A DNA stretch of 50,180 nt from Candidatus Izemoplasma sp. (GTDB taxonomy: Bacteria > Bacillota_I > Bacilli_A > Izemoplasmatales > Izemoplasmataceae). Location: the NCBI GenBank assembly GCA_007131405.1, contig SLQR01000024.1:1-50180 (forward strand), written 5' to 3'. The notes beneath the pieces were generated by a model. It was not told the origin of the DNA. It saw nothing but the letters and a program-made list of their open reading frames with translations, and did not search any database. Position numbers and translations under genes: made by a program. Of this stretch, positions 1 to 50,180 are shown one piece after another. Numbering within the stretch: position 1 is the stretch's first letter; each line of letters opens with the position of its first letter.

Positions 1-38
1 CTTACTTGTAAACCAAAAAAGGGGAGCGCTTTCACCAA

Positions 39-72
39 TAAAAAAAGCGACTTTCAAAAAGGAAAGTCGCTT
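39..72 (-). terminator. Intrinsic terminator of the NCS2 permease gene
   Basis: Minus strand AAGCGACTTTCC-TTTTT-GAAAGTCGCTT followed by TTTTTTATT. Confidence 0.85.
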
Positions 73-91
73 AGTGTTATACGTTTATTAA

Positions 92-1471
92 TTAAACAAC
101 AACTGCGTTTAAAATAAAGTAAATGACGAAGAATACAAAGAGTCCATACATAATTGGATGAACCTCTTTACGGCGTTTAGTCGCTACCATAACAATTGGG
201 TAGAAAATAAACCCAATGGCAATCCCTTCAGCAATTGAGAACGTAAAGATCATAAAGACAATTGTTAAAAACGAAGGAATAACAATCGCTTTATCTTTCC
301 AGTCGATATCTTTAAGCTGAGTGACCATCAATGCCCCAACCATCACAAGTGCCATGGATGTTACAGGTGAGTAGTAAACACCTTCTTCAATATATACCCT
401 TGAGAAAATACTAATAAATGGGAACATAAAGAGTGACAATAAGAACAACCCGGCAACGGTTAAAGCCGTTAAGCCCGTACGACCACCTTGTTCAATCCCT
501 GTAGATGACTCAATATAACTCGTGACTGTGCTTGTTCCTAAAATCCCACCAGCAATCGTTCCAACTGAATCGGCCATTAACGCTTTGTTTCCATCAACAA
601 GTTCGCCTTCTTCATTAATCAAGCCAGCACGATTTCCAACTGCAATAAGCGTTCCTGCTGTATCAAAGAAATCAACAAACAAGAACGTAAAGATGATAAA
701 GATCGCTTGAGGTGCTTGGAAAAGTTCAGGAATCGCAATAAACGCTTGTCCAAATGTTTCACGCACACCTGTCCATACATTCATCGCACTATCCGGTGCA
801 ACATATGCAGGCATATATCCTACACCAAGCCAACCGAGCACAAGACCAACAATAGCGGTCGTTAAAATCGCAATAATGAGTGAGAAACGGTTCCCCATCG
901 AATAAAGCACAACAACAAGAATAAGTCCGAAAATACCAAGTAAGACGGTGGGATGCGCTAAATTTCCAAGACCAACAAGGGTTGCAGGATTCGCGACAAC
1001 GATACCAGCATTTTTTAATCCAATAAACGTAATGAAGAATCCAATCCCCGCCCCAACAGCGTATTTCAAACTCTGTGGGATTGCATTAATAATCATTCGT
1101 CTCAATCCTGAAAGGGTTAAGATAAGGAATAAAACACCAGAAATCAATACCGCTGCAAGGGCTGCTTGCCAACTCAAACCATACCCAAATACAACCGTAT
1201 ACGTAAAGAATGCATTAATTCCCATTCCAGGCGCTAGCGCCACTGGGTAGTTTGCAATCATTCCCATAATAACAGCAGCAATAACACTCGCCATTATCGT
1301 AGCAAAGAAAATACCACCATCAGGAATCCCTGCCCCACTCTCACCCAACATTTCAACATTGACAGGAATAATATAAGCCATTGCTAAAAACGTTGTAACA
1401 CCCGCTAGTAACTCCGTTTTAAGCGTTGATTTACGCTCGCGGATATGAAAAAAATTTAAAACTTTTTCCAT
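92..1471 (-). CDS. NCS2 family guanine/hypoxanthine permease (PbuG/AzgA type)
   Basis: ORF 459 aa; NCS2/AzgA motifs (LLAGVTTFLAMAYIIPVN, FLFVDFFDTAGTLIAVG, TSTVTSYIESSTGIEQGGRTGLTA); preceded by a guanine riboswitch. Confidence 0.93.
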   Translation of the reverse strand: MEKVLNFFHIRERKSTLKTELLAGVTTFLAMAYIIPVNVEMLGESGAGIPDGGIFFATIMASVIAAVIMGMIANYPVALAPGMGINAFFTYTVVFGYGLSWQAALAAVLISGVLFLILTLSGLRRMIINAIPQSLKYAVGAGIGFFITFIGLKNAGIVVANPATLVGLGNLAHPTVLLGIFGLILVVVLYSMGNRFSLIIAILTTAIVGLVLGWLGVGYMPAYVAPDSAMNVWTGVRETFGQAFIAIPELFQAPQAIFIIFTFLFVDFFDTAGTLIAVGNRAGLINEEGELVDGNKALMADSVGTIAGGILGTSTVTSYIESSTGIEQGGRTGLTALTVAGLFLLSLFMFPFISIFSRVYIEEGVYYSPVTSMALVMVGALMVTQLKDIDWKDKAIVIPSFLTIVFMIFTFSIAEGIAIGFIFYPIVMVATKRRKEVHPIMYGLFVFFVIYFILNAVVV

Positions 1472-1509
1472 GAAAAAAATCCTCCTATTTTTTTGTTTTT
1501 GTAGTCGGT

Positions 1510-1545
1510 ATGTACAAACAAAAAAGGGAGAATCCTCTCTTTTAT
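1510..1545 (-). terminator. Expression-platform terminator of the guanine riboswitch
   Basis: Minus strand AAAAGAGAG-GATT-CTCCCTTTTTT hairpin with T-tract between aptamer and gene. Confidence 0.6.
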
Positions 1546-1550
1546 AAAGC

Positions 1551-1620
1551 GTATCATAGTCCCGGCGTTTACGGTGCCAGGGTAGAGACGATCAGACCTA
1601 TTTCTGATCATATACGATAC
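1551..1620 (-). promoter_or_regulatory. Purine riboswitch aptamer, guanine type
   Basis: Minus strand GTATCGTATATGATCAGAAATAGGTCTGATCGTCTCTACCCTGGCACCGTAAACGCCGGGACTATGATAC; P1/P2/P3 junction intact; pyrimidine in the GACTATG segment is C (C74 equivalent), i.e. guanine-selective. Confidence 0.93.
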
Positions 1621-1631
1621 CAACTGATTTT

Positions 1632-1660
1632 ATTTTACTTTACAGAAACAAGATAATCAA
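1632..1660 (-). promoter_or_regulatory. SigA-type promoter of the guanine riboswitch-permease transcript
   Basis: TTGATT-N17-TAAAAT on minus strand just upstream of the aptamer. Confidence 0.6.
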
Positions 1661-1679
1661 TAGTAAAAACGGAGAATTT

Positions 1680-2321
1680 TTACAATCCCTTCTTACCTAT
1701 AAATTTTTCATTTAAATAAAGCGTTAAGGCAATCATAAACGACGTCCCAACAATAATCAGTACCCCGCTTACTAACCAAAAGGTTTGTGGTAATAACTGA
1801 ATCAACACATCGTCGTGACGAAGGATCCAATCATCATTATCAAAAAACAACAAATGAAACCACGTAAATATCCGGTTAAAATCAATCAAAAACCACGTTC
1901 CCACAAACGCGATAAACCCAAGTGGCAACCAAAAACTATTCCGTACAGTCTCATAAAAATAGGTCCGGTTCTTTAAGTACATGAAATACCCAGCAGCCGC
2001 CACAAATACAACACCAACCGTACTAATAACTCGTAGCATCGTGTATACATCTTTGACATCTTCCATGTGACGAATTTCAATATCGCGCATTAAAACCGAT
2101 TCATCGCCTTCATTTGCCCCGAATGTTAAATCATCATGACGATAATTCAAATAATCCATTAATTGCTTTGCCACATAATCATGATCAAACTCAATATCAT
2201 CATGACTTGCATACAAACCTTTCGATAAGCTCATATAAGGCATGGTCGTCAAAAGCGACGCAAAAAACATCAGCCAGACCACAGGATAAAAAATTCGCAT
2301 CAACCAGCGTAAAATTTTCAT
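1680..2321 (-). CDS. TIGR01906/DUF1461-like integral membrane protein
   Basis: 213 aa, several TM segments, HMEDVKDV motif typical of this family; overlaps purB by 4 nt. Confidence 0.8.
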   Translation of the reverse strand: MKILRWLMRIFYPVVWLMFFASLLTTMPYMSLSKGLYASHDDIEFDHDYVAKQLMDYLNYRHDDLTFGANEGDESVLMRDIEIRHMEDVKDVYTMLRVISTVGVVFVAAAGYFMYLKNRTYFYETVRNSFWLPLGFIAFVGTWFLIDFNRIFTWFHLLFFDNDDWILRHDDVLIQLLPQTFWLVSGVLIIVGTSFMIALTLYLNEKFIGKKGL

Positions 2322-3622
2322 GAAGCATCCTCTCCAAAGACGCGTGTAAAGATTGTATCAACTTCACGCAAATAATAATCCAATGTAAAGCAACGTTCAA
2401 CGTCTTCCGTGTTCAGTTTACGCATAATTGCTTCATTATCAAGCAACAACCCCTTGAAATCAACAGCTTCTTCGTATGCTTTAAAGGCAATAGGTTGAAC
2501 CAAATCATACGCTTCTTCACGCGATAATCCCGCATGAATAAGAGCATTCAAAACACGCTGAGAAAAAATAACTCCATGCGTGATGTAGATATTGTTCTCC
2601 ATGCGTTTCGGATAAACAACCAACGTATCTAATACCTTAGTGTAACGACCGAGCATATAATCAAGCAGTTGTAAAGCATCGGGGATAACGACACGTTCTA
2701 CGGATGAATGCGATATGTCGCGTTCATGCCACAAAGCAATGTTCTCATGCACCGTCGATAAATACCCACGCATCATTCGTGAACACCCACACATATTTTC
2801 TGAGGCAATCGGATTTTTTTTATGCGGCATTGCCGACGACCCTTTTTGCCCTTTTGAAAAATACTCCGACACTTCGCCGACTTCTGTACGCATTAAATGG
2901 CGAACCTCTAATGCAATCTTTTCAATGCCCGACGCGATTAAAGTTAGACTGTTCATGTACTCCGCGTGACGATCACGCTGCAAGGTTTGTGTTGATATGT
3001 TGGCACTGCTTAGTCCGAGTAATTGGCACACTTCATCTTGGATAAAAGGCGGTGTATGGGCAAAATTGCCCACAGCACCGCTTATCTTTCCAACTTCAAT
3101 CACCTTGCGCGCCGCATCAAAACGGCGACGATGACGCTTAAAATCTTCATAGTATAAAGCAAACTTTAAGCCAAACGCGGTCACATCAGCATGAATCCCA
3201 TGGGTTCGCCCTATGCATGGTGTTTTACGGTAAGTATTCGCTAAACGTTTTAACACATCCATAAAAGCATCGAGGCGTGCGTCAATAAGCCCATTCGCTT
3301 CTTTGTAAATGGTGCTCATTGCTGTATCCACAACATCGGTACTCGTTAACCCATAATGAAACCATTTCTTCTCATCACCAAGCGTTTCCCCAACAGCACG
3401 GGTAAACGCAATGACATCATGCTTAGTAACCTGCTCAAGTTCGATAATACGATCCACATCGATACGCGCATGGTTAATGACGGCCTCAACCGCTTCTTTA
3501 GGAATCAATTCCAGTTTAGCAAATGCTTTTAATGAAGCTATTTCTACATCTAAGAACGCTTTGAATTTTCGTTTGTCATCAAAGAGTTCTGTCATTAGTT
3601 GATTGCGGTATCGTTCAATCAT
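2318..3622 (-). CDS. purB: Adenylosuccinate lyase
   Basis: 434 aa; KGSSAMPHKKNPIASENM signature, RDISHSSVERVVIPD. Confidence 0.97.
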   Translation of the reverse strand: MIERYRNQLMTELFDDKRKFKAFLDVEIASLKAFAKLELIPKEAVEAVINHARIDVDRIIELEQVTKHDVIAFTRAVGETLGDEKKWFHYGLTSTDVVDTAMSTIYKEANGLIDARLDAFMDVLKRLANTYRKTPCIGRTHGIHADVTAFGLKFALYYEDFKRHRRRFDAARKVIEVGKISGAVGNFAHTPPFIQDEVCQLLGLSSANISTQTLQRDRHAEYMNSLTLIASGIEKIALEVRHLMRTEVGEVSEYFSKGQKGSSAMPHKKNPIASENMCGCSRMMRGYLSTVHENIALWHERDISHSSVERVVIPDALQLLDYMLGRYTKVLDTLVVYPKRMENNIYITHGVIFSQRVLNALIHAGLSREEAYDLVQPIAFKAYEEAVDFKGLLLDNEAIMRKLNTEDVERCFTLDYYLREVDTIFTRVFGEDAS

Positions 3623-3642
3623 AGTATCACCTTATCTTATCT

Positions 3643-4500
3643 TTATTTGTCTTCAATCATTAAGAAACATTCAATCGTGTTTTGTAACAGTGAAGCAATG
3701 GTCATTGGACCAACGCCACCGGGAACAGGTGTAATAAATGATGCTTTTTCCTTCACGGCCTCAAAATCTACATCACCAACAAGTTTATCATCAACACGGT
3801 TTACCCCAACATCAATGACAATGGCGCCTTCTTTAACCATGTCCGCTGTGACCATGTTCGGGCGACCAACTGCGGCAACAAGAATGTCTGCTTGAAGTGC
3901 TAACTCTTTCATGTTTTGCGTACGTGAATGGGCAATGGTAACTGTTGCATGTTCTTTTAATAAAAGCATCGCCACAGGTTTACCTACAATGTTGCTGCGT
4001 CCAATAACTAACGCATTTTTTCCTTTAATTTCTGTGTTCGTGCTTTTTAACATTGTCATAATCCCTTTCGGTGTAGCTGGCAAAATACCAGGTGTTCCTA
4101 AGTGAACTGAGGCAACGTTTAAGGGATGGAATCCATCCACATCTTTTTCTTGTTTAATGGCATTAATGACCTTATTGTCATCAATATGCCCTGGTACAGG
4201 CAGCTGAACTAAAATCCCATGCACATCGTCATCGTTATTTAACTCATGAATGAGATTAAGCAGTTCTTCTTCGGTAATGCTTTCTTCTTTGCGCATCAAT
4301 GTGCTTTTCATCCCCGCGCGTAAACATGCGCGTTCTTTGGCTTTTACATAGGATAAACTTGCAGGATCTTCGCCAATAATGATTACCACTAAATGTGGCA
4401 CCTTGTTAAACTTTTCTTTTAGTTTTGCAACTTCCTCTTTTACTTCTTGACGAATCGTTTTTGATAATTCTTTTCCACTAATAATATTACTCATAGTCAT
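3643..4500 (-). CDS. folD: Bifunctional methylenetetrahydrofolate dehydrogenase/cyclohydrolase
   Basis: 285 aa; VGRSNIVGKPVAMLL, VPGGVGPMTIASLLQNT motifs. Confidence 0.97.
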   Translation of the reverse strand: MTMSNIISGKELSKTIRQEVKEEVAKLKEKFNKVPHLVVIIIGEDPASLSYVKAKERACLRAGMKSTLMRKEESITEEELLNLIHELNNDDDVHGILVQLPVPGHIDDNKVINAIKQEKDVDGFHPLNVASVHLGTPGILPATPKGIMTMLKSTNTEIKGKNALVIGRSNIVGKPVAMLLLKEHATVTIAHSRTQNMKELALQADILVAAVGRPNMVTADMVKEGAIVIDVGVNRVDDKLVGDVDFEAVKEKASFITPVPGGVGPMTIASLLQNTIECFLMIEDK

Positions 4501-4511
4501 CTCCTTAAACT

Positions 4512-5078
4512 CTATTTTTTGTTGTTTTTATACTCATGATCTAAAATAGCGTAATGCACCATGTTAATCCAATCGCCTTCTTTGCTCCGTTCGGATTCTA
4601 GAAACACACCCTCTTTACGCATGCCGACACGCTCCATTACACGGCCGCTTGCAGGGTTTCGATCATCGTGACACGCTGTTATGCGGTGAACATGAACGTC
4701 ATTAAATAAAAATGCAATAACGGCTTCAAGTGCACTTGTCATGATGCCTTTATTCCAATACTTATACCCTAAACAATAACCCATTTCAACATGCTCATTT
4801 GGTTGATCAACACGAATCACATCAATCGACCCAATCGCTTCATTTGTGTTAATATCGGCGATTGCCCAGCGATAGGTAAATGGCTTTTGATATGCGTCAA
4901 CCCACTGAGTGAGAATGGTGTTTGTATCTTCGATTGTTTTATGGGGAAACCATCTAAGGTAAGTCGTAACACGTGCATCTGTGGTCCAGTTTTTAAGCAT
5001 TGATGAAGCATCGTCCATCGTAAACGGACGCAATACACATTTTTTGGTTCTTAAGGTACTCGGTGCTCGGTTGTTCAT
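4512..5078 (-). CDS. GNAT family N-acetyltransferase (RimJ/RimL-like)
   Basis: 188 aa; RPFTMDDASSML..., EMGYCLGYKYWNKGIMTSALEAV, RNPASGRVMERVGMRKEGV. Confidence 0.9.
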   Translation of the reverse strand: MNNRAPSTLRTKKCVLRPFTMDDASSMLKNWTTDARVTTYLRWFPHKTIEDTNTILTQWVDAYQKPFTYRWAIADINTNEAIGSIDVIRVDQPNEHVEMGYCLGYKYWNKGIMTSALEAVIAFLFNDVHVHRITACHDDRNPASGRVMERVGMRKEGVFLESERSKEGDWINMVHYAILDHEYKNNKK

Positions 5079-5080
5079 CG

Positions 5081-5587
5081 CTATTCTTCCAGCATGTAAC
5101 TTTCAACAATTTCACCGTAAAAAACAATGTGTGTGTCGTGGTTTGGATAATAACGAGCTTTAATATCATCCGGGATGAGCGCAGGTTCCATCGATTGTCG
5201 ATACAGGATTTTGCACTCATACTGAAGTTTACAGTCGGCAAGGATTGGTGTATTAACTTGACGTGCAGGTTTTAACGTAAGGTTTGCTTTTTTAAACTTA
5301 TCGATATCTCGACCTGACTCGGTTCCTGCAATCTTTAACGCTTCACGCACATCTTGTTCAACCGGAACGTTAATCGTAAAGTCTTCCGCCTGAAGTAACA
5401 CATCATAGGTATACCGTGAATAGCGCACATACGCAATAAAAACAGGTTTTCCCCACAACACGCCAATGTGACCCCAAGCAATGGTCATCGTATTGGTTAC
5501 ATCATTCCCTTTTGCGGTAATAAATACCCCTTTTGGTAATTGTTTTAACAATGCTTCGCTATGTTTTTGATAACGGTCAATCATCAT
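5081..5587 (-). CDS. Flavin reductase family protein
   Basis: 168 aa; GVFITAKGNDVTNTMTIAWGHIGVLWGKPVFIAYVR pattern. Confidence 0.88.
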   Translation of the reverse strand: MMIDRYQKHSEALLKQLPKGVFITAKGNDVTNTMTIAWGHIGVLWGKPVFIAYVRYSRYTYDVLLQAEDFTINVPVEQDVREALKIAGTESGRDIDKFKKANLTLKPARQVNTPILADCKLQYECKILYRQSMEPALIPDDIKARYYPNHDTHIVFYGEIVESYMLEE

Positions 5588-5594
5588 ACCACCT

Positions 5595-7091
5595 CTAGTA
5601 TAACTCAGAATATTTTTCTTTTAAATAACGAATATAATACTTTGGATCAAAGGCTTCGCCTGTGACGTCTTTTAGAATTTCAAGGGGCTTCTTACTTGAG
5701 CCAAATTGATGAATTTTTTCTTCTAGCCAAACATTAATTGCTTTGATGTTATTTTCACGGATCAAGGCATCAAAATCAATGTCGTCGCGCATCGTATAAT
5801 AGATTTGTGCCGCATAAGCACTACCTAAAGCGTAGGTTGGGAAATACCCAAACATTCCAGCACTCCAATGCACATCTTGTAAAATACCATCGCTATCCTT
5901 TGTTGGTTCAATGTTTAAATACTGTTTCATTTTTGCGTTCCAGATTGCTGGCAATTCATCTAAATCAACGCCTTCATCAAAAATCATGCGTTCAATTTCA
6001 TAACGGATTAGAATATGAAGCGGGTAGGTAAGTTCATCGGCTTCAACACGAATGAAGGATTCATCGACTTTATTGATCCCACGATAAAATTGTTCGAGTG
6101 AGACCTTATTGAGTTGCTCAGGAAAAATTGATTTGAGCTTATCATAATGTGCTTCCCAGAACATTCGACTACGCCCTACCATGTTTTCGTAGAAACGTGA
6201 TTGTGATTCGTGAATACCCATTGAGGCTCCACCGTTTAAATTCGTCATGTCAAATTTTTCATCAATTTGTTGTTCATAAAGCGCATGACCAAGTTCATGA
6301 ATTCCTGCAAAGATACTTGAGAATAAAAGGTTTTCTAAGTAACGCACGGTAAAGCGAACATCTTTTGAATGGGTATTCCATGTAAAAGGATGCACACTTT
6401 CTTTTAAACGACCTCGATTATAGTCATAGTGGAAAACATCCATTAAGTATTCGACAAATGCTTTCTGTTTCTTAGTGTCGTATGCGGTCGTTATAAATGC
6501 GTCCTCTTCATCTTTTTTCTTTTTCAGGACTTCCTTTACAAACGGAACCAAATCTTTCTTAATCGCATCAAAGAATTGATCATAGAGCTCCATTGTCATG
6601 CCTTCTTCAAAATCATCAAGCAAGACGTTATACTTATCTTCGCGATCTGAACGGAACTCAATTTGTTTTTTCTTCGCTTCAATAATCTTTTTGAGATACG
6701 GTTTGAACTGATCATAATCATCATTTTCTTTTGCTTCTTCCCAAACACGTTGACTCAAGTTAATAAGTTTTGAATAATCAACATACTCTTGCTTCGGAAT
6801 TTTGACAATCTTGTCTAAACTTTTCTTTGCTTTTAAGACTTCTTTTTTTTGAAGTTCATCGAGTTCATCCATGCGGTTTAAGAGTTCCGCAATCACACCT
6901 TGGTATTCTTCTGAAACGGCTAAAGAAAAAGATTCTCCACTAATGATACTTAATAGATCTGCACGATGTGGAAAGCATTCTTTCGGCGCTTCGGTGTTCG
7001 AATCCCATGATGCAATGCTTAACACCATGCCATACGCTTTTTGCTTCTTTTGTATCGCTTTAAACTGATTAAAAAGCTCCATTTCATTCAC
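5595..7091 (-). CDS. M32 family carboxypeptidase (Taq carboxypeptidase-like)
   Basis: 498 aa; HELGHALYEQ (HExxH variant), HESQSRFYENMVGRS, RVEADELTYPLHILIRYEIE, DVHWSAGMFGYFPTYALGS. Confidence 0.95.
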   Translation of the reverse strand: MNEMELFNQFKAIQKKQKAYGMVLSIASWDSNTEAPKECFPHRADLLSIISGESFSLAVSEEYQGVIAELLNRMDELDELQKKEVLKAKKSLDKIVKIPKQEYVDYSKLINLSQRVWEEAKENDDYDQFKPYLKKIIEAKKKQIEFRSDREDKYNVLLDDFEEGMTMELYDQFFDAIKKDLVPFVKEVLKKKKDEEDAFITTAYDTKKQKAFVEYLMDVFHYDYNRGRLKESVHPFTWNTHSKDVRFTVRYLENLLFSSIFAGIHELGHALYEQQIDEKFDMTNLNGGASMGIHESQSRFYENMVGRSRMFWEAHYDKLKSIFPEQLNKVSLEQFYRGINKVDESFIRVEADELTYPLHILIRYEIERMIFDEGVDLDELPAIWNAKMKQYLNIEPTKDSDGILQDVHWSAGMFGYFPTYALGSAYAAQIYYTMRDDIDFDALIRENNIKAINVWLEEKIHQFGSSKKPLEILKDVTGEAFDPKYYIRYLKEKYSELY

Positions 7092-7111
7092 CTCACTGGT
7101 TTTCTTTTATA

Positions 7112-7147
7112 AGAATAAAAAGGGTGCGCATCGAGCGATACGCACCT
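7112..7147 (-). terminator. Intrinsic terminator of fhs
   Basis: Minus strand GGTGCGTATCGCTCGATGCGCACC followed by CTTTTTATT. Confidence 0.8.
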
Positions 7148-7152
7148 CTAAA

Positions 7153-8826
7153 TTAGAATAATCCTTTGGCGTTTCCGTCTTCGTCGATGTCCATTTGCAT
7201 CGCAGCCGGTTCTTTTGGTAACCCAGGCATGGTCATCATTTCGCCGGTCAAAGCAACAATGAAGCCTGCACCAATGGATGGACGTAATTCACGAACGGTA
7301 ATGTCAAAATCTCTCGGACGTCCATACACTTTCGGGTCATCTGATAAACTCATTTGTGTTTTTGCCATACAAACTTGAAGTTTATCCCAACCTTCTTTCT
7401 TGAATTTTCTTAATTGGGTCTGTGCCGCTTTGCTAAAGTTTACGCCTTTAGCGCCATAAACGGTTTTACAGATTTTTTCAATTTTCACTTCAAGTGGGTC
7501 TTCCATGTCATACATGCGCGTAAATTGTTTGGTGTTATTGTCAATCTGATCAATAACTTTATGCGCTAAGTCCATCGCACCTTCTCCACCTTTTTCCCAT
7601 ACTTGAGAAACAGAGTACGGGTGGTTGTTATTCCCTAACCACGATTCTAATGCTTCAACTTCAGCATCGGTATCGTTTACGAAATGGTTAATGGCAACAA
7701 CATAAGGTAAGTTAAATGCTTGAATGGTTTCGATGTGTTTTTCTAAATTCTCAATACCTTTTTTAAGGGCATCAACATTTTCTTCACCAAGATTGTTTTT
7801 CTTCACACCACCATGCATCTTAAGGGCACGAATAGTCGCAACAATTACGACTGCACTTGGATCAAAGCCTGCTTGTTGGGTTTTAATATCTAAGAACTTC
7901 TCAGCCCCTAAGTCTGCCCCAAAACCAGCTTCGGTAATGACATAGTCTGCTAATTTTCTTCCCATGTTTGTCGCAATGATGCTGTTGCATCCATGAGCAA
8001 TGTTGGCAAATGGTCCACCATGAACAAGCGCTGGAGTGTTTTCAAGCGTTTGAACAAGGTTTGGTTTAATCGCATCTTTAAGAATCAGCGTTACCGCCCC
8101 TTCAGCGCCTAAGTCACCAACAGTTACGGCTTTACGGTCATACGTATACCCTAGCACGATACGGCGAACACGTTCTTTAAGATCGTTTAAGTCCTTAGCC
8201 AATGTCACCACGGCCATAATTTCACTTGCTACTGAGATGTTAAATCCATCTTCACGTGGCAATGAGTTTCCGATTCCTCCAAGGCCAACAATAACTTGAC
8301 GTAGGGCACGGTCGTTCATATCCAAGCAGCGTTTCCACGAAATACGACGCGGGTCAATGTTTAAGGCATTCCCTTGATGAATGTGGTTATCAATCATCGC
8401 ACTAATCGCATTGTTCGCGGTTGTGATTGCATGAATATCTCCAGTAAAGTGTAAGTTTAAATCTTCCATTGGTACAACTTGAGCATAACCGCCACCAGCC
8501 GCACCACCTTTAACACCCATAACTGGACCAAATGATGGTTCACGGAGTGCGATAATTGCATTCTTACCAATTTTATTGAATGCTTGTCCTAATCCAACCG
8601 TTGTTGTTGATTTTCCTTCACCTGCAGGTGTTGGATTAATTGCTGTAACTAAAATAACTTTTCCATCTTTTCCCCCAGCAAGACGTTTTTGAACGTCTAA
8701 CTTGATCTTCGCTTTATAATCTCCATAAAGCTCAATATCATCTTGTGACAAACCAAGACGTTTTGCAATGTCCACAATTTTATCCATCTTAGCCTGCTGG
8801 GCAATCTTTAAATCAATATTTTCCAT
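7153..8826 (-). CDS. fhs: Formate--tetrahydrofolate ligase
   Basis: 557 aa; [40 protein letters not shown]. Confidence 0.98.
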
Positions 8827-8989
8827 AGTTAAGCCTCCATTCTTATTGTTACTATCAATTATTTATTATTGCATACTTTTTCATCACTTTCAACCTAAAA
8901 GTAAAACGCTTTCAAAAGTAATGATTTAGAAAAAAACCTTAGTATTGTATAATGAAATTGTTACTAAGAAAGGTGAAAGGAGGCTCTTC

Positions 8990-10258
8990 ATGGCATATGA
9001 TGTAAAAGTAGGCGCAAGTCGACTCGGTGGACACGTCACGATTCCACCTTCTAAAAGCATGCTGCATCGTGCTCTCATTGCTGCTGCACTTGCTAAAGGA
9101 ACCACCATCATTGACAACTTTGCCAAAAGCAACGACATTCAAGCAACCCTAAATGGGATTAAAGCACTCGGAGCATCCTATAAAATAAAAAATCAAAAGA
9201 TTACCGTGATTGGCTCCCCGCGTCTTTCACAACCTAAAGACCCTATTGATGTCTATCAATCGGCATCAACCTTACGCTTCCTAATACCGGTATTTGGCTT
9301 AATGAAGGGAAAGACAATATTCAATCTTGATGCTCCACTTGCCGCACGACCACAAACAACTTACACTGAACTGTTTGACGATAAGATGACATTTGACCAT
9401 CATCACATTACCGTTGAAAATGCCTTAACGGCATCAACGTATCACATCAAAGATCCCGTAAGTTCTCAATTCATTACTGGACTTCTCTTTGCCTTACCAC
9501 TTAAAGAAAATAATTCCACGATTATTGTTAAACACATACCTTCAAAAGCTTACGTTGACTTAACCATTGTAATCCTTAAACAATTCGGTATAACCATCGA
9601 ACCAAAAAAAGATGGTTACTTTATTCCAGGGAACCAGACGTATAAAGCCACTTCACTGACCATTGATGGTGATTACTCACAAGCCGCATTCTTTTTATGC
9701 GCGGGATTATTTCACCGCAACGTTAGTGTTTCCCCTTTAAAACAAAATACCAACCAAGCGGATGAGGCCATTGTGCACATTATTCGCCAACTAGGCGGAC
9801 GAATTCTCCGCCGAGACCAAAGCATTCACACGACAAAAAGTTCATTAACCTCACTTAAATTGGACATCGATAACACACCAGACTTAGCGCCTATTTTAGC
9901 GCTTTCTCTATCTTTTGGGAACAAAAAATCACTGCTGACAAACGCCAACCGGCTTATCTATAAAGAATCAAACCGCTTAGAAACTACTGCCAATATTTTA
10001 AATGCAATAGGATGCCGCATCACCCTAAAAAAAGACACCCTGGTAATCAAACCAATTAAAAATCTATTTGGTGACCGTGTTATTGATTCGCATAATGATC
10101 ATCGAATTGCCATGATGCTCGCCATTGCGGGTACCATAGCCCTGCGACCAATCACCATTAAAAATGCCCAAGTAGTTGATAAGTCGTATCCCAATTTCTT
10201 TAAGGACTTACGTCAACTTGGCGCATCCATTGTGATTATGAAAAGGAGGTCATCATGA
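8990..10258 (+). CDS. aroA: 3-phosphoshikimate 1-carboxyvinyltransferase (EPSP synthase)
   Basis: Start moved from the track (8945) to ATG at 8990 behind AAAGGAGG; PPSKSMLHRALIAAALAKG, SHNDHRIAMMLAIAG. Confidence 0.94.
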   Translation: MAYDVKVGASRLGGHVTIPPSKSMLHRALIAAALAKGTTIIDNFAKSNDIQATLNGIKALGASYKIKNQKITVIGSPRLSQPKDPIDVYQSASTLRFLIPVFGLMKGKTIFNLDAPLAARPQTTYTELFDDKMTFDHHHITVENALTASTYHIKDPVSSQFITGLLFALPLKENNSTIIVKHIPSKAYVDLTIVILKQFGITIEPKKDGYFIPGNQTYKATSLTIDGDYSQAAFFLCAGLFHRNVSVSPLKQNTNQADEAIVHIIRQLGGRILRRDQSIHTTKSSLTSLKLDIDNTPDLAPILALSLSFGNKKSLLTNANRLIYKESNRLETTANILNAIGCRITLKKDTLVIKPIKNLFGDRVIDSHNDHRIAMMLAIAGTIALRPITIKNAQVVDKSYPNFFKDLRQLGASIVIMKRRSS

Positions 10259-11241
10259 CAACTCTTACCATCAACCTTCCTCAAACATCCTATCCGCTTA
10301 CGATTGAACCAGGCAGTGCAGATAATGTGCTTAACTACTATCAAACAAACAACTGTTTTGTTATGATAACAGACGAAGGGGTTCCACCATCGGTTGTTGA
10401 GCGCATTCAAAAACAACTCAACCCCGTCACCACCATCACCCTTCCAAGCGGTGAATCCACAAAATCAATCGAAACCTATCACCGTATTGTGGCAACTCTT
10501 TTAAAGCAAAATATCTCAAAGACAACCACCTTAGTAGCACTGGGAGGTGGCGTCATTGGGGACTTAACAGGTTTTGTGGCCAGTACGTATTATCGCGGTA
10601 TAAACTATATCCAGATCCCTACAACCTTGCTTTCCATGGTGGATTCAAGCATTGGTGGAAAAACCGCTATCAACATGCAAAATGTCAAAAACGTCGTCGG
10701 TACGTTCCACCACCCAAGCGCTGTCATCATTGATCCTAACTTACTCAACACCCTTCCAAATCGCCATATAGCAAATGGAATGGCAGAAGTCATTAAGATG
10801 GCGCTTATTGGTGACGCAGACTTTGCCAAAGCACTCTTAAACGATATCCCAATCCCCACGTTAATCGAACGCGCCATACGCATTAAGAAACAGATTGTTG
10901 AAAAAGACCCGCGCGATACCCATGAACGTCACCTTCTAAACCACGGACATACGATTGCCCACGCAATTGAAGCACTTGAGCCTAACCTGCTCCACGGCGA
11001 ATGCGTCGCCATTGGCATGAAGAAAATGGCAAAAGGTGAATTGTATGAAACCCTACTGGATGACCTCTTAACGAAATACGATTTAACCATACAGTGCACC
11101 CTCAAAAAAGACCAGCTCTATAACCATATTCTCCATGATAAAAAAATTAAGCATGACACCCTCAATATTGCACTTATAAAAAACGTGGGGAAAGGCTATA
11201 TTAAGTCAATTAAAATAGAAGATATAAAATCTTATTTGTAA
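10255..11241 (+). CDS. aroB: 3-dehydroquinate synthase
   Basis: 328 aa; GGGVIGDLTGFVASTYYRGI, VDSSIGGKTAIN, AEVIKMA, LNHGHTIAHAIE; overlaps aroA by 4 nt. Confidence 0.96.
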   Translation: MTTLTINLPQTSYPLTIEPGSADNVLNYYQTNNCFVMITDEGVPPSVVERIQKQLNPVTTITLPSGESTKSIETYHRIVATLLKQNISKTTTLVALGGGVIGDLTGFVASTYYRGINYIQIPTTLLSMVDSSIGGKTAINMQNVKNVVGTFHHPSAVIIDPNLLNTLPNRHIANGMAEVIKMALIGDADFAKALLNDIPIPTLIERAIRIKKQIVEKDPRDTHERHLLNHGHTIAHAIEALEPNLLHGECVAIGMKKMAKGELYETLLDDLLTKYDLTIQCTLKKDQLYNHILHDKKIKHDTLNIALIKNVGKGYIKSIKIEDIKSYL

Positions 11242-11253
11242 GGAAGTGATTCA

Positions 11254-12339
11254 ATGAGTACCTTCGGAACGGTCATAAAAGTTAGTCTTTTTGGTGAGTC
11301 CCACGGTGAAACAATCGGACTGACCATCCACAACCTTCCAGCCAACAAACCAATTGATCTCAAATCTATACAAAACGCCTTGGATAAAAGAAAACCTACC
11401 GCCTCTTACCATACAAAAAGACAAGAGTCTGATCAGTTTAAGGTTTTATCTGGACTCAAAGACATGAAAACCACTGGTGCACCATTTACTGCCGTCATCG
11501 ACAATAATGACACAGACCCTTCCAACTATAAAGACGGCGTGATACGTCCAGGGCATGCGGATTTCCCTGCCTTTATTAAATCCGAAGGGACTTACGATTA
11601 CCGTGGTGGCGGTCACTTTTCCGGTCGCTTAACTGCCCCCTTAATCATACTTGGTGATATCGCCCGACAGCTTTTAAGCAATGTCTCTATCCTTGTGGCT
11701 TCGCACATTTATAAGATACATACCCTTCAAGCCCAATCATTTTACGATAGTTCGATTAATATAGAAACCTTAAAAACCCTTCAAAATAGCGATTTTCCAA
11801 CACTTAACACCAAAGATAAATCACAATTTATCAACCACATTAAAGCCATTCAAAAAGAACAAGATAGTGTTGGTGGTGTCGTAGAGACAATCATTCTTAA
11901 CGCCCCAATCGGCCTTGGAGAACCTTTTTTTGATTCGTTTGAAAGCCTTCTAGGCCACTTGCTCTACGCCATTCCTGCCGTAAAAGGGGTTGAGTTTGGA
12001 CGTGGATTCGCACTTACAGACATGAAAGGCTCAGAAGCGAACGACCCTTTGACCATCGAAGCAAGCCAAACACAGTTTACCAAGAATGATATGGGTGGAT
12101 TACTAGGCGGTCTGAGCACAGGTCAGCCAATTCTTTTTAAGACCGCCATTAAGCCAACTCCCTCTATTTCTAAACCCCAAAAATCCATCAACATAAAAAC
12201 CAAAGAGACCCTCGACTTAACGATCGAAGGCCGTCACGATCCGTGTATTGTGCCTAGAGCACTTCATGTGATTAATGCGCTGAGTTACTACACACTACTC
12301 GAACTAGTCATGAGAAAAGAGGCTAAAACATGGACATAA
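11254..12339 (+). CDS. aroC: Chorismate synthase
   Basis: 361 aa; SLFGESHGETIGLTI, RPGHADFPAFIKSEGTYDYRGGGHFSGRLTA, EGRHDPCIVPRALHVI. Confidence 0.95.
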   Translation: MSTFGTVIKVSLFGESHGETIGLTIHNLPANKPIDLKSIQNALDKRKPTASYHTKRQESDQFKVLSGLKDMKTTGAPFTAVIDNNDTDPSNYKDGVIRPGHADFPAFIKSEGTYDYRGGGHFSGRLTAPLIILGDIARQLLSNVSILVASHIYKIHTLQAQSFYDSSINIETLKTLQNSDFPTLNTKDKSQFINHIKAIQKEQDSVGGVVETIILNAPIGLGEPFFDSFESLLGHLLYAIPAVKGVEFGRGFALTDMKGSEANDPLTIEASQTQFTKNDMGGLLGGLSTGQPILFKTAIKPTPSISKPQKSINIKTKETLDLTIEGRHDPCIVPRALHVINALSYYTLLELVMRKEAKTWT

Positions 12340-12578
12340 ACACCTTAAGAGACCAAATTGATGCCCTAGACGATGAACTGATGCAGCTGCTTGAAGAACG
12401 ATTTACCATTGTTGAAATGATTGGACAGATTAAGAAACGTGAGAAGCATGGCGTTCTTGATGTCTCTCGCGAAGAATCCATCTTAAATAAAGCCAAAGAA
12501 TATTCGCATAACCAAGCGATTTCCATGATATTTAAAACGCTACTAAGTGAAAGCAAATCCCTGCAAAGAAAGTTGTGA
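12330..12578 (+). CDS. Monofunctional AroQ-class chorismate mutase
   Basis: 82 aa; LRDQIDALDDELMQLLEERFTIVEMIGQIKKRE...VLDVSREESIL is the typical chorismate mutase helix pattern; overlaps aroC by 10 nt. Confidence 0.92.
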   Translation: MDINTLRDQIDALDDELMQLLEERFTIVEMIGQIKKREKHGVLDVSREESILNKAKEYSHNQAISMIFKTLLSESKSLQRKL

Positions 12579-12582
12579 TACG

Positions 12583-13860
12583 ATGTATGGACTCCTCGGA
12601 AAAACATTATCTCACAGTCACTCAAAATCAATTCACGAAGCAATTCGCCCAATGGATTATCGACTTTTTGAAAGCGACGACTTAGATACATTCTTTATAA
12701 AAACGCCATTCCAAGGCATTAACGTAACAATTCCTTATAAAGAGGCCGTTCTTGATTATTGTGATATTCTTGATGACTCAGTAAAAAAAACACAAACGGT
12801 TAACACCATTATCACAAGAGCAGGGTTACGCTTTGCCTATAACACCGACTATGAGGCGCTTAAAATTTTATTGCACAGTCGCTTAAATCCAAACGATAAC
12901 CATGCGTTTGCTATTTTGGGAAATGGCTCAACCATGCGATCTGTAAAAGAAGCCCTCCGAACACTGGGGTACGAAGATATCACGATTTACGCGCGTCATC
13001 CAAAAGAAAATGAATACCCATTTAAGGCGATTAAGCCTCACCATACATGCCTCATTAACACCACTCCTGTTGGCATGGCCCCAAATACATCAGCGACACT
13101 TCCGATTGATATTGATGTTTTTCCTAACCTGATGCTCGTCTTTGATGTCATCTACAACCCCATCCGTACACAACTCCTGTTAGACGCAGAAGAACGCAAC
13201 ATTCCCACCATGAACGGACTTCAAATGCTTGTCTTGCAAGCTTACTTATCTAATCAGTTGTTCTTTAACACGACGTACCCACTAGATACCGTCAAAACAA
13301 TCTACAAAACGATCTTTCTAAACACAACCAACCTCACCTTTATTGGCTTGCCTTTTTCCGGAAAAACTACTTATGCAAAACATCTAGGAAATCGCTTAAA
13401 TAAGTCGTTTATCGATATTGATAGACACATAGAAAAAACGGAAAAAAAGACGGTTCAAGCCATCTTTAATACAGATGGGGAAGCTCACTTTAGGCAACTT
13501 GAACACGACGCCATTATCGATATTTCTCAAGCACACAATACAATTATTTCACCTGGTGGTGGTATCGTCATGAATGAACGAGCTATGCGAGCTATCAAAC
13601 AAAACAGTCTTGTTCTTTATTTGAATTTACATGACCCACTCATGCGTACCATTCGTTTTCATAGCCGCCCTCATGTAAAAACCAAAGACGACTTAGTTGC
13701 CTTGAAAGAAATTCGACATCCTTTATACTTAAAGTATGCCGATATGATCATCGAAAAAGACACCTTAGATTATGACGTAATCACGGAAAGGATAGAGGTG
13801 GAAATACATGACTATATTAATCATCAATGGACCGAACTTAAATCTCCTCGGAATACGTGA
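12583..13860 (+). CDS. Fused shikimate dehydrogenase (AroE) - shikimate kinase (AroK)
   Basis: Start at ATG 12583 preferred over 12547. N-term AroE: GKTLSHSHSKSIHEA, NVTIPYKEAV, NTDYEAL, NTTPVGM, NGLQMLVLQA. C-term AroK: GLPFSGKTTYAKHL P-loop, DIDRHIE, FRQLE, ISPGGGIV, SRPHV, RHPLYLKYAD. Confidence 0.94.
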   Translation: MYGLLGKTLSHSHSKSIHEAIRPMDYRLFESDDLDTFFIKTPFQGINVTIPYKEAVLDYCDILDDSVKKTQTVNTIITRAGLRFAYNTDYEALKILLHSRLNPNDNHAFAILGNGSTMRSVKEALRTLGYEDITIYARHPKENEYPFKAIKPHHTCLINTTPVGMAPNTSATLPIDIDVFPNLMLVFDVIYNPIRTQLLLDAEERNIPTMNGLQMLVLQAYLSNQLFFNTTYPLDTVKTIYKTIFLNTTNLTFIGLPFSGKTTYAKHLGNRLNKSFIDIDRHIEKTEKKTVQAIFNTDGEAHFRQLEHDAIIDISQAHNTIISPGGGIVMNERAMRAIKQNSLVLYLNLHDPLMRTIRFHSRPHVKTKDDLVALKEIRHPLYLKYADMIIEKDTLDYDVITERIEVEIHDYINHQWTELKSPRNT

Positions 13861-14248
13861 GGTCGAACTCTACGGACACTCAACTTATCAGGACTTAGAG
13901 ACCTTCTTAAAACGTCACGCGGAAGCACTGGATATTAAAATCGAAATCCATCAGACAAATTTTGAAGGTATTGTCATTGATTTAATGCATTACGCGCTTC
14001 ATAAATCCTACGATGGAATTATTGTTAATGCAGCAGCATTAAGCCACTACAGTTATGCTATATATGATGCCATTAAGGCTATTCCTATTCCTGTGATTAG
14101 CGTTCACCTAACCGACCCAGAAAAACGTGACGAATCGTTTAGACATCGTGATGTCATTGCGCCTGCCTGTGTGACAACCTATAAAGGGCATGGATTTGAT
14201 AGTTATCGTCTCGCTTTAGAACACCTTGCAAAGGAGGTAACGTCATGA
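13808..14248 (+). CDS. aroQ: Type II 3-dehydroquinate dehydratase
   Basis: 146 aa; INGPNLNLLGIREVELYG, QTNFEGIVIDLMH, NAAALSHYSYAI; overlaps the fusion gene by 53 nt in another frame. Confidence 0.94.
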   Translation: MTILIINGPNLNLLGIREVELYGHSTYQDLETFLKRHAEALDIKIEIHQTNFEGIVIDLMHYALHKSYDGIIVNAAALSHYSYAIYDAIKAIPIPVISVHLTDPEKRDESFRHRDVIAPACVTTYKGHGFDSYRLALEHLAKEVTS

Positions 14249-15249
14249 TAATCACCTTAAAGAAAGATGCCCGCCTTGCTGATATCGAAACGTTAACAGA
14301 AAATCTACTTGATGAAGGTTTCCATTTTGAAACGGTTCAAGGTCATCATTATACCGTTTTACATGTTCTTGGTGATACCACAACCTTTGATGCCAAAAAA
14401 CTCTATGCGTACGATGCGGTTGAACGTGTCATTAATATCCAGGAGCCGTTTATCCGTGCACACAAAAAAAATCAACCTGAGAAGACGCGCATTGCTTTCG
14501 ATACCTTTACCATCGGCGATCGTGATCCGGTCATCATTGCAGGGCCTTGTAGTATTGAAAGCGAAGAACAGATTATGAGTGTGGCAAAGACAGTTTCTGA
14601 AGGTGGCGCTCACATTCTTCGTGGTGGCGCCTATAAACCCCGCACAAGCCCTTATGCTTTCCAAGGGTTAAAACTCGAAGGTCTTAAACTTCTTCATAAA
14701 GCCTCCAAACACTATAACCTTGTAAACATTAGTGAAATAGTTAGCGTAAACGATTTGCCTCACTTTGAAGACTATGTTGACATCATCCAAGTTGGTGCAC
14801 GCAATATGCAAAACTATGAGTTGCTTAAAGCCCTTGGAAAATCCACAAAGCCAATTATGTTAAAACGTGGCTTTGGAAACACCATTGAAGAATGGTTGAT
14901 GAGTGCTGAATACATTATGAATGAAGGCAATGAAAACGTCATATTATGTGAACGTGGCATCCGTACTTTTGAAACGTATACACGATCAACACTCGATATA
15001 TCAAGTGTTCTCGCCATCAAGGAACTAAGCCATCTCCCTGTCTTTGTTGATCCCTCACATGCCGCGGGTCGATGGGAACTTGTCGAAGGCTTATCCAAAG
15101 CTTCAATTGCCGCCGGTGCGGATGGGTTGATGATTGAAGTTCATCCAAATCCTGAACGTGCATTGAGCGACGGTGCTCAATCGTTAAAACCACAAAAATT
15201 TACTCAACTCATGGAATCATTACAAAAAATTATTGCTGCCTTAAAATAA
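14245..15249 (+). CDS. aroF: 3-deoxy-7-phosphoheptulonate (DAHP) synthase, type I-beta with N-terminal ferredoxin-like domain
   Basis: 334 aa; IAGPCSIESEEQIM, RGGAYKPRTSPYAFQGL, VDPSHAAGRWELV, ADGLMIEVHPNPERALSDGAQSL. Confidence 0.95.
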   Translation: MIITLKKDARLADIETLTENLLDEGFHFETVQGHHYTVLHVLGDTTTFDAKKLYAYDAVERVINIQEPFIRAHKKNQPEKTRIAFDTFTIGDRDPVIIAGPCSIESEEQIMSVAKTVSEGGAHILRGGAYKPRTSPYAFQGLKLEGLKLLHKASKHYNLVNISEIVSVNDLPHFEDYVDIIQVGARNMQNYELLKALGKSTKPIMLKRGFGNTIEEWLMSAEYIMNEGNENVILCERGIRTFETYTRSTLDISSVLAIKELSHLPVFVDPSHAAGRWELVEGLSKASIAAGADGLMIEVHPNPERALSDGAQSLKPQKFTQLMESLQKIIAALK

Positions 15250-15250
15250 A

Positions 15251-15277
15251 GCCAGTTCATCGCTGAACTGGCTTTTT
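15251..15277. terminator. Terminator of the aro operon, probably bidirectional with convergent purA
   Basis: GCCAGTTCA-TCGC-TGAACTGGC-TTTTT. Confidence 0.9.
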
Positions 15278-15279
15278 GC

Positions 15280-16587
<1,308 letters not shown>

Positions 16588-16743
16588 TTAATCAACTTCT
16601 TGTAGTAGCGACAACACAGATGTGTTATCCACCTAAATTTATTCCTCGTCCTTTTCGTTTATAAGCACCCTTTTTAATACAAAAAGCACCACGTAACCTC
16701 TTTAATCGCTTGCACTAAAATGTAGGGTTTCACAACCAATTAA

Positions 16744-16772
16744 AGTGTATCAAAACCCTATGAGGGTGTCAA
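16744..16772 (-). promoter_or_regulatory. SigA-type promoter of purA
   Basis: Minus strand TTGACA-N17-TACACT; about 165-nt leader before purA. Confidence 0.75.
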
Positions 16773-16784
16773 TTTATTTTCAAA

Positions 16785-16812
16785 AGAAAAACGCAGACAT
16801 TGTCTGCGTTTA
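16785..16812 (-). terminator. Terminator of mfd, overlapping its stop codon
   Basis: AACGCAGAC-AAT-GTCTGCGTTTTTCTTTT on minus strand. Confidence 0.8.
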
Positions 16813-19800
16813 TAGAAGTTCTAGAATATCGATTAAATACACTAAGAAATGCTTGTCTACCTTGTGTTTTTCTATCCTAATTGACAGTTTTTCTTTCTTG
16901 TAGGCCAAATGAATGTATGCGCTCATCTCATTAATATGCATAAACAATCGTTCCCCATTAACCTCAGAGGATTGCTTCTTGGAGAATATAACTTGTATCG
17001 TTTGCGGTTTATTAAATACGGACTCAATGTTTTTTTCAATCGCAAGGTTCTCATAGAGTTTTTCAAGCATATAGGTATTCAGATTGTCTGGAACATGACC
17101 AAAACGATCTTCTAGTTCCTCTTTAAGTAAAATAAGCTCATTGCTCGATGCAAGTTTACTAATTCGTTTATGCATTTCAAGTTTCACATCATCGCTTTCA
17201 ATATAATTGGATTCAATCGTTTTATCCACGTCGATTTTAACCGCTTGTTTGTTTTTATCGAGGGTTTCTATGTCTTGAACAACTTTCCCTTTACGCTTAT
17301 CGATTTCTTCTTTAATCATTGCGAGGAATAAGTCAATCCCCACACTATCGATAAACCCAGACTGTTCAGTGCCTAAAATATCACCTGCTCCACGAATAGC
17401 TAAGTCACGCATGGCGATCTTATAGCCACTTCCGAGTTCAGTAAACTCTTTAATGACCTGAAGTCGTTTAACGGCTTCTTCCGATAAGACTTTATTTTTT
17501 TGATACATTAAATAACTATACGCAATCCGGTCGCTCCGACCTACACGTCCACGTATTTGATAAAGTTGACTGAGACCAAGCTGATCCGCATCGTGAATCA
17601 CAAGGGTATTCGCATTCGGAATATCAATCCCGGTTTCAATAATGGTAGTGGACACTAAAACGTCAAATTTGTGGTCTAAGAAGTCTTCCATAACTTTTTC
17701 AAGTCTTAAGCGACTCATTTTCCCATGGGCATAGACAATACGAGCATCCGGTACGAGTCGTTCGAGTTCAATTTGAATACGCTCAATGCTATCAACACGG
17801 TTATAGAGATAAAAAATCTGACCTTGCCTTGCAAGTTCGCGCTCAATAGCATCTTTAATCACATGATCGTTTCGCTGCAAAACATACGTTTGGACTGGCA
17901 ATCGATTCTTTGGTGGCGTTTCGAGTAAACTCATTTGTTTTACCCCGGTAATAGCCATCTGTAACGTCCGTGGAATCGGTGTTGCACTTAAACTAATGAC
18001 ATCAACATGGGTTTTTATTTGCTTGATTTTTTCCTTATGTTCAACACCAAAGCGCTGTTCTTCATCAATAATTAAAAGCCCTAAGTCTTTAAACTCAACA
18101 TCTTTTGATAAAATACGATGGGTTCCCAAAATGATGTCGATTTTTCCTTCTTTTAATAACTTTAGATTGCGCTTTATCACTGCTGGTGTCACAAAACGAT
18201 TCATTAACGCCACGTTTACGCCGTGCTTTTCTAAACGGTTCTTAAAGGTAATAAAATGTTGTCTTGATAATACCGTTGTTGGGGCTAAATAGGCAACTTG
18301 TTTATTGTCAAGCGTTGCCTTAAATGCAGCACGAAGGGCCACTTCTGTTTTTCCGTACCCAACATCCCCACAAATTAGTCGGTCCATTGGTCGTTCCGAC
18401 TCCATATCCGCTTTAACATCATGAATCGCTTTAAGTTGATCTTCTGTTTCCTCAAACAAAAAATCGGCTTCAAATTGATCATAAAGATCATTATCTTCAC
18501 TAAACTGAAATCCTTTAACGTTCTCACGTGCTGCGTAAAGTTTAATTAAATTATCCGCAATATCTTTTGCCTTTTTACGAACACGAATTTTTGTTTTTGC
18601 CCATTCAGGACTCCCAAGTTTATTGAGTCGTGGACTTACACCTTCATGTGCTTCGTATTTTTGAATAAGGTGAATATTCTCAACGGGAATATAAAGTGTG
18701 TCTTCACCTTTATACTGAATGACAATATAATCATTAATGCGGTTAGAAAGTTCCATGGTTATAATATCGATGAACCGTCCAATCCCATGATCATAGTGAA
18801 CAATGTAATCGCCTTTTTCGAGTTGTTTAACATGACTGATTTTTTTGCTTTCTTTAAAAACACTTTTGTATTTACGTGGTTGTTTATCTGTCTCTTTATA
18901 AATAGCTTTGTCATTTAAAACAATCACATTCGTATCAAACCACTCAAAACTGAGTGGGGTATCTTTGTGAAGTAAATTGATGCGTTTCTCAAACGGTGTA
19001 TCTTGTTCTCCTATGCGTTTTGTTTCGACAATATCATCTAAGCGCTCTTGAAGTTCTTTAAGTCGCTTTTCGTCTTTTAAGGCAATAATCACCGTTGTGT
19101 AGTGATCGTATTTTTTTAAGTCATTAAACAGTTGATGAAAGTTGTTTTCATAAAACGGCGTTTGTTTCGCTCGAACCGGTAAAACACCTTTTATATTACG
19201 GGATGTTTCGAGGGTATGAAACACAACTTTTTTATGCGCATAAATATGATTAATGTCGCGAATAAAATCAAAGCCCATCTTCGGATAGCAATCGAGTTCC
19301 ATCGTCCAATCGGTTAAATCGTTAACCATGGACTGATACGAACTGTTAATTTTGTCTTCTTGTATCATCACCACGATTGGGTCGCTAAAATAGTCCGAAA
19401 TGGTCTCAAGTTTCTTATCCATGAAACGCATATAGCGTGAGAGTTGATCTTGTGAGTCGTAATGCTTGATGCGTTCAAGTTCATCAAGAACACGCTTTTT
19501 TATATCCCCATCAATTGCTTCTTTTTGTAAGGTTGTCTGGACATTTTTTTCAATCGTCTGATAATTGTCTTGATCGTAGAAAAATTCTGTACGCGGAAAA
19601 ATGGTAAATGCATCAATTTTATTGATGGATCGTTGTGTGTTGATGTTCACGGTTCGAATCGTATCAATTTCAGTATCAAAAAAATCTATTCGAATAGGGT
19701 GTTCGCGATCGGTTAAAAAGAGATCCACAATAGACCCGCGATGAGAAAACTCCCCGATGGCTTCAACGGTATCCACTCGTTTATACCCAAAATGGATGAG

Positions 19801-20259
19801 TCGTGCAAGAAAATCATTGATTTCAATCTCTTCGCCTACGGTGTAGGTTTTAATCGCTTTTTTGTAGCTATCAAGTGGCATCATATGTTTGACATACCCT
19901 GTTGGGTGTGTCACTAATACGTCGGTTTGGTTATGCAGAATATGTTGAATCGTGTGTAACCGTTCAAACTTTAAGTCTTCACTCATGGCAAGCATTTCGG
20001 TCGTGATAAATTCATCTTGAGGAAAAAAGTTTACTTTATCGGTGATGTCTGACAAACGATCATACAGTTTTTGCGCATGATAAAGGTTATGATGAACAAC
20101 AACAATTGGTCTATTTGTCATTGTTTTAATCATATCAATAAGCACAACATTGAGCTCATCAAAGGTGTCGGTAAGCTCAACTTGACGGTTCGCTTCAAGT
20201 TGCTTTTTCAACGTTTGATAAAAGTCTGATTGGTTTAAAAAGGACTGGAGTGGTTTCAT
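16810..20259 (-). CDS. mfd: Transcription-repair coupling factor
   Basis: 1149 aa; CarD-like/RID domain (KGDYIVHYDHGIGRF), GDVGYGKTEVALRAAFKA, DEEQRFGVEHKEKIK, QIRGRVGRS. Confidence 0.98.
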   Translation of the reverse strand: MKPLQSFLNQSDFYQTLKKQLEANRQVELTDTFDELNVVLIDMIKTMTNRPIVVVHHNLYHAQKLYDRLSDITDKVNFFPQDEFITTEMLAMSEDLKFERLHTIQHILHNQTDVLVTHPTGYVKHMMPLDSYKKAIKTYTVGEEIEINDFLARLIHFGYKRVDTVEAIGEFSHRGSIVDLFLTDREHPIRIDFFDTEIDTIRTVNINTQRSINKIDAFTIFPRTEFFYDQDNYQTIEKNVQTTLQKEAIDGDIKKRVLDELERIKHYDSQDQLSRYMRFMDKKLETISDYFSDPIVVMIQEDKINSSYQSMVNDLTDWTMELDCYPKMGFDFIRDINHIYAHKKVVFHTLETSRNIKGVLPVRAKQTPFYENNFHQLFNDLKKYDHYTTVIIALKDEKRLKELQERLDDIVETKRIGEQDTPFEKRINLLHKDTPLSFEWFDTNVIVLNDKAIYKETDKQPRKYKSVFKESKKISHVKQLEKGDYIVHYDHGIGRFIDIITMELSNRINDYIVIQYKGEDTLYIPVENIHLIQKYEAHEGVSPRLNKLGSPEWAKTKIRVRKKAKDIADNLIKLYAARENVKGFQFSEDNDLYDQFEADFLFEETEDQLKAIHDVKADMESERPMDRLICGDVGYGKTEVALRAAFKATLDNKQVAYLAPTTVLSRQHFITFKNRLEKHGVNVALMNRFVTPAVIKRNLKLLKEGKIDIILGTHRILSKDVEFKDLGLLIIDEEQRFGVEHKEKIKQIKTHVDVISLSATPIPRTLQMAITGVKQMSLLETPPKNRLPVQTYVLQRNDHVIKDAIERELARQGQIFYLYNRVDSIERIQIELERLVPDARIVYAHGKMSRLRLEKVMEDFLDHKFDVLVSTTIIETGIDIPNANTLVIHDADQLGLSQLYQIRGRVGRSDRIAYSYLMYQKNKVLSEEAVKRLQVIKEFTELGSGYKIAMRDLAIRGAGDILGTEQSGFIDSVGIDLFLAMIKEEIDKRKGKVVQDIETLDKNKQAVKIDVDKTIESNYIESDDVKLEMHKRISKLASSNELILLKEELEDRFGHVPDNLNTYMLEKLYENLAIEKNIESVFNKPQTIQVIFSKKQSSEVNGERLFMHINEMSAYIHLAYKKEKLSIRIEKHKVDKHFLVYLIDILELL

Positions 20260-20345
20260 TGTTCACCTCACGCACTATGGGCGAACACCCAAAACAGGGG
20301 GTTCGCCTAATGATTATTTATTGTACCATATATTTATATTTTGCG

Positions 20346-20373
20346 ATAAAAAAACCCTTTAAAAAGGGTTTAG
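20346..20373 (-). terminator. Terminator of pth
   Basis: AAACCCTTTTTAAAGGGTTTTTTT on minus strand. Confidence 0.8.
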
Positions 20374-20918
20374 TTATAGTAATTCATCAACGCATTAAAG
20401 GCTTCATCTTGAGTAAAGCGTTCAATGATATCAACGGTTTTTGTAATGGCTTCTTTTACAGCTGGTATTTCATCTTTTTTAAACTTACTTAAGACATAAT
20501 CTTTTGTGTCCATATGCAGGTGTTGATCAATTCCAAATTTTACGCGTCTAAACGATTCAGATTGAATGCTACTGATGATTGATTTAAGTCCATTATGCCC
20601 TCCTGCACTTCCTTGGTAACGAAGACGGAGCTTAGCAATGGGTAAATCAAGATCATCATGGATAATAAGCACGGCACTCGGATCAAGATTAAAATAACTC
20701 ATCGCTGCTTGAACACTGATGCCTGATAGATTCATGTAGGTTTGTGGCTTAAGCAAAATAAAGTTTGCCGTTTTGACAAAGTCTGCCTTAAATTTTTTCT
20801 CGTATTTAAACTTAAGTTTATGCTTCTCCGCAAAAGCATCAAGACAGATAAAACCGATGTTATGTTTGGTGTCACGGTATTTGCGTCCTGGGTTCCCAAG
20901 CCCAACAATAAGTTTCAT
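20370..20918 (-). CDS. pth: Peptidyl-tRNA hydrolase
   Basis: 182 aa; LIVGLGNPGRKYRDTKHNIGF, HDDLDLP, GGHNGLKSI. Confidence 0.97.
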   Translation of the reverse strand: MKLIVGLGNPGRKYRDTKHNIGFICLDAFAEKHKLKFKYEKKFKADFVKTANFILLKPQTYMNLSGISVQAAMSYFNLDPSAVLIIHDDLDLPIAKLRLRYQGSAGGHNGLKSIISSIQSESFRRVKFGIDQHLHMDTKDYVLSKFKKDEIPAVKEAITKTVDIIERFTQDEAFNALMNYYN

Positions 20919-21533
20919 TTATCGTTTTTTCGGTTTAATCACTAAGTAGCGATCTGGTTTTTCACCTTCGGATGAAGTGACAACGTCACGCCATTCAGAA
21001 AGTTTTGTATGAATAATACGACGCTCGTAGGCATTCATTGGACTCAACTTAACCGGCACTCTTGTTTTGGCAACTTCTTTAGCCGTTTTGGTGGCTAGAA
21101 TTTCGAGTTGCTTTTTACGGTTTGCTTTATACCCACCAATATCAACAAGCACCATAACGTGCTCATCCGTAAAAACATTAATTAGGTTACGAATAAAAAA
21201 CTGTATACCCTCTAAGGTTTTTCCGTTCTTCCCAATTAAAACAGGGTTTTCATCGGTATCAATGGTGTAAGCAATTTCTTTATCTGATGGCTGATCAACA
21301 TTAATGGTCGCTTCAACTTCCATGTTTTCAAACATTGCCTCGAGTGTTTTTAACCCAAGTTGCGCCACATCAACATCGAGTGTTGCTTCAACATTATACG
21401 TTTTTTTAAGGCCGAGTAATGTCTTTTTTTCTTCAACATCAAAATGAATGTATGGTTCCGCTACGCGAAATTTATTAACCGCGAGTTGTTTTGCTTCTTC
21501 TAAGGTCTTTGTTTCAAAAGAAAGTTTTTTCAT
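20919..21533 (-). CDS. jag: Jag/KhpB RNA-binding protein (Jag_N, KH, R3H)
   Basis: 204 aa; LIGKNGKTLEGIQFFI (KH), MNAYERRIIHTKLSEW (R3H); adjacent to yidC. Confidence 0.94.
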   Translation of the reverse strand: MKKLSFETKTLEEAKQLAVNKFRVAEPYIHFDVEEKKTLLGLKKTYNVEATLDVDVAQLGLKTLEAMFENMEVEATINVDQPSDKEIAYTIDTDENPVLIGKNGKTLEGIQFFIRNLINVFTDEHVMVLVDIGGYKANRKKQLEILATKTAKEVAKTRVPVKLSPMNAYERRIIHTKLSEWRDVVTSSEGEKPDRYLVIKPKKR

Positions 21534-21544
21534 TCATATCACCC

Positions 21545-22420
21545 TTAAATTGTTTTTTTACGTTCTTCAAGACGAGCAACGGTTTGTTTTCGGTTGATAT
21601 AGGTTTGTAAGAACTGGAATAAGTTCCCAATTATCCAATAGAATGCAATCCCCAAGTTTGTAAAGGCAATTGCAGTTAGCATAAACACCATGAAGTAGGA
21701 CATGTATTTCATTGTCTTTTCTGATTGAGCCTGTTGAGCAGTACGGTACTTTTTGTTTTGTAATTGCTCTGGCTTTTTCATAGCATAACGTTGATAGAAA
21801 TACATCGTTAGTCCAACAATAAGTGCAAGTGCAATAAAGGTCCAGTTATGCCCTAAATTAGCGGGACTATACCATGGCGGTAATGGTTCCTCAGCAAAGT
21901 TAAACCATAAGAAGTTAAAATTCAGATTCTCGGTAAAACGGTCGGTTAGTGGGATACGGCGAACAGTTTGATACATCGCTATAAAGATAGGCATTTGTAA
22001 AAGTGGTAATAAACAGCCGAACGGATTAATTCCGTACTCTTTATAGATCGCCATCATCTCTTGTTGTTGTGCGCGTTGACTTGCAGGATCGGTTTTACCA
22101 CGGTACTTTTCTTGTAATTGAGCAATGTCCGGTTGAGCCATTGTCATATTAGCACTCATCGCATTGCTCTTTGAGTAAATTGGCCACCCAAGCACACGAA
22201 TTAAAACCGTAATGGTAATTAATCCTACGACATAATATCCGCCAGCAGCACTACTAACAATAAAAATTAAGTTGGCAATTTGACTAACAATCCATTGTAC
22301 CCAACCAAATCCACCTTCCGTGTCAAGTGATGATGTATAATGGTCCGTGTTACACCCTGAAAGCGTAACAACCAAAAACAATACAACAACTAATAATAAA
22401 ATTTTCGTTTTATTTTTCAT
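21545..22420 (-). CDS. yidC: Membrane protein insertase YidC (lipoprotein signal)
   Basis: 291 aa; LSGC lipobox, ITITVLIRVLGWPI, YKEYGINPFGCLLPLLQMPIFIAMYQ. Confidence 0.97.
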   Translation of the reverse strand: MKNKTKILLLVVVLFLVVTLSGCNTDHYTSSLDTEGGFGWVQWIVSQIANLIFIVSSAAGGYYVVGLITITVLIRVLGWPIYSKSNAMSANMTMAQPDIAQLQEKYRGKTDPASQRAQQQEMMAIYKEYGINPFGCLLPLLQMPIFIAMYQTVRRIPLTDRFTENLNFNFLWFNFAEEPLPPWYSPANLGHNWTFIALALIVGLTMYFYQRYAMKKPEQLQNKKYRTAQQAQSEKTMKYMSYFMVFMLTAIAFTNLGIAFYWIIGNLFQFLQTYINRKQTVARLEERKKTI

Positions 22421-22767
22421 TTTTTCACCTCGATAATTTTTGATTTCTCTAAAGTGTTTCTTAATACATCCTGTAACTCATTAAAGGATAGCTTTTTGGC
22501 GTCGTCGTGTATAACAACAAAGAAATCATCAGTAGTCGAAATCGGTAATTTCGAAACAATCATTCGAATACGTCTTTTCATTTTATTGCGTTCAACAGCG
22601 TTACCATAACGTTTTGGAACGCTAATCGCAAAATGAAAATGACGTGCATCATGGTTTTTTCGTTTAAAAATCTTCAAATAATTGTTTCGGACTACTGATC
22701 GTGCTTTCATGACCGCTTCAATGTCTGCGGTCTTTTTAATACGGTACGCTTTCTTCAACTCGAACAA
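22417..22767 (-). CDS. rnpA: Ribonuclease P protein component
   Basis: 116 aa; ISVPKRYGNAVERNKMKRRIR; between rpmH and yidC. Confidence 0.96.
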   Translation of the reverse strand: MFELKKAYRIKKTADIEAVMKARSVVRNNYLKIFKRKNHDARHFHFAISVPKRYGNAVERNKMKRRIRMIVSKLPISTTDDFFVVIHDDAKKLSFNELQDVLRNTLEKSKIIEVKK

Positions 22768-22781
22768 CTCCTTTAATCAAT

Positions 22782-22818
22782 AAAAAACACCTAAAAAAGT
22801 ATCTTTTTCAGGTGTTTA
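22782..22818 (-). terminator. Terminator or attenuator between rpmH and rnpA
   Basis: Minus strand AACACCTGAAAAAGATACTTTTTTAGGTGTTTTTT. Confidence 0.75.
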
Positions 22819-22843
22819 CAGGTTTATAAAAGATATGGTTTAG

Positions 22844-22978
22844 TTAAGCTGTTAGTTGTTTACGTCCTTTTTTACGTCTTTTCGCGATTATTCTTCTTCC
22901 ATCTGGTGATGACATACGTTCGCGGAATCCGTGTTTCTTTGCGCGTTTGCGTGCGTTTGGTTGATATGTTCTTTTCAT
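22844..22978 (-). CDS. rpmH: 50S ribosomal protein L34 (absent from supplied ORF track)
   Basis: Reverse complement translates [44 protein letters not shown], 44 aa; RBS AGGAGG upstream. Confidence 0.98.
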
Positions 22979-23021
22979 GATCAACACCTCCTAATTCATT
23001 TGTGAAAAACCATGCTACACA

Positions 23022-23050
23022 ATTATATATAATTTCTTATAAAGTGTCAA
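23022..23050 (-). promoter_or_regulatory. Consensus SigA promoter of rpmH-rnpA-yidC-jag
   Basis: Minus strand TTGACA-N17-TATAAT, perfect consensus. Confidence 0.85.
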
Positions 23051-23093
23051 CAGCAATCACTTGAAAAATTACATTGTAAAATTTATAAACTAC

Positions 23094-23272
23094 TTTTCCA
23101 CACTAAATAATCGCATAAGTAGACTATTTCGACATTTTGGAATGTGGAAATGTCGAAATGTGGAAACAGCCTAAATGTGGAAATGTCGAATTCCTAGGAA
23201 ATCCCCCTATAAAGCATTTTCCTACCGTTCTTATCCACATAGTGGTAAAGTGGGTATAAAAAGTTATCCACA
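23094..23272. other. oriC region 1: DnaA-box cluster upstream of dnaA
   Basis: TTATCCACA at 23231-23239 and 23264-23272; TTTTCCACA at 23094-23102; minus-strand TTTCCACA at 23143-23150, 23159-23166, 23176-23183; located between rpmH and dnaA. Confidence 0.92.
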
Positions 23273-23347
23273 TTTTATGTCGATAAATATTTGTTTTTTT
23301 TACTTATTTTCTATGCTAAACTTGAAATGTAAATTGGGGTGATAGAC

Positions 23348-24721
23348 ATGCAAGAACATCTAGATATTTGGCATGAAATTAAATCGCAACTCTCCGTTGC
23401 ATTCGAAGAACAGTCTTACAAAGAGACATTAGAGTCTATTGACTCGATTTTTAAGGTTAAAAATAACTACGTCTTTTTAATCGTTGAAAATGAGTTTGTC
23501 AAAAAACGTATCGAAATGCTATATCTTAAGAAAATGAACCGTATGCTCGAAAATTACGTAAGCGAGCCATATCAGTATCGTTTAGTTACGCAAGATCAAG
23601 CTGAAAAAGAGCTTAGTGATCAAAAAAAATACTCTCCCGCCTTGCCAGAGGAGCAATTTGGGCAGGAGATTTTTAACACGAATTTAAACCTTAGTTATAC
23701 TTTTGATAACTTTGTGGTTGGAAATTCCAATCGTTTAGCTTACACATCGGCGATTAAAGTTGCCGATCAACCTGGTGTTGTTGCCAACCCTCTTTATATC
23801 TTTGGGGATGTTGGATTAGGAAAAACACACTTAATGCAATGTGTTGGTAACTATATATTAGAAAGCGACATTAATAAAAAGGTTCTTTATATTAAGGCTG
23901 ACCAATTCGTTGAGGAATACGTTCGTTTAGCAAGTAAAAAGAAATTTGATGAATTCCATGATCAATTTAAAGAAATTGATGTTTTGTTGGTGGATGATAT
24001 TCAATTTCTCGCTAAAAAAGAGAAATCACAACAAGAATTTTTTAAGTTGTTTGAACTCCTTTTTAATCAACAAAAACAAATTGTTATCACGTCTGACCGC
24101 AGCGCAAGTGATTTAAAAGATATTATGTCCCGTTTAACTTCGCGTTTCTTATGGGGTGTTACCGTTGACATTAACCGTCCAGAGTTAGATCACCGTATAA
24201 AAATTCTTGAGAAAAAAATGATGGCGGAAACCAGTGAAAAAGATTTGATTCCTCATAAAGTCATTGAATACATTGCCAGTGTTTTCGACAACAATGTCCG
24301 CGAGCTTGAAGGTGCATTAAAACGCGTTCTCTTCTATTGTACGGCATTTGGATACGACTTTACGGTAAAGAATGCAGAAATTGCATTAGAAAGTCTCGTG
24401 AAACCAAAACGTGATCATAAAGACTTTGTGAAATCAAAAATTAATAACGTGTTAAGCATCGTAAGTGATTACTATAATATCTCAACAAGTGACTTAGTTT
24501 CGAAGAAAAGAACACGAAATTTCTTATACCCTAGACAAGTCTCTATGTACCTGATAAAGACGATATACGACCTTCCATACAAAAAAATAGGTAGTTATTT
24601 TAGCAACCGTGACCACTCGACAGTTATGCATTCCGTTGAAAAAATAACCAACGACATGATCGTCGATAAGAACATAAAAATCGATGTGGAGAAATTGTCG
24701 ATTAAATGTGGAGAAAATTGA
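23348..24721 (+). CDS. dnaA: Chromosomal replication initiator protein DnaA
   Basis: Start at ATG 23348 (RBS GGGGTG) preferred over GTG 23339; YTFDNFVVGNSNRLAYTSA, FGDVGLGKTHLMQ, VLLVDDIQF, RDHSTVMHSVEKI. Confidence 0.98.
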   Translation: MQEHLDIWHEIKSQLSVAFEEQSYKETLESIDSIFKVKNNYVFLIVENEFVKKRIEMLYLKKMNRMLENYVSEPYQYRLVTQDQAEKELSDQKKYSPALPEEQFGQEIFNTNLNLSYTFDNFVVGNSNRLAYTSAIKVADQPGVVANPLYIFGDVGLGKTHLMQCVGNYILESDINKKVLYIKADQFVEEYVRLASKKKFDEFHDQFKEIDVLLVDDIQFLAKKEKSQQEFFKLFELLFNQQKQIVITSDRSASDLKDIMSRLTSRFLWGVTVDINRPELDHRIKILEKKMMAETSEKDLIPHKVIEYIASVFDNNVRELEGALKRVLFYCTAFGYDFTVKNAEIALESLVKPKRDHKDFVKSKINNVLSIVSDYYNISTSDLVSKKRTRNFLYPRQVSMYLIKTIYDLPYKKIGSYFSNRDHSTVMHSVEKITNDMIVDKNIKIDVEKLSIKCGEN

Positions 24722-24776
24722 AAATAAATACACGATTTTTCGCTAATTTATGGTATAATTAAGTAGATAAATAAAA

Positions 24777-24815
24777 TAATCCACATATCCACACGACACT
24801 TATAATAATAACTTA
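24777..24815 (+). other. oriC region 2: candidate unwinding element (DnaA boxes plus DnaA-trio-like repeat)
   Basis: TAATCCACA (24777-24785), ATATCCACA (24785-24793), short GC-richer CGACAC, then TTATAATAATAACTT in the dnaA-dnaN gap. Confidence 0.6.
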
Positions 24816-24846
24816 AAAACATAATAATTATTTAAGAGGTGATTGA

Positions 24847-25971
24847 ATGCGTTTTGAAATGAATAAAGATAAATTGCTTTACAACTTGATTGTTGCGCAA
24901 AAAGCGTTATCGAACAAAACACCAAATCCAGCGCTTCAAGGAATAAAACTTGATGTTTCTAAAGATCACATTATGATGACAACAAGTAATTCAGATATCT
25001 CAATTAACATTAAACTCGAAGATGCTAGTTTAAATGTTGAAGAAGAAGGATCTGTATTAATTCCTGGTAAATACTTCATTGAAATTGTTCGTAAACTTGA
25101 TGGTCAAAATGTTCAAATGTCTTATGTTGATGATAGTTTGCTTCGAATCGAAGCAGATCATTCAGACATTACGTTAAATGTTCTTGAACTTGATGATTAT
25201 CCAAACATTGTCTTTAAAGAAAAGGACGACTTCATTAAAGTAAATGTGCGAACGTTAAAAACAATCATTCGACAAACAGCTTTTTCAACATCAACCATAG
25301 AAAACCGTCCGATTTTAACCGGAGTGAGTTTTAAGATTGATGGGAAGTCACTGACGAGTGTGGCGACGGACTCTTACCGTTTAAGCCAAAAAACAATTGA
25401 GCTCGAAGAGTCGTATGATAAAATGCAGGTGATTATTCCTGGTAAAAGTTTAGAAGAATTGATGAAGATTCTTGAAAACAATCAAGATCATGTAGAAGTT
25501 CATTTCGATCAATCCCGTGTTTTATTTAAATACAACAACGTGTTATTCTTATCACGCTTACTTGAGGGGAACTACCCAGAAACATCAAAACTTATTCCAC
25601 AAGAGTTCCCAGTTAAAATCAAGTTCAATAAAGAATCACTCTTAACAGCGATTGAGCGAGCAAGTTTACTTTCAAGCAAAGACGGACACAATGCGATTGT
25701 TAAATTAAACCTCCGTCAGGACGACACCGTCGAAATTTCATCTAATTCACCAGAAATCGGACGTGTGCTTGAAGAAGTTTACCCAGTCGATGAAGTTGTC
25801 GGATCACCGATTAAGATTGCGTTCAGCTCAAAATACATCCTTGAAGCATTGAAAATATTTGCATCAAGTGAAGTAATTATTAGCTTTACTGGTGAAATAA
25901 GACCATTCATTATTACCGGTGAATATGATGAAAATATGCTGCAATTAATTCTTCCAGTAAAAACAGATTAA
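24847..25971 (+). CDS. dnaN: DNA polymerase III subunit beta (sliding clamp)
   Basis: 374 aa; IENRPILTGVSF, ATDSYRLSQKTIEL, C-terminal QLILPVKTD. Confidence 0.97.
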   Translation: MRFEMNKDKLLYNLIVAQKALSNKTPNPALQGIKLDVSKDHIMMTTSNSDISINIKLEDASLNVEEEGSVLIPGKYFIEIVRKLDGQNVQMSYVDDSLLRIEADHSDITLNVLELDDYPNIVFKEKDDFIKVNVRTLKTIIRQTAFSTSTIENRPILTGVSFKIDGKSLTSVATDSYRLSQKTIELEESYDKMQVIIPGKSLEELMKILENNQDHVEVHFDQSRVLFKYNNVLFLSRLLEGNYPETSKLIPQEFPVKIKFNKESLLTAIERASLLSSKDGHNAIVKLNLRQDDTVEISSNSPEIGRVLEEVYPVDEVVGSPIKIAFSSKYILEALKIFASSEVIISFTGEIRPFIITGEYDENMLQLILPVKTD

Positions 25972-25982
25972 ATAAACCGTTT

Positions 25983-26009
25983 AAAGGGCTCGTTTGAGCC
26001 CTTTTTTTT
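25983..26009 (+). terminator. Terminator of dnaA-dnaN
   Basis: AAAGGGCTC-GTTT-GAGCCCTTTTTTTT. Confidence 0.88.
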
Positions 26010-26021
26010 AACCCAATAAAC

Positions 26022-26050
26022 TTGTTTAATCTTAACATATATTATATAAT
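26022..26050 (+). promoter_or_regulatory. Promoter of the yaaA-recF-gyrBA transcript
   Basis: TTGTTT-N17-TATAAT. Confidence 0.65.
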
Positions 26051-26086
26051 ATGTATAAGTACTATATATATGAAAGAGTTGGTTTG

Positions 26087-26295
26087 ATGCAAACAATAAC
26101 CATTACGACCGAGTACATCACACTCGGACAATTTCTTAAATTTACGAACTTAGCAATGAGTGGTGGCGAAATCAAAGCGATACTAGAAACACGTTCAATT
26201 AAGGTAGACGGCGAACCGGAAAACCGTCGTGGTCGCAAACTGTATCCTGACATGATTGTCGAGATTGAAGACGCCGGCCGTTTTCAAATTAATCG

Positions 26296-26299
<4 letters not shown>
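26087..26299 (+). CDS. yaaA: S4-domain RNA-binding protein YaaA
   Basis: Start moved to ATG 26087; ITLGQFLKFTNLAMSGGEIKAILETRSIKVDGEPENRRGRKL; between dnaN and recF. Confidence 0.92.
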
Positions 26300-29284
<2,985 letters not shown>

Positions 29285-29295
29285 GAGAGCGATTT

Positions 29296-31962
29296 ATGGA
29301 TACGATGAAACCACTAGATCCAATGCAACAGATGGATTACGATAAAATATCAGAAATAAACATTACAAGCGAAATGAAGAACTCCTTTTTAAGCTACGCC
29401 ATGAGTGTTATCGTTTCACGTGCCTTGCCCGATGTTCGGGACGGACTAAAACCTGTTCACCGTCGTATTTTATACGGAATGGATGACCTTGGTGTTACCC
29501 CAGAAAAAGCCTACAAAAAATCCGCACGTATCGTCGGGGACGTTATGGGGAAATACCACCCTCATGGAGACTCTGCCATTTACGATGCGATGGTACGCAT
29601 GGCGCAACCATTTAGTTACCGTTACCCACTAGTCAATGGCCATGGGAACTTTGGATCGATTGATGGCGATGGCGCTGCAGCCATGCGTTATACTGAGGCG
29701 AAAATGCATAAACTTGCAGCAGAGATGCTTTCAGACATCAAAAAAGATACAATTGATTTTGTTGAAAACTACGATGGGACAGAAAGAGAACCTAGTGTCC
29801 TGCCGAGTAAATTTCCGAATTTACTGGTTAACGGATCAACAGGGATTGCCGTTGGAATGGCAACAAACATTCCGCCGCATAACCTTACTGAAGTTATCAA
29901 CGGTGTCTTAGCGTACATTGACAACAACGACATTGAAATTTCTGAGTTAATGGAGATTATTCCAGGACCGGATTTCCCAACCGGAGGAACTCTGATGGGC
30001 ATGACCGGATTACGCCAAGCGTATGAAACGGGAAATGGCTCTATCAAGGTCCGCGCTAAAGCAGACATTACTGAAAATAAAAACGGGAAAAAGACTATTA
30101 CTGTTACCGAAATTCCTTACCAAGTGAACAAAACACGCTTAATCGAGAAAGTTGCTGAACTCGCTAAAGAAAAGCGTATTGAAGGGATTACCGATTTGCG
30201 CGATGAATCAAACCGTAATGGTATCAAAATCGTCATCGAACTTAAAAAAGAAACCAACGCCGAAGTGACGTTGAACAACCTCTATAAGTTTACCCCGTTA
30301 CAAACATCGTTCGGAATCAATATGCTTGCGCTAGTAAACAACCAACCAAAAGTATTAAATATTAAAGAAGCGCTTGTTCATTACGTTAACCACCAAATCG
30401 AAGTCTTAACACGTCGTTCAGCGTTTGACCTTAACAAAGCCCAAGCGCGTGCGCACATTCTTAAAGGATTGCTTATTGCACTTGATCATATCGATGAAGT
30501 GATTAACGTGATCCGTACGGCGTATGATGATGCGGAAGAAAAACTTATTCAACGCTTTGAGTTATCAGAAGAGCAAGCTAAAGCGATCTTAGAAATGCGT
30601 TTACGACGCCTTTCTGGTCTAGAGCGTGAAAAACTCGATCAAGAACTCACCGACTTAAAAGAACAAATCGAATTCTTAGAAGCGCTGCTTGCAAGCGATG
30701 AGAAAAAACTTAATGTTGTGCGTGAGGATTTAACCAAAATGCGTGATACTTATGGCGATGAACGTCGCACAGAAATATCACTCGCACAAGATTTAGACAT
30801 TGAAGACGAAGACCTTATTCCGCAAGAAAATGTGATCATAACAATCACACAAAGCGGGTATTGCAAACGCATGACAGCAGAAAGTTACAAAACACAAAAC
30901 CGCGGAGGCAAGGGACTTACCGGTATTAAAACAAACGAAGACGATGCAGTTGAACACATCATTCATACCTCAACGCACGACTTCTTAATGTTCTTTACCA
31001 ACAAAGGTCGTGTCTACAAAATGAAAGGGTACAAGATTCCCGTCTATGGACGTCAGTCCAAAGGGTTACCGCTTGTAAACTTGCTTGACCTAGACAAAGA
31101 AGAAGATGTTCAAGCCATTGCGAACATCAAAGACTTTGACGCGGATGAATTTATTTTCTTTGTCACCAAACATGGCGTCGTTAAACGGACACATGTGAAA
31201 GCCTTCAAAAACATAAGAACCTCAGGAATTCGCGCCATTACGCTAAAAGAAGACGATGAACTTCTTGATGTACGCTTAACCGATGGAACGTATGATGTCG
31301 TGATTGGTGCCTCAAGTGGCAAAGCGATTCGATTTAACGAAGCCACGGTTCGTGACATGGGTCGTGTGGCAAGTGGGGTGCGAGGCATTAACTTAACCGA
31401 ACCTCAACGTGTGGTAGGCTTAAGCCTTGTCACAAGCGATGAAGATGAAGTCTTAATTGTTACAGAAAACGGTTATGGTAAACGAACAAGCATCACCGAA
31501 TATCGCCAACAAAATCGTGGTGGTAAAGGCGTTAAAACCTTAAACGTTACCGAGAAAAACGGCCAACTGGTTAAACTGAAAAGTGTTACCGGCGATGAAG
31601 ACTTAATCATAATTACTACGAAAGGCATGATGATCCGCTTACCAATCGAACAAATTAGCACAAGCAGCCGTGCAACCCAAGGCGTTCGCTTAATGCGTTT
31701 AAACGAAGGCCATAAAGTGGCTACCGTCGCAGTAGTACCAAAAGAAGAAACGATTGAAGAACAAATCGAAGAAGTCGTTCAAGCACAGCAAGAAGGATTG
31801 GGAAATGCCCAAACAGAGACATCTAAAACTACAGTTGAAGAAACAGAAATTGTAGAAGAAGTCAGTGAAACAGTTCAAGACGATGTCTTAGAAAACAACG
31901 ATAAAGAAGAAGAAGAAAATAAAGAAGAACCAAAACTTTCACTTTTTGATGACGAAGAATAA
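29296..31962 (+). CDS. gyrA: DNA gyrase subunit A
   Basis: 888 aa; [45 protein letters not shown]; two QNRGGKG motifs; acidic C-terminal tail. Confidence 0.97.
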
Positions 31963-31991
31963 TTGACAAAACAATCACCCTTTGATAAACT
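31963..31991 (+). promoter_or_regulatory. Promoter of the T-box-serS transcript
   Basis: TTGACA immediately after the gyrA stop, N17, TAAACT. Confidence 0.65.
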
Positions 31992-31997
31992 GCATGT

Positions 31998-32217
31998 ATA
32001 AGTAGAAAGCAATGAAGAGGCTAAGTAACAAATGGATCGATTCAAGCGAGTTGGTGGCTGGTGCAAACCAATACGACCCATTGTGAAATCTCCCTCAGAG
32101 TGGAATAAAACCTTCCCGGCAAACAACCGTTATCTGTTTCGAGTGAGTGTGAAAGCACTAACTAGGGTGGCAACACGGGTATAACAACTCGTCCCTTTAT
32201 TGGGACGGGTTTTTTTA
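31998..32217 (+). promoter_or_regulatory. T-box leader, probably tRNA-Ser specific
   Basis: AGGGTGGCAACACGGG T-box motif at 32164-32179; terminator CTCGTCCC-TTTATT-GGGACGGGTTTTTTT (32188-32217); upstream of serS; UCU or UCC in the apparent specifier region GTGAAATCTCCCTCAGAGTGG. Confidence 0.93.
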
Positions 32218-32236
32218 TTAAAAAGGAGGCAATACT

Positions 32237-33511
32237 ATGTTAGACATCAAACAAATTCGTGACAACTTAGAACCCATCATAAAACAACTTAATCTCCGTA
32301 ATGAATCATTCGACTATCTTCGTGATATCGTAAAAATCGATGAAGAACGACGCTTGGCTATTAAGGAAGTCGAAGACTTAAAAGCGAAGCGCAACGAGAC
32401 AAGCAAAAAAATCGGAGAGTTTAAGCGCGCTGGAAATGACGTAAGCGAGATTCTTCAATCCATTGAGGCGGATAAAGCATCGATTCAAGAACTAGAACAA
32501 ACCATTCGCGATAGTGATAAAAAAATAGAGACCGCTTTACTCAACACACCAAACATACCGCATAAAGATATTCCAATCGGAAAAGATGAAAATGACAACA
32601 AAGTTTTGCGTCATTTTGGTGAAGTACCGACCTTTGACTTTGATCCAAAAGCTCACTGGGATTTGGCGCAAGAACTCGATATTCTCGATTTTGATCGTGC
32701 CGCAAAAATTGCCTCTAGCCGCTTTGTCGTATACAAAGGTCTTGGCGCAAGACTTGAGCGTGCACTCATCAATTTTATGATGAATATGCATGTCGAAAAG
32801 CATGGGTACACTGAAACGCTACTGCCATTCATTGTGAACAAAGAATCAATGATTGCATCCGGCCAATTTCCTAAATTTGAAGACGATGCGTTCAAACTTG
32901 TTGATGAGCGTAACCTATACTTAAACCCTACAGCCGAAGTACCAGCCATCAACCTGCACCGAAATGAAATCCTAAAAGGCGAAGACTTACCCATTAAATA
33001 TGCAGCCTTTACCACCGCATTTAGACAAGAAGCAGGGAGTGCGGGGCGTGATACGCGCGGTATTATTCGTTTGCATCAATTTAATAAAGTCGAACTCATC
33101 AAATTCTCAAAACCAGAAGACTCATACCCGGAACTTGATAAAATGATTGAACATAGCGAGAACGTTTTAAAAGCATTAAAATTACCTTATCGTGTGATTG
33201 AACTATGCAGTGGAGACCTTGGTTTTGGCATGGCAAAAACTTACGATATTGAAGTCTATTTGCCAGCGTATGAAACCTACCGAGAAATCGGAAGTATTTC
33301 GAACGCAGAAGATTACCAAGCAAGACGCGGAAACATTAAGTTTAAACGCGACGCAAAAAGCAAACCGGAGTTTGTACACACCTTAAACGGCTCTGGGCTT
33401 GCAGTTGGACGAACTGTTGTCGCAATCCTTGAGAATTATCAGCAAAAAGATGGTACAATAAACATACCAGAGGTTTTACAACCTTACATGAAAACAGACA
33501 CCATAAAATAG
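32237..33511 (+). CDS. serS: Serine--tRNA ligase
   Basis: 424 aa; [46 protein letters not shown]. Confidence 0.98.
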
Positions 33512-33520
33512 GAGGAAGTT

Positions 33521-34894
33521 ATGTTTAACGCACAGAAAGATTTTAATTTTAAAGAAGAAACCAAAATGCTTGTTTTAACGAAAAACCAAGAGAGTGACTT
33601 GGTAAATGAGATTGTAAGTCTTCTCAATGTTGACCTAGAAGACCTAAACGGTCCTGTTACTAAACTCAACACCTTAAATAAACTAAAGACAAAGTATGTC
33701 GCTTTTGTGGATGAAGACCACCTAAACGATGAAACCAAAAAAGATGCAGCGTATAAAGCGATGGCTGACGTAAAAGAAGACGCGATTTTACTCTTAGATA
33801 CCTTCAAAAAAGAAACCATCACTGAACTTTTTGAAGGGCTTACTAAAGCGACATACCGCTTTAATAAATTTAAATCAGAGGATTGCTCAAATACCATAAA
33901 CATTGCTTACACAGACAAAAAAGAGTACGCTGAAGCGATTCACGAAGGTATTGTTTTAGGCGAAGCAATTAATCACACCCGTGAACTGATTAATACACCA
34001 TACAACTACTTGAATGCGGAAAAACTTGCTGAGTATGCCAAAGCCCTCGAAACCATCGATAATGTCAAAGTCACAGTCTATGAAAAATCCGATTGCGAAG
34101 CCATGAACATGGGAGCCTATCTCGGTGTCAACAAAGGAAGCACCGATGCACCAAAACTTATTCATATTGAATACATGGGCAACCCAGACAGCAAAGAAAT
34201 TACAGCTTTAGTGGGTAAAGGAGTCATGTACGATACCGGTGGGTACTCATTAAAAGGTGTTCAAAATATGCCGTCTATGAAAATGGATATGGGTGGATCA
34301 GCAACCGTACTTGGTGCAATTGAAGCGGCAACAAGACTTAAAGTCAAAGCCAACATTCATGTCGTTATTGCTGCAACCGACAACCGTATTGGTGATTATG
34401 CCATTGTACCTGATGATATCTTAACGTCAGCAAAAGGATTAACCATTGAAATTATCTCAACGGATGCTGAAGGACGTTTAACACTGGCTGATGCCTTATG
34501 GTTTGCGCAAGAAAAAGGCGCTACACGTCTTATTGATGTAGCAACATTAACCGGAGCTGTCGTCGGCGCACTTGGAAAAACATATACCGGGGCATTTACC
34601 AATAATGAAACATTCTTAAACGAATTAATGGAAACAGCTAAAACCAACAAAGAACGCCTTTGGCAACTGCCAATCCATCAAGACCATCATGACGATTTAA
34701 AAAGTTTTAGTGCCGATATTAAAAACAGCAGTGGATCCCGCTTAGCTGGGTCATCAGTTGCTGCGGCATTCTTACAAAAATTTGTTGATGATGACCGCGC
34801 ATGGGTTCATCTAGACATAGCTGGAACCGCTTATGAAAGCAAATCCGGCGGAACTGGTGTGCTTGTTAAAACACTAACAAATCTTTTCAAGTAA
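33521..34894 (+). CDS. M17 family leucyl aminopeptidase
   Basis: 457 aa; VGKGVMYDTGGYSLKG, NTDAEGRL-like STDAEGRLTLADALWFA. Confidence 0.95.
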   Translation: MFNAQKDFNFKEETKMLVLTKNQESDLVNEIVSLLNVDLEDLNGPVTKLNTLNKLKTKYVAFVDEDHLNDETKKDAAYKAMADVKEDAILLLDTFKKETITELFEGLTKATYRFNKFKSEDCSNTINIAYTDKKEYAEAIHEGIVLGEAINHTRELINTPYNYLNAEKLAEYAKALETIDNVKVTVYEKSDCEAMNMGAYLGVNKGSTDAPKLIHIEYMGNPDSKEITALVGKGVMYDTGGYSLKGVQNMPSMKMDMGGSATVLGAIEAATRLKVKANIHVVIAATDNRIGDYAIVPDDILTSAKGLTIEIISTDAEGRLTLADALWFAQEKGATRLIDVATLTGAVVGALGKTYTGAFTNNETFLNELMETAKTNKERLWQLPIHQDHHDDLKSFSADIKNSSGSRLAGSSVAAAFLQKFVDDDRAWVHLDIAGTAYESKSGGTGVLVKTLTNLFK

Positions 34895-34904
34895 CCAATC
34901 AAAA

Positions 34905-34935
34905 AAATACCTACCAACCGGTAGGTATTTTTTAT
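34905..34935 (+). terminator. Terminator of the M17 aminopeptidase gene
   Basis: AATACCTACC-AACC-GGTAGGTATTTTTT. Confidence 0.88.
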
Positions 34936-34982
34936 TTAGGCGCACCATAAAGTTTGTGCTATAATAGCCTAAGGTGATTTTT

Positions 34983-36806
34983 ATGTCTACATTTATTCCA
35001 ATGAGTCTTGAAGAAATGAAAGCACAAGGCTTTGAACAAGCAGATTTTATATTAATTAGTGGTGATGCCTATATTGATCATCCTTCTTTTGGTGCAGCGA
35101 TTATTGCGCGGACTTTAGAACGCTTTAATTACAAAGTTGCCATCATTGCGCAACCTGATATGAACGATAATCAAGCATTTACCAAACTTGGCGAGCCTAA
35201 ACTCGGCTTTTTAATTACAGCAGGCAACATTGATTCAATGGTCAATCATTACACGGTGGCTAAAAAACGCCGTAAACAAGATGCCTACACACCAGGTGGT
35301 CGCAACGATAAACGCCCAGACCGAGCGACAATCCGTTACAGCAAAAAAGTAAGAGCATTGTTTGGCAATGTGCCCATTATTATCGGGGGAATTGAAGCGT
35401 CTTTACGCCGCTTGTCACACTATGATTATTGGGACAATCAAGTGCGTCGATCAATTTTGTTGGATTCAGGTGCGGATTTACTTGTTTATGGGATGGCTGA
35501 AAAAACCATTATTGAAATAGCCGAAGCTTTAGAAGCGAATTTATCCATTAAAGACCTTATTTACATACGCAGCACGGTCTGGAAAACTAAAACATCAGAT
35601 AATTTACCAACCGATGGGATTCCTTTGCCTGAATACGACGAAGTGCTCGAAGACAAACAAGCATACAATGTAAGTTTTAACATGCAAAACAAGCAGACCG
35701 ATGCATTTACAGCTAAACCATTAATTGAATCCTATCAGCGTCATTTCGTTGTGCAAAACCCACCAGCTTACCCATTATCCCAAGAGGATATGGATTATAC
35801 CTATGATTTACCGTTTACCCGCGAACCACATCCAAGTTACACTGAAGATATTCCCGCCATTAATGAGGTAAAGTTTAGTTTGATATCTAACCGAGGGTGT
35901 TTTGGAGGATGTCACTTTTGTGCATTAACTTTCCATCAAGGAAGAATAATTCAATCACGCAGTAAGACGTCGCTTATGCAAGAAGCCGAAAAAATTATCC
36001 AACACAACGATTTTAAAGGATATATTCATGACGTTGGAGGGCCAACGGCAAACTTTTATATCCCCAGTTGTCAAAAACAGCTGAAGCATGGCGTCTGTAC
36101 GCATAAAGAATGCATTGGCTATACACCATGCGATAAACTCGAAGTTGATCATACTGATTATCTTGATATTTTGCGCGCTCTTAGAGAACTACCGGGTGTA
36201 AAAAAAGTCTTTGTCCGTTCGGGTATACGCTATGATTATCTTATGTATGATAAAAAGTCCGATTTCTTTAATGAACTTGTAAAACACCATATCTCGGGTC
36301 AATTGAAGATTGCTCCAGAACATGTTGATGACACCGTATTAAAACAGATGGGGAAACCAAGTCAAGACTTATACGACCGCTTTGTTAAACGCTATTACGC
36401 ATTAAATAAAAAGCATGATAAAAATCAATTTTTAGTGCCTTATTTAATGTCCTCGCATCCAGGGTCTACCTTACAAAGCGCCATTGAACTTGCAGAGTAT
36501 CTCAAACATAACAATCAACGACCAGAACAAGTTCAAGACTTCTACCCAACCCCAGGAACGGCGTCAACATGCATGTATTATACCGGCATTAATCCTTACA
36601 CGAATGAAACGGTTTATGTACCTAAAAACCCAAAAGAAAAAGCTCAACAAAGAGCTCTAATTCAGTTTCACCTACCGAATAACTATACCTTAGTCAAACA
36701 AGCATTAGAACAAGCAGGACGAAACGATCTAATTGGTCATAAAGCATCGTGTCTAATCAAACCGCATCCACCAAAACCGTATAAAAAAAATAAGCAGTTT
36801 AGCTAA
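34983..36806 (+). CDS. YgiQ family radical SAM protein
   Basis: 607 aa from ATG 34983; SNRGCFGGCHFCALTFHQGRIIQSRS, HDVGGPTANFY, FYPTPGTASTCMYYT. Confidence 0.96.
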   Translation: MSTFIPMSLEEMKAQGFEQADFILISGDAYIDHPSFGAAIIARTLERFNYKVAIIAQPDMNDNQAFTKLGEPKLGFLITAGNIDSMVNHYTVAKKRRKQDAYTPGGRNDKRPDRATIRYSKKVRALFGNVPIIIGGIEASLRRLSHYDYWDNQVRRSILLDSGADLLVYGMAEKTIIEIAEALEANLSIKDLIYIRSTVWKTKTSDNLPTDGIPLPEYDEVLEDKQAYNVSFNMQNKQTDAFTAKPLIESYQRHFVVQNPPAYPLSQEDMDYTYDLPFTREPHPSYTEDIPAINEVKFSLISNRGCFGGCHFCALTFHQGRIIQSRSKTSLMQEAEKIIQHNDFKGYIHDVGGPTANFYIPSCQKQLKHGVCTHKECIGYTPCDKLEVDHTDYLDILRALRELPGVKKVFVRSGIRYDYLMYDKKSDFFNELVKHHISGQLKIAPEHVDDTVLKQMGKPSQDLYDRFVKRYYALNKKHDKNQFLVPYLMSSHPGSTLQSAIELAEYLKHNNQRPEQVQDFYPTPGTASTCMYYTGINPYTNETVYVPKNPKEKAQQRALIQFHLPNNYTLVKQALEQAGRNDLIGHKASCLIKPHPPKPYKKNKQFS

Positions 36807-36822
36807 ACTGCTTATTTTTTTA
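36787..36822. terminator. Bidirectional terminator between convergent ygiQ-like and HIT genes
   Basis: AAATAAGCAGTTTAGCTAAACTGCTTATTTTTTT. Confidence 0.88.
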
Positions 36823-37228
36823 TAACTTGAGTTAGTTTTTCAAGGACGGCTTGATAATCTTCTTTTTCTAAAGACTCCATGTGGTTGATAAAGTCGATAT
36901 TAAACTCGTCATTTTCATAGCGTGGAACTAAATGCACATGAAAATGATCAACGGATTGAAGCGGTTTATCTGTGTTACTGACTAGGTTGAGTCCAATAGG
37001 ATTAAAGGCTTCTTTGAGTGCTTTAGCGATGGTTGGAACTAACCCAAACACCTTTGAAACAGTTTCATCGGTAATGTCATACATGTTTTTTTCGTGCTTT
37101 TTTGGAATCAGCAATGTATGGCCTTTCGTGGCTTGAGAGATATCTAAAAAAGCCATGACGTCATCATCCTCATACACTTTGTAAGCAGGAATGTCTCCAT
37201 TGACAATTTTACAAAAAATACAATCCAT
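36812..37228 (-). CDS. HIT family protein (histidine triad hydrolase)
   Basis: 138 aa; CIFCKIVNGDIPAYKVYEDD, HFHVHLVPR. Confidence 0.95.
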   Translation of the reverse strand: MDCIFCKIVNGDIPAYKVYEDDDVMAFLDISQATKGHTLLIPKKHEKNMYDITDETVSKVFGLVPTIAKALKEAFNPIGLNLVSNTDKPLQSVDHFHVHLVPRYENDEFNIDFINHMESLEKEDYQAVLEKLTQVIKK

Positions 37229-37232
37229 TAAA

Positions 37233-37886
37233 TCACTCCTTTATAGGTATTAGTGGTAATAAATCCTCCATTGATTCAAGTATGTAATTAGGGTTAACCT
37301 TTTTTAAATGGTCACGCCCTTTGATGCTCCAAGCGACACCAGCACTTAAAATACCCGCAGCTTGACCAGCCAATAAATCACTTTGATTGTCCCCAATCAT
37401 GATGGCATTTTCAACATGATCAAAGGCAGAAAGAGCTTTTAAAACAGGTTCAGCACTCGGTTTAGGTTCATCAACATCGTCTAAAGCGATAAATACATCA
37501 AAATAGTGTTCAAGCCCAAAGTGGGTATAACTTGGCCATGCGGCTTCTTTTAGTTTGGAAGTCACAATCCCAAGTTGGATGCCGTTTTCCTTCAGTTTGT
37601 CCAACACGTCTTTAACTTTAGGGTAAAGATAAAAGTAATCAAATTCATATTGTGTATAATACGCTCGATACGATTCAATAAGCGCATCAACACGTGCAGG
37701 GTCCTTTGTGTATCGAGAAAAAATTGTACGAAGCGTAGGACCAATATTATTAATCACTAATGAACGTGGCATCTCGAGATCAGGCAGATGTGTTTGATAG
37801 GCATATTCATAACTCTTGGCAATGATTTCATTTGTGTCAATTAATGTTCCGTCTAAGTCGAATAAAACGGTATCTATTTTCTTCAT
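37233..37886 (-). CDS. HAD family hydrolase (PpaX/phosphoglycolate phosphatase-like)
   Basis: 217 aa; LFDLDGTLIDTNEII, GIVTSKLKEAA, IMIGDNQSDLLAGQAAGI. Confidence 0.92.
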   Translation of the reverse strand: MKKIDTVLFDLDGTLIDTNEIIAKSYEYAYQTHLPDLEMPRSLVINNIGPTLRTIFSRYTKDPARVDALIESYRAYYTQYEFDYFYLYPKVKDVLDKLKENGIQLGIVTSKLKEAAWPSYTHFGLEHYFDVFIALDDVDEPKPSAEPVLKALSAFDHVENAIMIGDNQSDLLAGQAAGILSAGVAWSIKGRDHLKKVNPNYILESMEDLLPLIPIKE

Positions 37887-37950
37887 GTTATCACCTTTAA
37901 TGTTATTTTAACATAGCTAAAAGAAAACATAGAGTTCTTTACTGAAATCA

Positions 37951-37979
37951 TTGCAAATAATGGCGTGATTATATACAAT
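37951..37979 (+). promoter_or_regulatory. Promoter of pta
   Basis: TTGCAA-N17-TACAAT. Confidence 0.65.
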
Positions 37980-38002
37980 ATAGACGATAGGGAGTGATTT
38001 GA

Positions 38003-38956
38003 ATGTCTAAAATTATGGATGAATTAAAAGCAAAGATTAAAGGAAAGAACATAAAAATCGTTTTTCCAGAATCAAGTGATGAACGGATTCTTGAAGCTGC
38101 CCATAAATTATATGAAGAAGAACTAATTCTTCCGGTATTAATTGGTAAAAAAGAAGACTTACCTGAAGCAGTTCACCGCTGTAAAATTGTTGACCCAGAA
38201 TGCTTTGATGGATTCAACGAATATGTTCAAGCAATGGTCGAACGTCGAGCAGGAAAGTGTTCATATGAAGAAGCCAAAGAAGCGCTAAAAACCTCAAACT
38301 ACTTTGGGACAATGATGGTGTATATGAATCATGCAGATGGGTTGGTTAGTGGGGCTATCCATTCAACAGGTGATACGGTTAGACCAGCACTTCAACTCAT
38401 TAAAACTAAAAAAGACGTGACGAAAACATTCGGCTATTTCTTAATGATTCGTGACGATGAAAAATACATCATGGGGGACTGTGCTATTAACCCAAATCCA
38501 GACGCAAAGTCGTTAGCTGAATTTGCGATAGAATCAGCTAAAGCGGCCAAAATGTTTGGAATTGATCCAAAAGTAGCTTTATTGTCATTCTCGACGAATG
38601 GTAGTGCAATGACCGATGAAACCAAAAAAGTTCGTGAAGCCGTTAAAATTGCAAAATCAAAAAAAACAGGCTTTGATATTGATGGAGAAATGCAATTTGA
38701 TGCAGCATTTGTCGAAAGTGTAGGGAAAAGCAAGTTCCCTGATAGCCCTGTAGCCGGGAAAGCGAATACGTTTATCTTTCCAGACTTAAACAGTGGAAAC
38801 ATTGGGTACAAAATGGTTCAAAGACTTGCGGGCTTTGAAGCTGTTGGACCAATACTAGCAGGCCTCAATAAACCAGTAAATGACCTTTCTCGTGGCTGTT
38901 CAGTTCAAGATATCTACAACACCGCCATTATCACTGCTGCTCAATCATTAGACTAA
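38003..38956 (+). CDS. pta: Phosphate acetyltransferase
   Basis: 317 aa; FPESSDERILEAA, DGLVSGAIHSTGDTVRPALQ, FIFPDLNSGNIGYKMVQRLA. Confidence 0.96.
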   Translation: MSKIMDELKAKIKGKNIKIVFPESSDERILEAAHKLYEEELILPVLIGKKEDLPEAVHRCKIVDPECFDGFNEYVQAMVERRAGKCSYEEAKEALKTSNYFGTMMVYMNHADGLVSGAIHSTGDTVRPALQLIKTKKDVTKTFGYFLMIRDDEKYIMGDCAINPNPDAKSLAEFAIESAKAAKMFGIDPKVALLSFSTNGSAMTDETKKVREAVKIAKSKKTGFDIDGEMQFDAAFVESVGKSKFPDSPVAGKANTFIFPDLNSGNIGYKMVQRLAGFEAVGPILAGLNKPVNDLSRGCSVQDIYNTAIITAAQSLD

Positions 38957-38966
38957 CACAATGAAG

Positions 38967-38991
38967 AAGGTTCCTTAGGGAGCCTTTTTTT
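38967..38991 (+). terminator. Terminator of pta
   Basis: AAGGTTCC-TTAG-GGAGCCTTTTTTT. Confidence 0.8.
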
Positions 38992-39194
38992 ACATAATAC
39001 CTTAAGACACAATGCAATGAATAAAATGATTGACAAGACACAAATACAAGATAATGTATCAAGGGATTTCATAAAAATAGACAATCTAGAAATCAATAAG
39101 AGTGAAAATAACGTAAAAAATCGTTCACAACCCTCAACTGTGCTTGTGAGCTCTTTTCTTTTTATGCTATAATAAGGCAAAGCGTGGTGATAGT

Positions 39195-40103
39195 ATGAAA
39201 ACATGTTGGGTGATCTATAACCCAATGAGCGGTAAGAAGAAATTCAAAGCATCGCTCGGTAAAGTAAAGAAAACCATTGAAGAGATGGGGTATAAAGTTT
39301 CTGTCAAACCGACCAAGCGAGCCCGTCATGCAACGGAACTAACAAAAGAAGCTTGTTATGAAAAAATTGACATGATTCTGATCTCAGGTGGGGACGGAAC
39401 AGTAAATGAATGTGTAAACGGTATTGCTGATCAAAAACACCGTCCAAAAATAGCGTATATTCCATCAGGGACAGCTTGTGATATTGCAAAAACACTTGGT
39501 ATTCCAAAAAAAGTAGATAAAGCTTTAAAAATAATTAAAGATAATTATAATGTAAAAATGGATATCGTAAAAGGATCACATGGTCATTTCGTCTATGTAA
39601 CAGCAATCGGAAACTATGTCGATATAAGTTACATTACTCAATCAAAATTAAAGCGAATCTTTGGCTATGGTGCGTATTTAATTACCGGAATCAAAGAATT
39701 TTTCACCATTCCGATGATTAAAACAGAGATTGACTACGATGATGGACAACTAAAAGGGTACTACTCATTAATCATGGCGGTTAACTCAAAACGTGTTGCG
39801 AGCTTTAATATTATTCGTAATCCTGTGTTAGATGATGGAAAAATTGATATTGTTGTATATCGATATATCCCCCTACTAAACAACATCATATACTTGATTT
39901 CATTTATGTTTAATCCTAAATGGCTACCTGGTGTGACACGTGTCCAAACAAAACATGCCAAACTCTACACCGAACACCATCATAAATGGAATATTGATGG
40001 CGAAGCCGCAAATTCAGGGAATCAAGAAATTGTGGTTAAACAAAAACACATTGATATAATTATAAATCAAAAGAAAGCAGCGCGATATTTTGAAAACCAG
40101 TAA
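39195..40103 (+). CDS. Diacylglycerol kinase family lipid kinase (DgkB/YegS-like)
   Basis: 302 aa; IYNPMSGKKKF, LISGGDGTVNECVNGI, PSGTACDIAKTLGIP. Confidence 0.94.
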   Translation: MKTCWVIYNPMSGKKKFKASLGKVKKTIEEMGYKVSVKPTKRARHATELTKEACYEKIDMILISGGDGTVNECVNGIADQKHRPKIAYIPSGTACDIAKTLGIPKKVDKALKIIKDNYNVKMDIVKGSHGHFVYVTAIGNYVDISYITQSKLKRIFGYGAYLITGIKEFFTIPMIKTEIDYDDGQLKGYYSLIMAVNSKRVASFNIIRNPVLDDGKIDIVVYRYIPLLNNIIYLISFMFNPKWLPGVTRVQTKHAKLYTEHHHKWNIDGEAANSGNQEIVVKQKHIDIIINQKKAARYFENQ

Positions 40104-40650
40104 TCAAATAAACGATATAAAAAACGAAGTGATCGTCGTTGAAGGCAATCACGATGCACAACATATTAAACGCATTTTTCCACAAGCGGATATTGTCATC
40201 ACAAATGGTGCGGAAATCCCACCAGAAACACTTGATTTACTCAAAGCGTTAAATGATAAACGCGGATTAATCCTCCTTCTTGATCCCGATTATCCAGGTG
40301 AGAGGATTCGTAAAATAATTACTCAGCATGTTGGACCAACCAAACATGTTTTTATTCAAAAACATCATTGCATTAACAAACAAGGAACGAAAGTAGGCAT
40401 TGAACATGCCCCGCTACTGATTATAAAAAAAGCGCTTGAACGTGAGATGCATGAACCTAATGATCAACACGGAACTCTGACGATGGTCGACCTTGCACAG
40501 CTTGGGCTTAATGGTGTAAAAAATGCATCAAAACAACGCGAGAAAGTTTGTCACCATTTTCATCTAGGCCACTGCAACGCGAAAACATTACTCAAACGAC
40601 TTAACATGTTTGCCATTAAGAAAAAAGACCTTGAAAAGGTGATTGTATGA
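40090..40650 (+). CDS. rnmV: Ribonuclease M5 (TTG start)
   Basis: 186 aa; Toprim VIVVEGNHD, LLLDPDYPGERIR, KVGIEHA; overlaps ksgA by 4 nt. Confidence 0.92.
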   Translation: MKTSNQINDIKNEVIVVEGNHDAQHIKRIFPQADIVITNGAEIPPETLDLLKALNDKRGLILLLDPDYPGERIRKIITQHVGPTKHVFIQKHHCINKQGTKVGIEHAPLLIIKKALEREMHEPNDQHGTLTMVDLAQLGLNGVKNASKQREKVCHHFHLGHCNAKTLLKRLNMFAIKKKDLEKVIV

Positions 40651-41519
40651 AATCGTCAAACCCTCGTCATATCCAAACGTTATTAAAAGATAGCCGAATC
40701 AATATTAAAAAGAAGTATGGACAAAATTTTTTAATTGATGGTAATATTCTTGAAAAAATCATACAACTTAGTTCACTTTCAGCGAACACATTTGCGATTG
40801 AAATTGGCCCTGGACTCGGAAGTTTGACTGAACGATTATTGCCAAAAGTAAGCACATTACTCGCTTATGAGATAGATCAAGATCTAATCGCGATACTAAA
40901 TAATGCCTTTGATGATCAAAAATTTCATCTTATTCATGATGATGTATTAAAACGCGATATTGACAACGATATCGAAAAAATCGATGAAAACGCCCATGAT
41001 GTTGTTGTCATTGCAAACTTACCGTATTACATTACTACACCGATTTTAATGAAATGCCTAGAGGATTCAAAGCGCATTAAGCGGATGGTCGTTATGATGC
41101 AACTCGAAGTTGCTCGACGCATCACTGCTCAAAAAAATACAAAGGATTACAATGCGCTTAGTATAGCAGTTCAATACCGCGCGCAAACAGCCTTTGGCTT
41201 TAAAGTACCAAGAAACGTCTTTATGCCTGCGCCGAACGTAGACAGTGCGGTCATCACACTCGATTTTCATCAAAAATACACCCATAAAGTTAAAAATGAA
41301 CCGTTTTTCTTTCAATTTATCAAAGCGTGTTTTAGACAACGCCGCAAGACATTGCTAAATAATCTTCACACCTTTTTAGCGGTCGATAAATCCCGATTGA
41401 CAGAAGCATTAGAAACATTAGAGATATCACCTCAAAGCCGTGCAGAAAGCCTAGATCTTGAAACCTTTATTATCATGAGTAACTACTTCTATGAAATACA
41501 TCAAGAAGAAATAAAGTAA
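40647..41519 (+). CDS. rsmA: 16S rRNA dimethyladenosine transferase (KsgA/RsmA)
   Basis: 290 aa; KKKYGQNFLIDGNILEKI, EIGPGLGSLTERLL, VIANLPYYITTPIL. Confidence 0.97.
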   Translation: MKSSNPRHIQTLLKDSRINIKKKYGQNFLIDGNILEKIIQLSSLSANTFAIEIGPGLGSLTERLLPKVSTLLAYEIDQDLIAILNNAFDDQKFHLIHDDVLKRDIDNDIEKIDENAHDVVVIANLPYYITTPILMKCLEDSKRIKRMVVMMQLEVARRITAQKNTKDYNALSIAVQYRAQTAFGFKVPRNVFMPAPNVDSAVITLDFHQKYTHKVKNEPFFFQFIKACFRQRRKTLLNNLHTFLAVDKSRLTEALETLEISPQSRAESLDLETFIIMSNYFYEIHQEEIK

Positions 41520-41550
41520 AACTATCTCATCACACTGGAGGGTTTAACCC

Positions 41551-42390
41551 ATGAAAGAAAAAGCTTATGCAAAAGTCAATTTGTATCTTGATGTATTACG
41601 AAAACGCAAAGACCGCTTTCACGATCTTGAAACCATTATGGCGCCTCTTGAACTCCATGATCTTTTAACCTTTAAAAAGTTGCAAGAAGCAACAATTGAA
41701 ATTACGACCAGTAAGAAAATAACGGATGATGTTAAGGACAATTTGGTGTATAAGGTTGCAGATTACATGATAAAAACTTTCGAAATTAATGGTGGTGTAT
41801 CCATTCATATCGAGAAGAATATCCCGATTTCTGCTGGATTGGCTGGAGGCAGCGCTGACGCTGCTGCGACATTAAGAGGTATAAACAAATTGTTTAAACT
41901 TAAACTATCCAAAGAAAAACTCGCCGAAATTGGCGAAACGTTCGGCGCAGATATTCCATTCTGTGTCCATAATAAAATGTGCATTGCTCGCGGTAAGGGA
42001 GAACAACTTATGTTTTTAAACCGTCGCGTTAACTGGCCAGTGATGATTGTTGTTCCAGCCATCGAGGTGAGCACAAAAAAAGTCTTTGATGCGGTATCAA
42101 TGAATGATATTGTACACACACGAATAACATCTATGAGCAACGCGATCTATAACAAAAATTACGATTTAATGGTCCGAGAACTACACAACGCCCTTGAACC
42201 ATTTACCTTTCAATTATTACCAAAAGTACAAGAACTAAAGAAGCTTATCGAGCATGAAGATATCGAAGGAGCACTAATGAGCGGGACGGGTCCAGCGATG
42301 ATGGTATTCCAACAAAACAAGAAAATTATGCTCAACCTGTCGGACAGGTTTTCACGTGGAAATTCTGTTTTCATAACAAAAATTAAGTAG
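41551..42390 (+). CDS. ispE: 4-(cytidine 5'-diphospho)-2-C-methyl-D-erythritol kinase
   Basis: 279 aa; AKVNLYLDVLRKRKDRFHDLETIM, IPISAGLAGGSADAAATLRGIN, LMSGTGPAMM. Confidence 0.96.
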   Translation: MKEKAYAKVNLYLDVLRKRKDRFHDLETIMAPLELHDLLTFKKLQEATIEITTSKKITDDVKDNLVYKVADYMIKTFEINGGVSIHIEKNIPISAGLAGGSADAAATLRGINKLFKLKLSKEKLAEIGETFGADIPFCVHNKMCIARGKGEQLMFLNRRVNWPVMIVVPAIEVSTKKVFDAVSMNDIVHTRITSMSNAIYNKNYDLMVRELHNALEPFTFQLLPKVQELKKLIEHEDIEGALMSGTGPAMMVFQQNKKIMLNLSDRFSRGNSVFITKIK

Positions 42391-42418
42391 TGGTGCGGTT
42401 TTATTTACTCGAAAATAT

Positions 42419-42447
42419 TTGAAATAGGTAAAATCCTGTGGTATAAT
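42419..42447 (+). promoter_or_regulatory. Promoter of spoVG
   Basis: TTGAAA-N17-TATAAT. Confidence 0.75.
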
Positions 42448-42490
42448 TTTGGCATAACAATGGAACTGACACAAAATGTGGGGTGGAATG

Positions 42491-42754
42491 ATGAATATAA
42501 CAGACGTTCGTATCAAGAAGTTCAATGGTGAGAACCGCTTAAAAGCGATTGCAGCCATTACCATTGACGATTGTTTTGTTGTTCATGAATTGCGTGTTAT
42601 CGATGGGAAAGATGGTCTATTTGTTGCGATGCCGAGTCGTAAAATGCCGAATGGTGAATTTAAAGACGTTGCGCATCCGATCAACCAAGAAACCAGAAAT
42701 CTTATTGAAGGCATCGTAATTGATGCATATCACAAACTTGAAGACGAAGAATAA
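42491..42754 (+). CDS. spoVG: SpoVG family RNA-binding regulator
   Basis: MNITDVRIKKFNGENRLKAIAAITIDDCFVVHELRVIDGKDGLFVAMPSRKMPNGEFKDVAHPI. Confidence 0.96.
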   Translation: MNITDVRIKKFNGENRLKAIAAITIDDCFVVHELRVIDGKDGLFVAMPSRKMPNGEFKDVAHPINQETRNLIEGIVIDAYHKLEDEE

Positions 42755-42772
42755 GAGATTAGTATAACCATG

Positions 42773-42805
42773 AATGCAACTTTTTTACAAGTTGCATTTT
42801 CTTTT
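42773..42805 (+). terminator. Terminator of spoVG
   Basis: AATGCAACTT-TTTTAC-AAGTTGCATTTTCTTTT. Confidence 0.8.
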
Positions 42806-42865
42806 GGGACATTATCCTTTATAATGAATGTGTGTTAAATTATATAAAAAATAACGGAGGGTTTT

Positions 42866-43837
42866 ATGGCTACTTATAATGGACATAAAATAAAACTATT
42901 TTCACTAAATGCAAACAGAAAACTCGCAGAAGAAATTGCTAAAGAAGCTAACATTCCACTCAGTCGATGCGAAGTTAAACGTTTTGCCGATGGTGAAATA
43001 GGATTAAACATTGAAGAAACGGTGCGCGGTCATCATGTGTTTGTGATTCAACCAACACAAACGCCAGTGAACGAGAACCTTATGGAATTATTAATTATGA
43101 TCGATGCATTAAAACGTGCATCAGCTAAAAGCATCAACATTGTGATGCCGTATTACGGCTACTCAAGACAAGACCGTAAAGCCGCATCAAGACAACCGAT
43201 TTCTGCAAAACTAGTCGCAAACCTGCTTCAAGTTGCAGGAGCAACGCGTGTGTTAGCCATGGATTTACACGCAGGCCAAATTCAAGGATTTTTCGACATT
43301 CCAATTGATAACTTTGTTGCCATGCCAATTCTTGCCGATTATTTTGATAACAAACTAAAAGGTGAAGATATTGTTATCGTTTCTCCAGACCACGGTGGTG
43401 CTGTAAGAGCGCGTGAAATGGGGAATGTACTTAATGCACCTATTGCGATTATTGATAAACGTCGTCCAAAAGCCAATGAAGTTGAAGTTATGGGCATTGT
43501 TGGAGATGTACAAAATAAAGTTGCCATTATTATTGATGATATAATTGATACCGCCGGAACTATTGGGTCTGCCGCAAGCGCTTTAAAAGCAGCAGGAGCA
43601 AAAGAAGTCTATGCAGCCTGTACTCATCCGATTTTTTCAGGACCAGCCATCGAGCGCATCAAAGAAAGTGCAATAAAAGAACTTGTTTGCACGAATACGA
43701 TTGCACTATCTAAAGATAAGTATTGCGATAAAGTCATTCAATTAAGTATTGCACCTTTGTTTGCGCAAGGGATATTAAACATTATCCAAGATAAACCATT
43801 AAGTGGTCTCTTCGAATATAAAGATCAAAAAAAATAA
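42866..43837 (+). CDS. prs: Ribose-phosphate pyrophosphokinase
   Basis: 323 aa; [62 protein letters not shown]. Confidence 0.98.
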
Positions 43838-43927
43838 GCCTATAATCATAAATCGCATCCGATAAGGGATCAATTTTACTGAAAAAACATGGTTTTATAA
43901 GCATACTCGAGTACGTGAACATAAACA

Positions 43928-43955
43928 TTGACAAAGCACGCGGATTTGATATGAT
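43928..43955 (+). promoter_or_regulatory. Promoter of the T-box-asnS transcript
   Basis: TTGACA-N16-TATGAT. Confidence 0.7.
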
Positions 43956-43961
43956 TATTAT

Positions 43962-44182
43962 ATAAATCGATGAACGGATAAGTAGTTTATTTCTCTAAGT
44001 ATAGCGAGCTTGGGACGGTGGAAGCCAAGTCTTATGAATAAACGAATAACACCGGGAGAGATGGAAGAATGAAGTAGACCCATCCGTAGCCTCTGCGTTA
44101 AAGAGTATAAGTGCCGACAATCGTCGGAATTAAGGTGGTACCGCGGATAATTCGCCCTTTTCGAAAGAAATGGGCTTTTTTT
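43962..44182 (+). promoter_or_regulatory. T-box leader, probably tRNA-Asn specific
   Basis: AAGGTGGTACCGCGG at 44132-44146; terminator GCCCTTTTC-GAAA-GAAATGGGCTTTTTTT; AAC triplets in the apparent specifier region GAATAAACGAATAACACC; upstream of asnS. Confidence 0.93.
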
Positions 44183-44202
44183 ATTTAATAGGAGGGATAT
44201 CA

Positions 44203-45585
44203 ATGGATATCAAAGCATTGTTCAACAATTACGAGTCAAACAATCAAAAACAAGTTACCTTACACGGATGGGTACGAAACCATCGAGCTCAAAAAGCATT
44301 CGGTTTTATCGATTTAAACGATGGAACTAATTTTGAGAGTGTTCAAGTTGTGTACGAAGAGGGACGACTTGAAAATTTTAAGGACATACAAAAAATTCGA
44401 ATCGGTTCAAGCGTACAAATCACTGGCACAGTTGTCGTGACACCAACCATGAAACAACCATTTGAGATAAAAGCGGATGAAATCATCGTCGTAGGAGAGT
44501 CGTTGGAAGATTACCCAATTCAACCGAAAAGACATAGCCGTGAATTCTTACGAGAAAATGCACATCTACGTCCAAGAACAAATTTGTTTACTGCTGTTTT
44601 TCGTGTTCGAAGCTTGTTGACACACGGGATTCATACGTTTTTCCAAGAACGCGACTTCATGCATGTAGCAAGCCCAATTATCACAGGAGTTGATGCCGAA
44701 GGTGCAGGAGAGCTCTTTAAAGTATCGACGCTTGATTCAATGAAAATACCTAAAGATGATGAAGGATTAATTGACTATAAACAAGACTTTTTCGGCAAAG
44801 CAACAAACTTAACGGTTTCAGGGCAACTTGAAGCGGAAGTATTTGCCCAAGCCTTCAAAAAAGTCTATACGTTTGGTCCAACCTTCCGTGCTGAAAAATC
44901 AAATACCACGACACATGCATCGGAATTTTGGATGATTGAACCAGAAATAGCTTTTGCAGATCTTCAAGATGATATGGACCTAGCGGAAGAAATGGTCAAG
45001 TATATCATCAAATATGTAATGGATCGTGCACCGAAAGAGATGGAATTCTTTGACAAATTTGTTCAAAAAGGACTACTTAAAAAACTTGAATCGGTTATGG
45101 TGAAGCCATTTAAAAAGGTAACCCATAAAGAAGCGATTGACATTTTACTTAACGCAAAGAAAGCATTTGAAAATAAACCAATGCATGGCGAAGACTTGGC
45201 GAAAGAACATGAAAAATATCTAGTCAGTCATTTTGATGGACCTGTCTTTGTAACGGATTGGCCCAAGGATATTAAAGCATTCTATATGCGTTTAAATGAC
45301 GATAAAGAGACTGTAGCCGCAATGGATTTACTTGTCCCAGGTGCTGGGGAGTTAATTGGAGGAAGTCAGCGTGAAGAACGTCTTGACGTCTTAAAAAAGC
45401 GCATGAAAGAAATGCATGTAAATGAATCGGTTTTGTGGTGGTATCTAGACTTGCGTAAATACGGGACGACACCACATGCAGGGTACGGCCTTGGTTTTGA
45501 CCGCATGCTCATGTATATGACCGGTGTTGAAAACATTCGCGACGTTATTCCATTTCCGCGTACACCGAAAAACTGTGAATTCTAA
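44203..45585 (+). CDS. asnS: Asparagine--tRNA ligase
   Basis: Start moved to ATG 44203 behind [70 protein letters not shown]. Confidence 0.97.
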
Positions 45586-45590
45586 AATAA

Positions 45591-45617
45591 AAAGTGCTGT
45601 AATAAGCACTTTTTTTA
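45591..45617 (+). terminator. Terminator of asnS
   Basis: AAAGTGCT-GTAATA-AGCACTTTTTTT. Confidence 0.8.
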
Positions 45618-45676
45618 TATCTTTTGCAGAAATGGCATTAATTAGGTATAATAAAAATAGGAGCCTTAAGAAGGGA

Positions 45677-46153
45677 ATGATTAAAATTTCTCAACAACAA
45701 AAACGATTATTATCGTATGGAATTTTCTTTGTAAGCATTATTATCTTACTGACAATATTTTTACCGTTGTTACGAATTAATGACTCGACTTACGCAGGTT
45801 ATGAAGTTGCATTCGGTAAAGAACTGATTGATATTGATCCATTTGGACTTGGATCAATAGCAAGTGCAAGATTGCCAATATCGTTCTTTGCGATAATTGC
45901 CTTTTTCTTACCAATTATCGGTGGAATTATCGGTCTCTTTTCACGCGGGATTGCGATTGTTAGCGGAGCATTCTTCTTAATTGCCTTTGTCTTGTTCCTT
46001 GTTCTACCAAATGAAGTTGTGATTGCTTACACGATTGCAGGGACAACCACCACAACTGAAGTGGACTGGTCATTAGCTTTTGGCGGCATTATCGCTGCTA
46101 TTGCGTCGGCGATTGGTGCTGGGTTAAGTTTAGTGTTTGCTCTAAAAAAATAA
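45677..46153 (+). CDS. Uncharacterised membrane protein, about four TM segments
   Basis: Start moved to ATG 45677 behind AAGGGA; several hydrophobic stretches; no family recognised. Confidence 0.7.
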   Translation: MIKISQQQKRLLSYGIFFVSIIILLTIFLPLLRINDSTYAGYEVAFGKELIDIDPFGLGSIASARLPISFFAIIAFFLPIIGGIIGLFSRGIAIVSGAFFLIAFVLFLVLPNEVVIAYTIAGTTTTTEVDWSLAFGGIIAAIASAIGAGLSLVFALKK

Positions 46154-46180
46154 GATGGAAATCTTTCCATCTTATTTTTA
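46144..46180. terminator. Bidirectional terminator between the membrane-protein gene and the convergent micro-ORF
   Basis: AAATAAGATGGAAA-TC-TTTCCATCTTATTTTT. Confidence 0.85.
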
Positions 46181-46181
46181 T

Positions 46182-46280
46182 TTATTTGATTTTGTTTGAT
46201 AGGTAAAATCAATTTGCTGATTGTAATAAGCCTCTAATGACTTCAATACTTTTTTAAATGTACTGCGTTTTTTCATGTAT
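46182..46280 (-). CDS. Putative 32-35 aa basic microprotein (absent from ORF track)
   Basis: Minus strand AAAGGAG then ATGAAATACATGAAAAAACGC...; translation M(KYM)KKRSTFKKVLKSLEAYYNQQIDFTYQTKSNK*; coordinates approximate to a few nt. Confidence 0.5.
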
Positions 46281-46311
46281 TTCATCTCCTTTATCATATA
46301 TACTTCGTTCT

Positions 46312-46376
46312 GGTGGCACAAGAAAGTGAACCAAAACGTGATGTAACAATGTTATTGATCTCACTTTCTCACCACC
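46312..46376 (-). other. Long imperfect hairpin in the leader of the microprotein transcript
   Basis: GGTGGCACAAGAAAGTGA (46312-46329) versus TCACTTTCTCACCACC (46361-46376); nested TAACA-A-TGTTA in the loop. Confidence 0.65.
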
Positions 46377-46436
46377 TATCAGAAATATTTTTCATTGGAG
46401 AAAAGATCAGTTTACATTTCTTACATTTACTTTCAT

Positions 46437-46465
46437 AGTATAAGTGAAAACTTCTTACATGTCAA
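46437..46465 (-). promoter_or_regulatory. Strong SigA-type promoter for the micro-ORF unit
   Basis: Minus strand TTGACA-N17-TATACT. Confidence 0.8.
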
Positions 46466-46485
46466 GTTTAACGCTAGATATAAAA

Positions 46486-46524
46486 TAAAAAAACCTGTAC
46501 AAAATCGCTTTGTACAGGTTTTCT
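46486..46524 (-). terminator. Terminator of the SPFH operon
   Basis: Minus strand AAAACCTGTACAAA-GCGAT-TTTGTACAGGTTTTTTTATTTT. Confidence 0.88.
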
Positions 46525-46536
46525 TTGCATGTTAAG

Positions 46537-47508
46537 TTATTTTTTAGCGGATGATGATTTTGCTTTATCCATAGAAATCTTTTCAGGTTTTTTTAAGTCA
46601 AAAGCTTCCGCAAGTGTCGATGCCATACCAACCATACCTTGCATATCCGATGGGATAATAAGTTTGGTTGCTTGTCCTTCTGCGACTTTCTCCATTGCCT
46701 TAAAGGCTTCGAGACGTAAGAATGCTTCGTCAGCACCGGCTTCTTTAATGAGCCCGATACCTTTAGCGGTTGCAGATTGAACTTTAAGGATAGCTTGTGA
46801 TTTACCTTCTGCTTCTAAGATACGTACTTGCTTCTCACCATCGGCGCGAAGAATTTGTGATTCACGTTCACCTTCGGCGGTAAGAATCGCAGAACGTTTG
46901 TTCCCTTCAGCAATAAGGATGGACTGACGTTTTTCACGTTCAGCACGCATTTGTTTTTCCATCGCTTCACGGATATCTTTTGGCGGAATAATGTTTTTAA
47001 GTTCAACACGATTAATTTTAATTCCCCAAGGATCCGTTGCTTCATCAAGAATTGAGCGCATTCTTTCGTTGATGACATCACGTGAAGTCAAGGATTCATC
47101 AAGTTCAAGATCCCCGATAATATTACGAAGCGTGGTTGCGGTTAAGTTTTCAATCGCTTTGATTGGATAGTTAACCCCGTAAGTGTAAAGTTTTGGATCC
47201 GTAATTTGGAAGAATACTACCGTATCGATCTGCATCGTTACGTTGTCTTTAGTAATAACAGGTTGTGGGTCGAAGTCAACAACTTGTTCCTTGATTGATA
47301 CTTTCATTTTAATGCGATCAACAAATGGCATGAGGAAATGAATTCCGACGTCCCATGTCACGTAGTAACCACCAAGACGTTCGACAATGAATCGATTTGC
47401 TTGGGTAACAATTGTAAAGCGTGTTGCTAAATACACTAAGACAATGATAATGATGGCTAAAGTAACCCAAAATGCTGGATTTTGATAAATGGATAAACTG
47501 TAAAGCAT
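46537..47508 (-). CDS. SPFH domain protein (stomatin/QmcA-like)
   Basis: 323 aa; N-terminal TM, RFIVERLGGYYVTWDVGIHFLMPFVDRI, IIPPKDIREAMEKQMRAEREKRQSILIAEGNKRSAILTAEGE. Confidence 0.95.
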   Translation of the reverse strand: MLYSLSIYQNPAFWVTLAIIIIVLVYLATRFTIVTQANRFIVERLGGYYVTWDVGIHFLMPFVDRIKMKVSIKEQVVDFDPQPVITKDNVTMQIDTVVFFQITDPKLYTYGVNYPIKAIENLTATTLRNIIGDLELDESLTSRDVINERMRSILDEATDPWGIKINRVELKNIIPPKDIREAMEKQMRAEREKRQSILIAEGNKRSAILTAEGERESQILRADGEKQVRILEAEGKSQAILKVQSATAKGIGLIKEAGADEAFLRLEAFKAMEKVAEGQATKLIIPSDMQGMVGMASTLAEAFDLKKPEKISMDKAKSSSAKK

Positions 47509-47536
47509 GAAAAGACCTCCTATAGTTTAATTTTTT

Positions 47537-48190
47537 TTAGAAAGGATATTTAATATCCTCAACGATGACACGTGTTTTTGAGAAATGATCACGTAATGTT
47601 TTTTTGTCGGTTCTTAAGACAATCATGTAAAGGTCAATGATTATACCGAAACCGAGGGTCATGACAAAGTAGAAGTATTTCCAGAAGAATTCACGCAGCA
47701 GAAGCGAAAGGATATTGATGTTCCCTGCTAAACGCAAGCGCATAAGTTTACGGCCAATAGAATGCCCTTTTGTGAGTAGCATGTAGGCGATATGGAATGC
47801 AGCAAAACCGAATACTCCATAGACTATGCTAAAGAATAAGTAACGGTTTCCGACGCCGTAAGCTTGCGGATAATTTTCTTCTGTGTAATGCTCGTTTATG
47901 GCATCGCGTTCATCACGAATGCGGTCGAGTTCGGTGTTAAATTCGGATTCGGTTATTTCTCCGTCTTCGTATTGATCACGAAGCTCATACTCTTCTGTGT
48001 TTAAGTCTCGTAGTTGTTCACTACGATCTTCTTGTAAAACTTGAAACGCTTCGTAGTGAATGTCAAAATCATCAACAGTGCTACGATAAATAGGTGCGGC
48101 GACTAGGGTGAAAGTAAAACTGATTAATGCGGCGATAAAGATGAAATCGGTAAAGAAAGCAATTGAGCGGCGGATTAGGCCTGCGTTCAT
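47537..48190 (-). CDS. RDD family membrane protein with charged helical loop
   Basis: 217 aa; LIRRSIAFFTDFIFIAALI, HSIGRKLMRLRL; charged segment between TM1 and TM2. Confidence 0.88.
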   Translation of the reverse strand: MNAGLIRRSIAFFTDFIFIAALISFTFTLVAAPIYRSTVDDFDIHYEAFQVLQEDRSEQLRDLNTEEYELRDQYEDGEITESEFNTELDRIRDERDAINEHYTEENYPQAYGVGNRYLFFSIVYGVFGFAAFHIAYMLLTKGHSIGRKLMRLRLAGNINILSLLLREFFWKYFYFVMTLGFGIIIDLYMIVLRTDKKTLRDHFSKTRVIVEDIKYPF

Positions 48191-48627
48191 AACTTAACCA
48201 CGATAAGTTTCACGCCTTCGATGGCTAATATTTCAACTTTCTCATCCACAAGAACAATTTCATCACCTGATGTTACAGCGGTCCAAAATTGACCGTCAAC
48301 TTTCACTTCGCCACGTTCACCGGGGCGAACTTCTTTTGTACATGTTGCAACTTTGCCAATTAAACGATCAGCATTGGTATTTACAAGATTAGTTCGGAAG
48401 TAATTTTTTGCAATCGGTCGAACACTTAATAACAATAAAATAGATACGCCAACAAAAGCCCCAATTTGATAGACGACGCCAAACCCGACGATGGCCAAAA
48501 TAAATGCAATAAGTGCACCAATACTGAACCAAACACTGGTTAAGTCCATGGTGTTTATTTCGATAAACGCAGCAATAAGGATAATTGCAAACCACAACAA
48601 GATAATTAATTCAAAATCAAAGCCCAT
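48187..48627 (-). CDS. NfeD family protein
   Basis: 146 aa; N-terminal TM segments, C-terminal OB-fold pattern GKVATCTKEVRPGERGEVKVDGQFWTAVTSGDEIVLVDEKVEILAIEGVKLIV. Confidence 0.92.
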   Translation of the reverse strand: MGFDFELIILLWFAIILIAAFIEINTMDLTSVWFSIGALIAFILAIVGFGVVYQIGAFVGVSILLLLSVRPIAKNYFRTNLVNTNADRLIGKVATCTKEVRPGERGEVKVDGQFWTAVTSGDEIVLVDEKVEILAIEGVKLIVVKL

Positions 48628-49014
48628 TTATAATACCTCCTCTGGTTGATTCAGGTCGATAATTAAAGCGTCGTCTTGTTTACTCCAAATCGTTTTAAAC
48701 TTGTAGGCGTTGTTATCCACCAAGTTTAACTTCGCTAACTTCGCTACCTCGAGCATGAATTTTTTATTACAAACCCGTGCGTAACTAGGTCTCACGGTAA
48801 TTTTATGACGCTTTTCTTCTGGAATAGCTCCGCGTTCATTCTCTTGCTTAGTTATCGGCTTAACGGCAATGCGTTTCGTAGCATGATCGATACCAAGCAA
48901 AACGCTGTAAGCGTGATCAAAATGCATGCTTGCGCTTTTATTAAGAGTAATATTTGAAAGGTAGAGCGTTGCAATTCCTTCGTTAGGTTTCTTTGATGTC
49001 CAAACGAACGACAT
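48628..49014 (-). CDS. Uncharacterised 128 aa soluble protein, first gene of the NfeD-RDD-SPFH operon
   Basis: RBS AAAGGAGG and promoter upstream; abuts NfeD; no family recognised. Confidence 0.8.
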   Translation of the reverse strand: MSFVWTSKKPNEGIATLYLSNITLNKSASMHFDHAYSVLLGIDHATKRIAVKPITKQENERGAIPEEKRHKITVRPSYARVCNKKFMLEVAKLAKLNLVDNNAYKFKTIWSKQDDALIIDLNQPEEVL

Positions 49015-49048
49015 AAACAGACCTCCTTTATATATAATTGATACACAA

Positions 49049-49077
49049 AGTATACCCCATAATTAGTCTATTTACAA
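49049..49077 (-). promoter_or_regulatory. Promoter of the uncharacterised-NfeD-RDD-SPFH operon
   Basis: Minus strand TTGTAA-N17-TATACT. Confidence 0.7.
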
Positions 49078-49107
49078 GATTATTATTTTTTATTATATAG
49101 TTCGTTA

Positions 49108-49135
49108 TTGACTGATTTGTTATTTTCGGTATACT
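49108..49135 (+). promoter_or_regulatory. Promoter of the TtcA-like gene
   Basis: TTGACT-N16-TATACT. Confidence 0.7.
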
Positions 49136-49160
49136 GTATAAGAGACTTTGAGGTGATGAT

Positions 49161-49970
49161 ATGAAAGAACAAGCAAGAAAGCTGGAAAAAGCAATAATTA
49201 AAACTTATCGAAAGGATATTTGGTCGAAATTTGTTAAGGCGATTAAAACATTTAATCTCATCGAAGATGGAGACCGTGTTTTAGTAGCGATGAGTGGAGG
49301 AAAGGATTCGTTTTTGCTTGCTAAACTCATGCAAGAACTCTTAAAACATCCACTCGTGGACTTTGAAGTAGTTTTTGTCTCAATGGATCCAGGCTACAGC
49401 GATGGGGATATGGGTCTTTTAAAACACACAGCGGATTTGCTTGATATCGATGTTCACATAGAACCTTACAATATTTTTAAAGTGGTGAATGAGATTTCGA
49501 AAGACTATCCATGTTACATGTGTGCACGTATGCGACGCGGATTTTTATACAGCATGGCAGAGAAGTATGACTGCAATAAGATGGCACTGGGTCATCACTT
49601 CGATGATGTGATTGAAACGACACTTTTAAATCTTTTTTATACAGGGTCGTTTAAGACGATGTTGCCGAAAATACGTTCAAAAAACTTTAAAGGGATTGAC
49701 CTAATCCGTCCGATGTACTTTATTAAAGAGAAAGCGGTTATTAACATTATGGAATCCAACGAAATTTACGCCATGGATTGTGGGTGTGATGTGGCTGCTG
49801 GGAAAACCGCTTCGAAACGCGAAGAGATTAAAGACCTTATTAAAACATTGCGAGCCATGCATAAAGATATTGATAAATCCATTTTCCGAGCTGCAGATAA
49901 CGTGAATTTAGACAATCTTCTCGGATGGGAAAAAGATGGGAAAAAGTTTCATTTTGATGATGAAGAATAA
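49161..49970 (+). CDS. TtcA-like PP-loop ATPase (tRNA 2-thiolation family)
   Basis: 269 aa; VAMSGGKDSFLLAKLM, CYMCARMRRGFLYSMAEKYDCNKMALGHHFDDVIETTLLNLFY. Confidence 0.9.
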   Translation: MKEQARKLEKAIIKTYRKDIWSKFVKAIKTFNLIEDGDRVLVAMSGGKDSFLLAKLMQELLKHPLVDFEVVFVSMDPGYSDGDMGLLKHTADLLDIDVHIEPYNIFKVVNEISKDYPCYMCARMRRGFLYSMAEKYDCNKMALGHHFDDVIETTLLNLFYTGSFKTMLPKIRSKNFKGIDLIRPMYFIKEKAVINIMESNEIYAMDCGCDVAAGKTASKREEIKDLIKTLRAMHKDIDKSIFRAADNVNLDNLLGWEKDGKKFHFDDEE

Positions 49971-50002
49971 AGGGATGTTCCACGTGGAACATTCCTTTTA
50001 TT
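49969..50002. terminator. Intrinsic-terminator-like hairpin between convergent TtcA-like gene and mnmE, containing parS
   Basis: AAAGGGATGTTCCACGTGGAACATTCCTTTTATTT: 13 pairs (one G-U) plus T-tract. Confidence 0.7.
49976..49991. promoter_or_regulatory. parS centromere site (ParB binding)
   Basis: TGTTCCACGTGGAACA, perfect 16-bp palindrome with the CACGTG core, in an origin-proximal position. Confidence 0.9.
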
Positions 50003-50180
50003 TACCAAGGCAAAACTTTGAAAACAATTCATCAAGCAAGGTGGTTGATTTGGTATCGCCAATAATTTCACCAAGCGCTTCCCAGGCGGTTTTGAGATCG
50101 ATTTCAATCATGTCAACAGGCAATAAATCGTTGGCAGATTGTTGGGCATCTTTTACGGCTTGATACGCTTGTTGCATAAG
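49998..50180 (-). CDS. mnmE: tRNA uridine-5-carboxymethylaminomethyl synthesis GTPase MnmE, C-terminal part (truncated by window end)
   Basis: Reverse complement reads LMQQAYQAVKDAQQSANDLLPVDMIEIDLKTAWEALGEIIGDTKSTTLLDELFSKFCLGK*; FCxGK C-terminus is the MnmE signature. Confidence 0.94.
   Translation of the reverse strand, partial: LMQQAYQAVKDAQQSANDLLPVDMIEIDLKTAWEALGEIIGDTKSTTLLDELFSKFCLGK

Follow-up and report, generated by a model that had tools for sequence, protein, structure and literature searches.

MntS and MgtS of Escherichia coli and MgtR of Salmonella are small proteins, induced by metals or stress, that modulate membrane transporters. MntS has been treated previously (PMC4361602). 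In Mycobacterium tuberculosis, an M-box is reported to control a small upstream ORF (PMC12810186). Families of bacterial small proteins are catalogued in GMSC (PMC11364881) and sORFdb (PMC11796252), and the gene described here resembles their entries in being a short conserved ORF of the kind often missed in annotation.

The locus lies in a window of 50,180 nucleotides (the whole stretch of DNA analysed) from a Candidatus Izemoplasma sp., and is probably a stand-alone microprotein gene that is under operator control, is conserved in its bacterial family and has a basic product with a single helix. Like MntS, MgtS and MgtR, it has a very small ORF with its own promoter, for which regulation is predicted here, and is usually found near a magnesium transporter gene. 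Unlike them, the microprotein is basic and not transmembrane, and no sequence relation to them was found; the comparison with modulators of transporters rests on the neighbourhood, an M-box riboswitch and mgtE being near six of the eleven units identified (mgtE was named from its own sequence plus its M-box). The M. tuberculosis case (PMC12810186) is similar in that a short ORF lies close to an M-box, but the microprotein ORF is served by a promoter of its own, which lies upstream of the M-box or separate from it, and the unit in the window has no M-box nearby.

A sequence-only reading of the window had described an orphan, self-contained micro-transcription unit on the minus strand, and the elements that it named were all located (Table 1): the promoter TTGACA-N17-TATACT, the long hairpin leader (~154 nt, with 16/18-nt arms and a nested TAACA-A-TGTTA at 46344-46354), AAAGGAG followed by a small basic ORF of 32 codons, the terminator common to the convergent gene, and an 8-codon uORF said to lack a good ribosome-binding site. 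In the expected Shine-Dalgarno (SD) position of this uORF there is CTCC, and the uORF, from its sequence, is probably not translated. The SD of the main ORF stands 9 nt from its start. An alternative start that would give 35 aa is unlikely, because that start codon abuts the SD. When 2.5 kb was scanned, nine sigma-70-like sites were found, a chance-level number (8.0 ± 3.0 expected); the promoter of the unit scored highest (11/12) and the remaining eight scored 9 or 10 of 12. The whole unit is present once in the genome from which the window derives.

Table 1. Positions of the microprotein unit and of the adjoining convergent gene in the window
Feature	Position	Strand	Remarks
Promoter TTGACA-N17-TATACT	46437-46465	-	TTGACA 46465-46460, 17-nt spacer, TATACT 46442-46437
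Conserved ATGAAA / ATGTAA repeats directly 3' of the -10 box	46421-46437	-	Within the extended-pattern match 46421-46465
Leader, about 154 nt	46277-46430	-	Putative transcription start; leader fold z -2.9
Imperfect leader hairpin	46312-46376	-	Arms 46376-46361 and 46329-46312; absent from most homologous units
uORF MKNISDRW, 8 codons	46369-46395	-	No SD
Shine-Dalgarno AAAGGAG	46286-46292	-	AAGGAG at the equivalent place in nearly all other units
Microprotein ORF, 32 aa MKKRSTFKKVLKSLEAYYNQQIDFTYQTKSNK	46178-46276	-	ATG at 46276, stop ends at 46178
Bidirectional intrinsic terminator	46146-46179		15-pair hairpin, common to the convergent membrane-protein gene ending at 46153
Convergent gene, 158-aa multi-pass membrane protein	45677-46153	+	No Pfam family

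The 32-aa peptide used alone as a query gave weak matches in the genomes G016 (E = 0.008) and G005 (E = 0.08), and both were backed by a matching layout of TTGACA promoter, leader, AAGGAG, 35-codon basic ORF and terminator. A profile built from these three sequences retrieved G033, G070, G027 and G019 (E = 3e-5 to 0.04), none of which had contributed to it, and G017, G063, G062 and G026 were added by inspecting promoter matches and the surroundings of a 75-aa gene. The unit is thereby known from eleven genomes of one family, presumably the Izemoplasmataceae, which comprises wall-less bacteria of the Izemoplasma type. Cultured members of this group exist, for example X. coldseepsis zrk13 (PMC8397711). 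Strong peptide matches were confined to this family in a search of 395 genomes of the class, which yielded no convincing unit outside it; a match in G040 was rejected as a member since it falls within a terminator. Peptide-profile and promoter-pattern searches did not detect the unit in four genomes of the same genus, nor was it detected in G025. When the relatives were searched for the unit at the DNA level, the matches were confined to terminator-like sequences and short stretches of low complexity.

The peptides of the eleven units are basic and 30–35 aa long, with E-x-YF and RF at the heart of a common core (ExYF..I..RF). The window peptide has 7–34% identity to its ten homologs. In the columns of its residues Y17, T25 and Y26 the eleven peptides have Y, R and F, respectively, with ≥90% conservation, and the window peptide deviates from the conserved residue at two of these three (T25 and Y26). 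In the closest pair, G033 and G070, 11 codons of the ORF are changed, 10 synonymously and one non-synonymously. Random placement of the changes was never as conservative (0/20,000 trials), and in the other two frames 9/10 of the changes would be non-synonymous. Since the synonymous excess occurs in one frame only, the ORF is read as a translated and selected gene, of which the pattern of codon changes is the mark. The locus has the sequence features of a microprotein gene, namely an ORF of ≤50 aa under purifying selection (codon changes, 11 homologs) and a promoter, ribosome-binding site and terminator of its own. Conservation of the peptide in relatives, which the sequence-only reading had named as a check, is seen in ten further genomes.

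The promoter, too, is characteristic of the units. The pattern TTGACATGWAANNANTTTNCANNTATANTWTG (≤2 mismatches) has one match each in 7 of the 49 genomes of the family, always 5' of a microprotein ORF (7/7); the reversed control gave no match, and among the 395 genomes of the class only five of those same seven genomes were matched. A longer 45-nt pattern extending past the -10 box (≤3 mismatches) gave eight matches in 90 genomes of the order and none in the reversed controls; all eight precede a microprotein-type ORF, seven of them previously known and the eighth that of G026. As the patterns were written from known units, recovery of those units is expected, and the information lies in the lack of other matches and in G017 and G026, which were first located through the promoter and were unlisted by the peptide searches. 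Judged from its sequence, the promoter is a near-consensus sigma-A type that is found only before this ORF family in the genomes searched. With peptide and promoter both conserved, the terms "self-contained micro-transcription unit" and "microprotein" have held up.

Many of the promoters carry ATGAAAA-N1/3-TTTTCAT dyads that overlap or flank the -35 and -10 elements. The dyad with a 3-nt centre often sits in the spacer, with 8/8 pairs in G005, one pair short (centre only) in G019 and partially in most units; the spacer in the window carries a degenerate version of it (ATGTAAGAAGTTTTCAC; 4/8 pairs), and the ATGAAA / ATGTAA repeats are comparable to TATAATATGAAAATAGATGAAA in other units. The position of the dyad varies: G016 and G026 have a 1-nt centre, with ATGAAAAGTTTTCAT lying 5' of the -35 box in G016 and the identical 15-mer just 3' of the -10 box in G026, and G033 has a second near-perfect dyad just 3' of the -10 box. 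The dyad resembles the operator of a repressor, and negative control through it is proposed with moderate confidence from the sequence pattern. TetR was considered as the repressor and rejected; such genes lie 0.4–9 kb away in G005, G016, G019 and G033, with no clear upstream copy of the dyad. A genome-wide scan for the dyad or operator (2 mismatches) was too noisy to reveal other targets.

Control at the RNA level was also considered. The 155-nt leader in the window has a predicted folding energy of -35.6 kcal/mol (z = -2.9), equalled by none of 200 shuffled sequences, and might act as a translational switch in which the leader hairpin and the anti-SD CTCC at 46400-46397 hide the GGAG, possibly until translation of the uORF opens the structure, as in erm-type attenuation leaders. 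Such a switch would complement the microprotein reading, not supplant it. The GGAG is predicted to be 97–99% paired, with a pairing probability of 0.86 for the anti-SD, and the ATG of the uORF adjoins the anti-SD; the succession of uORF, hairpin and (predicted) hidden SD is like that of the erm-type leaders. It differs from them in that the uORF lacks an SD, and the other units do not conserve the arrangement. Moreover, 11% of dinucleotide-shuffled leaders sequester the SD equally strongly, and sequestration was therefore dropped as a special feature of this leader. On this balance the switch appears unlikely. The earlier suggestion that the unit is cis-regulated fits best at the DNA level, through the promoter dyads, and not through SD sequestration, which in the window is not above chance.

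Less probable still is a structured or dual-function RNA, in which the 65-nt hairpin leader would be the functional product and the ORF secondary. Folding of the window sequence favours it, the whole 293-nt unit (z = -4.3, no shuffle equally stable) even more than the leader. Most of the ten homologous units, however, have no such hairpin. Their leaders differ in sequence and length (50–203 nt) and mostly have no significant fold and no common structure; the distances from the -10 box to the ATG in the eleven units are 160 (window), 203, 115, 90, 57, 66, 76, 50, 115, 77 and 167 nt, and the z scores of the homologous leaders are -2.1 in G063, -1.8 in G016 and -1.1 to +1.2 in the rest. In the G033/G070 pair, leader identity is 0.73, below that of the promoter (0.85) and the ORF (0.90). 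No Rfam family matched at gathering score, permissive settings gave chance-level matches only, and the conserved structure with covariation expected of an Rfam-type RNA was not found. A scan of the whole collection with the hairpin arm GGTGGTGAGAAAGTGA gave only scattered, apparently chance matches. An element in G005 (GGAGGTGAGAAACGTT...AACGTTAGCACC) resembles the window hairpin by eye; the best fold of G005 leaves it unused, and two sequences cannot show covariation. The hairpin is not kept in most relatives, and the "structured ncRNA" or "dual-function RNA" of the sequence-only reading was not borne out. We regard the hairpin as most likely a feature added locally in the window copy, one that may tune translation or stability.

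Around the unit in the window, the plus strand carries asnS (named from its own sequence plus the preceding T-box) and the gene for the 158-aa membrane protein, and the minus strand carries genes for SPFH, RDD and NfeD proteins. The latter stand in a row at 46537-48627, with the RDD-domain membrane protein between the usual SPFH/NfeD partners. T-box leaders are present upstream of asnS (43961-44162) and serS (32003-32199), and a purine riboswitch (1537-1637) 5' of a permease-like gene. The convergent asnS/SPFH gap (45586-46536) is a variable site: it holds the membrane-protein gene and the microprotein unit together in the window and an NYN-domain-like gene (domain named by eye) in G001, and is empty, with the genes directly convergent, in G002 and G004 (same genus), G027 and G033. 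Synteny of the unit at this site was accordingly rejected.

In the ten other genomes the usual block consists of the 158-aa membrane protein, the microprotein, M-box/mgtE, a 75-aa two-helix protein and a diguanylate cyclase, sometimes with an M50 metalloprotease within it; membership is incomplete in some genomes, and some contigs end early. The window copy lies outside the usual block, and of the block genes only that for the 158-aa membrane protein adjoins it. The word "orphan" is thus apt in the genome of the window and wrong elsewhere, where the unit stands within a conserved gene block. In six other genomes, homologs of the 158-aa membrane protein are encoded close to the microprotein unit; the family as a whole occurs in 18 of 61 genomes searched, often in two copies per genome. 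Proteins of 65–83 aa with two likely membrane helices and the core LHxRIW...G.IAT..F (L247 9571-9822, L248 9508-9735, L249 1441-1674) adjoin mgtE, the diguanylate cyclase or the microprotein, and matched no Pfam family above threshold. In G019, extra short ORFs with their own SD flank the microprotein ORF upstream and downstream (L207, around 1184-1317 and 1623-1757) and end in VKLNPLTRN / VKLNPLSRN, and G027 has one such ORF downstream, MRTRKARIKERLQRRLANVADQALLVRLHRNHRG (L203, around 1647-1751); a faint resemblance of the C-termini of these ORFs to the main peptide points to local duplication. A fluoride riboswitch (L250 2414-2473) lies about 7.5 kb from the unit in G019.

The neighbourhood also bears on whether the ORF could be an attenuator leader peptide, whose translation would determine whether transcription passes the terminator and enters mgtE or the 75-aa gene. 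In G005, G016, G017, G062 and G063 the ORF is indeed followed by a terminator and then by the co-oriented 75-aa gene. Most units have an intrinsic terminator and lack a large gene that would be transcribed together with the ORF. In G019, G026, G027, G033 and G070, mgtE is the next large gene and comes with an M-box riboswitch of its own. The ORF shows no apparent stretch in which codons for a single regulatory amino acid are repeated. The genes that follow the unit in the window lie on the other strand, leaving nothing to attenuate; no co-oriented gene directly follows the terminator, and an attenuation leader is therefore ruled out there. For the family as a whole we consider this reading very improbable.

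The window peptide was predicted to form one helix (residues 3–31, mean pLDDT 85), is basic (net charge +6), with a basic N-terminus, and has no transmembrane stretch. An amphipathic membrane helix was considered and dropped, as the helical moment was not above that of shuffled versions. For a modelled peptide that is basic, non-transmembrane and not significantly amphipathic, a protein partner is therefore more likely than simple membrane binding. These properties speak against a type I toxin-antitoxin system (a small toxic peptide whose leader inhibits translation, paired with an antisense RNA), which the strong promoter, structured leader and small ORF of the window might recall. The unit is single-copy, no convincing antisense promoter was found (the plus-strand sites within it score 9/12 and are of chance number), and the structured leader is missing in most homologs. 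We consider such a system very unlikely. A chance ORF or decayed gene fragment, which the mere 32 codons and the low identity to the ten homologs might suggest, can be set aside almost entirely, being contradicted by conservation: the homologs share promoter, SD and layout, and the closest pair differs almost purely synonymously.

The microprotein family had no match in Pfam, NCBIfam, PADLOC or PDB sequences, and the window peptide none in PHROGs; FecR_C (E = 0.009), UPF0102 and DUF7202 were sub-threshold matches of one member each and were rejected. Judged by these libraries, the gene is previously unnamed and the family new within the known class of bacterial microproteins; it may already be an unnamed cluster in GMSC or sORFdb.

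For the operator-controlled microprotein gene that we favour, we propose that a putative DNA-binding protein would bind the ATGAAAA-N1/3-TTTTCAT dyads at the -35/-10 region and keep the strong promoter silent until a signal relieves repression. Release would give a burst of the short mRNA and of the peptide, which would most likely be a small subunit that assists or regulates a partner from the envelope, magnesium or c-di-GMP block; in the window species, the hairpin of its own in the leader may tune translation or stability. A role with these neighbouring proteins is weakly indicated and rests on the neighbourhood, which the window copy has lost. More specifically, and as a speculative proposal that we consider doubtful, the target of the new helical family might be MgtE, the neighbouring diguanylate cyclase or the 75-aa two-helix protein, so that a peptide of ~32 residues would link the state of magnesium or of the envelope to c-di-GMP signalling.

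Annotation easily overlooks genes of 30–35 codons. In the present case a peptide profile and a promoter pattern converge on one ORF in eleven genomes, giving a clean, dedicated pair of promoter and microprotein. If the neighbourhood reflects function, the family would allow a connection of a microprotein with magnesium uptake and c-di-GMP to be tested in bacteria without a cell wall.
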